Origin: Candidatus Altimarinota bacterium
GTDB taxonomy: Bacteria > Patescibacteriota > Gracilibacteria > BD1-5 > UBA2023
Direction: 5' to 3'
Length of the DNA stretch: 64,000 nt
NCBI GenBank assembly: GCA_028685185.1
Contig: JAQUEK010000001.1
Location: 66,338 to 130,337, forward strand
The notes under the pieces are model-generated. The model did no database searches, was not told where the DNA came from, and saw nothing but the letters and a program-made list of their open reading frames with translations. Both the position numbers and the translations under genes were made by a program. Below are positions 1-64,000 of this stretch, piece after piece. How positions within the stretch are numbered: position 1 is the stretch's first letter; each line of letters opens with the position of its first letter.

Positions 1-127
1 AAGAAGTTCTGAAGGTGGATTCAAAAAACCATATGCTCCAAGAGAATGAGGTTTCGGTGGTAGATCTGATTCTAGAAGCGATTGAGGTTTCAAGAAACCT
101 TATGAGCCAAGAGAAGGTGGAAGAAGT
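1..127 (+). repeat. 127-bp direct repeat, copy 1
   Basis: Bases 1-127 recur without a mismatch at 199-325, an offset of 198 bp or 66 codons, so both copies keep the same frame. The unit encodes the RSSEGGFKKPYAPREGG-type tail. Copy 1 may extend left of the window. Confidence 0.9.
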
Positions 128-445
128 TCTGAAGGTGGATTCGGTAGATCTGAGTACAAACCAAGGACATCAAGCACAGGATGAAGATTTGGTGGTGAAA
201 GAAGTTCTGAAGGTGGATTCAAAAAACCATATGCTCCAAGAGAATGAGGTTTCGGTGGTAGATCTGATTCTAGAAGCGATTGAGGTTTCAAGAAACCTTA
301 TGAGCCAAGAGAAGGTGGAAGAAGTGAAAGAAAAAGCTTCGATGACAGAGACAACAAGCCAGCTTCAAAAGATTTCAATACAAGGAAACCTATATTCAAG
401 AAAAATAAGGATTCAGAAGGATCATATAAGAAGAAGCAGGATTAA
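2..445 (+). CDS. C-terminal tail of a Gly/Arg-rich RNA-binding protein (5' partial)
   Basis: The frame is open at the left edge and stops at TAA 443-445, leaving 147 visible residues. Everything visible is tail: low-complexity Gly, Arg, Ser and Phe with recurring blocks such as GGFKKPYEPREGG and RSSEGGF, then a Lys-rich end. Tails of this kind hold RNA in DEAD-box RNA helicases and some cold-shock or RRM proteins. The folded core lies outside the window, so the family cannot be named. Only five glycines here are TGA; the rest are mostly GGT and GGA, unlike the TGA-dominated genes nearby. A 127-bp stretch of the gene is duplicated exactly. Confidence 0.75.
199..325 (+). repeat. 127-bp direct repeat, copy 2
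   Basis: Exact second copy of bases 1-127 inside the same reading frame. Identity down to synonymous positions suggests recent duplication or gene conversion (or an assembly effect) rather than old protein-level repetition. Confidence 0.9.
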
Positions 446-460
446 TCATCTTTCTTCAAT

Positions 461-497
461 AAAAAAACAGGAACCGATTATCGGTTCCTGTTTTTTT
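461..497. terminator. Bidirectional intrinsic terminator
   Basis: A-run, stem CAGGAACCGA with three-base loop and its complement, then T-run. The whole is a near-perfect palindrome, so it can end the plus-strand RNA-binding gene and the converging minus-strand S51 peptidase gene, whose stop codon lies in the T-run. Confidence 0.9.
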
Positions 498-1056
498 ATA
501 TTTCCATAATCATGAACTCCTTTTCCTTCAATCTTATGATTTCATATTTATGTCATCTCTTATCCAATCTCTTAACTTTTTCGATATCATTTTCTTCATC
601 AAAATGACAGATCGTTTTTATATTCAAGAATCATAATCCTTCAAGGATATCATCATAATCCTGAGAATATGAATATCTTGAGAAGATGTTGGTTCAGGCT
701 GAAACTCAGACTATGATCTTATTCCTGAAAAGAAATCTCAGGTGCTTAAGAAAATATATTCTGGGCATCAGCTTAAGAAAATCTCAACCAGGAATGAAAA
801 TCACCTTTGAGGATATTATCTGAATTATAAGATCAATCTTCTTTACAGATGCAACTGTGATATTGTATTTCCTGTTTTTGATATATAATCATATCTTCTC
901 TTCCAAAAATGATGTTTTCCATTTTTCCATATCCTGTGCAAACGGGATATAAAGGATTTTTTCTTTCTTTATATTACAAAATACAGTTTTGAAAAACTTC
1001 TTATTCTCATCGCAAAAAGAAGAAGAATCTCATCAATGTAAAATGAATTTTATCAT
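496..1056 (-). CDS. Peptidase family S51 / class I glutamine amidotransferase-like protein
   Basis: 186 residues from ATG at 1056 to TAA at 496. The sequence begins MIKFILHGGDSSSF and carries IFIPGGDFLKL, the nucleophile elbow GVSAGTN (Ser in GxSxG) and a later CHFDEEND segment. These are the landmarks of the S51 peptidase E/cyanophycinase family, cytosolic serine hydrolases of class I amidotransferase fold. It is shorter than usual peptidase E (about 230). Both glycines of LHGGD and that of GVSAG are TGA. It starts 3 nt after the leuS stop, so the two are probably co-transcribed. The substrate cannot be told. Confidence 0.8.
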
Positions 1057-1059
1057 AAT

Positions 1060-3906
<2,847 letters not shown>

Positions 3907-3960
3907 AAACATTTTATTATTAATATTTGAATGTTTCTAATAATACACAAAACACTCATA

Positions 3961-3994
3961 AAAAAAAGTTATTTTTAGAAAAATAACTTTTTTT
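3961..3994 (-). terminator. Intrinsic terminator downstream of hrcA
   Basis: A-run and AGTTATTTTT stem, three-base loop, complement and T-run. It lies between the hrcA stop (4013) and the leuS start and can work in either direction. Confidence 0.8.
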
Positions 3995-4012
3995 CAGATA
4001 TGTCACATTTTA

Positions 4013-4714
4013 TTATAGGATATTCTTTAGTGCTGCAATATTGAAAGCATAATCCATTTTCAGCGATCATAAAATTCATAAGTATCAATCCTTTCAATCC
4101 AAATCTATCTTTTTCACGATAATAGCGCAGCTTTCCAAGTCAGGTATAATATTCTCCTCTCATATGAATACTGAAACCTTATTTCATATATCAAGATTCT
4201 TCAGAAGATCTATGAAATTATATTTGTTTTCAAGAACCTTTATGACATTATATACTTCATCTCAAAGCGAAATCATATTTTTCTGAAGAAAATTAGATAG
4301 TCCGAGATAATAGCTAGTCTGTTCGTTCGGAACGCATGCGAAGGTAATCTCTCAGGTTATCTTTGTCAATCTTGAAACCAGGAAATATAAGGTATCATCG
4401 ATCTTATTAATCTGATTCGCATTCTCAAGTTCCTGTTCAGCCTCTATGAAAACCTGTGGCATATGTTCCATGAGATAATCAACAAAAACCCTTATTCATC
4501 TTGTTGTCGGAAGCCTTCATGCACTATTGTATGGCTGGAATATAAGTCACATTTTCTCAAGAAATGCCATATCATTCCTTACAGTTGCGCTGCTTATTCA
4601 TAGCTCATATTTCTTGAGCAGGGATTTTGATCAAGTGATATCACCTGTCTTTATATATTCTTCAACGATAAGTTTCAGAATCTGTATTTTTCTCGTGTCT
4701 ATTTTTTTCTTCAT
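4013..4714 (-). CDS. hrcA: Heat-inducible transcription repressor HrcA (short form)
   Basis: 233 residues against about 340 for usual HrcA. The N-terminal winged helix is clear: MKKKIDTRKIQILKLIVEEY, then GDITGSKSLLKKYEL and the recognition region ISSATVRNDMAFLEKMGLI. The C-terminus keeps a recognisable dimerisation end (YLGILGSLKMDYAFNIAAL). HrcA represses heat-shock chaperone genes through CIRCE operators. No CIRCE inverted repeat and no grpE/dnaK/dnaJ neighbour is visible here. The missing length lies in the middle/GAF-like part. Stop is TAA, doubled in tandem. Confidence 0.88.
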
Positions 4715-4781
4715 CTTATAAGGATTACTAACTTGAAATAGTATATCGAAAATAGATTTTTTGTAAAATCTGAGTTTTTGA

Positions 4782-4809
4782 TTGACAAAAAGTAATGTTT
4801 GAATATAAA
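4782..4809 (+). promoter_or_regulatory. Sigma-70-type promoter for 4865 gene
   Basis: TTGACA at 4782-4787, 16-bp spacer, TATAAA at 4804-4809, about 55 nt before the start codon at 4865. Confidence 0.7.
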
Positions 4810-4864
4810 ACACCAACAAACAAAAACAACTATAAAAATAAAACATATTCTTCAGGAGGTGTAT

Positions 4865-5242
4865 ATGAGAGCAGAAGTTCATATTGGTTCACCGATATTG
4901 GTAGTAGTCCCCGTGATTTTCGCACGAAATCAATTCACTGATGAAGATATGGATATAATTCATTCCTATCTTAAGAAAAATCCATGTAACGATGATCTGA
5001 TAGGTCAAGGTGGACAGATATTCATTGATGAAACAAAGAAGATATTCTTCACTGGTAGTAATAAGGCCGCTTCATATATCAGAGAATTCGCTAGAAGAAG
5101 TATTAATATGAAATATAAGATCATAATAATCAAAAAAAATGTTTCACATCTGCTTCTCAGTATAATAATTCATCTCTTGGTAAAGTCCTCAGAAAAGGAA
5201 AAGCATAATCTGGAGTCTGTAATGTTTCTGGTTCAAGATTAA
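4865..5242 (+). CDS. Orphan protein with strong Shine-Dalgarno, no TGA codons
   Basis: 125 residues, beginning MRAEVHIGSPILVVVPVIF. An ideal AGGAGG sits 5 nt before the ATG, stronger than those of its neighbours. I recognise no family. It has a hydrophobic N-terminal strand, a mixed centre with IGQGGQIFID, and an Arg/Lys-rich patch before an Ile-rich helix. All five glycines use GGT or GGA, while nearby genes use mostly TGA. It therefore reads the same under the standard code. With the next gene it forms a two-gene unit between a good promoter and a GC-rich palindrome. Recent acquisition from a standard-code source is possible. Confidence 0.6.
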   Translation: MRAEVHIGSPILVVVPVIFARNQFTDEDMDIIHSYLKKNPCNDDLIGQGGQIFIDETKKIFFTGSNKAASYIREFARRSINMKYKIIIIKKNVSHLLLSIIIHLLVKSSEKEKHNLESVMFLVQD

Positions 5243-5305
5243 AAATCATGAAAAAATATCCAATGCATCACAAAATCTGCAAATACAAAACCACTGGAGC
5301 AAGGC

Positions 5306-5608
5306 ATGAATATGAATTTCCTAATGTCCGCGCTGCATAATATCGTCTATGTATATGAAATATCTGAGATATCCGAGGAGATCGAAAGATATGTGGACGA
5401 TACATACAGCAAATATAACTTCAGAAGCTTTATAGATGTGCTTGATAATGATGGTAGGCTTATAAAAACTGAAAACTACTGGATAACAGGCTGTCCTAAT
5501 ACTGCATTATTGCTCGAAGGATGTAAAACAAAAAGACTTAAAACGGTGATGATCGGACAAAAATCGATCAAGGAGGTCATCGAACAATTAAATCCCCCCT
5601 GTAGCTAG
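5306..5608 (+). CDS. Orphan protein ending inside a GC-rich palindrome
   Basis: 100 residues, MNMNFLMSALHNIVYVYEIS at the start, no family recognised. GGAG lies about 6 nt before the ATG. Four glycines, none TGA. It follows the 4865 gene by 63 nt in the same direction. The last codons (NPPCS, stop TAG) lie within the left arm of a 32-bp palindrome. An overlapping 30-codon frame from 5248 lacks a ribosome site and was not chosen. Acidic patches (EISEISEEIE) and two Cys (TGC, EGC) are the only notable features. Confidence 0.5.
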   Translation: MNMNFLMSALHNIVYVYEISEISEEIERYVDDTYSKYNFRSFIDVLDNDGRLIKTENYWITGCPNTALLLEGCKTKRLKTVMIGQKSIKEVIEQLNPPCS

Positions 5609-5622
5609 CTACAGGGGGGATT
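5591..5622. repeat. 32-bp perfect GC-rich palindrome
   Basis: Arms AATCCCCCCTGTAGCT and its exact complement with no loop spacer. There is no T-run on either side, so it is not a classical intrinsic terminator. It separates the two orphan genes from the convergent ftsK. Confidence 0.85.
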
Positions 5623-5642
5623 CCCCATTTCAGATAATATGA

Positions 5643-7826
5643 TTAATATACATCCCTTGGTTTGCTTCAATCAGGCGGTCAGACGATTCACATATCCTCA
5701 AGTATATCGATAACCCTTGCTGCCCTAGCATATCAAAGTTTCAGTCTTCTCTGGAGAAGTGAAGTTGATGCCTTTCATGCCTCACGGCATATTTTTATCG
5801 CCTCATCAAGTATTTTAGGATCCTCATCGTGGTCACCAGTCATTATGCTTCAGTCAAAATTGCTCGATTCTCATTCTACAATCGATTTATCATAGATATC
5901 TTCAAGCATTGCAGGATCGATAGTCCTTTTTATATGATGCACGACCGATTCGACCTCTTCCGTTTCCACTAATACTCATTGCATCCTTTCGGGCTCGACG
6001 GATCAGCTAGGAGAATAGAGCATGTCTCATTTTCAAAGCAGATCTTCTGCTCACATCTTATCCAAGATTGTTCTTGAGTCCACAAGGCTAGCAACAGTAA
6101 ATGCTATTCTTGATGGAACATTCGCTTTTATCAATCATGTGATTACGTCGACCGAAGGTCTTTGTGTAGCTATTATAAGATGCATTCCGACAGCTCTTGC
6201 CATTTGTGCAATACGGACTATCGCGTTTTCAACCTCCTTCTTGTTTCAGCTCATCATAAGATCAGCAAGCTCATCCACGATTATGACGATATTCGGAAGC
6301 CTTTCCTTTTTTACCACTTTCTTATTGTATTCGTCTATATTTCTTGAACGGGTCTGTGTAAGGATATCATATCTTCTCATCATCTCAGCGACTCACCATT
6401 TCAAGCTATTCAAAGCTTTATCAGCTTCATTTATGACTGGAGTAAGAAGATGAGGTATTCAGTTATAGATACCTAGCTCAACCCTTTTTGGATCTATCAT
6501 TATCATCCTAAGCATATCTGGAGAGTTCTTATAAAGCAGGCTTAATATGAATCAGTTCATTCAAACCGATTTTCAACTTCATGTCTGACCTGCAATAAGC
6601 AGATGCGGCATTTTTGAAAGATCTCAGACAACATAATCTCAATTTATATCTTTTCAGATTACCAGGCTAAGATTTGATTTTGCATTGATGAATTCCTTGC
6701 TTTCGATTATTTCCCTGATTCAGATGACTTGCCTGTTTTCATTCGGAACTTCTACTCACACAAGTCATAATCCTGGAATCGGAGCTTGTATACGTATGCT
6801 TTTCGCTTTAAGCGCCAAGACCAGATCCTTCTTAAGGTTCTCTATCTTATTAAGCTTCACTCATTCTGATGGCTTGAGACGATATTGGATAACTGTAGGT
6901 CATACAGTATATCATTTCATATCGACATCAATCTTGAATTGAAGAAGCGTTTTCTTGATTTCAAGTGATTTCTGCTCTACTATCCTTTCGTCTATATCTC
7001 ATTTGCTTTTTATGACATTCAGAAGATCTGCTGATGGAAAATCCCAAGTTGCGAAATTAAGCTTTGTCTGAACTGCTTTTTCATCTTTCTTCTCATCTTT
7101 TTTAAACATATCAAGGATTCATTTCTTCTCAACCTGTATTTTTCTTATAGGTTCTTCTATCTCCTTTTTGGGCTTTTCTATCCTCTCAGATTGTTTTGTC
7201 AGCTTCTCAAGCTCCTTTATCTTCAATGTTAGATTATCTACCTCATCATTATATTCTCATTTTGATTTTCATTTCTTGTTTTCCTTATTGTTTTCCTTCA
7301 TATCCTTTTTCAAGTCATTCTTTATATTGACCATCCCCTCTTTTACGCTCGATGCAGAAGGTAAGCTAGAATGTATCGTTTTGAGAACCTGAATATAGGA
7401 TATCTTGAAAATAAGATACAACGATAGTAAAAATCATCATACCGCTAGGAATTCTCCAGGAATCCGTCATATTATATCCTCAAGTATCGAATGGAAATCG
7501 AAGATTCAAGTGATGGTCTTAGAATAAAATCATATTATAGATTCCACCGAAAACCAGAAAAGCATAAGTCAGATTATCCTTGTATTGTTCCAATAAAGCT
7601 TCTTAAGAGATATCAGGATTCATAATAGGAATAACACCGGGGAGAATATTATCCTGAATTGCTCTCAATACAGGAGATTCAGGAAATCGGACATATATCT
7701 TCATATGAAAGATTTCTCATCCGAAAAGAATCATAAAATAGCAAAAAAGACTATGAACAATCACCCGAATATATTCTTAAGCTCTTGATTGAATTGAGGT
7801 CTTTGCTTTTTATTTTTCTTTCACAT
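5643..7826 (-). CDS. ftsK: DNA translocase FtsK
   Basis: 727 residues. The N-terminus is membrane-bound: after [11 protein letters not shown] come hydrophobic segments such as [14 protein letters not shown] and [14 protein letters not shown] charged, low-complexity linker follows. The motor carries Walker A AGQTGSGKSVGMNGFI about residue 415 and Walker [15 protein letters not shown] about residue 530. The C-terminal gamma winged helix is intact ([20 protein letters not shown]) and would read KOPS sites on DNA. FtsK pumps chromosome ends through the septum at division. Two Walker A glycines are TGA. It is shorter than many FtsK proteins, with a brief linker. Confidence 0.96.
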
Positions 7827-7993
7827 CAAAAAAAGTTATAATAAAGTATTTTTCGGATTACAGGAGATATAGATTAATTGAATTATATAAAAAATAGGAA
7901 AAAAGCAAAACTAAGATAAAACAAACTAAAACTTGAATTTTCGGTATTTATGAATAAAACTAGATAAATATTTTATATAAGTAAATTTTTATT

Positions 7994-8518
7994 ATGTTCA
8001 AATTAATCGAGTTCTTTAAAAAGAGACCAAGCGACAAAACAATAAGATACTGAAGGATAGTTTTCTGATTGATGATAATTGGGTTATTGGCATTATCCAT
8101 TAAATTTCCGAACGATTATGCATTAAATATACCAAATAGCCTTAAAAGCAATGAAATATATGTCAGATATGCCCTTATGATCCTATGATTCTTGCCTATA
8201 TTGGTATGAATCACTAATTCATGCGTAGCAAGAAGAAAATATATGAAATTGATTCAGATAATACTTTGAATAGCATTGATATTCGTATGAAACAATATCA
8301 CTCTGATAAGAACCCAACAAGCTCCACAAATCAAAACGGCTTCCGGATCAGCTAATTTTGAAAATCTTACAAAAAATCAGCAGCAGAAAACCCCTGTCGA
8401 TATATGATTCTGGATAGCATTGCTATGAATATTGCCTATCGCAGCATGAATAACATGAAAATTCACTACATCAAAATGCCTTAAATATTGAGAAGTCATA
8501 ACTAAGATAAGGGTTTAA
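7994..8518 (+). CDS. Small four-helix membrane protein upstream of ddl
   Basis: 174 residues, no family recognised. A basic N-terminus (MFKLIEFFKKRPSDK) precedes four hydrophobic segments: about residues 23-40, 62-78, 88-104 and 145-162. The loop between the third and fourth is polar and Gln-rich (NLTKNQQQK). It lies 22 bp before ddl and is probably co-transcribed, so a link to the cell envelope is a guess from position only. Confidence 0.75.
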
Positions 8519-8540
8519 GGAAAATCATTAAATAAGATAT

Positions 8541-9443
8541 ATGAAAATAGCTATTCTTTCGTGATGAACATGATTGGAAAGAGATGTGGCGTTAAGAAGC
8601 GCTAAAACTTTCAAGGACAACATCAGATATGACAATGATTTATATATTTTGCCTGAACAATTAGATGATTTTCTGGCAAGCTATAAAAGCTATGATTTAG
8701 CTATACCTGTTTTCCATTGAAAATATTGAGAAGATTGAATCATTTTCTGACTATTGGAAAGTCTCTCCATCAAGGCTGCTTTTTCTCCTATGAAGACACA
8801 TGCGATATGTATGGACAAGAATATGACAAATATACTTGTAAATGAAATCGGTATAAAGATACCGAAAAGTTATATCCTGAAAGATATTTACGATATTGCC
8901 GATATAGATATAACATATCCTGCCATAGTTAAGCCAAACAGCTGATGAAGCTCAATTGCAACATACAAAACAGAAAATATCACAGAACTTGAAGATGCGG
9001 TAAAAAATGTATTTGAATTAACTGAAGATTTTGCCCTTGTTCAGGAATTCATCATAGGAACTGAATATTCTGTCCCGATAATCTGAAATGCAGAAACCGA
9101 AATCCTGCCGATAATGCGAGTGCAGCTCAAGTCCTGAGATTTCTTCGATCATGATGAAAAGTATAATTCCGATTGAAGCAATGAGATATTTTGAGATACA
9201 GATAAGGATCTTGAATTTTCATTGAAACAAAAAACCAAAGATATCTATAGATTCCTATGATGCAGATGAATATCAAGAATCGACTACATGGTAAACGAAA
9301 GCTGAATATATTTTCTTGAAGTGAATACGATCCCCGGCTTTTCTGCAGCATCGATATTCCCAAAAGCGTGGAAACTTAGTTGAAGGGATTTACCTGAACT
9401 CATAGATCTAATAATAAGCCTATGATTGGAAGATAACAAATAA
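8541..9443 (+). CDS. ddl: D-alanine--D-alanine ligase
   Basis: 300 residues, ATP-grasp ligase joining two D-Ala for peptidoglycan precursors in the cytosol. Visible are the N-terminal SGGTGLERDVALRSAK, PVFHGKYGEDG, the ATP-binding KPNSGGSS loop, the metal/substrate region RIDYMV and the signature EVNTIPGFS. The length is normal. Of 21 glycines 18 are TGA, including both in SGG and NSGG. A terminator follows directly after the TAA. Confidence 0.95.
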
Positions 9444-9478
9444 AAAACCTCGAGAATCAATTCTCGAGGTTTTTTTTG
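9444..9478. terminator. Terminator between ddl and the 9483 gene
   Basis: AAAAAACCTCGAGAAT stem, short loop, complement and eight Ts. It can serve both converging genes. Confidence 0.9.
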
Positions 9479-9482
9479 TTTA

Positions 9483-9809
9483 TTATATGTGGCAACTTCA
9501 TCAATGTCCGCATCAATCGCAAGATCATCCGCATCCATCATCTTCTCATCAGACCATAGACATTATCATTCACATGATCTCATCCTTTTCAGGTACAAAT
9601 CATTCGAATATCACATCTTTAAGTTCAATGCTTTCTTCTTCGATACAAAATGCAGGTTCAGCAGTAATCGCTAATTCTTCCTTGTATTTCTCATCAAAAA
9701 TCTTCTCGATTTTTATGAATTCTGAAAGTCATAATTCATCTAAAGATTCGACAGTGATGTCAAACAATTTCTGAGTATCTTCGTTGTTTCAATATATTTT
9801 TAATATCAT
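9483..9809 (-). CDS. Thioredoxin-like-fold protein with Cys/Gly/His-rich tail
   Basis: 108 residues. The middle and C-terminal half (ITAEPAFCIEEESIELKDVI, then GFVPEKDEI) resembles the back half of thioredoxin_3-like small redox proteins, with the cis-Pro position at EPAFCI. The usual N-terminal CxxC is absent: the matching place reads YGNNEDT. The end is a dense Cys/Gly/His cluster, GCGGSCDGCGHGGSCHI, which would bind metal or hold labile disulfides, much as the SlyD tail does. It starts 14 nt after rplY and is probably in its operon. Function is not assigned. Confidence 0.7.
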
Positions 9810-9823
9810 ATCAGATGTAATTA

Positions 9824-10456
9824 TTAGCTATTTTCTTTATCTTTTTTCTGTTCAGAAGCAGGAACTTCAGCAGCTTCAGCAGGAGCTTCATCCTCAATCT
9901 TTGCTCATTTTGTCTCAAGAACAGAGATTATAGGTGAATCGATAGGTGTAATCAATTCAAATTTCTTAGTATCGATCTTAACATCAGATAAGTGCATAAC
10001 TTCTCCTAATGCAGTTAAACCAGATACATCGACATCAAAACCATCAACCAGATCCTTTGGTAAACATTTCACTTCAGCTTCATGAAGGATTTGATCAAGT
10101 AATCATCATTCTCTTAATACAGGAGCATTTCAAACAATATGAAGAGGTATGCTGACATGAATCTTCTCTCAAGCAGACAATGCCATGAAATCTACATGTT
10201 GGAAATCTCAAGTAACTGGGTGTTTTTGAAGGTCATGAACAAGAACATCTTGCTTCTTTCCATCAATTGTAAGTTCTATAATATGAGTATAACCTCATAC
10301 TCTGAAAACTTTCAAGAACTCTGAATATCAAATTTTTACGCTTGTTGAAGGAAATTTATGTCCATAAACTACAGCAGGGATTTGTTTACCAATTCTTAAT
10401 TCTTTTAAATTTTCATCTACTAGCCTAACGCTAGAATTTAAATGTAACTTTTCCAT
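9824..10456 (-). CDS. rplY: Large ribosomal subunit protein bL25 (CTC form)
   Basis: 210 residues, beginning MEKLHLNSSVRLVDENLKEL, then IGKQIPAVVYGHKFPSTSV, which fits the 5S-rRNA-binding bL25 domain. The longer C-terminal part matches the TL5/CTC extension, and the end is an Ala/Glu/Lys-rich tail (PASEQKKDKENS). It is preceded by a good minus-strand promoter and followed closely by the thioredoxin-like gene. Confidence 0.9.
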
Positions 10457-10497
10457 AAAAGGCGATTTGTAAAATAAATAAGTGAAAAAACGTGTGA

Positions 10498-10525
10498 ATT
10501 ATATTAAAAACAAACGATAAATCAA
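10498..10525 (-). promoter_or_regulatory. Promoter of rplY
   Basis: On the minus strand: TTGATT (10520-10525), 16-bp spacer, TATAAT (10498-10503), 41 nt before the rplY start. Confidence 0.65.
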
Positions 10526-10551
10526 ATTTAATTTTGAATTTTAAAAATTAA

Positions 10552-10578
10552 TTGAAAAAATAATTAAAATTATATAAT
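10552..10578 (+). promoter_or_regulatory. Probable promoter of the 10601 gene
   Basis: TTGAAA at 10552-10557, 15-bp spacer, TATAAT at 10573-10578, 22 nt before the ATG. The short spacer lowers confidence. Confidence 0.5.
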
Positions 10579-10600
10579 GAAGCCAATTTAAAAACAACTT

Positions 10601-11203
10601 ATGAACTTAGCAAAACTATTTTGATCGAATTGTAGAGTAAAAATATTAGAGAAGTTTATATTCGAAAACCAAGTTAAGGATGATAACGCTGGTTTTTTCA
10701 TACGAGAGCTGTGCAGGAACATAAACGAGCAGATAAATTCAGTACGAAGAGAGCTTATGAATCTTGAGGAACTTAAGATATTGAAATCAAGAGAGGAAAA
10801 CAAGAAAAAATTCTACTATCTGAACAAGTCATCCACTGTACTTATAGATATAATACAGATTTTCATAAAGAATTTCGATGCCATCGAGGCGCTTAAGATA
10901 TTTTTCAAATGAAAGAAGAATATCGATCTCATAACTGTTTCAAATAGCCTTCAGGATTTGAGCTGAACTTCCAACAATGTAGTTGATATATTCATAATAT
11001 GAGAAATGGATAAGATAGAATTCAATGATTTCCTGGCAAAGACCTTTCTATGAAAAAAGATAAAATATGCCATAATGAGCGAGGATGATTTTACCTACAG
11101 ATTAAGTTATAACGACAAGCTCGTATTGAACATATTGAACCAGAAATGAAATATCTTCCTTAAGGATAAGCTGAATATAGAATGAAAAATAAAGAATCTC
11201 TAG
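10601..11203 (+). CDS. Winged-helix DNA-binding protein
   Basis: 200 residues. The first 80 form an ArsR-like winged helix: MNLAKLFGSNCRVKILEKF, FIRELCRNINEQINSVRREL as the recognition region, then a wing (KSREENKKKFYYLNK). The rest has alternating helices and strands with GTSNNVVDIFIIG and a later KIKYAIMSEDDFTYRL. This arrangement resembles wHTH proteins carrying a nucleotidyltransferase-like C-terminal domain, but catalytic residues are not evident. Probably a transcription regulator; targets unknown. The stop TAG lies in the centre of the downstream hairpin. Confidence 0.75.
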
Positions 11204-11218
11204 AGATTCTTTATTTTT
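11185..11218. terminator. Bidirectional terminator at 11.2 kb
   Basis: Perfect palindrome AAAAATAAAGAATCTCT plus complement, with A-run and T-run flanks. It contains the stop codon of the wHTH gene and faces the converging gene ending at 11236. Confidence 0.85.
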
Positions 11219-11235
11219 CATTTGATTTGTTTGAA

Positions 11236-11985
11236 TTAGCAGAAATATTTTTCGAAAAATGCTTTTGCTTCAGCTAATCTCGATAAGACCATTTCGTCCT
11301 TTCATACTGAAAATTCCTTCGGATTAAGCTTTACGGTGAATAATCATTTATATCAGTTTTCCTTAAGTTTGATAAGAAGGCTTTCAAGAGGCATATCTCA
11401 TTTTCATAAGAACATATCCTGTTTGTTTCAGGTCTTATCAGATAAGAAAACATTTTTTATCGTATTTCAAAGAAGTGAGAATGTCTTCAATAGATCCACT
11501 CAGCTTGAAGGATCGACATTAGAAACCGCAAGGGTTGTCTCTTCTGTGATTTTCTTTATTGTAGATAAGGTTGCATCCTTATACTCAGGTATGAAGAATA
11601 GGAATGTCTTAGGCTCGACGTTTATAAGAGTTATGCTTAGATTTGGATTCTTAGATTTTACTTTCGGAAGATATGAAGAAAACCATGTAGATTCCTTATC
11701 AAGACGATGCGGAGGATAAAAGCTTATGGATTTGGAATTAAGCTTTTTGGCCATTTCGACAATGAAATCAACGGTCTTATTATCCATCTTCCTCTCATAT
11801 GCCGTGATACTTACCACAGGAACATTAAAGCTTGCTGACAATTCTTTTACATACTCTACATTTTCAGTATCGAAATCAGTAGATGAAAGGTCAAGATTGA
11901 TTCAATCATAATCCGATTCGCTTACAAGCTTGAATATCTTATGTAGGCCGTATCATCTTAAAGATGAAGTAGAAATAAGAATCAT
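11236..11985 (-). CDS. Xylose isomerase-like TIM-barrel protein (sugar phosphate isomerase/epimerase type)
   Basis: 249 residues. The sequence opens MILISTSSLRGYGLHKIF and runs through GINLDLSSTDFDTENVEYVK, VPVVSITAYERK and PNLSITLINVEPK. This spacing of short beta strands and helices is typical of the AP_endonuc_2/xylose isomerase-like barrel. The expected metal-binding Glu/His/Asp set is only partly evident, so the reaction is unknown. It stands alone between two terminator-like regions. Confidence 0.65.
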
Positions 11986-12057
11986 AGTTTTAACGTTATT
12001 TTTAATTGATTATATATTATCATAAATAAAAACAAAATGCAAAAACATGAAAAGCAC

Positions 12058-12085
12058 TTGACATTACAAATAAAAAAATTATAAA
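12058..12085 (+). promoter_or_regulatory. Promoter of the 12132 gene
   Basis: TTGACA at 12058-12063, 16-bp spacer, TATAAA at 12080-12085, 46 nt before the start codon. Confidence 0.65.
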
Positions 12086-12131
12086 TCATACAATCAAATT
12101 TTATTATCTTATATAAAAAATCAATCAGCCA

Positions 12132-12683
12132 ATGCCGATAAATCCAGATTTTACTGAAAATTCCAATACAAATGAAATTATCAAGAATTCAGTAATAATA
12201 AAAAAGTTAGAATCGATCTGATGTCAACACCTCACCGAAGAAACAAAGAACGAGGTCTTTAACCTTCTCAAGCAAAATCTGACAAAACCGTTATGAATAA
12301 ATGCCGAGTATTATTTTTACTGGCTTATAGATCAGATATATAAATCTGCTTTCTGAAATCAAATAGTCAGATTCGATTCTATTTCATATAATGATAAGTT
12401 CTGAGTATTCTACTGATATTGAACATTGGATCCGAAAGATTCATGGAATCATATCTGACCGGCAAAATTCATATTCTATGATAATAAGGTCGAGATATGT
12501 ATAAAAAGAGGAACCAAAGATAAAGATACAGGAATCATAAGGCTTTTTGAAGAGATACCTGAATTGACATTAGGCAAGTACTGAAGACCTGATTGAACGA
12601 TTATAGTGGATTGAATATTACATAAGCTGAACCACTTGAGCTTAGTTAGATTCAATGAAGTTAGCGACAGCTTTCTGCTTTAA
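12132..12683 (+). CDS. Unrecognised soluble protein
   Basis: 183 residues from MPINPDFTENSNTN to DSFLL. No signal peptide or membrane segment. The N-terminal third is helical and charged; the rest has aromatic strands (FYWLIDQIYKSAF, GVFYGYGTLDPKDSWNH, KFIFYDNKVEICI) ending with IIVDGILHKLNH. Many glycines are TGA, so it belongs to the resident genome. It is followed 107 nt later by another unknown gene in the same direction. Confidence 0.65.
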
Positions 12684-12790
12684 GTGGAAACTGCAAACTT
12701 TAAAAAACTTTGACAAATATTATAAAATACTTACGATTATATCAATAAAAACAAATATTTTCAATTACATTATAATTAATCCCTTTAAAT

Positions 12791-13261
12791 ATGGCTAAAA
12801 TAGTACCTCCTTGTAATGCATTCAATTTTCAGGAATGAGAGCAGTGCCCTTGATTATGTCCAGATTGAGAATGTATCAGAGAGAAAAACAAAAGTCTGAA
12901 AGAAGAAAAGAAATGACAGGTTGACGTGATATTGAACAATAAACCGCTATCATATCTGACCAAAACTCCACAAGAGATAGTATTCTCGATATTATGAGAA
13001 CAATCACCTGAAGTTGAAGCGATTGTCGAAAAGATATTCAAGACAAAATATAAGGAACATATAACTGATTTCGTAGAGATGAATTATTTCCCTTCACTTT
13101 GATGACTTACGTACTGATATGCTGAAATGAATAATTGAAAATTCCTGGTATTTTATGAGAGAAAAATCGAATGAGAAAGGAAAATCGGTCTTATTGAAGC
13201 TAAAAGCATCTTAAAGCTGAAACTCTGAAATGATGGTAAGCCTGAATGAATACAGATTTAA
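12791..13261 (+). CDS. Unrecognised protein with N-terminal Cys cluster
   Basis: 156 residues. The first 30 hold four Cys in the pattern PPCNAF...EQCPGLCPDGECIRE, a possible small metal site. The remainder is a mixed alpha/beta stretch (SYLTKTPQEIVFSILGEQSP, GGLTYGYAEMNNGKFLVFYE). No known family could be assigned. Stop TAA 13259-13261 runs straight into a terminator shared with serS. Confidence 0.65.
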
Positions 13262-13264
13262 AAC

Positions 13265-13303
13265 AAATAAAAAAATCCCGATCAGATCGGGATTTTTTTA
13301 TTT
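13265..13303. terminator. Bidirectional terminator at 13.3 kb
   Basis: AAAAAAATCCCGATC stem, minimal loop, complement and T-run, between convergent genes. Confidence 0.9.
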
Positions 13304-13313
13304 GTTTTCAGTT

Positions 13314-14576
13314 TTATAATATCTCTCTGCCTCACATATAATTTCTCAGGACTTCCGGAATTGTTATCGTCATATCCTCATTCTGGAAATTTTCCATGAT
13401 GGCAATTAGACATCTTGAAAATGCTATGACCGTTCAATTTAAAGTGTATACGAAATCAAGGCTTCAATCATCTTTCTTATATTTTATATTAAGCCTTCTT
13501 GATTGGAAAGATCATACATTTGAACAGCTTGTGACTTCTCTATATTTTTCCTGAGCTGGCATCCATGCTTCCAAATCATATTTTTTCATTGCTGGATTTC
13601 AAAGATCTCAGCTGCAGATATTCATTTTCTGATAAGGTATTCAGAATGACTGCCATATCTCCTCTTCGAGAGATACCATGAAATCATGGATCTTTTCACT
13701 TTCTTCAGGCTTACAGAAGCAAACCATCTCAAGCTTATCGAATTGATGTCATCTTAATATTCATTTCATGTCCTTACCATAAGATCAAGCTTCTCTTCTG
13801 AAACAAGAAGAATATCAAAGATATTTTATAGGATTGGTAACATCGATTGTCTCATCCATATGATAGCTGGTAAGCGGAACTTCGCTTGTTCATATCAGAT
13901 ACAGGTCGTCTTCATCAGGATTCACTCTATATATCTCACTTTTTTCAGCCGGGAAGAAACCTGTTCAAAACATTGCTTTCTCTCTTACCAGAAATGGAGG
14001 TATAACAGGTGTGAATCATCTTTTTCACATGAAATCCATCACATAGTTTATTATTGCGAACTGCAAAATAACAAGGTCTCACTTAAGATACCAGAATCTT
14101 GCTCATGAAACTTCAGCTCATTTTTCAGTATCGATCCATCATCTTGCCTCACCTATCTCATAATGAGCTTTTGGTGTGAAATCAAATATTCTTTTTTCTC
14201 AAGATACATAATCAATCTTATTTTCATCTTCAGTTGCTCAGATAGCGGCGGTAGGAGATAGGAAATTAGGTATAGAATACAACATTCAGAAGTATCTTTC
14301 ATTCGTTTCATTCATTTTTTCTTCAAGATCCTTTATCTTTTCTCAGACTTCTTTCATTTCTGCGACTTTCTTCTGTTTTTCTGAAATATCTGAAATTGTC
14401 GGGATATCTTTCGATGTCTTATTTCTTATTGCCTGTAATTCTTCAACTTCCTTCTGTATCTCAAGCCTTCTTTTATCAAGCTCTATGAAATCATCAAGAT
14501 TTAATTTAAGATTCCTTTTTTTGATGCTATCTTTTACCAATTCCGGATTTTGACGGATAATCTTTATATCGATCAT
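13314..14576 (-). CDS. serS: Serine--tRNA ligase
   Basis: 420 residues, normal for a class II SerRS. The N-terminal arm is a long antiparallel coiled coil ([20 protein letters not shown], then [20 protein letters not shown]) that grips the long variable arm of tRNA-Ser. The catalytic part shows motif 2 as CFRREAGSYGKDMKGILRGH followed by [10 protein letters not shown], and the end is [19 protein letters not shown] encodes the glycines of REAG and of RGH. Confidence 0.95.
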
Positions 14577-14612
14577 TTTTTCTGATTTAAATAAAATATA
14601 CTGCCAAATTAT

Positions 14613-14643
14613 AAAAAAATTGCTTTATAAAGCAATTTTTTTT
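14613..14643 (-). terminator. Terminator of the methyltransferase operon
   Basis: AAAAAATTGCTTTA and complement with a T-run in the minus direction, just after the stop at 14653. Confidence 0.85.
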
Positions 14644-14652
14644 GAACTTTTC

Positions 14653-15204
14653 TTATTTTCTGATAATCATTATACCGTCATCGATATCAATCTTCAAAAC
14701 CTCATATCCGATTCATTTTTCCTCCAGATATTCATAGAGTCAGATCATCTTCTGCTTGAATTTTATGACATCATCTATCACAATCATTCATCAATCCTTG
14801 GTTTTCGGCCAAGAAAGCTCTAAGAAATCCTTACTTCTGCGTTTCATTCAATCTATGAAAACAAAATCAAAGCTTTTGTCTTCAAATGTAGGTATGATAT
14901 CGAGCGCTTGCCCATGAAGAAGGTTGCATGTATCTTCAAGTCACACCTCTTTTATGTTTTCCTTTGCCTGATTATGTGAATTAATCGAGAATTCTATTGA
15001 TGTGATATGTCATGAGACATCCTTTAGAATATCGGCAAAACAGATTGTAGAATATCCGTTTGCAGTTCATATCTCAAGAATATTCCTTACATCATTCTTC
15101 TTTATCAGATCCGTAAGGAATTCTGCATTCTCATCGGTTATGTTCGGAACTTCATTTTCCAATCAGTACTGCCTTAATTTTAATAAGAATTCTTTTGTTT
15201 TCAT
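14653..15204 (-). CDS. SAM-dependent (O-)methyltransferase
   Basis: 183 residues. Motif I is VRNILEIGTANGYSTICFAD, followed by an acidic residue in GHITSIEFS. Later strands read FDFVFIDGMKRRSKDFLE and the C-terminal DGGMIVIDDV. This matches the class I methyltransferases of the methyltransf_24/O-methyltransferase type. The acceptor cannot be deduced. Its start is 4 nt after the stop of the PH-domain membrane protein, so both are one operon. Confidence 0.85.
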
Positions 15205-15208
15205 ATTG

Positions 15209-16105
15209 TTAATTTAAATCGAATCATACAAGTAAAGTGGCATCGTCCTTATTGAATACCTTAAGCTTTTTTATAAGGTATTCATGCACTTGCATTCAAG
15301 GCGAAGATGAAACGACCATTCTCCTGTTTATCTCATGGAATCAGATTGCAGGGAAAATAACCTTGTTTCAATATTTGAAGACTATCGGAGCATCAGGATC
15401 CCTAAAAATGGAATCATGGGTAATGCAATAAACTACTTCCCTTTTGATGGTCTCGTATACTCAATGATTTCTGTCTTCTTCATTTTCAAAGATGAATCTC
15501 TTATCATTATCGCTAAGAACATATCAATCGATGATTCATCTTATCGACAAAAGGTTATCCAGCTCATACTTTGTTATCTGTTCTTTTGTTGTAATCACAT
15601 CCTTATTGAATATATCTTCGATACTGCTTATCTTTTCCCTTTTTTCCTGTGGAATAGAATATAGCTGGCTTATGATATTGAAGATATCCTTTACTTTAGG
15701 GATATAATTTACAGTAAATCCGCTATCATCCTCAGATCAGCTCGATCTAGCGAAAAAAGTTCAGCAATCAAGGAAATAATTGAAAAGATTATTCTTAGAA
15801 TAAGCCATATCCTTTATCTGACTGAAATAAAGGTTCATCTCATATTCGCTGAAAAAACCATTTCTGACCTTCAATGCTATTTTCTTGTTCGTTATATAGA
15901 AATATGAATTAAGCCAGAATATTTTCCTATATAGGAGAATGAAAAGCACTGTCAATATCATAAATATCAGCAGAACCGATATTGAGTCGAAAATGAAATA
16001 TCATGCTATTCATATCATCAAAAGGGAGAAAATCCATTTGAAAGTCTGCATCCAAAAGAAAAACGGATGCCTGTTGGTCTTGTATAATATGTTTTCTTTA
16101 TTCAT
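15209..16105 (-). CDS. Membrane protein with bacterial PH-like domain
   Basis: 298 residues from ATG at 16105. RHPFFFWMQTFKWIFSLLMI and SVLLIFMILTVLFILLY form two adjacent membrane helices, then NSYFYITNKKIALKVRNGFF and the SQIKDMAYSKN strand fit a bacterial PH (YdbS/bPH2-like) fold. A longer cytosolic part follows (about residues 120-298), with no known domain seen. An in-frame ATG at 16210 would add 35 residues, but that stretch is T-rich and looks intergenic, and would leave 16 bp to the divergent chorismate mutase gene. Confidence 0.7.
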
Positions 16106-16226
16106 AAGCTGATTCTTAAAAAAGTTTGAAGCAGTATATATATTTTTTTGAATCTTTGAAATATATTTCTTGATTTCCTGATTTTTTTTATAAACTGTTA
16201 AAAATATCATTAATAAAACAATTGGA

Positions 16227-16502
16227 ATGGATCTGACAGAAATAAGGCCGCAGATAGATTCAATCGATTCCCAGCTTGTTGAGCTTTTGGCGAAAAGATT
16301 CGATCTTGTAGAAAAAGTTGCGATATATAAAAAAGAGAACAGCATAAATTCTCTTCAGCCAGGAAGGTGGCAAGAGATACTTGATACCAGAAAAGAACAG
16401 GCAGAATGACTATGAATCGATCCTGAAATGATCGAGGAGATATGGAATATTATCCATAAATTTGCATTGAAGATGCAGAATTCGATATTGGAAAACAAAT
16501 AA
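16227..16502 (+). CDS. Chorismate mutase (AroQ class)
   Basis: 91 residues, an all-helical AroQ-type mutase turning chorismate into prephenate. MDLTEIRPQIDSIDSQLVEL, then AKRFDLVEKVAIYKKEN, RWQEILDTRKEQAEGLGIDP and IWNIIHKFALKMQ give the expected helices; the catalytic Arg, Lys and Glu/Gln set appears in order. It lies 41 bp upstream of tyrA, so the pair makes 4-hydroxyphenylpyruvate from chorismate in two steps. No shikimate genes are visible here. Confidence 0.88.
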
Positions 16503-16543
16503 TCCGAATAAAAGCACATAAAGAAGATATATCACTAATTCAT

Positions 16544-17389
16544 ATGAAAATGCAAAAACCGATAATCTCAATAATATGATGAACCTGAAAATTCTGACAG
16601 TTCTGGCAAAAATATTTCGAAAGCAAATGACTTGAAGTGATTTCATGCTGAAGAAGTTGACCGATTTCTCCTATAGAAGCGATCAGATCTTCTGATATCG
16701 TTATATTCTCGCTTAGCATCAGATATACCAAAAAGGTTATCTGAGATCTTATCCCGTTGATTCCAGAATGAAAGCTTATCATAGACTTCACCTGAATTAA
16801 GCAGGAAGCAACAGATGAGATGAGAAAATACGTATCCTGAGAAGTTGTATGAACGCATCCGATGTTCTGACCGAATGTAAAATCTCTGGAAAATCAGAAT
16901 ATAGCGTTCGATCCCATAATGCCATGAGAAAAATGGGATTTCATCTATAATCTCTGGAAAGAGGACAAAGCAAATCTCATAGAGATGTCATCGAAGAAAC
17001 ACGATGAGCTAATATGACTTATCCAGCCTATGACACATTTCGTGAATTTCATTTTCTGACATATGCTCAAGAAAAGATGAATCCATCCAGAAGATCTTGT
17101 GACGATATCAACTCCTGTCTCAAGGATGCAGACATTCATATTTTCAAGATTCCTATGGCAGCAATCCGGACTTTATGCAGATATGCAGATATGCAATGAG
17201 GTATATAAGAAAGAAATATTGAAAGAGCTTGTTGATTTCACGAAACAATTGGAGGAGATAATCCAAAACAACGATTTCGAAGCATTTGAAAAAGAGTTTG
17301 AAGAGCTTAAGGAATTCATCGGTCCGAAATTCCTGGAAAAAGCCATGAAGGTTTCCACAGAAATCGATGAGATAGTCAAAAATGGCTAA
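16544..17389 (+). CDS. tyrA: Prephenate dehydrogenase (TyrA)
   Basis: 281 residues. The NAD(P)-binding P-loop is PIISIIGGTGKFGQFWQKYF, followed by SSDIVIFSLSIRYT, IPEGKLIIDFTGIK and the family signature VGTHPMFGPN. The all-helical C-terminal dimerisation domain includes LIGLIQPMTHFVNFIFGHML and STPVSRMQTFIFSRFLWQQ. No ACT domain. The glycines of GGTG are TGA. It oxidises and decarboxylates prephenate toward tyrosine. The sequence ends in a helical Glu/Lys-rich region. Confidence 0.92.
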
Positions 17390-17833
17390 CTATTGATCAA
17401 ATCCATATTCAAGATAATTTTTTCACGCCAACAGATATTCCAATGCAACGGGCAAATGCGGTATAATCTTTTCTGGTAATCCGTTTATGTGAAACCATTC
17501 TATTTTCTCACATTTATCTTCTTCTAAATTTATCGGATCTGATTGCCATTTTTTTGTCAGAAAAACGAAATACATCTTTTCCTTTTTTCAATCGCTGAAA
17601 TTGATAGATAAAGGTCATTCAAGATCATCTTTAAGGACATTAACTCAGACCTCCTCTTTTGCTTCCCTGATGCAGGCACTGCTTATGGACTCTCATTCTT
17701 GAAGCCTTCATCCTGGTAATCACCAATATCAATCCATAAAAGATGTATTCTTCCTTTTGATAAGAAGAACCTGTTTCTTATCATTAAGCAGGAAAATGCT
17801 TACTGCTACTGGTAAAGAAACATCATTTGCCAT
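17390..17833 (-). CDS. Nudix hydrolase
   Basis: 147 residues. The Nudix box is GGRLQEGESISSACIREA followed by KEEVGV, which fits GX5EX7REUXEEXGU with a complete metal-binding set. SIFLLNDKKQVLLIKRKNTS and GYWGLPGG precede it. It removes a nucleoside diphosphate-linked group from an unknown substrate. It starts 11 nt after the tandem Nudix gene and ends the five-gene ABC-transporter operon. Its stop TAG abuts the tyrA stop. Confidence 0.9.
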
Positions 17834-17844
17834 AAAATGTAAAG

Positions 17845-18819
17845 TTAACTGATATTTAAAAATTCGATCACTTTCGTATCAATATGATTGCAGAAATATC
17901 ATTCTTCGATTTTTTCCTCCAATTCCTTCAGATTCATAAATTTAACTTCTTCTACCTCATTATCATTGAATTTCAGATCTCTGATATTTCAATTCCATTT
18001 CACTGCGTATACATTTGTGAAATGCCTGGCTGGCTCGTATTTAGATGAATATACGAAAATAAGTTCCTCAGGTTTGATATCTAATCATATTTCTTCTCTC
18101 AATTCTTCAATAGAGCTAGAATCGAAAGTCTGTCATGATTTGAGATGTCATCATAAGAATGATTGCCACTTTGATGGATTGGAATCCTTGTTTTCAGATC
18201 TGAGCTGACATAATATCTCTCATGAATCGTTTATTATCCATATATGGCTTACCCTATGCCAATCCTTTAAATCCTTATGGACAATATCCCTTTGTTTTCT
18301 TATTCACAGAAGATTATTGTTTTCATCCACGATGTCGAAATATTCTTGCATATTCATAAATAAGTAATCTAAATCCTGATTTTTCAGAAATTCGCATAAT
18401 TCCCTATTCAGGTAATTCGGAATTTCAGAATACCTTATCCATTTATATTCGCTGAATTCGTTTGTAACACCTATATCGATCTCATTTTCATTTCATCTGA
18501 ATCTCAATATGAAAACATGGTGTTCAGAAATGCTGTAGCCATATCCTTCTCAGTTTATCTTAACTTTTTTCTCGATTTCTTCATCTGTAAAATGTCTTTC
18601 GAAGATATCTTCGAGTTCACGGATCATATCAAATTTATCTTTTTCCAATCATAATTCCTCATAGATTTCCCTGAATAAAGCATCGGTCTTATTCTCTCAA
18701 TCATTGATTCATCATTTCGGCAAGGTCCATGTAGGGCTTGGTCCGTTGTATTTTCAGATTATGACATCTCATTCTGAATTGATGATTATTGCGATAATTT
18801 TCTTCTTTATCTTTTCCAT
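17845..18819 (-). CDS. Tandem two-domain Nudix protein (RppH-like + IDI/YfcD-like)
   Basis: 324 residues in one uninterrupted code-25 frame. Domain 1 (about 1-150): KIIAIIINSEGDVIIGKYNG, WTLPKGGINDGENKTDALFR, EIYEELGL, an RppH/Ap4A-hydrolase-like box. Domain 2 (about 155-324): YFDIVDENNNLLGIRKQRDI, HRVSHIWIIN, WQSFLGGHLKSGQTFDSS, SIEELREEIGL, resembling isopentenyl-diphosphate isomerase-like Nudix proteins. An internal ATG at 18357 begins domain 2 cleanly, so domain 2 might also be made alone. It sits 10 nt after the ABC ATPase gene. Substrates unknown. Confidence 0.88.
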
Positions 18820-18829
18820 AATATGATTC

Positions 18830-19804
18830 TTAATAAAATTCCCTTATTATATCCTCGATATCCGGATCTTCTATTGTTATATCCTCAACAGCATAATCTC
18901 AAGTCAGGATTTCAAATGTCTTTGCCAGATTTTCCTTCGTATTCGGAATTTCGAATTCTACGAAATCTCATTTTTCCTTTTTCATCTTCATGAATCAGAG
19001 CGGTTCGAAAGTTTTTTCCATATTCTCGAATTTCACCCTTATATTCTTCACCTTCACATAATTTCTCCTCAATTCCTTAAGATTTCAGTCATAAAGGATT
19101 TTTCAATGATTGATTATTATCACCCTTTTGCATATATTCTCGACATCTCAAAGATCGTGCGATGTAAGGAAGATTGTAGTTCATTCGGTTATGTTTATCT
19201 CGTTTATTATCTCACGGAGCTTCTGCTTTGCGATCATATCCAATCATATGGTAGGTTCATCCAGAAAGATTATCTTAGGGCTATGTATCAGACTTGCGAC
19301 AACTTCACATCTCATCCTCTGACCCAATGAAAGCTTCCTTACCGGAAGATCTATTATATCTTCTATCTCAAATTTACTGACAAGATAATCTATTCTTGTG
19401 GCTAGCTTTTCTTTCGGAACATCGAACATCTTACCGAAAAGCTCAAAGCTATCGCCAGGTGTAAGATGATACCAAAGCCTTGAAACCTGTCCGAAAACAG
19501 CTCAGATATTATATACATATTTCTCTCTGTCGATTGCAGGATCGAATCACATTACATCTATGCTTCCTGATGTGGAATGCAATATTCATGTTAACATCTT
19601 TATGGTTGTGGATTTTCCTGCTCAATTCGGTCATAGGAATGCGACCTTCTCTCATTCCATCACCTGAAATCCTATAGAGGATACTGCCTCAAAATCATTA
19701 TATTCAGGCTTGAATATTGATTTCAGCTTATTTTTGAATCAGCTTTTCCTGATTTCCTGCTTGAAGGTCTTATTTAGATCTTTTACTGTGATTATTGGTT
19801 TCAT
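18830..19804 (-). CDS. ABC-2 type transporter ATP-binding protein
   Basis: 324 residues. Walker A is FLGPNGAGKSTTIKML, the Q-loop region follows as IGAVFGQVSRLWYHL, the signature is RKLSLGQRMRCEVV and Walker B is PKIIFLDEPTIGLD. The N-terminus has an additional KNKLKSIFKPEY stretch typical of the multidrug/lantibiotic-like group whose ATPases pair with two distinct ABC-2 permeases. That matches the two permease genes just upstream. It ends in an acidic helix. Export of a lipid, drug or polymer is possible. Confidence 0.93.
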
Positions 19805-19820
19805 AAGGTTATGATAAATT

Positions 19821-20597
19821 TTAAATATTGGTTATCATGAGATTTCAGCTCTCGTATCTCTTGAGTCACCTGTAAAACACTATATATCATGCTCACATGA
19901 AGAACAATGCCGACAGATGAAGTATTATGAATCATTGCCACTCGAAGCTCCTGACTAGATTGAAAGGCAGATAAAACGTGTAGTAAACAGGGATTATCGT
20001 TACAAAGATAAGTTTCAGAAATGTTCATTCGAATATCTTTTCAGGATAATTTCAAGGTCATAATATCAGTTCGAACAATGCCCTGGAAATTTCCTTAGAG
20101 CTTCATATGAAAAAACTTAATGAAGTCGTGATTATTATGAAGCCCAGAAACACGAAGCTTCAGATCAGGCTGAAATATAATACTTTAAGAAACATGAAAA
20201 ATGTGAAACCAGGAACAAAAAGCGGTATCAAAAGCGCATTTATGAGGTCTCAGAAAATCGAGCTTGGCATTCAATAAGCCAAGAGCTTTGAAAGGATTCA
20301 TTTCGGCATAAGAAGGAAATTATCCAAAGTTCAGTTTGTAGCTCATGTCGCGATATTTCCGTATCATCAGAAGAATATATGCACAAAGCAGAAATTAAAT
20401 AGCAGAGTATCGAAAAGAATAAGATAATCATAGAAATTAAATCAAGAGAATGTTCAGAACCTATCAAATATGAAATACCATATCAGGAAAAAGCTTGTAT
20501 TCGATATGAGCATCGTAAATGCCTGAATCAGAAAAGAAGCCTTATATTCAATGACTATCTTAAGATTGTTCTGCAGGAATAAGAAATAATTTTTCAT
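19821..20597 (-). CDS. ABC-2 family permease (second of pair)
   Basis: 258 residues, about six membrane helices. MKNYFLFLQNNLKIVIEYKA begins a cytosolic elbow, then FLIQAFTMLISNTSFFLIWY, the GGYGNIATGATNGTLDNFLL loop and LMPKGILSKLLAYG. This resembles COG3694-type ABC-2 permeases. It starts 1 nt after its partner's stop codon and ends 16 nt before the ATPase start, so translation is probably coupled. Confidence 0.88.
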
Positions 20598-20598
20598 T

Positions 20599-21393
20599 TT
20601 ATCCTCAGTTAACTACTAAATGTTTTCTTGCATTTCTGTATATCAGATTTATCACTATGACATATATCAGCATCCATGTGAACTGGACGGACAGATAATA
20701 TAAGAACTTATCTCCTTCGAATTTCGAAAATATCAGTCATGATGTATAACCTGTATAAGCAAAAGGCGAAAGATATACTATGTTTTGGATGAAAGCCGGA
20801 AAAAAAGGAATCGGCAATATGTTTCATCCAAAAAGCCTATCCAGAAAATTATATATCATCCTGACTCAGGCGATATCCTCTATATAGAAAGCAAAAAGTC
20901 ATATCAGGAAATATGCGAAGTATTGTATGAACATGGATCAGATAAGCAAGACTGTTCATCATAATATTCAATAAAGGCTCGTATCTATTCATCCGAGATA
21001 TAGGAATCACAAGATTATTCATATGGATAGGTTTATGGCAAGATTATAGGAATATTGAGTGAAGTTGACTATGAATTTATATCATAGATACGAGATAGGA
21101 TTAAGAAGATAGTTCGTTATCTTTCAGGATTTTATCTCTGATTGTATATCTTCAGCAACCTGAGGCCTGCTAGTGACTAGAGCTTGGACGAAAATAAGTC
21201 ACCATGATACCTGCTCCAGCGTATAGGAAGTATTCGAAGCGTTTCAGAATTTGTATATGGCCTTGAACATCGTTATTATGACAAGAACCCTTATTATGTA
21301 GATGATGTTTTTTCATAATATGTCTCACAAAAAAACATTATAGCTCTTAAATGATATAATCAGGATAGATAGGTATTTCTTAAGATTCTTCAT
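20599..21393 (-). CDS. ABC-2 family permease (first of pair)
   Basis: 264 residues and about six membrane helices, first gene of the operon. MKNLKKYLSILIISFKSYNV, then LGDILGKNIIYIIRVLVIIT, VSWGLIFVQALVTSRPQVAE and the C-terminal AFIQNIVYLSPFAYTGYTSG and YVIVINLIYRNARKH resemble COG4587-type permeases, which always pair with a COG3694-type partner. With the neighbouring ATPase it should form a complete exporter. Confidence 0.87.
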
Positions 21394-21440
21394 AATCTAT
21401 TTGTTAGTACCGTTATCATATATATTTTAAAAGATATTTC

Positions 21441-21479
21441 AACCCCAGGATTGAATTTTAAAATATTTCTTGGGTTTTT
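21441..21479 (+). terminator. Leader hairpin with T-run before the 21550 gene
   Basis: AACCC-AG pairs with CT-GGGTT around a 20-nt AT-rich loop, followed by TTTTTC. It reads as a plus-strand terminator though no plus-strand gene lies just upstream, so it may attenuate transcription into the 21550 gene. Confidence 0.5.
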
Positions 21480-21549
21480 CAATATTTTTCTTTTCATGGT
21501 TTCTTATATTGAGCTCGCAAAAACAAAAAAATAAAGGAGGATTACAGAC

Positions 21550-21774
21550 ATGTCTTACACAAACGGATACGACAATGGCTACAAGAAAGGCTACGATGAC
21601 GGATTCATAAGACAAACGAAAAGCATCACTGGAGGATTGGGGATCGCAGATGTGGCAAGAACCTGCGTATCGCCTGAAGTATATCTCGAAACCTTCCTTG
21701 AAGGCTATCAGAAAGGATATAACGACGGTCTCTTCCAGTACAAGCAGAAGGAATCCCTCAAAGGGATAATCTGA
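21550..21774 (+). CDS. Small GX3-repeat protein ending in TGA (standard-code-like gene)
   Basis: 74 residues under the standard code, MSYTNGYDNGYKKGYDDGF at the start and EGYQKGYNDGL near the end: GX3 repeats like the deca-GX3 motif of Yae1-type small proteins. AGGAGG lies 9 nt before the ATG. All 11 glycines are GGN, none TGA, and the GC content is higher than around it. The stop is TGA (21772-21774). Read as glycine, the frame would run through the hairpin and antisense across the next gene until about 22854, which is implausible. It looks like a gene brought in from a standard-code genome, phage or plasmid. Function unknown. Confidence 0.7.
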   Translation: MSYTNGYDNGYKKGYDDGFIRQTKSITGGLGIADVARTCVSPEVYLETFLEGYQKGYNDGLFQYKQKESLKGII

Positions 21775-21788
21775 AAAAGGAGGAAAAA

Positions 21789-21815
21789 AATAATCCCGCC
21801 AACGGCGGGATTATT
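21789..21815 (-). terminator. Terminator of the VirB6/TrbL-like gene
   Basis: AATAATCCCGCC, loop AAC, complement. On the minus strand it is followed by seven Ts, so it ends the gene stopping at 21834. On the plus strand the T-tract is weak (TTATTT) but may also stop the 21550 transcript. Confidence 0.85.
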
Positions 21816-21833
21816 TGATTGTTACAGAATCGG

Positions 21834-24254
21834 TTATACTATCTTGGCAGCGATAGAATCAACAACTGTCTTATCTAATTCTATTCATTCTTCAGTCAGT
21901 TTTGCTTCGATCATTTCTCTTTTCTTATCATCTGGCACCATTCTATTGTTTTCATCCTTGAATGAGCTCAATTCGAATTTAACGGTTTGTTTCGCAGGTT
22001 TATTATTCTTATCTGTTCATTCGATTACGACAGTAACATTCTGCGTATCTTTCACTAATCCATTGGCTGCAGCGATCTTTGGTTTATTTATCTTTATCTC
22101 ATTATCTGCATCAACCTTTCATTCATTATTATTTTTAAATAATTTATTCAGTCATGTTGCTGTTTTTAGATCATGGATACCTTTCTCTCATAGATATCAA
22201 TCTAAAGCTATATCTAACTCATGGAATCATTTCACTATACTATCTAAAGTTCAGATCTTTATATCCTCAAGGATCTTTTTCTTCGCATCAGGATTAATAG
22301 TCAGCTTCTCTATATGTTGCATTAGCATTTCCTGTTTCTGCTTGTCTTTAGCTAAATCAGGCAGATCCTTTATATCCATCATCTTTATTCAATTACTTAT
22401 CCATGCGGCTTGCTCAGATTTTACATTTGTGGGTTGTTTATCTAGATTTTCCCTAGATTTATTATACCAATCTTGGGTATGATATCACATTGTTGAAGCC
22501 AGACTTTCACCGAATTTCGTTCAAAGCTTACTACCCTCAACAGATGCCGCATTAGAAATGGCACGCTCGATATTTCATCAGAATGATTTCAATCATTCCA
22601 TACTCATTCATTTTCATGTTCAAGGTACTTTCAGCGGAATATATTTCGGAGCATCCATGGCAAGCTTACCGATAGAATTACCGAATTCAGCGATAGGTGC
22701 AATTGCTTTTCAAGTGATTTCATTCGCTTTCAGCGCAGCCATTACAGCCATCCATAGTATCACAAGAGCTAGAAATGATATTATTATATTTGATATCATT
22801 CATTTTGTTACATCCATTACATCTCAGAAGACTCAGTTTGTTCATGAATCATAATTTCACATTATAGTAAGGTCGAATTTTCAGTTTCATTGTCAGAATG
22901 AGATTGTCTGATCTCAGTTCTCATCCGTATTTCATGAATTCGTCAAAGATATGAATTCGCTTCACTCATAGTTTGCACTCATTGCAAGAGATAGGAATGT
23001 AAGTCAAAAGGCTAAAGCAGCAGATACATATACTGGAACCATCGCAAGAGATATGAATTTTGTTATTGAAATATGTTTATTTATATCCTCCATCATCTTT
23101 CATCCTTTTCAGTGGAAGAAATATACTAACGCGAATACCGGCGAGAACATAGCAAAAAGCCAGAGCATTGTCATACGGGAGAAAAGGGCAAAGGCGATTG
23201 CAATTATAAGTATTCAGAAAACCAATGCGAATATAACTCAGAATGTCAATTTCTTGAATATATCTCACACTTTCTTGACGGAAGTCAAAGTCTGCTTATC
23301 TGAAAGCTCTTTAAGCTTGTCTATTTTGAAAATTCAGTATGCATATATGGTCAGAACATTATATGCTCCGTTTCAGTTTCACATAAGATCAGAAAATTTT
23401 ATACATTTATCAGGTTCTTTCGCACAATCTACATTGTGATAATCTCATCATTCACCTGTAGCTGCAGCATGTGTCTCTGCCTGAGCGGCTGCAGTATCTT
23501 CTGCTGTCATTCATTCCTCTCCTAATCATGTTTCCCAATCACTATCATCAGTAAGATCTATGTTTATGCTTTTAGGAATTATAGCTTTATCTAATATTGC
23601 GCTTCAAGCAGGATTCTTGGCGATTGTATCATATGATAATGAGAGAACCGAAGCAGTAAGTATATTGCTCACGCTCAATACAGCACTGACTATGAACCAA
23701 GTGAAAGGGACTATAAGTATTCAGACTACAAGCCTTGGCAATGATTGCTTCATGGCGAATTGTCATTTGCTGTCTCAGAATATATTCATGAATGCTATCA
23801 CGACAAGCATAAAGGCAAATATCACATATACGAAATTCGCCACCATTATCCAAATGGTATGCAATGCAGGCCTAAGTCATATGATATCTCAGAATGTCCA
23901 ATCAGGTGAAAGTAGCCATCAGATGAACATAACTAAAGGCTGTGATATTAGTGCGACTATTGATATCACTCAGTTAAGTATATCTATTGCTCAGTTTATT
24001 GTAGTTGATGCTGCTGCAGAGGTTGTTTCATCTGCCCATGCGAAATCCCTGAAGATGAACAGATAAAAAAATATAACAGAATAGAAGGTATACATTCTCC
24101 TGTTCAATATATGTTTTTTGGAAAAAATATAATATGTCCTTAATGTTTTCTCAAATTCATGAATCGTTTCTTTGATAGGGCTTGTAACGGTTTTTCTAAG
24201 GTTTTTCCTTAGATCTCTCCTATTTTCAAGAATATATTTTTGTATTTGTAGCAT
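21834..24254 (-). CDS. Polytopic membrane protein, VirB6/TrbL-like
   Basis: 806 residues. A basic N-terminus is followed by a hydrophobic segment near residue 60 (FYSVIFFYLFIFRDFAWADE) that looks like a late signal or anchor. Then come INGAIDILNGVISIVALISQ, LVMFIGWLLSPDWTFGDIIG and further helices to about residue 480 (ILIIAIAFALFSRMTMLWLF, ISNIIISFLALVILWMAVMA). A long soluble C-terminal part follows, rich in Lys/Asp (about residues 500-806). Hydrophobicity and order resemble VirB6/TrbL channel subunits of type IV secretion seen in candidate-phyla genomes, but no other T4SS gene is adjacent. Function inferred only from fold pattern. Confidence 0.65.
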
Positions 24255-24385
24255 AGAAATTTGATTATTTTTTTAATTTTGTTTACAGATTTCTATATCA
24301 TTAAACCATATTTTTTTATTAATTGCAAAATAAAGGTTTGCCAAAATCTATTTTTAATTGATAAAATACCGTTGATTGTCTTATG

Positions 24386-24424
24386 AAAAAATCCCTTATC
24401 GTCTATATCGACGATAAGGGATTT
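24386..24424 (-). terminator. Terminator after the 24443 gene
   Basis: AAATCCCTTATCGTC stem, TATATC loop and complement; the minus strand has six Ts after the stem. Confidence 0.9.
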
Positions 24425-24442
24425 GAAATTTCAAACATCTGA

Positions 24443-25285
24443 TTATTGGGGAACTGCCCTGCTTTTGAATTCAGCCTCTGTATTAAGAAGCTTAAGCTGT
24501 TTCATCAATGCTGTGGAACTATCAGGAAGAACAACTGTGACATCCTTAACCAAAGCTTCCTTATTGTTTATTATAGTATCAAGGAGTACTTTATTATAAT
24601 TGTTGAGGATAGTATATGATGCTATGAATTTTGATATGAATATAAGGTAAGTGTTAGAATATGTGTTCGAGTCTTTCTCTTTAAGATAATTATCAAGGCT
24701 TTCCTGAGTCTTATCATAATCCATCGCCTTATATGCCAAAGTCAGATCTGTCTTAAGCTTATCTATCTTAGCAGTTGAATTGGTAAGTGTGGATTGCAGC
24801 TCTGTTCATTGCTGCTGCAATGTCCTGATTTCGGAAGATGTATTGGTATATCTGAGCTCAAGCTGATCCTGAAAGCTCTGAAGCATGGATTCCCTGTCTG
24901 TGGATTGATCCAATAGCTTATTCACATCGGTTCTCAGGATATTCAGATATTCTGAGAGATTTATCATGTTTGATATTATGATCTTATCCCTTGCGGTTTT
25001 CTTATTCGCAAGAATGAAAGATATAGGCATGACATCGGTGAAAATATTCACTGGCACTTCCTTGGCTTCCTTGAATCTTGATCATACATTAAGCGAAACG
25101 GCAACTCATGTCGTTCATATGAATCTGGAATCGGACCTGACGAATTTAGTATCATTTGATTCGGCAAAAGTGCTTCAATTTATACCAGAAATATAAGTTA
25201 CAAAAAGATTGATAAGTAATGATAGCAGTATTCAAAGGATTAATACCTTTTTTACAAAATCCTTGATTTCTGATTTTAAAATCAT
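24443..25285 (-). CDS. Single-pass membrane protein with coiled coil
   Basis: 280 residues, no family recognised. One membrane helix near the N-terminus (VLILGILLSLLINLFVTYIS, about residues 16-35) is followed by an outside or cytosolic domain (about 40-115, including GVAVSLNVGSRFKEAKEVPV), then a long helical, Gln/Glu-rich region likely to form a coiled coil (LRTDVNKLLDQSTDRESMLQ, LRYTNTSSEIRTLQQQ). The position between terminators suggests its own transcript. It diverges from the cell-wall amidase gene with 88 bp between the starts. Confidence 0.7.
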
Positions 25286-25373
25286 AAAATACCTTGGCAA
25301 ATTATTAAAATTTCCGCCATATTAATGGATTTTGATAAATTTGCAAAAAGAGTTTAAAAAATAATTCCAAAAG

Positions 25374-27680
25374 ATGAGAAAAACAGCCATTCTGACATCA
25401 TTCTTCTTTTTATCATATATATTCGCTCCGATATGAAATATGTTTGATTTCAAAAGAACATATACATTCGAATCAGAGACTGATTCTAAGATTCTGGAAT
25501 TAAATGCTATATATGCTCAAGAATCAAGCAATGTTGATCTTCCTTTGAAAATCTCATCATATAGTGTGAAATTGAATTCTTCATTCTTAAAACCTAAAGA
25601 TACTTTCGTATTCAAGATAAAGAAAACCGATGATCTTTTGGCTAAGGATATTTCGATATCACTTAATAGCAATGAAAAGAAAATCAGCATACAGATTGAC
25701 AATGACTGAGACTGAAGGATATTGAAAGATGAATATTTCTATACAGAACCCGTTTTTCTTAACTCAAAGAATAGCTTGGATTATGAAATCGAATCCAAGA
25801 AGGATATCTCATGAACCGATATTTCTCTTATATGAATAGATACAAAAAGCTACAGTGAAAATATCGAATTCAACAGTGACTATATAAATGCTAATGCTTC
25901 AGATTCAAATATAGTAACAAGGAGCGAATGGTGAGCTGACGAATCATTGAGATATGAGGATAATCCGTTTTGGGTCAGTTATTTTCAGAAGCAGTCACAG
26001 AATACAACACCGAAAACTCCATATCAGATAAAAGCTGAGCAAAGGATAATAGATATAAACAATTATCTATCAGTCAATTTTCCAGAACAGAACAGTCCTG
26101 TGGATATGATCAGGCAAGAAAGCTGACATGAGCTTGTTTGGCCTATAGAAAAAACAAAAAGAGTAGAAAAGATAATCATACATCATACAGCCTGAGAATA
26201 TAAAGATGAGCAGGATGATTCAAGCATTGTTCGATGAATATATTATTATCATGCAATAACAAGAGGATGGTGAGATATCTGATATAATTACCTTATCTGA
26301 AGGGATGGTAAGATATATGAGTGAAGGGCTTGATGAGATTATGTGGTTGCAGCTCATGCATTATGGAATAATAAAAGCACAGTTTGAGTGAGTGTGATAT
26401 GAAATTTTCAAGTGAATCAGCTTCCATATTCTCAAAGGACATGAATAGATTCAAGCATCGAATATCTTGAGAAAAAATATTGAATAGATATAAATAAGAC
26501 TTCCATGTGACATAAGGAATGCAGTGAATCAGATACAACATGTCTTCTGAAGGATTTCACAGTCTTCAACCTTTCCTGACATAGGGATGTATGATATACT
26601 TCGTGTCCTTGAGACAACCTATATCCCATATTGGATAGCATGAGAGCCAATGAGAAATTGTATTCCAGCCAAAGCCTGACATATATTGATAATCCGAATA
26701 TAAATCTTGCAAACGTATCCGCACCGAATCAACAAGCTGTGACTACCTCGAATCTTGTAAAATGACCTACGATAAAAGTGAGGCTGTCATACAGCTGAAA
26801 CACAGTTGATATAAAGGCGCTTACAGGTGAAAAGATGAAGATAACGCTTTGAACCAAAAGCTGATACATAATATGACCTTTGAAGTTCGAGACAAAATGA
26901 AGCAATATGATGAGACTTTACTTCAATGGAAAAAGATATGCTTTCGATAGACTTACGCTGGATGCAAAGATTCTGGAGATTCCTTCATGGTCAAGAATTC
27001 CAGCATGGGATACCAAAAAGATATACAACGACAACAAGTTCAGATGAAGCATTACCATATACAATGAGAATTGAAAGCTCATGCTGGTAAATGAATTGCC
27101 GGTTGAGGATTATCTGAGATGACTCGGTGAGATCTCAAACAATGATAATCCGGAAAAGGTAAAGACTATCCTTGTCGCTGCAAGGAGCTATGCAATGTGG
27201 TATACCGATCCTGCTAACAGGAAATTTCCAGGTAAATATTATGACTGATCGGATAATCCTAACGAATTCCAGAAATATCTAGGTTATGAGTATGAGAAAA
27301 GGAGCCCGAACATATGAAAATATGTTGATGAAACAAACAATATCGTGATCAAATATGATTGAAAGCTCATAAAGCCTTGGTATTTCAACCAAAGCGCATG
27401 AAACACGAAATCATACAAGCAGTATTGCGAGGACAGGAAAAAATCCTGATCATACCCTCTTACGATGGTTTGTGAAGATATCGCATATTTCCAAAGCGTA
27501 GTGGATCCTGCCTGAGATCCAGGCGGATGACTAAAATGACATTGAGTCTGAATAAGCTGAGCATGATCAACCTATCTTGCCACAAAAAACTGATTCACAT
27601 ATGATCAGATAATAAGATATTTTTTGAAATGAGTCACAGTAGAAAAAGCCTGAAGCTGAAATCTGACATTGAATAATTAA
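25374..27680 (+). CDS. Exported PGRP-type amidase fused to SpoIID/LytB domain
   Basis: 768 residues. A signal peptide (MRKTAILTSFFFLSYIFAP) precedes about 220 residues of unknown beta-rich sequence. A PGRP/amidase_2 domain follows: VEKIIIHHTAGEYKDEQDDS, GWGDIGYNYLIGRDGKIYEG and HALWNNKSTVGVSVIGNF, with zinc-binding His in HHTAG and near YTSCPGDN. After a linker the C-terminal 250 residues are SpoIID/LytB-like: VNELPVEDYLRGLGEIS, TILVAARSYAMWY, KPWYFNQSAGNTKSY, GHGVGISGAGSTYLATKNG. Together these would cut the peptide stem and act on denuded glycan strands of peptidoglycan. Most glycines are TGA. Confidence 0.9.
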
Positions 27681-27703
27681 TATTAATCCATAATCCCCTT
27701 CTT

Positions 27704-28153
27704 ATGCGTTGTCCAAAATGTAAGAACTTAGATACGAAAGTCATAGATTCTAGAATAACTGAAGATTGAAAATCAATCAGAAGAAGAAGAGAGTGTGAAA
27801 AATGTGAAGCGAGATTCACTACATTCGAAAGGATGGAATTCGTGAATTTCCTAGTAACAAAGAATAATTGAGAGAAAGAGATGTATGATAGGACAAAGCT
27901 TCAAAGAAGCATACTTAAGTCTTTCAATAAGAGAAACATGGACATAGATAAGATCGAGCAGATGATAAACGACCTTGAAAGCGAGTGGGCATCAAACAAA
28001 AAATGAATAACTTCAAAAAGGATCTGAAAAGATATCTTGCACAAACTTAAGGATATCGATGATGTCGCATATATAAGATTCGCCTCGATTTATCATAATT
28101 TTGAAAATGTTGAAAACTTCATGAAATTTATAAAAAGCGAATTTGATAATTAG
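27704..28153 (+). CDS. nrdR: Transcriptional repressor NrdR
   Basis: 149 residues. The zinc ribbon is MRCPKCKN...[14 protein letters not shown], followed by [20 protein letters not shown] and the ATP-cone domain ([47 protein letters not shown]). NrdR senses ATP/dATP and represses ribonucleotide reductase genes at NrdR boxes. No nrd gene is in the window. It ends 3 nt before the PriA-like gene, so the two are co-transcribed. Confidence 0.95.
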
Positions 28154-28156
28154 AAA

Positions 28157-29119
28157 ATGATAACAACCATCGATTTGAATTATTCCAATAATATTTTCCC
28201 TTTATTAAGCGAGAATATTATTGAGGCTGTTAAAAACAACATAAGCGAATGAAAGAAAGTTCTGTTATTTCTGAACAGAAGATGAGAAGCTCATTCCATA
28301 GTATGTAAGAATTGTTCATATCAGGTGAAATGCGATTTCTGCGACATTTGAATGACTATCCATAAATATCCGAAACCTCTCCTTATTTGCCATCATTGCA
28401 ATGCTGAGAAAAACATCCCTATGGAATGTCCGAAATGTTCAAGCACCAACCTTATAAACATATGAACCTGAGTTCAGAAAATAGAGGAAAACCTTAAAAA
28501 GACATTCAACGACACTATTATAACCCGTCTAGATTCAGATAAGATACATAAGGAATGAATACTTATAGATGAGATCAGGAATTCCCAGATAATAATCGCA
28601 ACAGAATCAATAAATACCATAAGCATAGATAATCTAGGGCTTGTATGTTTCCTTCTCTTGGAGCTTGAGTTCCTTATACCTGAATACAATATAGAGGAGC
28701 AGGTCTACGATAATATCACGTACAATATGAAAAGAGGATCGGAAATAATGATCCAGACATATATTCCCGATTCGAATTTCATAAAGCTGATTCAGGAATG
28801 AAATTTCAAGGATTTCGTGACACAAAGCATGAATGAGAGAAAAGAATTCAATTATCCGCCTTATAAGGAGCTTGTCTATATATGGGTAAGATCCAAAAGT
28901 AAGGAAAAGATGAAGGATATGATAATAAAGCTCTATAACAAGCTTGAAATCAATAATATATCTTCAAATACGATATTCTATGACAAAGAGCTTTTCATGA
29001 AAAGGAATAATGAATTCCATCAGAAGATAGTGGTCAAATGAGATAATCTGAAAGAATTCCTATCTTGCGTGAAATATGAGGTTTTCAGAAATAAGGAGAT
29101 AAACCTTGAATGGAAATAA
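28157..29119 (+). CDS. PriA-like protein reduced to the C-terminal half
   Basis: 320 residues against about 730 for PriA. It begins near the helicase lobe 2 border: VLLFLNRRGEAHSIVCKNC, then eight cysteines in four CxxC pairs (CKNC, CDFC, CHHC, CPKC), the PriA zinc-binding domain. GTGVQKIEENLKKTF and ITRLDSDK follow, then the C-terminal DFVTQSMNERKEFNYPPYKE typical of PriA. The 3'BD and the lobe with Walker A are absent and not encoded upstream (nrdR is there). Without Walker A it cannot be a helicase itself; a replisome-loading role without unwinding is inferred. Confidence 0.85.
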
Positions 29120-29166
29120 TAAAAAAATAGATATGCGATAAATCGCATATCTATTTTTTTATTATT
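29115..29166. terminator. Long bidirectional terminator at 29.1 kb
   Basis: AATAATAAAAAAATAGATATGCGA pairs with its complement over about 24 bp around a two- to four-base loop; A-run and T-run serve both converging genes. The PriA stop codon lies in the left arm. Confidence 0.9.
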
Positions 29167-29171
29167 GATTC

Positions 29172-30686
29172 CTATAATTTCCATTCTGCTTTCTTTATTA
29201 TGCTTATGGCAAATAAGGATATCAGAAACAATCAGAATACTATGAATGTTCATATATATCAGAAGATAGTGACAAGGGCTCATCAGACGACAAGTCATAC
29301 GACATTCGCCAGATTCAGGACCATTTTCAAAGGGGCCGAAGATGCATTCGAATCTATCTCTGATAATTTATTCTTTTCCGCATATACCTGATTATATTCA
29401 TCGCTGAATTCAGACTGGGAAAGAGGCATCGCTGCAGCATATCATAAACTGTTCAATACTCATAGGATAAGGACCATTATGAATGTGTTGAAGAATCCGA
29501 AAAACAATACTGATATTCATGATATAAGAACTCAAGCTAAAGTCACAGTAAAGGTTCATATCTTCTTTGAAAGGCCTATAAGAGGTATCTGCGCTCAATA
29601 TGCCGGTACAGCTAAAACCGCTATGAATATATATCAAGTCATCAGTTGGGCGATAAAATTATCCTTATTCTGGTTCAATATATTATTCAGGAAGTCTATA
29701 AGAAATGTAGTTACAAAAGTATCCCAGAATCAGAAAAGCGTGACTATGAGTCACATTATGATTAATTTATGGCTATACGGAGCCTTGAATAATATCTTCT
29801 GAAAGGATTTCAGATCTTCGATCGTTGTCTTTTTGATTTCCTCAAAATTTATGCTGTTTTTAAGTTCAAGCGGTTTCAAGAATATGAATTTCACACCTTG
29901 CTTCACTTGACCGAAATCCGTCTTTCATACCTGTGTGACAGTATATTGCTTAACTGATTCTATGGTTTCTTTCGCTGAGATCAATTTCAGTTTCTTTATA
30001 TCTTCCAGCTTGAAATTTATGGAATCATTAGAATTATCGAAATATTTCGTGATAAACAATATGAATATACTTACGATCACAACGAGAATTGATACCGCAA
30101 CAAAGGAATTGAATGCAAGTATCACTCAAGATAATACAAGTCAGACCAATGCTCAAAGCCCTGAAAAGATATTATTCTTAGAAAGCAGCTCAGCATATTC
30201 TGACGGATCCGCATTGTTCATTATATAAGACAGGGATGTTACATCGCTTAATTCCTTGATGACTCAATATAGGATGACAGAAATTACCAGTAGCAGTACA
30301 TTCGGGATTGAGGATATAATCTTTGTCAGCATAGTCTTTGATAATATATCTTTCGGAAGGCTCATATCCACGGATCAGGCTGACCAGATGAAATAAAGGA
30401 ATATTACGGAAACTATAAGCATTCAGGTTGCAGAGGCTATAAAAATCTTCTTTGCGTTGAAATATTTTTGGATAACTCATACAGGAGAATCTACCAGAAA
30501 TGATATGAAATTTCCCAATCACAAGAATATTCAGACTATAAGAGCACTTTTAAGCTGAAGCAAAAAGAAAAATACAAGCGTGAAGTGAAAACACATCCAG
30601 ACAAAAGAAGAGATGAATCAATAATGGAAGAAGTTTTTTCTCCTAATTTCATCAAAACTCGATTCGACAGATACGTAATTAGACAT
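29172..30686 (-). CDS. Major facilitator superfamily transporter
   Basis: 504 residues with about 12 hydrophobic segments. The first half includes FFLLQLKSALIVGIFLGLGN, SFLVDSPVGVIQKYFNAKK (the typical MFS loop 2-3 region with D...G..R/K) and SAGSVDMSLPKD. A large cytosolic loop (about residues 215-310) precedes the second half, with LIGLSKKIGTFTVTLAGVLI and LVVGGALVTIFGYIGTFIVF. Substrate unknown. It is monocistronic, between a terminator and the divergent RNase R gene. Confidence 0.83.
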
Positions 30687-30764
30687 AATTCCCCTTTAAA
30701 AATATAATTATTTGTTTAAAAAAATTATAGCATATAATATAAAATATTACAAAAAAATACACCT

Positions 30765-32660
30765 ATGTATAAGAAATGAGTTTATAAGCAAATCAATTCG
30801 AATTATTGAATTGTCGTTGATGAAGAGAATGTAGAATATTTCATTTTCAAGAGAGACAGAGCAAATGCTTTTTCCTGAGATATTGTTAAGATAAAGATAA
30901 TAAAAGATGCTCTGGATAGGAAAAAGGCAGAATGAGAAATCATAGAGATACTATCCAGGACAAAAAACGATCTTGTCTGAGTATTCCTCAAAACAAAGGG
31001 AAAGCCTTTTTGATTCGTGAAAATCTACAATACGTGGTGATGAAAGGATATATTCATAAATGAAAAAGATTTCAACAAGGCTCAGAATAATGATGTCGTG
31101 TTGGTATATGTCACCTGATGATTGGAAAAGCCTTTCTGAGCAGTGAAGAAAGTCCTTTGAAATAAGGATATGCCAAAAATCGATGAGCTTATCATCCTAT
31201 ATGAGAACAATGTCAGGCTCGACTTCACAAATGATGTATTGAAAGAAACAGAAAGACTTGAATCTTTCAAGGATCATGGAAAAAGGACTGATCTTACGCA
31301 TGAATTGATAGTCACGATAGATTGAGCCGATGCCAAGGATCTTGATGATGCGATTTGAGTCAGATTATTGCCGAACTGAAATTATGAACTCTGAGTCCAT
31401 ATAGCTGATGTAACCCATTATGTTACAGAAAACAGAGAGCTTGACAAAGAAGCTCTGAAAAGAGGAACAAGTATCTATCTTCCAGAAAAGGTGATACCGA
31501 TGCTTCCAGAAAAATTATCGAACAACTTATGTTCCCTTAACCCTCATGAGCAAAAAGCTACTTTAAGCATAATAATGGAGATCGATGCAGCTAATTGAAA
31601 AGTGCTTAACAGAAAAATATTGGAATCATTCATAAAAAGCAAAGCAAGATTAACCTATGATGAGGTTTCAAAAATCGTAGAGAAAAGGATTATTCCCGAA
31701 TCAGGTCTTTCTCAAGAGCTTATGGAAATGCTGAATGTTGCATATGATCTTAAAAAGATAGTGTATTCAAGAAGGAAAAAAGAATGAAAGATCGAATTCG
31801 AATTCTGAGAGGTTAAGATAAAGATCTGAAAAGACTGAAAAATCGAAGACATATATAAACTAGAGAGAAATGAAGCACATAGGATAATAGAAGAATTCAT
31901 GATAATCGCCAACGAGGAAATCTCAAGCTTTTTCTCTGAGAAAAAAATCCCATTTTTATATAGAGTGCATGAAAGGCCTTGAGAAGATAGTATCTTCATC
32001 CTGAAAAATACATTGGAATCACATGGTATATATTTCGATCTGAAGAATATAAATCCGCTTATGATAAGCCATATAATAGACAGTCTAAAATGAAAGAGTG
32101 AAGAATATTTCTTGTCGAAGCAGGTTCTCCAAGCAATGGCAAAAGCAAAATATTCAGATATGGCATTATGACATTTCTGACTTTCATTGAAATATTATTC
32201 CCATTTCACATCGCCAATCAGAAGATATCCAGATCTGCAGATACACAGGATAATAAAGGAATATCTGAATTGAAGGTTATCAAAAGAAAAAATAGGCAAA
32301 TATAGGAAAGGTCTTTGAAAGATAGCTAAGATGTGTTCTGAAAATGAGCAGAGAGCTGAAAAAATCGAAGACAAGATAAAATTCCTGAAGATTGTAGAAT
32401 ATATGGAAGATAAGGTATGAGAAAAGTATGATTGAATAATCTCATGAATATCCCCTATCTGAATATATGTCGAACTGGAGAATTGAGTTGAATGATTCAT
32501 TCATTCCAAAAATTTTGAGACTAATATGATTTTTGATGAAGAGAACAAATGCTATATATGAGAAGATTCAAACGAGAAGTATTTCATGGGTAAAAAGGTG
32601 ATGATAGAAGTCATGAAAGCAGATAAGAAAATGTGATTCTTGGATTTTGCTATAATTTAA
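30765..32660 (+). CDS. rnr: Ribonuclease R
   Basis: 631 residues, a processive 3'-5' exoribonuclease. N-terminal cold-shock/OB part (about 1-160), then the RNB catalytic core: [20 protein letters not shown] with the metal-binding Asp residues, [32 protein letters not shown] and [20 protein letters not shown]. Later come [39 protein letters not shown] and the C-terminal S1 domain (YDGIISGISPIGIYVELENG). It is shorter than E. coli RNase R (no long basic tail). TGA codes the glycines of TIDGAD and LGHFG. Confidence 0.95.
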
Positions 32661-32693
32661 GAAAAAGCCCGATTTTACTCGGGCTTTTTCCAA
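32661..32693 (+). terminator. Terminator of rnr
   Basis: AAAAAGCCCGA stem, TTTTAC loop, TCGGGCTTTTT and further Ts, directly after the rnr stop codon. Confidence 0.9.
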
Positions 32694-32744
32694 TTTTTAT
32701 TTTTATCCACCGTATACCATATGCATATAGATTAAAAAATATTA

Positions 32745-32784
32745 TATATTTGTATTTGTTTTGATAATTCCAAATACAAATATA
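32745..32784. promoter_or_regulatory. 14-bp inverted repeat upstream of the EAL gene
   Basis: TATATTTGTATTTG at 32745-32758 is perfectly complementary to 32771-32784, around a 12-nt loop. No T-run follows, so an operator or mRNA hairpin is more likely than a terminator. Confidence 0.55.
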
Positions 32785-32857
32785 TTAAACAGCATATATT
32801 AGTAATTGTCAAATATAATTAATAAAAAGATTTTCAAATTAATCAAATTGCAATATT

Positions 32858-32897
32858 ATGGTCTAATTTAGAAACTAAACCCGTTTTAGAAACTAAA
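32858..32897 (+). promoter_or_regulatory. Duplicated TTTAGAAACTAAA motif before the EAL gene
   Basis: TTTAGAAACTAAA occurs at 32867-32879 and again at 32885-32897 (18-bp period). The upstream copy lies in ATGGTC-N8-AAACTAAA, which recurs with few changes at 54454-54475 before clpC. Possibly a binding site for a shared regulator. Confidence 0.45.
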
Positions 32898-32916
32898 ATC
32901 TTACTAATACAATAAA

Positions 32917-35900
32917 ATGATAAAAAGAGAATTAACGGAAAAACAAGAAGAAATTACAGAAATAAATGAAATAAAGCCTACGACGAATCTAATATCAGAT
33001 ATTAAATCCCAGGTGGATGAGATAGAACTATACCCGAAATTCGATAAGCTTTGCGTTGAATTGGATGAGCAAGGCTCTAATTTCATTAATCTGATTGAAA
33101 AAATATCCCTTGATGTCTCTAAAATAAATCATATCTTGAATATTGAAGATGTTATTGTAGCATTTTTAAGCTATTTCAAGGAAAGATATCCTAATTTCAT
33201 GAAATTCGAATTCCCGGAAAAAATGAAAAAAATACTATTCGAAAATAATGATATTCATATTTCAAAGAAAAGATATATAGAGGTTTCCCTGCAAAAGATA
33301 CTTAATGATAATAAGATAAGATTTTATGAGCAGGTAACATTCATATTATTACTATTATGAGCCCCTGAAGGTTTCGAGCTCATGAATGATCTGAAAAACC
33401 ATTCATCTGAATGATTGAACAAAATATTGGAAATCGCCTGAGATAATATCTTGGTCAGGACATATGATATAAAAGGATATAACCTATCTGAAAAACATGA
33501 TAAGATATTGGAGATGGATCGTCTGACTCAGGAATATATACTTCTTTGTGAGACTATAAATAAAATCGCATTAAGTGAAACCACAGATATGTGAAACGAT
33601 TCCAATATATTATCCAAAGTAGCTTTTCTTGATAGCCAAATAAAACGAACCGTTAAAGAATTAGCTATCATCAATCATAAAAATGAAACCATCGATAAGC
33701 TTGAATGCATAAGATGAAAATTAAAGATAAATTTCAGTTATCTCAACAGTTCAGAAACAGGCTGAAAACCATTATCTGCAGAGGCTATATCTAGAAAGAT
33801 CAAAGAAATAAGGGATTGATTGAAGATATTCAGGAGAGTGAATTATTGAGATAATCCTAACCTGAAAAAGGAATTTTCACAGTATTGGAGGTGAAACAGT
33901 ACACTTATAAGATTAAAGTGAATCAGTGTCAATAATACGAGCGCTACCATAACTGCGAAAAAAAACAAGCTGATAAGGAAATTGATAAAGATATACAATT
34001 CAAGCAAATCAGATTCTATCACGGCAAACTCAAGCGAATTAGTGGATGATTTCATGAAAATATCAGAATCGAATTGATTCAAGGTCTCAAATTCTGAAAT
34101 AGAGACCGTGTACCATATAGTCAATTATTGCAGGCTTATTTCCAGATCAAACGATCAGAAAAATCCAGAAATAAAAAGACAGGAAAATGAGAACATTAAA
34201 AACGATATATCATGCATAGATCTGAATCTACTTATAAGGCTGGCTACTTTTCTTATCGACGAGAAGAATACATATGAGAATTTCTCATATGAGATGCATA
34301 AGATAAATACTCTGGAAGCAATAATATCAAAGATCAAGAATATAAGAATCAGGAACACTAGAGAAATTTCAGTACAGAAAGATTTAAATGAGACTCTTTT
34401 GGGAATAATAGCATACATAGAATTGAATAAGAGCAATTCTAATCTGATAATCTACTATTCAAAGATATATCTATCCATCGCATTATTATATTCCAATTAT
34501 GAGAATCATCAGATCGATGCTATCAGATATTTCAACATATTCCTTAAGACAGTTTGAGAGAAAACAGAATGATATGAAAAAGAGATAAAGGAATTCTATG
34601 ATAATATCTGAGCCAAACAATCTTCTGTAATATGAAACGATATTCGAAAATGATGAAAGATAAAGTTCTATGATATCAAGATGTACTTGGATGCAATCCA
34701 GAAGATAGAGATAATGGCCGATGTTCAGCGTCTTATAGATTCACTGCATTCAAATGACCAGAATACATTTGAAAAGATAAATGATGACTTCTCCAAACTT
34801 ATAAGCAAAAAGGTTTTTGAGGACATATGTATGATTGAGATAAAGCAGGATTGTGATAACTGCATATGAAAAATCAGGAAAGATTGTGCAAGGTGCACCA
34901 GATTCTTTAAGAAATGATGATTCCAAAGGGAAAAACTATCGCTTTCATTCTGATATAGCCTTATATTCGAATTCCCTATAACATGAGCGGAAAGGTTTTA
35001 TGATATTTTCAATAGAGAAAAGCAATTCATATCAGAAAGGTTATGAACTTTACTTTCGATAAACATAGAAAAAGAAGATCTGATAAGAACAAAATCAGAG
35101 CTTGAAAGCAAAAAAACAGAAATGGAACACAGATATTATCACAGTGAATATACATGACTGCTTAATCTTAAAAAATTAAGGGAAGATCTTTCCCAATATG
35201 ATATAGATTCTCCCGAGACCCCAAAAATATCCCTTATAAGGATAGATCTTTGAAATACATTGGAAGACATAAGAATGAATCTTTGAGAATGAAAAAGAAT
35301 GGAAATCATAATGAGTTTCATAAATGAAGTGAAAGCCAGTTTTAGTGAAGGGCTTGAAAATAATGAGCTGATATTCTACAAATTAGAGAAAAATGAATTC
35401 GCCATATTGATAAAAAATCATTCAGATCTATTTTATTATAGCGATAAGATCAAGAAGATAATCGAAAATCTATGAAATGTCTTAAATCCTTTGATATGAA
35501 TAGTTAAAGAAGATAACAATCATATTCTTGAAAAGTCCATATTTGCACTTAAAATGGCTTCCAAAAGCGTAAAAAGAATATGATTCTATGATGCCGACTA
35601 TTGACATGAGCTAAAGCTGAAATCCAATCTAGAAGATATGGAACGTGCGATAAACTGACTCAGGGATGATCTTTATGAACCATTTTTCCAATGAATAATG
35701 GATAATAAGACTTGAAAGATCGTAAAATACGAAGTTCTGGCAAGATTGAAAAATCCAGATACATGAGAATATATCTCACCATTCAGATTCATGGACCATA
35801 TCGAAAAGGCAAAAAAATGACATGAGCTTACTGTCATGATTTTCAGAAAGGCCGTAAATATAATGTTAGAGAAGGAAAACCTTGAATGAAATTATGAATT

Positions 35901-36468
35901 TTCCCAGAATATTTGATGACAAGACCTTGAAAACGAAGATTTTTTCACAAACATAAGATCGATAATAATAAAAAGCTGAATCGATCCTACAAGGATAACT
36001 TTTGAAGTATTGGAAAACATAGAGTGATATCAGTTCGTGGAACATATATGACATATTAAAAACCTTAAGGATATGTGATGTAAGAATTCCGTTGATGATC
36101 ATTGAAGCTGAAGCTCAAATGATATAACATTCTGAATCTATATAGATGCGCTTTGAGATGAATATTTTCCCGAATATGTAAAGATAGACAGGTGAATGAT
36201 AGAAAAACTTGTAACCGTAGACCGCGAACATTGAGAAGCTATAAGAAATGAGAAAGCGATAGCAAGGCTGAAAAATATGGTAAATAATATAAGAGATCAG
36301 AGTAAAATAGCAGGTGCTGATACTAAAATCATCGCCGAATACATTGAAAATAAGTTTGTTCAAGAGATAATAGATGAACTGTGAATAGAATATTCTCAAT
36401 GATTCCTATTCTCTAAGCCTGCAAGCTCAACACATGAAGCAAGCTCAAATTGAAGTAAATGAGAATAA
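32917..36468 (+). CDS. Large degenerate GGDEF-EAL domain protein
   Basis: 1183 residues, no signal peptide or membrane helix. The first 650 residues are helical with no family recognised. A Cys patch follows (CDNCIGKIRKDCARCTRF, about residue 645), then a GAF-like stretch (LSLSFGYSLIFEFPITGAER). About residue 745 begins a degenerate GGDEF domain (YTGLLNLKKLREDL, ISLIRIDLGN, FYKLEKNEFAIL) in which GGDEF reads EKNEF, so no cyclase is expected. The C-terminal EAL domain (about 925-1170) keeps EVLARL, ITFEVLENIE, NSVDDHGSGSSN, YVKIDRGMIE, IIAEYIENKFVQEII and YSQGFLFSKP. Those are the residues used for metal and cyclic-di-GMP hydrolysis, so a phosphodiesterase is plausible. Nearly every glycine is TGA. 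Confidence 0.85.
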
Positions 36469-36469
36469 T

Positions 36470-37627
36470 TTATACCCCTATCTCTTTATTGATGCTCAGA
36501 TAATTCCTTATATCCATCTCTAATACCTTTTTAGTGTCACTATCTATTTTTCATGCAGACTGATCATCTCTTGATTTTATTATTCATTTCTTCAGCTGAT
36601 AATTTATAATGCTTTCTTTTGTCTGTAATCAGAAAATAGCCGTATCCTTAGATTCAAAATATCAAAGCAGCTTCAATGTTTTCTGGAGTTTTCTTACATG
36701 TACTCATATTTCTCCTGTCTTCGGACTTCAGAAACTGGAAACGATTTGCTCTGATTTCTTTGAAATCATTGATATCTCCTTTTGCTTTTCCAACTCATCT
36801 TTTTTCCTTTCTTGTGCTTTTGCCATGTAGAAATTATAGCTTCTCTTAAGTGTATCTTTCGTTTTCGGTCAGAAATATCAAGCTTCCTTATCGAAGCTGG
36901 ATTTTATAAGATCATTGCTTATCTGAAAATCTGCAATCGCATCTATAAGTATCCTGGAATATTTTCAATCTATCTCTGAATCATAGAAAGATAGGTTTTT
37001 CAACATTTCCTGTATCTTCCTTATTTCAGATTCCGGAGTATTCTTTCATATCTTATCTGGAATAGTATCGGCTTCATATGAAGGTTTCAAGCTTATGTTT
37101 GTCTTATTTTTCAATGAAGCCAGATTTATTCATCATGCTTTAAAATTTTCCAGATCAATCAGCGGATAATTTCAAATATCTCCATTTTCCAAGGTTTTTC
37201 AATATACTTCCCTTTTTCACCATGTCAGCGCCTTTTTCAGTCAGTCTTCTCAATATCACATCCAGATATCTATCCTATCTCAATCATATCCCCTAGATCA
37301 TGATCAGACGATAGCTCATCATCTGTCATCAACTGTTCAGACTCAAACTCAGCTAAGAAATATCTTCGTTCAGAAAGAATAGTTCTTGGGTGCAGCAAGC
37401 ATTCAAGGATATACCCCTTTTCATGAAGCTCATCTGATTCATTGTCAGTTAAGTATTATATCCGATTCATAATTTCATCTAAGATAAAAAGCCTGATTCG
37501 GAACGGGAGAATAGTAAGCGGTGACTATGAATTTTCTAAGCTCGCTGGGATTTTGTGCAGAGGCAAAAGCTGAAGCATTTGAGAGACATGATACCAATAG
37601 GATAATGTAGGTTATTTTCGCTTTCAT
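36470..37627 (-). CDS. Exported 3D-domain protein with peptidoglycan-binding repeats
   Basis: 385 residues. Signal peptide MKAKITYIILLVSCLSNASA is followed by FASAQNP. The 3D domain (about residues 30-140) shows FIVTAYYSPVPNQ, GTVDDRGGAIVGSGS and RIDIWMGYGEDGLKKAL, with the three conserved Asp that name the fold; it is related to MltA-type double-psi barrels of lytic transglycosylases and resuscitation factors. Two PG_binding_1-like segments follow (EIRKIQEMLKNLSFYDSEID and VHVRKLQKTLKLLGYFESKD). It probably binds or cuts peptidoglycan outside the membrane. Its stop lies one base from the convergent EAL gene stop. Confidence 0.87.
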
Positions 37628-37759
37628 TTTATTTTTGTTTAAGTTATGCATCAAGTCTAACATATTATGGAATGTTCAGACAAATAAATAGGTATTTACC
37701 TTTCTGTAATATATTTTATAAGATAATTTTAAGTGTTATTGCCGATTGGAAATATTTGA

Positions 37760-37793
37760 ATAAAAAAGCTCCCATTTTCAAATGGAAGCTCGA
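37760..37793 (-). terminator. Terminator after the 37811 gene
   Basis: AGCT-CCATTT, loop TC, AAATGG-AGCT with one mismatch; six Ts follow on the minus strand. Confidence 0.75.
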
Positions 37794-37810
37794 GGCAAAG
37801 AAACGAGGCA

Positions 37811-38185
37811 TTATTTCTTGTTTATTGTTTCAAGGATTTTCTGGATATCCTGACTTGATATCTTTATATCCTGTGTCTTGTTAGGATTTGCAGCGCTTTC
37901 CGGCAATTGATTCACACCATTTTTCGGGATTGATATGTTTCATAGTATATCCCCGACCATAGGCGTGACTATTCCTGTGATGGATTCCCTGAATTTTGAT
38001 GTGACCTTGTCTGTTATTCCTGAATTCATTCACGAAAAGAAGGAATATCACATGAATAATATGAAAAGAAAGAATGAAATCTTTATTATTCAATATATAA
38101 ACGCCACTCTAGCCTGATTTCTGAGCTTCTTAAATATATAATCTATTTTCTCCGCATCAGTCATATATTCCTTATCTGAAAACAT
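37811..38185 (-). CDS. Small single-pass membrane protein
   Basis: 124 residues, no family recognised. MFSDKEYMTDAEKIDYIFKK is a charged cytosolic head, then one membrane helix (FIYGIIKISFFLFILFMGYS, about residues 35-55), a Thr/Ser/Gly-rich segment (GMNSGITDKVTSKFRESITG) and a short C-terminal helix (SQDIQKILETINKK). It diverges from the flippase gene. Confidence 0.7.
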
Positions 38186-38350
38186 AATTTTATCATGATG
38201 AAATAAACAGGAATATGATAATGGATTTATATCATTTTCAAAATTAATTTTCTTATGAAAAAATACATGGTTTAATAGCTAATTAAAGATATTTAAGTTG
38301 TATTTATTATTTTTTAAATATAATGGCGGCGTTAATAATTAGCCGAAAAA

Positions 38351-39892
38351 ATGTTAAATTCCAAAGAATCTTTAAGCGAAAAATTTATAAAAAGAGGTTT
38401 CTGGCTTTATCTCTTCTCTTTCATTGTCTGACCGGTCGGATATATAATAAAAATCATACTTTCAAATGATCTGTCGGTTGAGGAAATCTGAATACTATAT
38501 TGAATAGTAAGCCTTGTTGTATTGCTTACTGTCTATCATGATCTCTGATTGACTGAAGCATTGAATTTTTTCCTTCCGAAATACATAGTTGAAAATGATT
38601 ATGATAAATTCAAATCAGCTTTGGCATATGCTCTTCTTGCACAGATACCAACAAGCATATTCATATGATCCGTGCTATTCTTCTCTTCTGAATATCTTTC
38701 AGTTCATTATTTCAATGCCTGAAAAATTGCATATGAGGCTCAGTATGCACTACAGATATTTTGTTTGTTTTTCATATGAATGAATCTTTATTCCATTCTC
38801 AGCACAGTATATTGAGCGACTCAGAATACCAAATACCAGAAATGAACCGAATTCGTAAGGATGCTTTCCATATTAGCTTTCACTGTCATGTTTTGGTATT
38901 CCTGAATGTGAACTCTGATAAACTATTCCTGGACCTGGATATTAGGCCTTGTTTTCTGAATATTATTCAGCTATAACCTGTTTTATAGGAAATATTACAT
39001 TCCATACCTGAAATCTGCAAAGATATATTTCGACAAGAAGCTTTTCTTTGAGATCTTCTCATATGCGCTATGGGTTTTATTGGCAGTGAATGTATGAACC
39101 ATACTGAGCCAAGTTGATATGCAGCTTATAATCTATATTCTCGGGCCTCGGGATGCATGATACTATACGAACTATCTTAGCATAATATGAATACCTTTCC
39201 TTGTGGTTACACCTATAATAGGATTCCTTTTCCCTGTTATCTCCGAACTTAATTCAAACTGAAACACCGAAAAGATAACAGTCATAAAATCGATATTCTA
39301 TAAGTATTTCTGAGTAATCGCATTGGTGATATCATGATTCATGCTTGTTTTCTGAGAGCAGATCGCATACGTGCTATTTTGAGAGAAATTCAGATTTTCA
39401 TGAATAATACTTCAATATTGAGCGATATTCCTGATATTCAATTTCTTGCTGCAGATAAATTTTCAGATACTAGGATGAGTATGAAGAGTGAAAGAAAGGG
39501 TTAAGATATTATGAGTCTGACTTCTTTTTAATATCCCGCTAAACCTGATACTGATATTCTATTTCAGGCAGTTTTGAATGTGAACGGTCTGATCCAGCCT
39601 TGCTGTCTGATTAAGCTGGATACCTATTTTCTATCTAAGTCACAGAGCAACTTCTGTGTATAAAGCAAAATTCGACTACAGGTTTTTCCTGAAGAACCTT
39701 TTTCTAGCGTGAATATTGAATCTTATTATGTACAAGCTTGTACTTCCTTATTTCTGATTTGCAGACAGGATAAACAACTTTATTTTGATTTTATTTATTC
39801 TGTTTTTATATATAATCACAATAGCTCTGTTCAACCAAAATGAGTTCAGATTATTCATAAAGGAACTGAAGAATCTTAGACAGAAACAATAA
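38351..39892 (+). CDS. Wzx-like oligosaccharide flippase
   Basis: 513 residues with about 14 hydrophobic segments, in the MATE/Wzx (polysaccharide_synt) fold. KFIKRGFWLYLFSFIVGPVG starts the first helix pair, then ALAYALLAQIPTSIFIG, ALWVLLAVNVGTILSQVDMQ with the family-like membrane Asp/Gln, and PIIGFLFPVISELNSNGNTE. It should flip lipid-linked sugars across the membrane. It lies 21 bp before the giant GT-C-like gene, and the phosphohexomutase follows, forming a three-gene glycan operon. Most glycines are TGA. Confidence 0.85.
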
Positions 39893-39913
39893 TTTATTTA
39901 TAATCCTAATAAT

Positions 39914-42900
39914 ATGATTTATCTATTGAATTTATTATCTTTAGTAGTGATAGGATTCACTTTCATAATACAATATTACAAGGTAGGTTTCCATAATGAA
40001 TCCTCAGCCTGATATTCAGTATATTTTTCTGCAGTCCTGGTGTCTTATGTCATATATAAGATCATCAAGCTTAAAGTAAACAAACAGAAGGTTTCATTCT
40101 CCCCCGCTTGAATGCTCTGATATTTCCTACTTCATCTCCTGATACTATGTATTGTATATTTCAATATAATTGAAACCGGATGAAGCATCATATTATTCAC
40201 AAAGATCGTTTCATACCTGTTCTTACCGATAGCTATAACCTTGATATCCTACAGCTTCTCACAAAAGATGCTTGATATGATACCGTCTTTCAATAAAGAA
40301 GACAGCAGTTTCAGATTTCTGATATCATTATGACTATGATTCACTCTTTTTTTAACATCGGTTGTCATATTCGGTAGCATGTGATTTTATAACGCTTGGG
40401 CTGTATTCTGAATATTGACTGTATTCTGAATAATTTCATATAAAGAGATATACTCAAATATAAAACTTTTCTTCACTAAAAGGTTCGAAATCGATAACCA
40501 TGATTTCAATTCAGACATAACAAGACAGATCAACCTATATCTTCTATCGACTGAGTTCCTTTACATATTCATGACCTTTCTTATCTGAGTCGCTTTCATA
40601 AATATAGTAAGGCCAATGCCAATATGATGGGATGATCTGTGAGCATACATGAATTTTCCTAAAATAATGGCTTATAATTGAGAGATACTCAAATGAACAT
40701 CTATAATGGCATGGCAGACTCTGACATGAATCGGCTTCATGTTCAATAGTGCTCCGCAAGCTTTTTTCCTTAATCAGATATGATGAATATTATCGATAAT
40801 CGTAATAATCCTATCTCTATGATCACTAACAAGAACCAATAAAAAGACTTTCATAAATCTTCCGTTTTTAGGTGCAGCAATGTTTTACGCTATGCCAATG
40901 GTGATTTTTGAACAAGCAAAGGATATGAAGCTTGATCCTGGATTATTCTTCATAAGCGTGATTTCAATATACTGAATGATCCATCTGTTTCTGAAATATC
41001 TTTGATATGAAGAAGAGGAGTTTTCAACCGCAAAAAAAGACATGATATATGAGAATGAATGAAATTGAATATTTTCTCTTGTTTTCTCCAAGATAAAATC
41101 AGTATTCAAATCTGAAAGCTGAGATTCTAAATTGTTCGAAAAAAAGGATTATCTGATCCTGCTTCTCATAATATGAATAATAACAGGTTTTGCGTTCACT
41201 ATAAAATTCACATCGCTAATGCTCATACTATGACTGATCGGTATAATATTTTATGCTAAGCTAGGTTTTTCATGATTCCTCTGATATTTCTTCCTATTCC
41301 TATGAGTTTTCACGAAACTCAGATTATGGGATTATCTGAACATAAATTATCCTAAGGAAAACGTAAGCCTTATCAATAATATATCCTATTGAACGATATT
41401 CATTGCTCTTGCGCTTTTCATATATACATTCTATAAATACAAGATTGAATCATTCAAGAAAGCATTCTTATTGACTCTTGTGTTTGTCTTCTGAATATTT
41501 CTTGCAGTTTCACCTTGGCTTATAAAAAATTCCATCGAGTCATATCCTGATATAAATATCTGAAGCATACTTAACGGTAAGATAAAATTGAATTATTGAG
41601 ATTATTCAAAAATATATTCAAGCGAGGAATTGTTAAAAATCAATCAAAAGAATGTCTTTCAGGCTACCACTTCAAGCTGAAAAACCCAAAATGAGGACTT
41701 ATGAAGATATTTCTGATATGAAGATTGAATAAATAATTATCTTAAGCTTCCGTATAATCTTACCATGCAAAGAAATCAGGCTTGAGAATATACCGAGATA
41801 ACATATATATTCCTTGCGCTGATTCCTATTATTTTCTTGTTCCTTTTCTATAAGAGCATCTGGTGAAGCATTTGAATATTTCTTGCAATATTATTGGAGC
41901 TTATGTATTTTGTTATACCTTTAAGCTGAGATAAGATCACTCTATTCTTCGCTACACAAAACCTTCCATTCTGATATCTTTATATAATCCTTGCTTTCCT
42001 TATACCATTGGCATATTTCCTATATTCTCTCAAAAATGACAAATTAAGTCAGGTATTCAAGCTAAATATGGTTTTCTCAACTTTATACGGACTGATATTC
42101 GTAATTGCAGCATATTGAATAGTTTGGTATGGTATCGCGATATATTTCTCATTTATACTGATGATAATAATCGCCTGATCATATATGACACAGCAAGAAA
42201 AAGATGCATGAGACAATCTCATAAAGTTTTTCTGAAGCATTGTCTTTTTCGGTATCATCTGATTTTATTTCATGAATTCTTCGATTCCTCATTGATTCAA
42301 TAATCTTAAGGCCGCAGGATTCGAAACATTCAAGAATTGAACTATTAACCAGGAAGAATGAATCTTTAACAGCCATCCTGATTATTTCGCGATACTATGA
42401 GAACTGAACATCAAAGATCATAAAAAATTGGTCAATGATGAACTATCCTCAATAAAAAATGACATATTGAAAAAGATCATTTCATCAAATCTATGAGAAG
42501 ACAGAAGCATATGAAGACTTGAATTCATACTTAAACAGATTGATAGCGCAGATCTGTCAAAACTCAATATAGATAACAATGCTCAGTTATCTATAAGAAA
42601 TGAGGCAAATCTAATTCTGAACGATTTATATAAGAATGTATTATATCCGCCTTCAGATAATCAGAACACCGCTTGAATATATAGAATATGAACTTTCCTT
42701 ACATATTTCATATCAAACAACAGAACTAGATATCTGGATGATAGCCTTATATTTGATTTCGATAAATACTACTATGATGAAAATCCTGAAAAAACCATAG
42801 ACAGGATGAAGAAGATGTGACTCAATTATCTTCTTGTTGATCTTAATGCCGCAACGATAGACAAAGATCCTAGACATGATCTGACAAGAAGGTTTGAAAA

Positions 42901-43249
42901 CCTGTTGAAGACTTTCAAAAGCTCTCGTCTCGAACTGGTGCAGACAGACAGTATATGCCTTAAAATAGCATTAGAGGAAAGAAATGAGAATTATATGATG
43001 ATAGGTTGAGTGAACTATGAATCATATACCTCAAGCTGAGAAATGAATAGATGACAGAAACAGCTGGCCTGCTATAATCATATATTGGATTTATTGAAAA
43101 ACAATAAGGTAAATGAATCTTCATATAATTATCTATTACCATTAGCATGATATATAGAAAGAAATAAACCGAAAGATCAAAATGAATATCTTCAGATTTT
43201 CCAGACTTATGTAAGCCATTGATGGTTAGCTTTATTTAAGATAAAATAA
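39914..43249 (+). CDS. Giant multi-pass membrane protein, probable GT-C-type glycosyltransferase
   Basis: 1111 residues. Roughly 20 membrane helices fill residues 1-760. The C-terminal 340 residues are soluble and probably outside: SIGRLEFILKQIDS, AGIYRIGTFLTYFISNNRTR, then MKKMGLNYLLVDLNAATIDK and DPRHDLTRRFENLLKTFKSS. That last region resembles the C-terminal domain of STT3/PMT-like proteins in candidate-phyla bacteria, where a nascent lipid-linked sugar is moved to protein or polymer. Catalytic Asp residues in the first outer loop cannot be fixed by eye. Flanking flippase and sugar-phosphate mutase support a glycan role. Confidence 0.65.
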
Positions 43250-43270
43250 TAATATTTTAAGATCAGCACT

Positions 43271-44617
43271 ATGAACTTAGACGTTTTAAGCAAGTCATAT
43301 GATATAAGATGAGTATACCCGACAGAAATAGATGAGGCTCTATATTATGAGATATGAATGGGTTTCTGAAAACTTATGGATAACTCGAATTTCGCCGTAT
43401 GATATGATGCCAGATTATCCTGAGAATCTTTAAAAGACGCTTTGATACAATGAATACTAGATTCTTGAAACAATGTTTTCGATATCTGACTCTGCTCTAC
43501 CGATATGATATATTTCTCTTCAGGTTTCTATGATGATATCGACGTTTGAATCATGATAACAGCAAGCCATAATCCAAAAGAATATAATTGATTGAAATCT
43601 TGTCTGAAATTCGCCGTTCCTATAAATATGAAGGATTTTTCAAAAGAACTTATTGATTTCATTGAAAATGGCAACAAACAGATAAGAGAGAAGAAATGAA
43701 CATACATAGAAAAGGATATTTTAGATGATTGGATAAACCACATCTTGAGCTTTATAGATATAAAAAACATAAAGCCGTTGAAGATAGTTGCTGATGCGTG
43801 AAATTGAGTTGCCTGAGTTTTTATGGAAAAATTAGCGGAAAGACTATGAATAGATATGATTCCTCTTTATTTTGAGGCAGATTGAAATTTTCCGAACCAT
43901 CATCCTAATCCGATAGAACGTGAAAATATGCAAGATCTGTTAAATAAGGTGATAAGCGAGAATGCCGATCTATGAGTTGCTTTTGACTGAGATGCTGACA
44001 GGATGTATATATGCGATGAAAAATGAGATATCTGGTCATGAACCATAACAACAGCCATGATAGCGAAGACCATTCTTCAAAAAAATCCATGAAAGAAAAT
44101 TGTCTATAATACCGTAAGCTGAAAAATCGTTTCTGAAACCATAGAATCAAGCTGATGAATCTGAATAAAAGAAAAGGTAGGACATGTATACATAAAAGAA
44201 ACCATGAAGAAAGATCCTGATATAGTTTTCGCATGAGAGCATTCATGACACTATTTCTTCCAAAATAACTGGAACGCTGACAGCTGAGTAATAGCATTTG
44301 CGATTGTGCTGGAATTGATATGCAATGAAAATAAGAAGAGCTCTGAAATAAAAGAAGAATTCGATGTTTATCATGCGATAGATGAAATAAATTCAAAAGT
44401 GAATGATGTAAAACAGAAGATTTCAGAACTGAAAGATATATACAAGGATTGAAAGATCGAAGAGAATGATTGATTAACAGTGATTTTCAATGATTTCTGG
44501 TTCAATGTAAGACCATCATCAAATGAACCTTTATTAAGGCTTAATGTTGAAGCTATAAGTAAAGATTTAGCTAAAGAGAAGGAAAAAGAAATTCTGGAAA
44601 TCATAAGGAAGATATAA
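43271..44617 (+). CDS. Phosphomannomutase/phosphoglucomutase
   Basis: 448 residues, alpha-D-phosphohexomutase family. The phosphoserine loop is MITASHNPKEYNG, the Mg-binding loop is VAFDGDADRMYI, the sugar-binding loop FAGEHSGHYFF and the phosphate-binding loop RPSSNEPLLRL. All four active-site segments are intact. It makes mannose-1-P or glucose-1-P for nucleotide sugars, feeding the flippase and transferase encoded just upstream (21 bp). Confidence 0.94.
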
Positions 44618-44744
44618 ATCGATAAGTTCATTAAATTAACTTTTAGCAAAGATAAGTTGGTACAATGATTTTCGATATTGATAAAATTTTCAATTTTTTA
44701 AGAAATATGATAAAGTTATATCGAATCAATTAAAAAAAGAAAAA

Positions 44745-45163
44745 ATGGACACCAAAAAAAGGATTCGAAAGAATCTATAAGCTTTACATCGACAGACTTA
44801 TCACAAGTAATAGCTAAAGAATATCCGAAAGCGGTCACTATTTTTGAAAAGGTTTGGTCAAATATAAAGGATAAGCCAGGTAAAAAGCTTCTGCTTAAAA
44901 ATAGAGATAAGTTTATGCCTAATATCTTGGTTTTATTTTTTCTCGAAGAAAGCTCAAAGCTTGATATGCAAAGCTATGATAATGAAGAATCGATGATATA
45001 CAGAACATTGACAGAATTATGAATATGACATTTTTATGAGGATTTTTCAACAATCCTAAAAGAACAGTTCTTATGAAAAAACCAATCGGCAGAAATAAAT
45101 GATCTTATATTGAATACATGAGATAATGTCTCTTTACTGATGTGAAACAACATGCAAAACTAG
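44745..45163 (+). CDS. Unrecognised protein needing a -1 shift at an A7 run
   Basis: From ATG 44745 frame 0 gives only 11 codons before TAA (44778-44780). The -1 frame, entered at the A-run 44754-44760 (A AAA AAA G heptamer), continues as KDSKESISFTSTDLSQVIAK, then FEKVWSNIKDKPGKKLLLKN and ESMIYRTLTELGIGHFYEDF to TAG 45161-45163. One extra A would give a clean 139-residue frame. So this is programmed or polymerase slippage, a real frameshift, or a sequencing indel. The product is helical, soluble and of unknown function. Its stop overlaps the convergent kinase stop. Confidence 0.6.
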
Positions 45164-46437
45164 AAAAATATTATAAATTTTGATCCCACTCATACTTCAC
45201 TTTCCACCTTGATCTTAAATTTATGCTTTTCCAAAATCTCTTTTGTAAGGGAAAGTCATAATCAATGGCTTGTCGAATCATTTCTTGATTTATCTTCCTT
45301 GTAGAACCTCTCGAATATCTTTCCGATATTCTCTTTTGCGATACCCTTTCAGCTATCTGATATCATTATCCTAGTGGAATCAAGCTCTATATTGATATTT
45401 CATGAATCCGTATATCTGAATGCATTTCATATAAGATTTTTCAATGCTACTGAAAAAAGATTCTTATCTATTTTCTTTAATATACCTTCTTTCAGATTCA
45501 GTTCAGTTAAAAGCTGCTTATCTTTATATATGTTTTCCATCTCGAAAACCACAGATCTTATCATATCTCAGATATTCTCTTCAGTGATGTCTATTTTTTT
45601 GCTTTCAAGTCGTGCAAATGCCAATAAGGATGTTACAATGTCATCCAGAGACTTTATTTGGATCTTTATATTATCCATGCTTTCTTTATATTTTCTTGAT
45701 TTCAAAGCATAGTCTATCTCTGAATTTATGGACATCAGCGGAGTCTTGAATTCATGTGCGACATCTCATGTGAATTCTCTCAATCTCTGCGCTTTTACAT
45801 TTATCTTTCTGATTGCATTATTAAGGGCATCAGCGACTATCCTTATCTCATCATCGTATTTTCAGGAAATCTCAATGGTTTTTGAAAGGTTATCAAAATC
45901 CAGGTTCTTTGCAAAATTAGCTATCTTATTAAGATCTTTGAGAGAATTTTTAGTGAAATACAGTGAGATAGGAAGTGTAATTATGGAAAATATGATAAGC
46001 AGTATTATCGTAATATCAAAAAGGAATATCTGATCATGAAAATATGATGTGACATTTCAAAAAAGCACAACTTCACCAATTCAATCGATTTTCTTTCAAT
46101 ACAGGAAAAAATGATTTCCGTTTATTTCAAAGAATCAAAGCCTGTTTATCTTTGGGATTTCCTTATATTTATCAGATAAATAAAACTTATTATTCTTATC
46201 GATTATATATCATCACATATCAAGCACTCATTTGACGATCTTGGTTTTAGAATCAATCTTATATTCACAGGAATCATTATATATCTTATCGATATTCTCA
46301 TTTATTTCCCTCTTTTCAGAATTGTACCAGCTATAGAAAAAATAAGAATTCAGGCAAATTCAAAAAAACACAAGGATAAATACTGTAAATACTGTAAATT
46401 TAATGGAAATCAAAGTTGATGTACGGATATTCCTCAT
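45160..46437 (-). CDS. Sensor histidine kinase
   Basis: 425 residues. First membrane helix at the N-terminus (FTVFTVFILVFFGICLNSYF), a sensor region of about 120 residues outside, a second helix near residue 135, a HAMP-like linker, then the H-box REFTGDVAHEFKTPLM. HATPase_c follows, with N-box NLIGNAFRYTDSG, G1 MISDSGKGIAKENI, F-box KIFERFYKED and G2 HGLGLSLTKEIL. All catalytic boxes are intact. It starts 16 nt after its response regulator and closes the redox operon. Stop TAG overlaps the convergent gene's stop. Confidence 0.93.
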
Positions 46438-46453
46438 GATATTATTAACTTTA

Positions 46454-47113
46454 TTATAAATTAACCCTGTATCAAAATCATTTTATGGTATCTACAATGC
46501 TTTTATCTAGTTTTTTCCTTATGTTGGATATATATACATCCAGCTTAGAATCAGCTTCGAACATCGAATCCTCTCATCACCATATATAGCTTATTATATC
46601 AGTCCTGGAAACTGCCTGATTCCTATTCTGTATGAGATATTCCAATATGAAGAATTCTTTAAGCGTAAGCTCGATTGGAGTTCAATTTCTGGTTATCTCC
46701 TTCTTCTGTATATCTATCTCGATGTCTCCGAATCTTATCTTATCGAACATTTCCTTGTTTCCCCTTCTTAATACTGCATATATCCTAGCCTCCAATTCCT
46801 TCAGATCAAATGGCTTAACTATATAATCATCAGCTCATGAATCCAATCATATTATCTTATCCTCTATCGTATCTTTTGCTGTAATCATAATTATCGGAAT
46901 CTTTTTTTTCTCCAATATCTTTTTGCATAAGGTTATTCAATCTATCACGGGAATCATGATATCTAGAAGTATAAGATCATAGCTGTTGTTCATGGCCATA
47001 TCATATCATGTCTGTCAATCGAAAGCTCACTCTATACTGAATCACTCCAATTTGAGGTATTTCTGTATGTTCTTGTTTATGTTTCTATTATCTTCTACTA
47101 TTAATATCTTCAT
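46454..47113 (-). CDS. OmpR/PhoB-family response regulator
   Basis: 219 residues. Receiver: MKILIVEDNRNINKNIQKYL, phosphoacceptor Asp in SYDLILLDIMIPVIDG, then PIIMITAKDT and YIVKPFDLKEL. The winged-helix output domain has ITRNGTPIELTLKEFFILEY, VSRTDIISYIWGG and LDVYISNIRKKLDKS. With the adjacent kinase it forms a two-component system, likely reading an envelope or redox cue given the operon. Confidence 0.95.
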
Positions 47114-47192
47114 AGATCATTTTGTTATGAAATAACTCTAAATTATATCCATAATGCATTAAAAGTAAATATAATATAACTTTTATTTGATA

Positions 47193-47900
47193 TTATCTTC
47201 AAAAAATAATCGGCACGATTACCATATTTACCTTGCTTCAATCCTTTGCGGAATATTCGAATACTTCAATGGATCATGTTTCAGTAGTTGGTGCTATGAA
47301 ATCTATTTTCACATCGAAGCTTCAGAATAACCCTGTATCGATGCTATCTGCAATGGATACTCACTCTTTTATTATCTTTCAATCAGAATCCTTTATCATA
47401 TAATTGAATGTATTTTCGAAAACCCTAGCTACTCAGCTTAGCCGTAGACTTGAGAAAACCTTCTCATTATCAATCGGTGAATACAATATGATATTGATTT
47501 CTTTTATGATGCTTAATTTTTGGATTATCCTGATGTTATCTATATTTTTTCAGGAAACCTCAATATCGAATCATTTCAAGATATTATCGCTTTTTATTGG
47601 TTTTTGATCAATTCATAATAGAACTGCATCTTTGGATAATCTCATATTTGAAACCTCTCATTTCATATTCTTTAATGAAATGAGATCTCAAGAAAAGCTC
47701 TCTATGGTTCATGTATATGAGAAATTTGCTTCATCGCAGACAATATCAGGATTTATGGATCCTGGATTTCAATGTTTGATATATGATCAGTTGCTGCATG
47801 TCCAATTATCATCAATTGATGAAAACCTTAAAATCAGAAAAATGAACGAAACGAAAAATATGATTGAAAATATTGATAATAAAGCTGTTCTCCTATTCAT
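47193..47900 (-). CDS. Exported protein with Gmad2 immunoglobulin-like domain
   Basis: 235 residues. N-terminal anchor or signal MNRRTALLSIFSIIFFVSFI. Two Cys (WTCSN and DIVCDEANF) may bond. The C-terminal 95 residues match Gmad2: LYSPIDNEKVFSSLRLSGVA, RVFENTFNYMIKDSDGK, FGSFDVKIDFIA, SIEVFEYSAKDGS. Gmad2 modules occur in germination and surface proteins and bind partners outside the cell. It lies 79 nt upstream of the response regulator. Confidence 0.82.
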
Positions 47901-47953
47901 ATCCCATGATTAAATTCTAATATGTCCATTATAGAAATTTTAAAATAAAAGCA

Positions 47954-48358
47954 CTATTTTTTAAAAAATCCGTTTATTTCATCTCTTGAAAGGCTTTTAG
48001 AATTTATTGTAACGCTTTGTATCCAATTGCTGTCCTTGACTATATCGACTTCGATATTATCCTTTCATGAATAAATCACCTTATAGAAATCAGCCTGCGA
48101 ATCAATTTTTGCAAAAACTGTGTCATATCATTTTATGAATAAATCAGAAGCTCCTAATAAATCATTTTTCAATTTTTCATCTATAGTTGTCTGGCTTGAA
48201 GAATCAGTTGCTTTCAGATCTTGCTGAGATATTCATCTTTTCAGGCAATCATATTTCCTTACCGAAGTACAGGCATTGTTTTCAGATATGATATCAAGGC
48301 TATAGAAAAATGTGGCCGTTATAAGTCATATGGAAATCAATATCGATAATTTTTTCAT
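47954..48358 (-). CDS. Small exported protein of the redox operon
   Basis: 134 residues. MKKLSILISIGLITATFFYS is a signal or anchor. Two Cys close together (NNACTSVRKYDCLKRG) could form a disulfide. The rest is a mixed fold (LLGASDLFIKGYDTVFAKID, IEVDIVKDSNWIQSVTINS). No family recognised. It starts one base after the reductase stop, so translation is coupled; a partner of the reductase or FMN protein is inferred. Confidence 0.7.
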
Positions 48359-48359
48359 G

Positions 48360-49742
48360 CTAGAATTTTTCAAAGTAAATATTTTTGTATCAATTTTCCT
48401 CTAATTTTATAATGGCATCTTTAACCATTGCAGGATTACCGCAAATATAGAATTCAGTCTTAGGGGTGAAATTGAATTCATCGATTGAAATCCTTCATCT
48501 TTCATAAAGATCGCAGTTTTCACTCAATTCTGAACAATATATCTTATATTTCAGGTTAGAGAAGCTTTTAAGCTCATTTTCATAAAATACATCATTCTCG
48601 GTTTTCACTCAAAAATAAAGGATATTTTCTGATTTTTTTGAATGCAGTATCATTGAATATACCGGTGCGATTCAAGTTCATGTCGCTAAAAATACTTTCG
48701 GATTGCTATTATCATTAAGCGTGAATTTTCAATATATTCAATCAAGGATTAACTTATCTCATGGATTGATATCCTTTAATATTCTTCATCATCTTCAATT
48801 CTCATTTATCTTTATGCAGAATGTCAGGATTCAATCAATATAAGATACTACAGAATATGCTCTTATGAATTCTCATGCTGAATCCTTTAATACAAACCTT
48901 GCATGCTGTCCAGGCAAGACATAGAAAGAAGACATGGAGTAAATCTTAAGTTCAATTACATCAGATGTAAGATAGGTTTTTGAAACCACTTCTGTATTTA
49001 CATATTCTTTTGTCTTATCTTCTTCTCAAAGCAATACAAAATCCTCTTTTCACACTCAGCATACAGGGCATTTCCAAGTTTCTGGGATATCCTCAAATTT
49101 CGTATTTGGTGGAATTCATCAATCAGGATCTCATTTTTCCTCATCATATATATATCAGCATGGGACACATAAATACATAGGCCTTCAGAAAGAGACTTTT
49201 TTCGGGTCTTTTTTAAGATATGCCACAGACCTGAATAAGACAAGTATCGATATCACGCTAATATAAAAACCATCAAATCTTGAGGCGAAAGCGACATGGA
49301 TGGCGACAATTATGAAAAGAGGATATACAAGGCTTTGAACTTGTGCCCATTTTCATTTTAATGTTTTTACTGAGAGATTATTCGATGTGATTCATAATAC
49401 GATGATCAATGCAAGCGCTATCACTCAGGTAATGACATCAGATTCCTTGAAATGTTCAGGGACAAAAAAAGTTTTCGAATAAAGGTTCTCGAGATAGAAA
49501 TATATTCATGCATGAACCAAGGCAAGATAAAACGAGATAACTCAGAATGTCCTTCTCCAAGGCAAGAGATTCTGTAAATTGAATAATGATATTATAGGAG
49601 ATATCAATAATGATATCGTAATATAAAGGAACGCGACTCTTCAGAAATCCCTAAGCGGAAGATTTATCTCTCATATATTCGTATAATAAAAGAATGCATA
49701 CAATACTGCTCAAGGGATAATGGCAATCAGGTATTTTTTCAT
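48360..49742 (-). CDS. Haem membrane domain-rubredoxin-FAD/NAD(P)H reductase fusion
   Basis: 460 residues, three modules. Residues 1-185: five or six helices of ferric-reductase/MsrQ type, with PWRRTFGVISFYLALVHAG and VYPLFIIVAIHVAFAS supplying the usual haem-ligand His. Residues about 190-245: a complete rubredoxin, MYLCVPCGYIYDEEKGDPDG, GIPPNTKFEDIPETWKCPVC, GVGKEDF, with both CxxC pairs. Residues about 255-460: FNR-like, RAYSVVS for FAD and VFLATGTGIAPVYS for nucleotide, ending YICGNPAMVKDAI. Electrons would go NAD(P)H to FAD, rubredoxin iron, membrane haem, then outward. It follows the FMN-binding gene by 9 nt. Confidence 0.92.
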
Positions 49743-49751
49743 AATTTAAAG

Positions 49752-51377
49752 TTAGCTTGATTTTGTTGTTGTGTTTGTAACTGGAGCAGCAGTCGGCTGA
49801 ACGTTTTGAATTACCTGAACAGGTACAGCTTTTGCCGGAACCGGATTTGCAGAACTCACGGAAGGATTATTTATAGTAGCCTTGTTCTGTATGATTGGTC
49901 TGTATCAATTATTTGAAGCCGTATTTGCTATGTTATTGCTTGATTTCAAATAACTGATAAGATCATCCTTAGAATTATAACTATTTATATCGATATTTCA
50001 ATTTTCTTCCTTAAAATCAAAACTCAAATCTTTACTGTTCTGATATATGTAGAATTTTTTTCAGTTCGGAGCCGTATAGACCGTATCAAGTACTTTATTG
50101 GTATTTTCATCTAAATATCTTACAACATCTTCATATGATGGAAAAATCTTATCGGCAAAGGTTCAGTCATTCCTCTTGAAAGTATATGCTCAAGCTGAAA
50201 CTGAAATGATCTCGAATTTATTTCAATTAGGGAGAATATATTTCATTTCCTGAGATTCCTTAATTCTATTATTTATGAGATCAGAGGCATACAAATATAT
50301 ATCCTTTCTGTTATTATCTGAAATATTGGCCTTATTTTCTAATTTGGAATATATATCCTTAAGCATTTCTGAGAATGTATCGTTGTCATATTTTGCTTGC
50401 AGCCTTATAAAGATGGAATCCAATGATTTTTTCAATGTCATCACCTTATCTTGAACAAGAATCTGATCCTTTCAATTTTTTGCATTTTCCAAAGAATTTG
50501 AAATCGCATCATAAACAGAATTGGAAGTTCAGGTCGCTCAAGAAATCGTATTGATTTTATATTCCTGATTCTGTATAAGCTTCTGCAGCTCGATATTTGC
50601 TCTTTCTTCTGTGAATGGACTATTCGAAGGAGCTACGAATTCCATCCATCTTGCATTTATTATCTTTCATCAGCTTACTGAAATCTTAACCTTCAGATTT
50701 GATGATCAACCCGGATATTTATAAATTCAATTTCAGATATATGATCAATCCTTATATGAAGGATTTTTCCTTATAGGTGTTTTATTTACGACCAATATGG
50801 CTTCTTTTGAAACTGCTATAGATTCGATCTTAGCATTATTCTCAGAAGTAGGGGTTGTGCTTTTATTTAAAGTATTCTGAGATTTAACGGAAGGCTGATT
50901 CACATTCTTAATAACTGCTGGCCTTTCTGCTGGTTTCTGAATATTTGTAACATTGACCGCAGGAGTTGGCTTTACAACATTAGAATTAGTAGTACTTGCA
51001 GGTTCTCCTGAAGCTCATGATGTGGTGTTTATTGGAACTGTTGAGGTTTTTGTGGGAGTAGCTGTTTGAGTGGTGGTAGGTTTTGCGGGGGTTACGGTGG
51101 TTGGAACTCCTGAGGCTCATGAAGTAGTGTTCGCTGCTAGTGTTGTTGTATTGTTGCTTGTTGCAGGAACAGGAGATCTTGGGTGATAATAATAATCATC
51201 ATCATCGTCATCAGCATCAGCATTTGCCTTATTTATAGGATCTGATATTATATTCCTTACTTTCCAAAATCAACTCAAAGAAACATCATTCAAAGAGACA
51301 AGATACGAGAAATTGAATCATGAAATAAGGAAAAGGCTTCCTATAGCTAAAATCTTTAATGCTTTTTTTCTTATCAT
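49752..51377 (-). CDS. Exported FMN-binding domain protein
   Basis: 541 residues. N-terminal signal/anchor (MIRKKALKILAIGSLFLISG). Then an acidic patch (ADADDDDDYYYH) and a 110-residue Thr/Pro/Ser-rich linker with repeated NTTSGASG units. The FMN_bind domain (about residues 215-310) shows YKDGSYIGNGIYKYPGGSS, LKVKISVSGGKI, ARWMEF and the flavinylation-type motif TISGATGTSNSVYDAI, in which Thr would carry FMN. A helical region and a second Ala/Pro/Val-rich tail follow. It is the first gene of the redox operon and the likely outside electron acceptor of the reductase. No ApbE gene is seen in the window. Confidence 0.87.
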
Positions 51378-51466
51378 ATATAAATGTTATTAAAATATTT
51401 ATATATGATAAATTTTTAACTTAAATTAGCCTTAATTGTTTAATGTGAATTGAAAAGCATATCTCA

Positions 51467-51490
51467 GTTAAATCGGATATCCGATTTAAC
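51467..51490. promoter_or_regulatory. 24-bp palindrome upstream of the redox operon
   Basis: GTTAAATCGGAT followed by its exact complement, centred about 100 bp upstream of the FMN-binding gene start. A T-tract lies only on the plus side (TTCCTTTTT) where no gene ends, so an operator is more likely than a terminator. Confidence 0.55.
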
Positions 51491-51673
51491 TTCCTTTTTA
51501 TCAAATTATCATCAATAATTAATAATATTTCTATATTTATCAATGAGTGCTTTCATATTTTGGTATATCTTAATTATGTAAATTAAAAAGTGTAAAATAT
51601 TACTATATTCCTTTTATGAAAATATAACTAATTATATTAAAGTAACCTTAATTTATATTTATATTGAATTTAT

Positions 51674-51701
51674 TTGCTTTAGGTAAAGTAGTAAATATAA
51701 T
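51674..51701 (+). promoter_or_regulatory. Promoter of lemA
   Basis: TTGCTT at 51674-51679, 16-bp spacer, TATAAT at 51696-51701, 30 nt before the lemA ATG. Confidence 0.65.
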
Positions 51702-51731
51702 TGATTCATTATATTTTTTAAATCAAAACAT

Positions 51732-52289
51732 ATGACACCAACAATTGTAATCCTTATAATAATTTCTGTGATTGTGATTTTCATCATCGCAAAATACAAT
51801 GGAATCATCCAAATGAGAAATAATAGGCAAAATGCTTTTGCAGATATAGATGTCCAATTGAAGCAGAGATTCGACCTTGTACCTAATCTTGTGAATACCG
51901 TGAAATGATATGCATCACATGAACAAGTAATCTTCGATAAGATATTGGATGCTAGGAAGGCATATGCATGAGCATGATCCATAGATGCGAAAATCGCAGC
52001 TAACAATGATATGACTTGAGCTTTAGGTAGGCTTTTTGCAATTGCTGAAAGCAATCCTGAAATCAAGGCAAATGAGAATTTCATGCAACTTCAATCTGAA
52101 TTATCAGATATAGAGAATAAGCTTGCTGCTGCCAGAAGATTCTTCAATTCAAGCACTAATGAATACAATACTTATATACAGGTATTCCCAACCAATATAA
52201 TGGCGAATATGTTTAATTTCAAATCTGAAATCTTCTTTGAAGTTGAAAATAGGGAAGAAGCAGAAAAAGCACCTAATGTAACATTTTAG
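51732..52289 (+). CDS. lemA: LemA family protein
   Basis: 185 residues. One N-terminal membrane helix (MTPTIVILIIISVIVIFIIA) then the family signature YNGIIQMRNNRQNAFADIDV, QLKQRFDLVPNLVNTVKGYA, and the helical ENFMQLQSELSDIENKLAAA, RRFFNSSTNEYNTYIQVFP. LemA proteins are membrane-anchored four-helix bundles of unclear role, very often next to htpX as here (43-bp gap). The glycines of VKGYA and of YAGAGS are TGA. Confidence 0.94.
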
Positions 52290-52332
52290 CATAAAAAATA
52301 TCATAAATATAATAAAACAGATAACAGAAAAT

Positions 52333-53307
52333 ATGTCAGTCATAGGTTTACAATCATCAATATGGTCAAATAGGACCAAGACTTTCCTTTTGCTACTATT
52401 ATTCCCTATCCTGGTTTTCGGGATAGTTTTTCTGATAATGTATTTCCTATCTATCGGAAATCCTAATCCTAATATACCTTTACAATCGGATTATTACTTA
52501 TTTAAATCACTAGATGGATCTTTGCAGATCTTCACTTTCCTATGACCGATATTGCTTATCTGGTGCCTTATATCATTCACATTCCACAGATATTTCATAT
52601 TCACATTCACTTGAGCAAAACCTTTAACACGTAAGGAAAATCCTGAAATCTACAATATAGTTGAAAACCTCTGCATTTCAAGATGACTTCCGACTCCTAG
52701 TATCTGAATTTTGGAAGATGATAGTTTGAACGCATTTGCAGTTTGATGGAATCCGAAAAAAGCGTGGATAGTTTTTTCAAGATGAATTCTGGAAAAGCTT
52801 AATAAGCAGGAAATAGAAGCTGTAGCAGCACATGAGCTAACCCATATAATGAATAAGGATTGATTACTTCTTGTTGCTGTAATAGTTTTCATATGAGCCG
52901 TAGCTGCCATCTGAGAGATAACATTCAGATTCTGAATCAATATGTGAAAGGATTCCGATTCAAGGGATTGAACACAATTGAAGATAATAATGATATTAGT
53001 TTGAATTGCTTTCCTGATTCTGGGTTACATGGTTCTTCCATTGGTCCAGCTTGCCGTTTCAAGAAAAAGGGAATATCTTGCTGATGCATGAAGCGTTGAG
53101 CTTACCAAGGATAAGAATGCTATGATAACAGCACTGAAGAATATAAGCAATGATTCCACGATAGAGTCGATAAAGAAAGATTCTATTTCTGCCTTATGTA
53201 TAAGCAGCCCTTTTCCGAAAACAAAATGAATCTGAAATTGGTTCCATGAATTCTTCTCAACCCATCCTAGCATTGAAAATAGGGTTGCCATGCTGGAAAA
53301 ATATTAG
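52333..53307 (+). CDS. htpX: Membrane metalloprotease HtpX (M48)
   Basis: 324 residues. Two N-terminal membrane helices (FLLLLLFPILVFGIVFLIMY and PILLIWCLISFTFHRYFIF), the zinc site VAAHELTHIMNKDG (HEXXH), two further helices (LLVAVIVFIGAVAAIG, MILVGIAFLILGYMVL), then REYLADAGSVELT with the third zinc ligand, and STHPSIENRVAML. HtpX degrades damaged membrane proteins. All catalytic residues are present. Confidence 0.95.
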
Positions 53308-53308
53308 T

Positions 53309-54268
53309 TTATCTTCTGTTTATATAATTCAACAATGCATTCGGGATATCGATCCTTAATTTTCATTGCTGATCCCTTATCACCTTTATGAATTTCTGTT
53401 CTCAATTATTCAAATCTAATCTGAATATCTTTTCATTAGGACTTATATTCCTTACTTTTATATCGCTTATTGAGGGGTTTTCCTGATTTATCTGAGATGT
53501 AGAATTAATCATCTTATTATTGTTCTCTATGAACTCATATATGTTATAATCCTTAAGATTGCTTTCATTGAAATCGATCTTCTTATCTTTAGCGTTATTT
53601 ATATTCAATTTGCTCTTCACTTCCTTATAGAACTCATCTTTTTCATTGACTTTCTCAAAGGATTCAAGGACTTCTGTATTTATTATAGAGCTTAAAAGAG
53701 GGATTTTCTTTATGTATTCTGATAATTTTATATCAAAAATCAAAACCAAGCAAATAAGTATAGTTGTTATGATTAATCATAAAATCAGCTTTAGCTTGTT
53801 CAGAAATTCCAGAAATTCTTTCATCTTATTGAAGATATAATTGATTCATTCTGATTCTTCAAGCTGTTTCTTAAGTTCCTCTATCTGTTTCAATCAAGCA
53901 GCATTGATTTTCGCTTCCAGAAAATATGAATTGAAAAGCTCTTTTTTGAATACTATCCTATCATCTTTCTCATAGAAGAACATTGACGGATCAAGATTCT
54001 TTTCTCTGCATTTCTCATTTATCAGCTCGATTTCATTCTCATTCACATCCAGAAGTTCCAGAAATCACATTCAATAATTATACATTATCCTCATCTCGAT
54101 ATCTTCCATGATACATCAGAACCTTTCCAATATATCCTTATCGACGAAGATTCTAATATCAGTAAACCCTAAATTTTGGTGCAGCAATAATTCCTTTAGT
54201 ATTTCCAATACAAAAAGGTCTATCTTTAACATCTGATCTTTATTTAAAAAATCATCATTTGCCGCCAT
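53309..54268 (-). CDS. Single-pass membrane protein with coiled coil
   Basis: 319 residues, no family recognised. The first 150 residues are cytosolic and charged (MAANDDFLNKDQMLKIDLFV, DEVNENEIEL-like acidic stretch), then a short coiled coil (LKQIEELKKQLEESEG), one membrane helix (KLILGLIITTILICLVLIFD, about residues 180-200) and an outside Asn/Lys/Glu-rich C-terminal part with NPSISDIKVRNISPNEKIFR. Its stop converges on that of htpX with one base between. Confidence 0.7.
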
Positions 54269-54490
54269 ATTTTAGGGTTATAGATAAGTTTCGATATTTT
54301 AGCATATATTTTTATGAATTGTCAAAAGTTTATTGGAGCTTTTTGGCTTTCATATTTTGATTTTATAGGATTAAATGATATACTCTAATCAGTTGGAAAA
54401 TTAAGAGTATTACTTGCAATATTACAACCTTAAATCTAAAACTATCGAAATAGATGGTCCTATCTTAAAACTAAATCATAAAACTGAAAA

Positions 54491-57025
54491 ATGTTCACAA
54501 ATTTTACTGAGGAATATAAAAAAGCTCTGATTGATGCTGAAAATAATATAAAAAGTAAAGGTTATAAGGAAATATTGAGTGAAGATGTTTTCCTTGAGAT
54601 TATAAAGACAGAAAGCTGAAGTATATATGATCTTTTTTCTAGCTATTGAATAAATGAGAAGATAACCATAGAGGTTCTTACACAGAACAATTCAAAAGTC
54701 ACTAACAAATCAAGGGTCTGAGAATACTCATGAATTTCAAAATTACTCAAAGATATCATAGTTTCTAGTGTTAAGATCGCTGCTAGCCATGAGAAGAAAA
54801 AGGCATGAATCGAGGATTTCATGCTTGCAATGATAAAATGAAACGAACCTTGGTTCATAAGCTATCTTGATTTCCTATGAATAAACCCGAAGGATTTCGA
54901 ACAGAATCTTATAAATATGAACGGTCCTAAATGAAACGGACAACCCTTCGATCCTATAGATAACATATTGAACGCATTGGAAGAATGACTTTGAATGTGA
55001 AATCCCATAGAAGACATGGACAATAACCCATTTTTCTGAAATAAGAAACCAACTTGAAAAAAGGATGAAAGTCTTACTCCTGCGCTTGATTTCTTCTGAA
55101 TCGATCTCACACAAGAGGCGAAGAACTGAAAAATAGACACTATAATATGAAGAGAGAAAGAAATCGATAGATTGATATCGGTCATAAACAGAAAAACAAA
55201 GAATAACCCTTGCCTGGTTTGAGAACCATGAGTGGGTAAGACCGCTGTGATAGAATGATTGGCAAAAAGGATTTCAGAATGAACAGTTCCCCTTGCTATG
55301 CAGAATAAAAGGATAGTTTCTTTGGATTTGTGATCGATAATCGCAGGAACGAAATACAGATGAGAATTCGAATCAAGAATAAAGCAAATCATAGATGAAG
55401 CTTCCAAATTAGAGAATGAGGTTGTATTGTTCATAGATGAGATACATACCATAATCTGAGCATGAAGCTGAGAATGATCGCTTGATGCTGCAAACATACT
55501 GAAACCTGCGATGTGAAGATGAAAGATATCTGTCATCTGAGCAACAACATTAAATGAATACCAGAAGCATATTGAAAAAGATAGCGCCCTTGAAAGAAGA
55601 TTCCAGAAAATAGAAGTTGAGGAACCAACAAGTGCAGTTGCAAAAGAGATAATCGAATGACTTAAAGTCTCGTTCGAGGATTTCCATAATCTTATAATAG
55701 AAGATGATGCTATCGAAGCTGCTGTCGATTATTCTGTAAGATACATAACTGACAGATATCTTCCAGATAAGGCGATAGATCTTATTGATGAAGCTTGCAG
55801 CGCTAAAAGCATGAAATACAACTATGAGGAGAATTGAGTCAAAGAAATAAAATTGGAAATAGAGAAGCTTCAAAAGGATATAGAGAACTTCGTATATTCC
55901 CAGCAATATCATAAGGCTATCATTGCAAAGGATAAGCAAAAAGAACTTGAGAGCAAGATAAAGGAAAAGAAATGAAAGAAGATCATACCTAAAAACAAAA
56001 GGCTTCATATAACCAAAGATGATATCCAAAAGATAGTCAATCAGATAACCTGAGTTCCTATGGAAAATCTTTCAATAGAGGATATCGAGAAATTGAAGAA
56101 ACTAGAGTTGAATCTTAAAAAAAGGATAATATGACAGGATGAGGCAATCAAATCAGTTGTCAGCTCTATCAAAAGATCAAGAACCTGAATCACAGACAAA
56201 AACAGACCTATCTGAAGCTTCCTTTTCCTATGACCTACATGAGTAGGTAAAACAGAGCTTGTTAAAGCTTTGGCACAGGAATTCTACTGAGACCAGAAAG
56301 CTCTGATTAAAGTTGATATGTCAGAATACAGCGAAAAAGCATCGATATCAAAGCTTCTATGATCAGCACCATGATATGTCTGATATGAAGAAGGTTGAAT
56401 GCTTACAGAGAAAGTAAGGAGAAAACCTTATTCGATAGTTCTTTTCGATGAGCTTGAAAAATGAAATTTTGAAATCTATAATATCCTTCTTCAGATTCTT
56501 GAGGAATGAAGCCTTACAGACTGAAAATGAAGAAAGATAAATTTCAAGAATACCATAATTATAATGACTTCGAATATCTGAAGCGAGGAATTCATGTCAA
56601 AAGCGACTCAGATATGATTCGATGTTTCAAATGACAAAGAAGCTAAGATAATAAAGGATTATGAAAAGATAAAAGAGAAGGTTCTTGGAAGCCTAGACGA
56701 ATACTTCGCTCCTGAATTTATCAATAGGATAGACAAGACTCTTGTATTCAATGCACTTAATAAGGATATATTGAAAAAGATCGTGGTTCTTCAGTTAAAT
56801 GAACTTGTAAACAGATTAAAAAGCCTTAACATATCATTGGCATACGATAATAAGGCTGTATTGCATATATTGAAAGATACATATAACCCCGAATATTGAG
56901 CTCGCCCAGTCAGAAGATATATACAGGATAAGATAGAAGATGAATTATCAAATCTATTGCTAAATAAAAAAATTAATGGTACAATTACAATATCAACAAA
57001 CAAAAATAAATTAATTTTTATATAA
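54491..57025 (+). CDS. clpC: ClpC/ClpB-type AAA+ ATPase
   Basis: 844 residues with two AAA+ modules. The N-terminal repeat region (about 1-150) is followed by D1: Walker [37 protein letters not shown], Walker [16 protein letters not shown], then the middle coiled coil ([15 protein letters not shown]), which is short as in ClpC. D2: [20 protein letters not shown], Walker [31 protein letters not shown], sensor [12 protein letters not shown] and [14 protein letters not shown]. It unfolds proteins for ClpP or disaggregates them; no clpP is in the window. Two secreted-protein genes follow without a gap. Confidence 0.93.
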
Positions 57026-57027
57026 AA

Positions 57028-58674
57028 ATGAAAAGAATACTCTTTTTTACATTCATTTTTCTAGGCTTAATAAGGATTTCTTTTGTAAGCGCGTTCATAT
57101 GAGAAAGCATAGAGCTGAATCTGTACAATAAAGTGGATTCAGGAGTTATAAAGATAAAGAAACAGCTTATGGAAAAGGAGCTGAAATGAAGCAGCAGCTC
57201 TATCAATAATATAATGAAAAGAAGCTGATTGCAGAGATATTTCGATGAAAATTGGGATTTCAGCGAATCTGAGCTTAATAAGATAAAAAATGGCTCTATA
57301 TCAGATATAACCAAACACCTCAAAAGCGAATACCGTGAAGATAAGAATCTGAATACTTGAAAATTCGCTGAAATAACAAAGACCATCAACGAATGGAGAG
57401 AAAACAAAAATATCAAGGTTGAAAAGAATATCTCTAACATGACTGAACTTTGATCGATATGATTATATTATGATTGAGACACTTGAAATTCATGATATGA
57501 TATCATGTATGATATGGAACAAATAAACAGTGTTATATTCAGCAAAGACCTTCCGTATAATTGAAAAGAGAATATAAATACTGCGAAATTGGATTTCTGA
57601 AGCCTTATAAACAGTCCTTCCCCTTCTTCTCAATCTCAATGAATAGCCGAAATACCTCTACCGGTCGAAGCAGTGCTGCAAAATAATAATACAAACCCTT
57701 GAACATGAACACCAAATCTTAATCCGCAAACCCAAACAATCAACAGTACGGATGTGATAAATAATCTTGCTAATAGCACTACCCTAAGCAATAAATGTAT
57801 TACCGGTAATATATTAAATGATAATTCTGATAATACAGCATCATCAGCGGGCAATTCATATGCTGCAGATAGCATATTGAATGACAAGAATCTGTTGAAT
57901 GATATAAATGATCAGCTTGTAAGCTGAACTAATAGCAGCACTTCAATCTGATGACAAACAACACAGGACGCTTGACAAGCACCGGTGGTTAATAATTGAA
58001 TCACAGCTTGATCAAGCTTATCAGATACTTTTCCATGCAGTGATATCTTCTGTATCCAGATAGAATTCACGATGTATACTCAAAATCTTTTATGATGAAG
58101 TAAAACCAAAAGCATTGAATCAATCTTAGAGAAGAATTATAAGATAGCCGATAAGATATCTTCTACACCTCTTATCCAATCAGAAATGACAAAGACGAAT
58201 TTCTCGCTTTCTATATTGAAAAACCTGAAGTTATGAAAGATGCTCCATATGTGAATAGTAATATCAAGTCTTCCCTTACCTATCTTATCTCTGAATAAAT
58301 GAACTCCATCAGGGAATGGAGGTGAAGTTTGAATAAAGCAGGATTTCATAGATGAGCAGATATATATAAATTCTTTCAGTCAATATTGATTGAAATATAA
58401 GTCTCAGAATGATCTAAGCGATGATGCTGCAGATTTAGCAATGAAAAACTGTCTGAAGCTAAACACTGAAGATTGCAACAAGAAGCTTTCAAAAATAAGT
58501 TCAGCTATAAATCCAACACCGCAATACAACAAGATGATCTATAACTCCATGAAGAATGAGTATCTTTGAAGTTTCAACAATGACCTGATGGCTCTTATAG
58601 GATATTCTCAACAGCTAGGTTCGAAAATCGATACCATTACGAATATTTCCAAAAAAACAAAGAAAGAAAAATAA
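57028..58674 (+). CDS. Secreted protein 1 of the clpC operon
   Basis: 548 residues, no family recognised. Signal peptide MKRILFFTFIFLGLIRISFV. A helical part (about 25-150), an Asn/Thr/Ser-rich linker (about 190-330, with NNTNPGTGTPNLNPQTQT) and a C-terminal domain starting with the Cys motif FPCSDIFCIQIEFTMYTQNL. Two more Cys appear in NCLKLNTEDCNKK. It begins 2 nt after the clpC stop. The CxDIxC motif recurs in the next gene, so the two may be distant relatives or partners at the cell surface. Confidence 0.75.
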
Positions 58675-58682
58675 TAATTCAT

Positions 58683-59948
58683 ATGAAGATGAAAAAAATA
58701 AAAATTATAACATTTCTTTTGCTTATGCTTTCATCAAGCATGGCTTTTGCTGGGTGAGAATGTAAGATAAAAAGCTGACCTTCAGAAAAAGTCGCAGGGT
58801 ATATAGATGAATTGAATGCCGCCCTCTCTTGAATCAGATCTAATTCAAAGAATTCATGCTCCACTTGAAAAGGAATAATAAACAATCCTTTTGAGAAATC
58901 TTGAGATCTTGTTGTAAAAAGCACTAATGATCTTACTGATTTTTCAAGCTTCACCAACTGATTCAAAATCCTTCAGTTTGTTTTTGATGGATCGATTCCT
59001 GATCCTGTGTATAGGGATTATACGCTATTGAAATCGCTTAATGAAAAGATCAATGGATATGTAGATGATGTGTCGCAGAAATGTAGCTTGAACAAAAAAA
59101 TAACTTCAAGCACAGTATGAAACTTCCTATTGAAATATTGAAATACAAACTATGAAAACCTGAGCGTATCTAAAATTTTTGAAAAAATAAAGAAGATAAA
59201 CAACGATGTTTTCTCTAATTATACATCCATAGTTATATGAAATGAGGTAAATTCAGATGTTCCTTGAATGCAGGAATTGAACGATGATATGCTTTATACC
59301 TATTCCCCTGATGCTGTGGACCTATCAGATTGTAAGCAAGAGAATTGAAAGAAGATTTTAGATAAGCTATGAGAACTGGCTAAGCTTTGAAAAAGCATGT
59401 CTAACTGAATAAAAATATGGAAACAGTCATTCAAACTGCTTTTCTGAGGATGAAGCAAAGAATATGCAGAAACAGAAAAACAGCTATTACAGGAACATTT
59501 AAAGAAACAGTGACTTAAAGAAGATACTATTGCAAAGATGACAGGTAATCTTGAGAGATTCAACTCATGTGCAGATATACTCTGTAATATAAATGATATC
59601 TGAAGCAGGATATATTCAAGCATAACTTATGTAACGAAACAATTTTCTGATATGAAAAACGGTGTTGTCAAAAATGCCAAAGGAACTCAAAGCTACAAGA
59701 AAAATACAGCAAAAATCGAGGCACAAGAAAAAATACAAGAGGAGTTGACAATAGATAAGGAAAATCTGAGAAAGATAATGGAAATGCAGGATTCTAGCTT
59801 ATCTGCAACTTTAGATATCCTTGTTGATACGCATCTTAATCTTAAGAAGATAGGTGAACAGATGACAAATGAAAGTATAAAAGCATCACAGGAATTATGT
59901 AATATTCAAGCCGCATGAGCTCAATGAACCACATGTAACTTCAAATAA
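58683..59948 (+). CDS. Secreted protein 2 of the clpC operon
   Basis: 421 residues, no family recognised. Signal peptide MKMKKIKIITFLLLMLSSSM then AFAGGECKIK. It carries six or more Cys, including NSCSTGK, DDVSQKCSLNKK and the motif FNSCADILCNINDI, like the CSDIFC of the preceding protein. The C-terminal 110 residues are a Lys/Glu-rich coiled coil (TAKIEAQEKIQEELTIDKEN) ending in GTTCNFK. It starts 8 nt after gene 1. Start at 58683 or the second ATG at 58689. Confidence 0.75.
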
Positions 59949-59949
59949 A

Positions 59950-61284
59950 TTAAAATTCCTCGGAATGCTGCTTATCAATATCGTAGAATTTCATAAATTT
60001 CTTTTCGAATTTTAAATCTATCTGACCAACCGGTCAATTTCTGTTTTTCCTTACAAATATATTTGTGATTCATTTGTTTTCACTGAACTCATCATAGTAA
60101 TCATCCCTATATATCATCATTACTATATCAGCATCCTGCTCTATAGATCACGATTCTCTCAGATCAGACAGAATCGGTTCTTTACTGGTTCTTGATTCTA
60201 CTCAACGATTCAGCTGTGATAATATCAGAACCGGAACATTAAGCTCTCTTGCTAGAGATTTGATTCATCTGCTTATATCTGACACTTCCTGAACACGGTT
60301 CATGGAATTTCAGCTTGTCATCAGCTGAAGGTAATCTATAACTATGAAATCAAGTCATGATTCCATCTTAAGTCTTCTTGCCTTTGATTTAACTTCCAAT
60401 AGGTTTCATCCTGCTGAATCATCTATAAATATCGAGGTCTTAGATAATCTTTCAAGCGCATCTCACATTTTTGAGAATTCATCATCTTCCAAATCTCATT
60501 TATGAAGTTTCCAGCTATCTACTCACATAGTTGAACATATCAACCTATCTGTCAATTGTTCTTTGCTCATTTCTAGAGAGAATACAGCAACATTTTTTCA
60601 TTGCTCTCACACAGATTGTGCTATATTCAATGCCAAGGCCGTTTTTCACATTGATGGACGAGCAGCCAGAATTATCATATCTCATCACCTCAATCATCCT
60701 AGCTTCATATCCATGCTTTTGAATCATGTCTTAAGCCTTCATGCTTCTGCGTTTTCAGGGTTTGAATGTATTTCAGCGAATTCCTCGTATCTAAGATTCA
60801 AGATATCCTTTATATGAACAAGCTTATTCTGAATAAATGTCTGTGTAACTGAAAATAAGGCCTGTTCTGATTTCTCCAACAACCTGTTTATCTCTGATTC
60901 TTCATCATAACCTGTGACAGTTATCTCATTTCAGGCTTTTATAAGTTTCCTTAATATACTTTTGTTTTTGATTATCTGCGCGTATTGATAGATATTTGCG
61001 CTTGTAAAGACACTATTTGTAAGCTCTATAAGATACATGTTTCATCAGATTTTTTCAAGTTCTTGTCTATCATCTAAAAGTTCTTTGACTGTCAGAAGAT
61101 CTATAGGCTTGTTTTTCATGAAAAGATCCAGCATCGCTTGAAAAATCACACCATTGCTTGGCTCATAGAAATCAACCGATTCGATGAAACCGGAAATCTG
61201 AACCATTCAATCCTTATCTATAAGAATTGACCCTAATACTCATCTTTCCGCATCGACAGAATGTGGAGGAACCTTTGAAATCAT
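59950..61284 (-). CDS. dnaB: Replicative DNA helicase DnaB
   Basis: 444 residues. N-terminal helical domain MISKVPPHSVDAERGVLGSI, LIDKDGMVQISGFIESVDFY, NMYLIELTNSVFTSANIYQY. The RecA-like motor has Walker A AARPSMGKTALALNIAQS, then VFSLEMSKEQLTDR, and the C-terminus ends FYDIDKQHSEEF. It is the ring helicase that opens the replication fork. TGA codes the P-loop glycine of SMGKT. No intein seen. Confidence 0.95.
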
Positions 61285-61323
61285 TTTATTATTGATGTTA
61301 ATAAATAATCTTAGCTCTGGATT

Positions 61324-62208
61324 TTAACCTTTGAAATTCTTTTCAAGCTCCAATTCGAGCTTTAGCTTTTCAATCAGATCAAGCACTTTGGAATTATATG
61401 GTTCAAGTTGCTTTACTTTATTAAGCATTTCAAGTGCTTCCTGTCTTTCTGACAGATTTATATGATTCAGCGCTTGAAGATAGATTATATCTATGCTTCT
61501 TGGGTTATTTTTCAGGAATTTTTTCGCATGAGCCTTCGAATCATCAAAATATGAAAGATGATGGGAAAGGTTGGCAAGCATCTCTATCGCTTCGATATTT
61601 GTTTCATCGATGGAATGAAGCTTTTTGTATATCTCATATGCAATCTCATATTTTGCCTGGACAGAAAGGACAAATCAAAGTTTAAGATAAATCTCTATAT
61701 CAAGATCATTCAATACGATAAGATCCTTATAGATAAGTTCAGCTTTCTTATAATCCTTATCCTTTTCATACATCGATGCAAGAAGTATATTCAGCTCCTT
61801 GTTGAATTTATCAATGCTAAGTCACTCGATTATCTTGGCTTTTGCATCTATATATTCTCATCTGGCAAGCTTTGTCTTGGCTATCTTGATAAATTCACCT
61901 ATAGTATCCTTCTGTTCGGATGTAAGAGCTTCTCATTCTTTCTTCTTAGTTTCTTCCTTGTTAGTTACAGAGGTTTCTACATCAGATGAAATTTCATCTT
62001 GAGTTGTATTATTGGTCTCTGAGATATTCACTTCATTAAGCTTGCTTTCGATTTCCTCGATATTGTATTTTTTCGGTTTTATGATTTTTATTACCCTGTT
62101 CAAAAAGAAAGACATATCATATAATAAGTGCAATACTATATATGCCAGATTCAAGAGAAGGAATATTATTTCGTATTTTACAACAGAACTTGATAAAAAA
62201 AAGTCCAT
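61324..62208 (-). CDS. Membrane-anchored TPR protein
   Basis: 294 residues. One N-terminal membrane helix (EIIFLLLNLAYIVLHLLYDM), a charged linker rich in Thr/Asn/Glu (about 45-95), then at least four TPR-like units: IAKTKLARGEYIDAKAKIIE, LASMYEKDKDYKKAELIYKD, LGFVLSVQAKYEIAYEIYKK, LNHINLSERQEALEMLNKVK. TPR arrays mediate protein contacts, here at the inner face of the membrane. Partner unknown. Confidence 0.85.
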
Positions 62209-62275
62209 AGCAGTTTCTTAAAAATAATGCATAGAATATATGGATTTTTTATAAATTTTCAATTTTAAATTAATT

Positions 62276-62304
62276 TTGCACAAAATCATGTGTTTTATTA
62301 TAAT
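62276..62304 (+). promoter_or_regulatory. Near-consensus promoter at 62.3 kb
   Basis: TTGCAC at 62276-62281, exactly 17-bp spacer, TATAAT at 62299-62304. It drives a short unit ending at the terminator 62536-62567. Confidence 0.8.
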
Positions 62305-62319
62305 TTGATTATAACATAT

Positions 62320-62429
62320 ATGAAAATTTGAATAAGGAAGGCGTAGTAACTTTAGTCACGATTGCATTATTCGGGATGTTCAATATGTTTCTAGGTAAAA
62401 CTGGTGAGAATGTTTCAAGAAAAGAGTAA
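62320..62429 (+). CDS. Possible small membrane peptide, frame offset by one A
   Basis: Sixteen bases after the -10 box lies ATG AAA ATT, which soon meets TAG. In the -1 frame (in-frame TTG at 62328) a hydrophobic peptide continues: LNKEGVVTLVTIALFGMFNM, then FLGKTGENVSRKE, TAA 62427-62429. One more A in the AAAA run after the ATG would give a clean 36-residue peptide beginning MKNLNKEG with one membrane helix. So it is a real small gene with an indel, or a relic. Its four glycines are all GGN. No relative recognised. The rest of the gap up to 62602 holds only the terminator. Confidence 0.4.
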
Positions 62430-62535
62430 AAACATTGCATCTCTTGATTGTAATGATTAGAATCAAAGTTCTGTAACTGAAAAAAAAGAAATATCCTTTT
62501 CTTATATAACTGATTCTATTAGTATATTAAGCTCT

Positions 62536-62567
62536 AAAATCCCAAAATATATTTTGGGATTTTTTTA
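62536..62567 (+). terminator. Terminator of the 62.3-kb unit
   Basis: AAATCCCAAAATA, complement, then TTTTTTT on the plus strand. With the promoter at 62276 it frames a transcript of about 250 nt. Confidence 0.85.
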
Positions 62568-62602
62568 TTTTGTATAAACTATGGAAATATTAAGATAATA
62601 AA

Positions 62603-63229
62603 ATGCTTGAAATAAAAAATTTAAGGCTGAAATATATTGATTCCAAGGATTTCATTTTGGATTGAATCTCTTTCAATCTCAGAAAATGAGAGATTTTTTC
62701 AATACTATGACCTTCTTGATGCTGAAAGACGACCCTGATAAATGCAATAGGTGGTTTGCTCGATGAGAATGAAGTCATTCTTCATTGAGAGGTAAATCTT
62801 CATAATGAAAACATTTGAATCGTATTTCAGACACCCTCCCTGATTCCATGGAAAACCGCATACGAAAACATTTCAATCGTATTAAAGAAGCAAGATGATG
62901 AAAAGATCCTCAGATTATTCAAAATGGTCGATCTTCAGTGATATGAAGGATATTTTCCAAAAAAACTATCGATCTGAATGCAACAAAGATTGAATTTCAT
63001 AAGGGCATTGGCTATCGATCCTGATATATTGCTTTTAGATGAACCCTTTTCAGCACTCGATACAGTTACCAAGAAAAAGATAATGACGGAGTTCAAGGAT
63101 ATATTGGAAGACAGAAATATAGCATGTATTTTTGTCACTCATAATGAAAATGAAGCGGAATTCCTATCAAAAAAGATAATCTATCTTACACAGAAGCCTA
63201 CAAAAATTAAAAAAACGGAAAATGCTTAA
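62603..63229 (+). CDS. ABC transporter ATP-binding protein, TauB/SsuB-like
   Basis: 208 residues. Walker A ILGPSGCGKTTLINAIGGLL, Q-loop GIVFQTPSLIPWKTAYENIS, signature KKLSIGMQQRLNFIRALAID, Walker B PDILLLDEPFSALD and FVTHNENEAEFLS. The W-K-T after the Q-loop and the short length are typical of the nitrate/sulfonate/taurine importer ATPases. It overlaps the permease gene by 8 bp. Confidence 0.92.
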
Positions 63230-63983
63230 AAACAAATCAAATTACATAAGCATATGAGTTATATTCATATTTTTTATCATATGGCAACTATTAGGAACGT
63301 ATGGAATAGTCTCTACAGTTCTCATAAGTTCGCCGGAATTTGTTTTCAATAGACTCATGGAAATGCTTGGAGATTGATCTCTGGTTGAAAATCTGCAATT
63401 CAGTATATCGAACCTTACGATATGATTGATCATCTCTATATTATCAGGAATAATCCTATGACTTGTTTTCCATTTTTCAAATTTCCTGTATTCATTTTTC
63501 AAGCCCATGGTATTCTCTTTGAATTCATTACCTCTTATAAGCCTATTGCCTCTTATATTGCTTTGGTTCGGCTTTGAGGATTTTGCGAAAATCTTAACGA
63601 TAGTGGTATTCTGCACACCTACAATAATAATAAACATGTATAACTGACTTAAAAGCGTAAATAAGGACCTATTGCTTGTATCTAAGGCTTTCAGATTAAA
63701 CAGGATCAAACATATCTGGTCAATATTGTTTTTCTGAGCATTGCCATATATATTCACATGAATAAAAATTTCCATATGAAAAGCTATAATATGACTTGTC
63801 CTGTCTGAGATGTTCTGATACTGAAAATGAATATGATATCTTCTTTTCTTATATAGTTCAGCTTCTGACACGACATGATTATTGCTGATAACCTTTATTC
63901 TGCTGCTGATAAATTATGTATTTATATTCTTATTAAATGCCATAAAACTCAATATTTTAAAAAAATATGATTATAATGTTTAA
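63222..63983 (+). CDS. ABC transporter permease, TauC/SsuC-like
   Basis: 253 residues with six membrane helices. Start ATG overlaps the ATPase end. IGVIFIFFIIWQLLGTYGIV, SPEFVFNRLMEMLGDGSLVE, ISNLTIGLIISILSGIILG and the EAA-type loop VSKAFRLNRIKHIWSILFFG, then ALPYIFTGIKISIGKAIIGL fit the BPD_transp_1 domain of the sulfonate/taurine/thiamine-precursor group. A substrate-binding protein gene may lie beyond the right edge. Substrate unknown. Confidence 0.9.
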
Positions 63984-64000
63984 AAAATAAAGGTTATTTT

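Follow-up and report, generated by a model that had tools for sequence, protein, structure and literature searches.

A standard-code gene ending in TGA within a UGA-glycine genome: a candidate natural case of a borrowed gene spoiled by a changed code

Introduction

Bacteria of the BD1-5/Gracilibacteria group are reported to read UGA as glycine and to lack prfB (PMC6851277). The literature is divided on whether such a code change is a barrier to borrowed genes. For Vampirococcus lugosii (Absconditabacteria/Gracilibacteria), which gained 126 genes by transfer, the authors proposed that UGA as glycine guards against foreign genes, as read-through of their UGA stops would spoil expression (PMC8080830). 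In code-11-compatible phages with Gracilibacteria as predicted hosts, TGA is closely followed by other stops (PMC10746230), and a study on recoded E. coli reports a related effect for unassigned UAG (PMC6207430). With respect to initiation, SR1 is among the organisms that rarely use Shine-Dalgarno (SD) sites and lack CCUCC (PMC10783764).

Here we describe a 74-codon gene in a window of 64,000 nt, i.e. the whole stretch of DNA analysed, and the class of genes to which it belongs. Like V. lugosii, the bacterium uses UGA for glycine and carries many transferred genes; in contrast to the earlier description, individual unameliorated standard-code genes are identified here by their codon and SD signature, and three of them have no back-up stop at all ahead of the terminator. 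No listing of individual standard-code imports by such a signature was found in the literature searched. Like genes of the code-11-compatible phages, the 74-codon gene contains no in-frame TGA and is usable in both codes, but it has no alternative stop ahead of the terminator and no phage relative of it was found. The SD-scarce organisms without a conserved CCUCC share with this genome an altered anti-SD and SD-less native genes, while the genome described here has in addition an SD-led minority, namely the standard-code genes. The failure mode considered below has already been proposed, and the genes presented are candidate natural cases of it.

Results and Discussion

Composition of the 74-codon gene

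The gene lies next to a convergent gene of the native type:

21535-21540, plus strand: Shine-Dalgarno site AGGAGG, 9 nt upstream of the ATG
21550-21774, plus strand: small gene of 74 codons, ATG at 21550, 11 GGN glycine codons, GC 0.45, GC3 0.54
21772-21774, plus strand: its TGA, a stop in the donor code and glycine in this cell
21834-24254, minus strand: convergent native gene of 806 aa with 51 TGA codons

In the original prediction this gene was described as having an ideal AGGAGG, 11 GGN glycines, a raised GC content and a TGA stop, all of which the codon and GC counts confirm. The glycine codons are GGA (5), GGC (3), GGG (2) and GGT (1), with no internal TGA. Genome-wide, TGA accounts for 76.8% of the glycine codons in called genes of at least 200 aa, the gene calls being longest-first open frames made with no trained gene finder. 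A run of 11 GGN codons without TGA thus has a probability of about 0.232^11 = 1e-7 and is not due to chance. The GC content of 0.449 compares with 0.320 for the genome, and the GC3 is above that of every native gene (n=914). A codon model trained on the other imports, with the 74-codon gene left out, scored this gene as foreign rather than native by 23 nats and as coding rather than a non-coding frame by 16 nats.

The predicted protein shares GYxxGYxxG repeats with the Yae1/LTO1 GX3-repeat proteins (Pfam PF09811). With 23.6 bits against PF09811 (Yae1_N) it stays below the curated Pfam cut-off of 27.5 and is not assigned to the family; unlike in Yae1/LTO1 members, the best matching stretch spans residues 2-19 only. 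NCBIfam gave no match for the 74-aa protein, and a structure model shows three helices at low confidence (pLDDT 66).

A class of standard-code genes in the genome

The 74-codon gene is one of about 20 genes that look standard-code, the final list of 20 containing 270 GGN and no TGA glycine codons. They are scattered over six of the eight contigs, alone or a few together, with native genes around them. Candidates were chosen from glycine-codon lists, partly by their protein-like look, so that the set is not blind, and their count depends on the threshold and misses small imports. Two checks depend less on our choice. Zero TGA occurs in 7 of the 856 called genes with at least eight glycines, all seven of which belong to the import set, and the long GGN-rich frames recovered by a scan for AGGAG or GGAGG ahead of an ATG include the same genes.

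Native genes, defined by at least three TGA codons and at least 100 aa (n=917), have no AGGAG or GGAGG ahead of an in-frame ATG within the first 40 codons in any case (0/917). By script, an SD site was present in 14 of the 15 glycine-defined imports; the remaining one carries a GGAGG that precedes an internal ATG by 11 nt, slightly outside the range that the script allowed. Two features, the glycine codons and the SD sites, hence split imports from native genes almost perfectly, and the standard-code genes can be recognised one by one. These counts also bear on the view that the gene is native and owes its GGN glycines to high expression or selection, in keeping with a reduced TGA use in the EF-Tu-like gene and some others. 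The EF-Tu-like gene, however, still uses TGA for 17 of its 41 glycines, no native gene has a comparable SD site or reaches the GC3 observed here, and no homologue was found in the relatives searched. The native-type promoter motif described below speaks for a native origin, which is nevertheless very improbable.

The genome (8 contigs, 1.17 Mb) has an estimated contamination of 1.37%, and foreign reads merged into a contig might in principle have produced such a gene. The spread of about 20 standard-code genes among native ones on six contigs, and the native-type elements within about 60 nt on either side of the 74-codon gene, make an assembly artefact the least probable of the explanations considered.

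The import set includes ordinary families (PyrE-like, ThiF and SLT-domain proteins), and by reading of their sequences other members look like CheW, MCP and hemerythrin. Their GC contents range from 0.33 to 0.53, which suggests more than a single donor. An SD-like site within 40 nt past the stop was found in 7 of the 20 imports (4 orphan, 3 operonic) and in 4 of the 917 native genes, which suggests that some imports were cut out of donor operons.

Initiation signals and the anti-Shine-Dalgarno sequence

The 3' tail of the 16S rRNA reads TCTCC or TCTCT instead of the canonical CCTCC in all nine relatives inspected, and the start of contig C1 (L002:1-120) gives a TCTCC tail for the genome itself. 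With the anti-SD altered in this way, SD sites are foreign to native genes here. The GGN-only glycines, the SD site and the altered anti-SD together point to the 74-codon gene as a recent import. Very probably, it came from a standard-code organism into this UGA-glycine genome, where its UGA is read through and the stalled ribosomes are rescued. On this account, a recent horizontal transfer would have brought the gene into a Gracilibacteria/BD1-5-type genome, where it would have kept the donor's glycine codons, SD site and TGA stop. Of the two alternatives in the original prediction, the standard-code import is strongly supported by the GGN-only glycines, the SD site and the GC3.

A wider, rather doubtful reading is that two styles of translation coexist, with native code-25 genes that do without SD sites on one side and, on the other, SD-led standard-code imports served by the residual anti-SD AUCUCCUUU, some of these imports being silenced by non-stop read-through of UGA.

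Promoter region

Upstream of the gene the following elements are found:

21459-21498, plus strand: native-type promoter-upstream motif TTTCTTnnnTTTTTCAATATTTTTCTTTT, ending 52 nt before the ATG
21505-21510, plus strand: candidate -10 box TATATT, proposed from inspection of the sequence

The genome has about a dozen strong copies of the promoter-upstream motif, which mostly lie 33-51 nt ahead of native genes and in the same orientation. Similar stretches are present in two relatives (G011 and G032), and copies also lie beside imports at C6:102-109 kb. The occurrence of the TTTTTCAATATTTTTC motif near several imports had raised the idea of a cassette or integration site, which was dropped, as the majority of copies precede native genes and share one orientation relative to them; for the same reason the motif is taken as a promoter element. 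With a native-type motif upstream, the 74-codon gene is probably transcribed. The native look of the motif also means that the unit may not be wholly newcomer DNA.

The native genes behind the T-rich motif include those for RecQ-like helicase, Mg-chelatase/ComM-like and DprA-like proteins. Both DprA and ComM have known roles in DNA uptake and recombination, so that the motif may mark a competence-type regulon.

Decoding of the TGA

A single class-I release factor locus was found in the genome (C3:215.8-216.9 kb), which passes the prfA cut-off and fails that for prfB, thus scoring as RF1; no separate RF2 (prfB) was found. A tRNA-Gly(UCA) is encoded at C6:31908-31986 (ARAGORN, code 25); Rfam at its gathering score did not report this tRNA on the same stretch. 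With UGA decoded as glycine and RF2 not found, ribosomes should read through the TGA at 21772-21774.

It had also been proposed that the cell can stop at some UGA codons. Termination at UGA 21772, by a context-dependent stop or residual release activity, would yield the 74-aa protein and would fit the perfect SD site, the open frame and the terminator right past the TGA, all of which have been kept. This proposal finds no support in the decoding machinery: the one release factor locus does not qualify as RF2, a tRNA-Gly(UCA) is present and TGA is the main glycine codon, so that termination here is very improbable.

As predicted, the frame is open antisense for more than 1 kb if TGA is glycine: the 434 codons of the code-25 frame end at 22854 and run antisense to the convergent gene at 21834-24254 (806 aa). 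The region just past the TGA contains the following elements:

21778-21783, plus strand: orphan AGGAGG, perhaps left over as the ribosome site of a further donor gene that has been lost downstream
21784-21790, plus strand: run of seven A (A7); with six A, TAA 21791-21793 is in frame and the tail is GKRRKK
21788-21816, between the convergent genes: 13-bp terminator-like hairpin, starting 13 nt past the TGA

The predicted fold of 21775-21835 has a minimum free energy of -19.5 kcal/mol. No in-frame TAA or TAG precedes the hairpin; the next one lies 359 codons on, past the hairpin. Since the hairpin comes before any such stop, a 434-residue antisense product is unlikely. On the plus strand the U-tract (TTATTTGATTG) is weaker than that on the minus strand, and termination in this direction may therefore be leaky.

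Under the favoured explanation, recent import followed by read-through, the mRNA would end at the hairpin, ahead of an in-frame TAA or TAG. With UGA as glycine, a ribosome would then arrive at the mRNA end without a stop. In this situation rescue by tmRNA is expected, and a tmRNA is encoded at C1:68882-69318. The non-stop complex would be resolved in this way, leaving little stable protein in place of the 434-aa product.

An ordinary C-terminus would result if the A7 run were in reality A6, through a homopolymer assembly error, or if slippage produced A6 in part of the transcripts. UGA would be read as glycine, KRRKK added and translation ended normally at TAA 21791-21793 with a six-residue basic tail. 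Removal of one A is all that is needed to bring this TAA into frame, and GKRRKK is plausible as a C-terminus. On the other hand, the presence of the A7 run is explained by its second role, as U-tract of the terminator on the opposite strand, and two further imports (C3:47114 and C6:106654) likewise have no back-up stop ahead of the terminator, though a similar run might rescue those as well. We regard this explanation as unlikely.

Among the six TGA-ended imports, three have a TAA 3-9 nt later, ahead of the terminator, and three (the 21550-21774 gene and the two just named) have none; six cases are too few to judge whether TGA-ended imports are depleted. Usable stops have been retained in most imports and are missing in a few, so that nature offers a gene-by-gene test of the barrier. 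The 74-codon gene is one of three such natural cases in which to ask if borrowed genes are spoiled by a changed code.

Searches for a donor, and related observations

The original prediction had named phage, plasmid or host DNA as the possible source and called for a search for close relatives, which was run and returned none in any collection searched. No homologue was found in the 147 genomes of the group (146 besides its own, the same-family ones listed belonging to other genera), nor in genome_contigs, IMG/VR (viral_contigs) and plasmids, and the phage search gave weak partial matches only (39% coverage, E 0.1-0.2). This result is consistent with a recent arrival; the same outcome would be expected if the donor has not been sampled. 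For the PyrE-like import the best matches were only 41-42%, the ThiF-like and Cys-rich imports had no viral relative, and the 238-aa import had no relative in plasmids. As neither a donor nor a homologue was found, we infer the transfer from composition and signals.

In a second code-25 genome of the family (G009; GC 0.40), TGA makes up only 21% of the glycine codons, and TGA use thus varies widely across the family. Some of its native genes are SD-led, and with both properties imports could not be separated in the same way there.

Two further loci were observed in the genome studied here. A 1137-aa gene at C7:131189-134602 has TGA for 9 of its 86 glycines and, unlike the imports, a low GC3. 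At C6:102735-108752, a small cluster of standard-code genes is interleaved with native genes. It encodes a ThiF-like E1, a second protein with an E2-like look by reading of its sequence only, and products of 82, 349 and 55 aa, and resembles a bacterial ubiquitin-like conjugation set.
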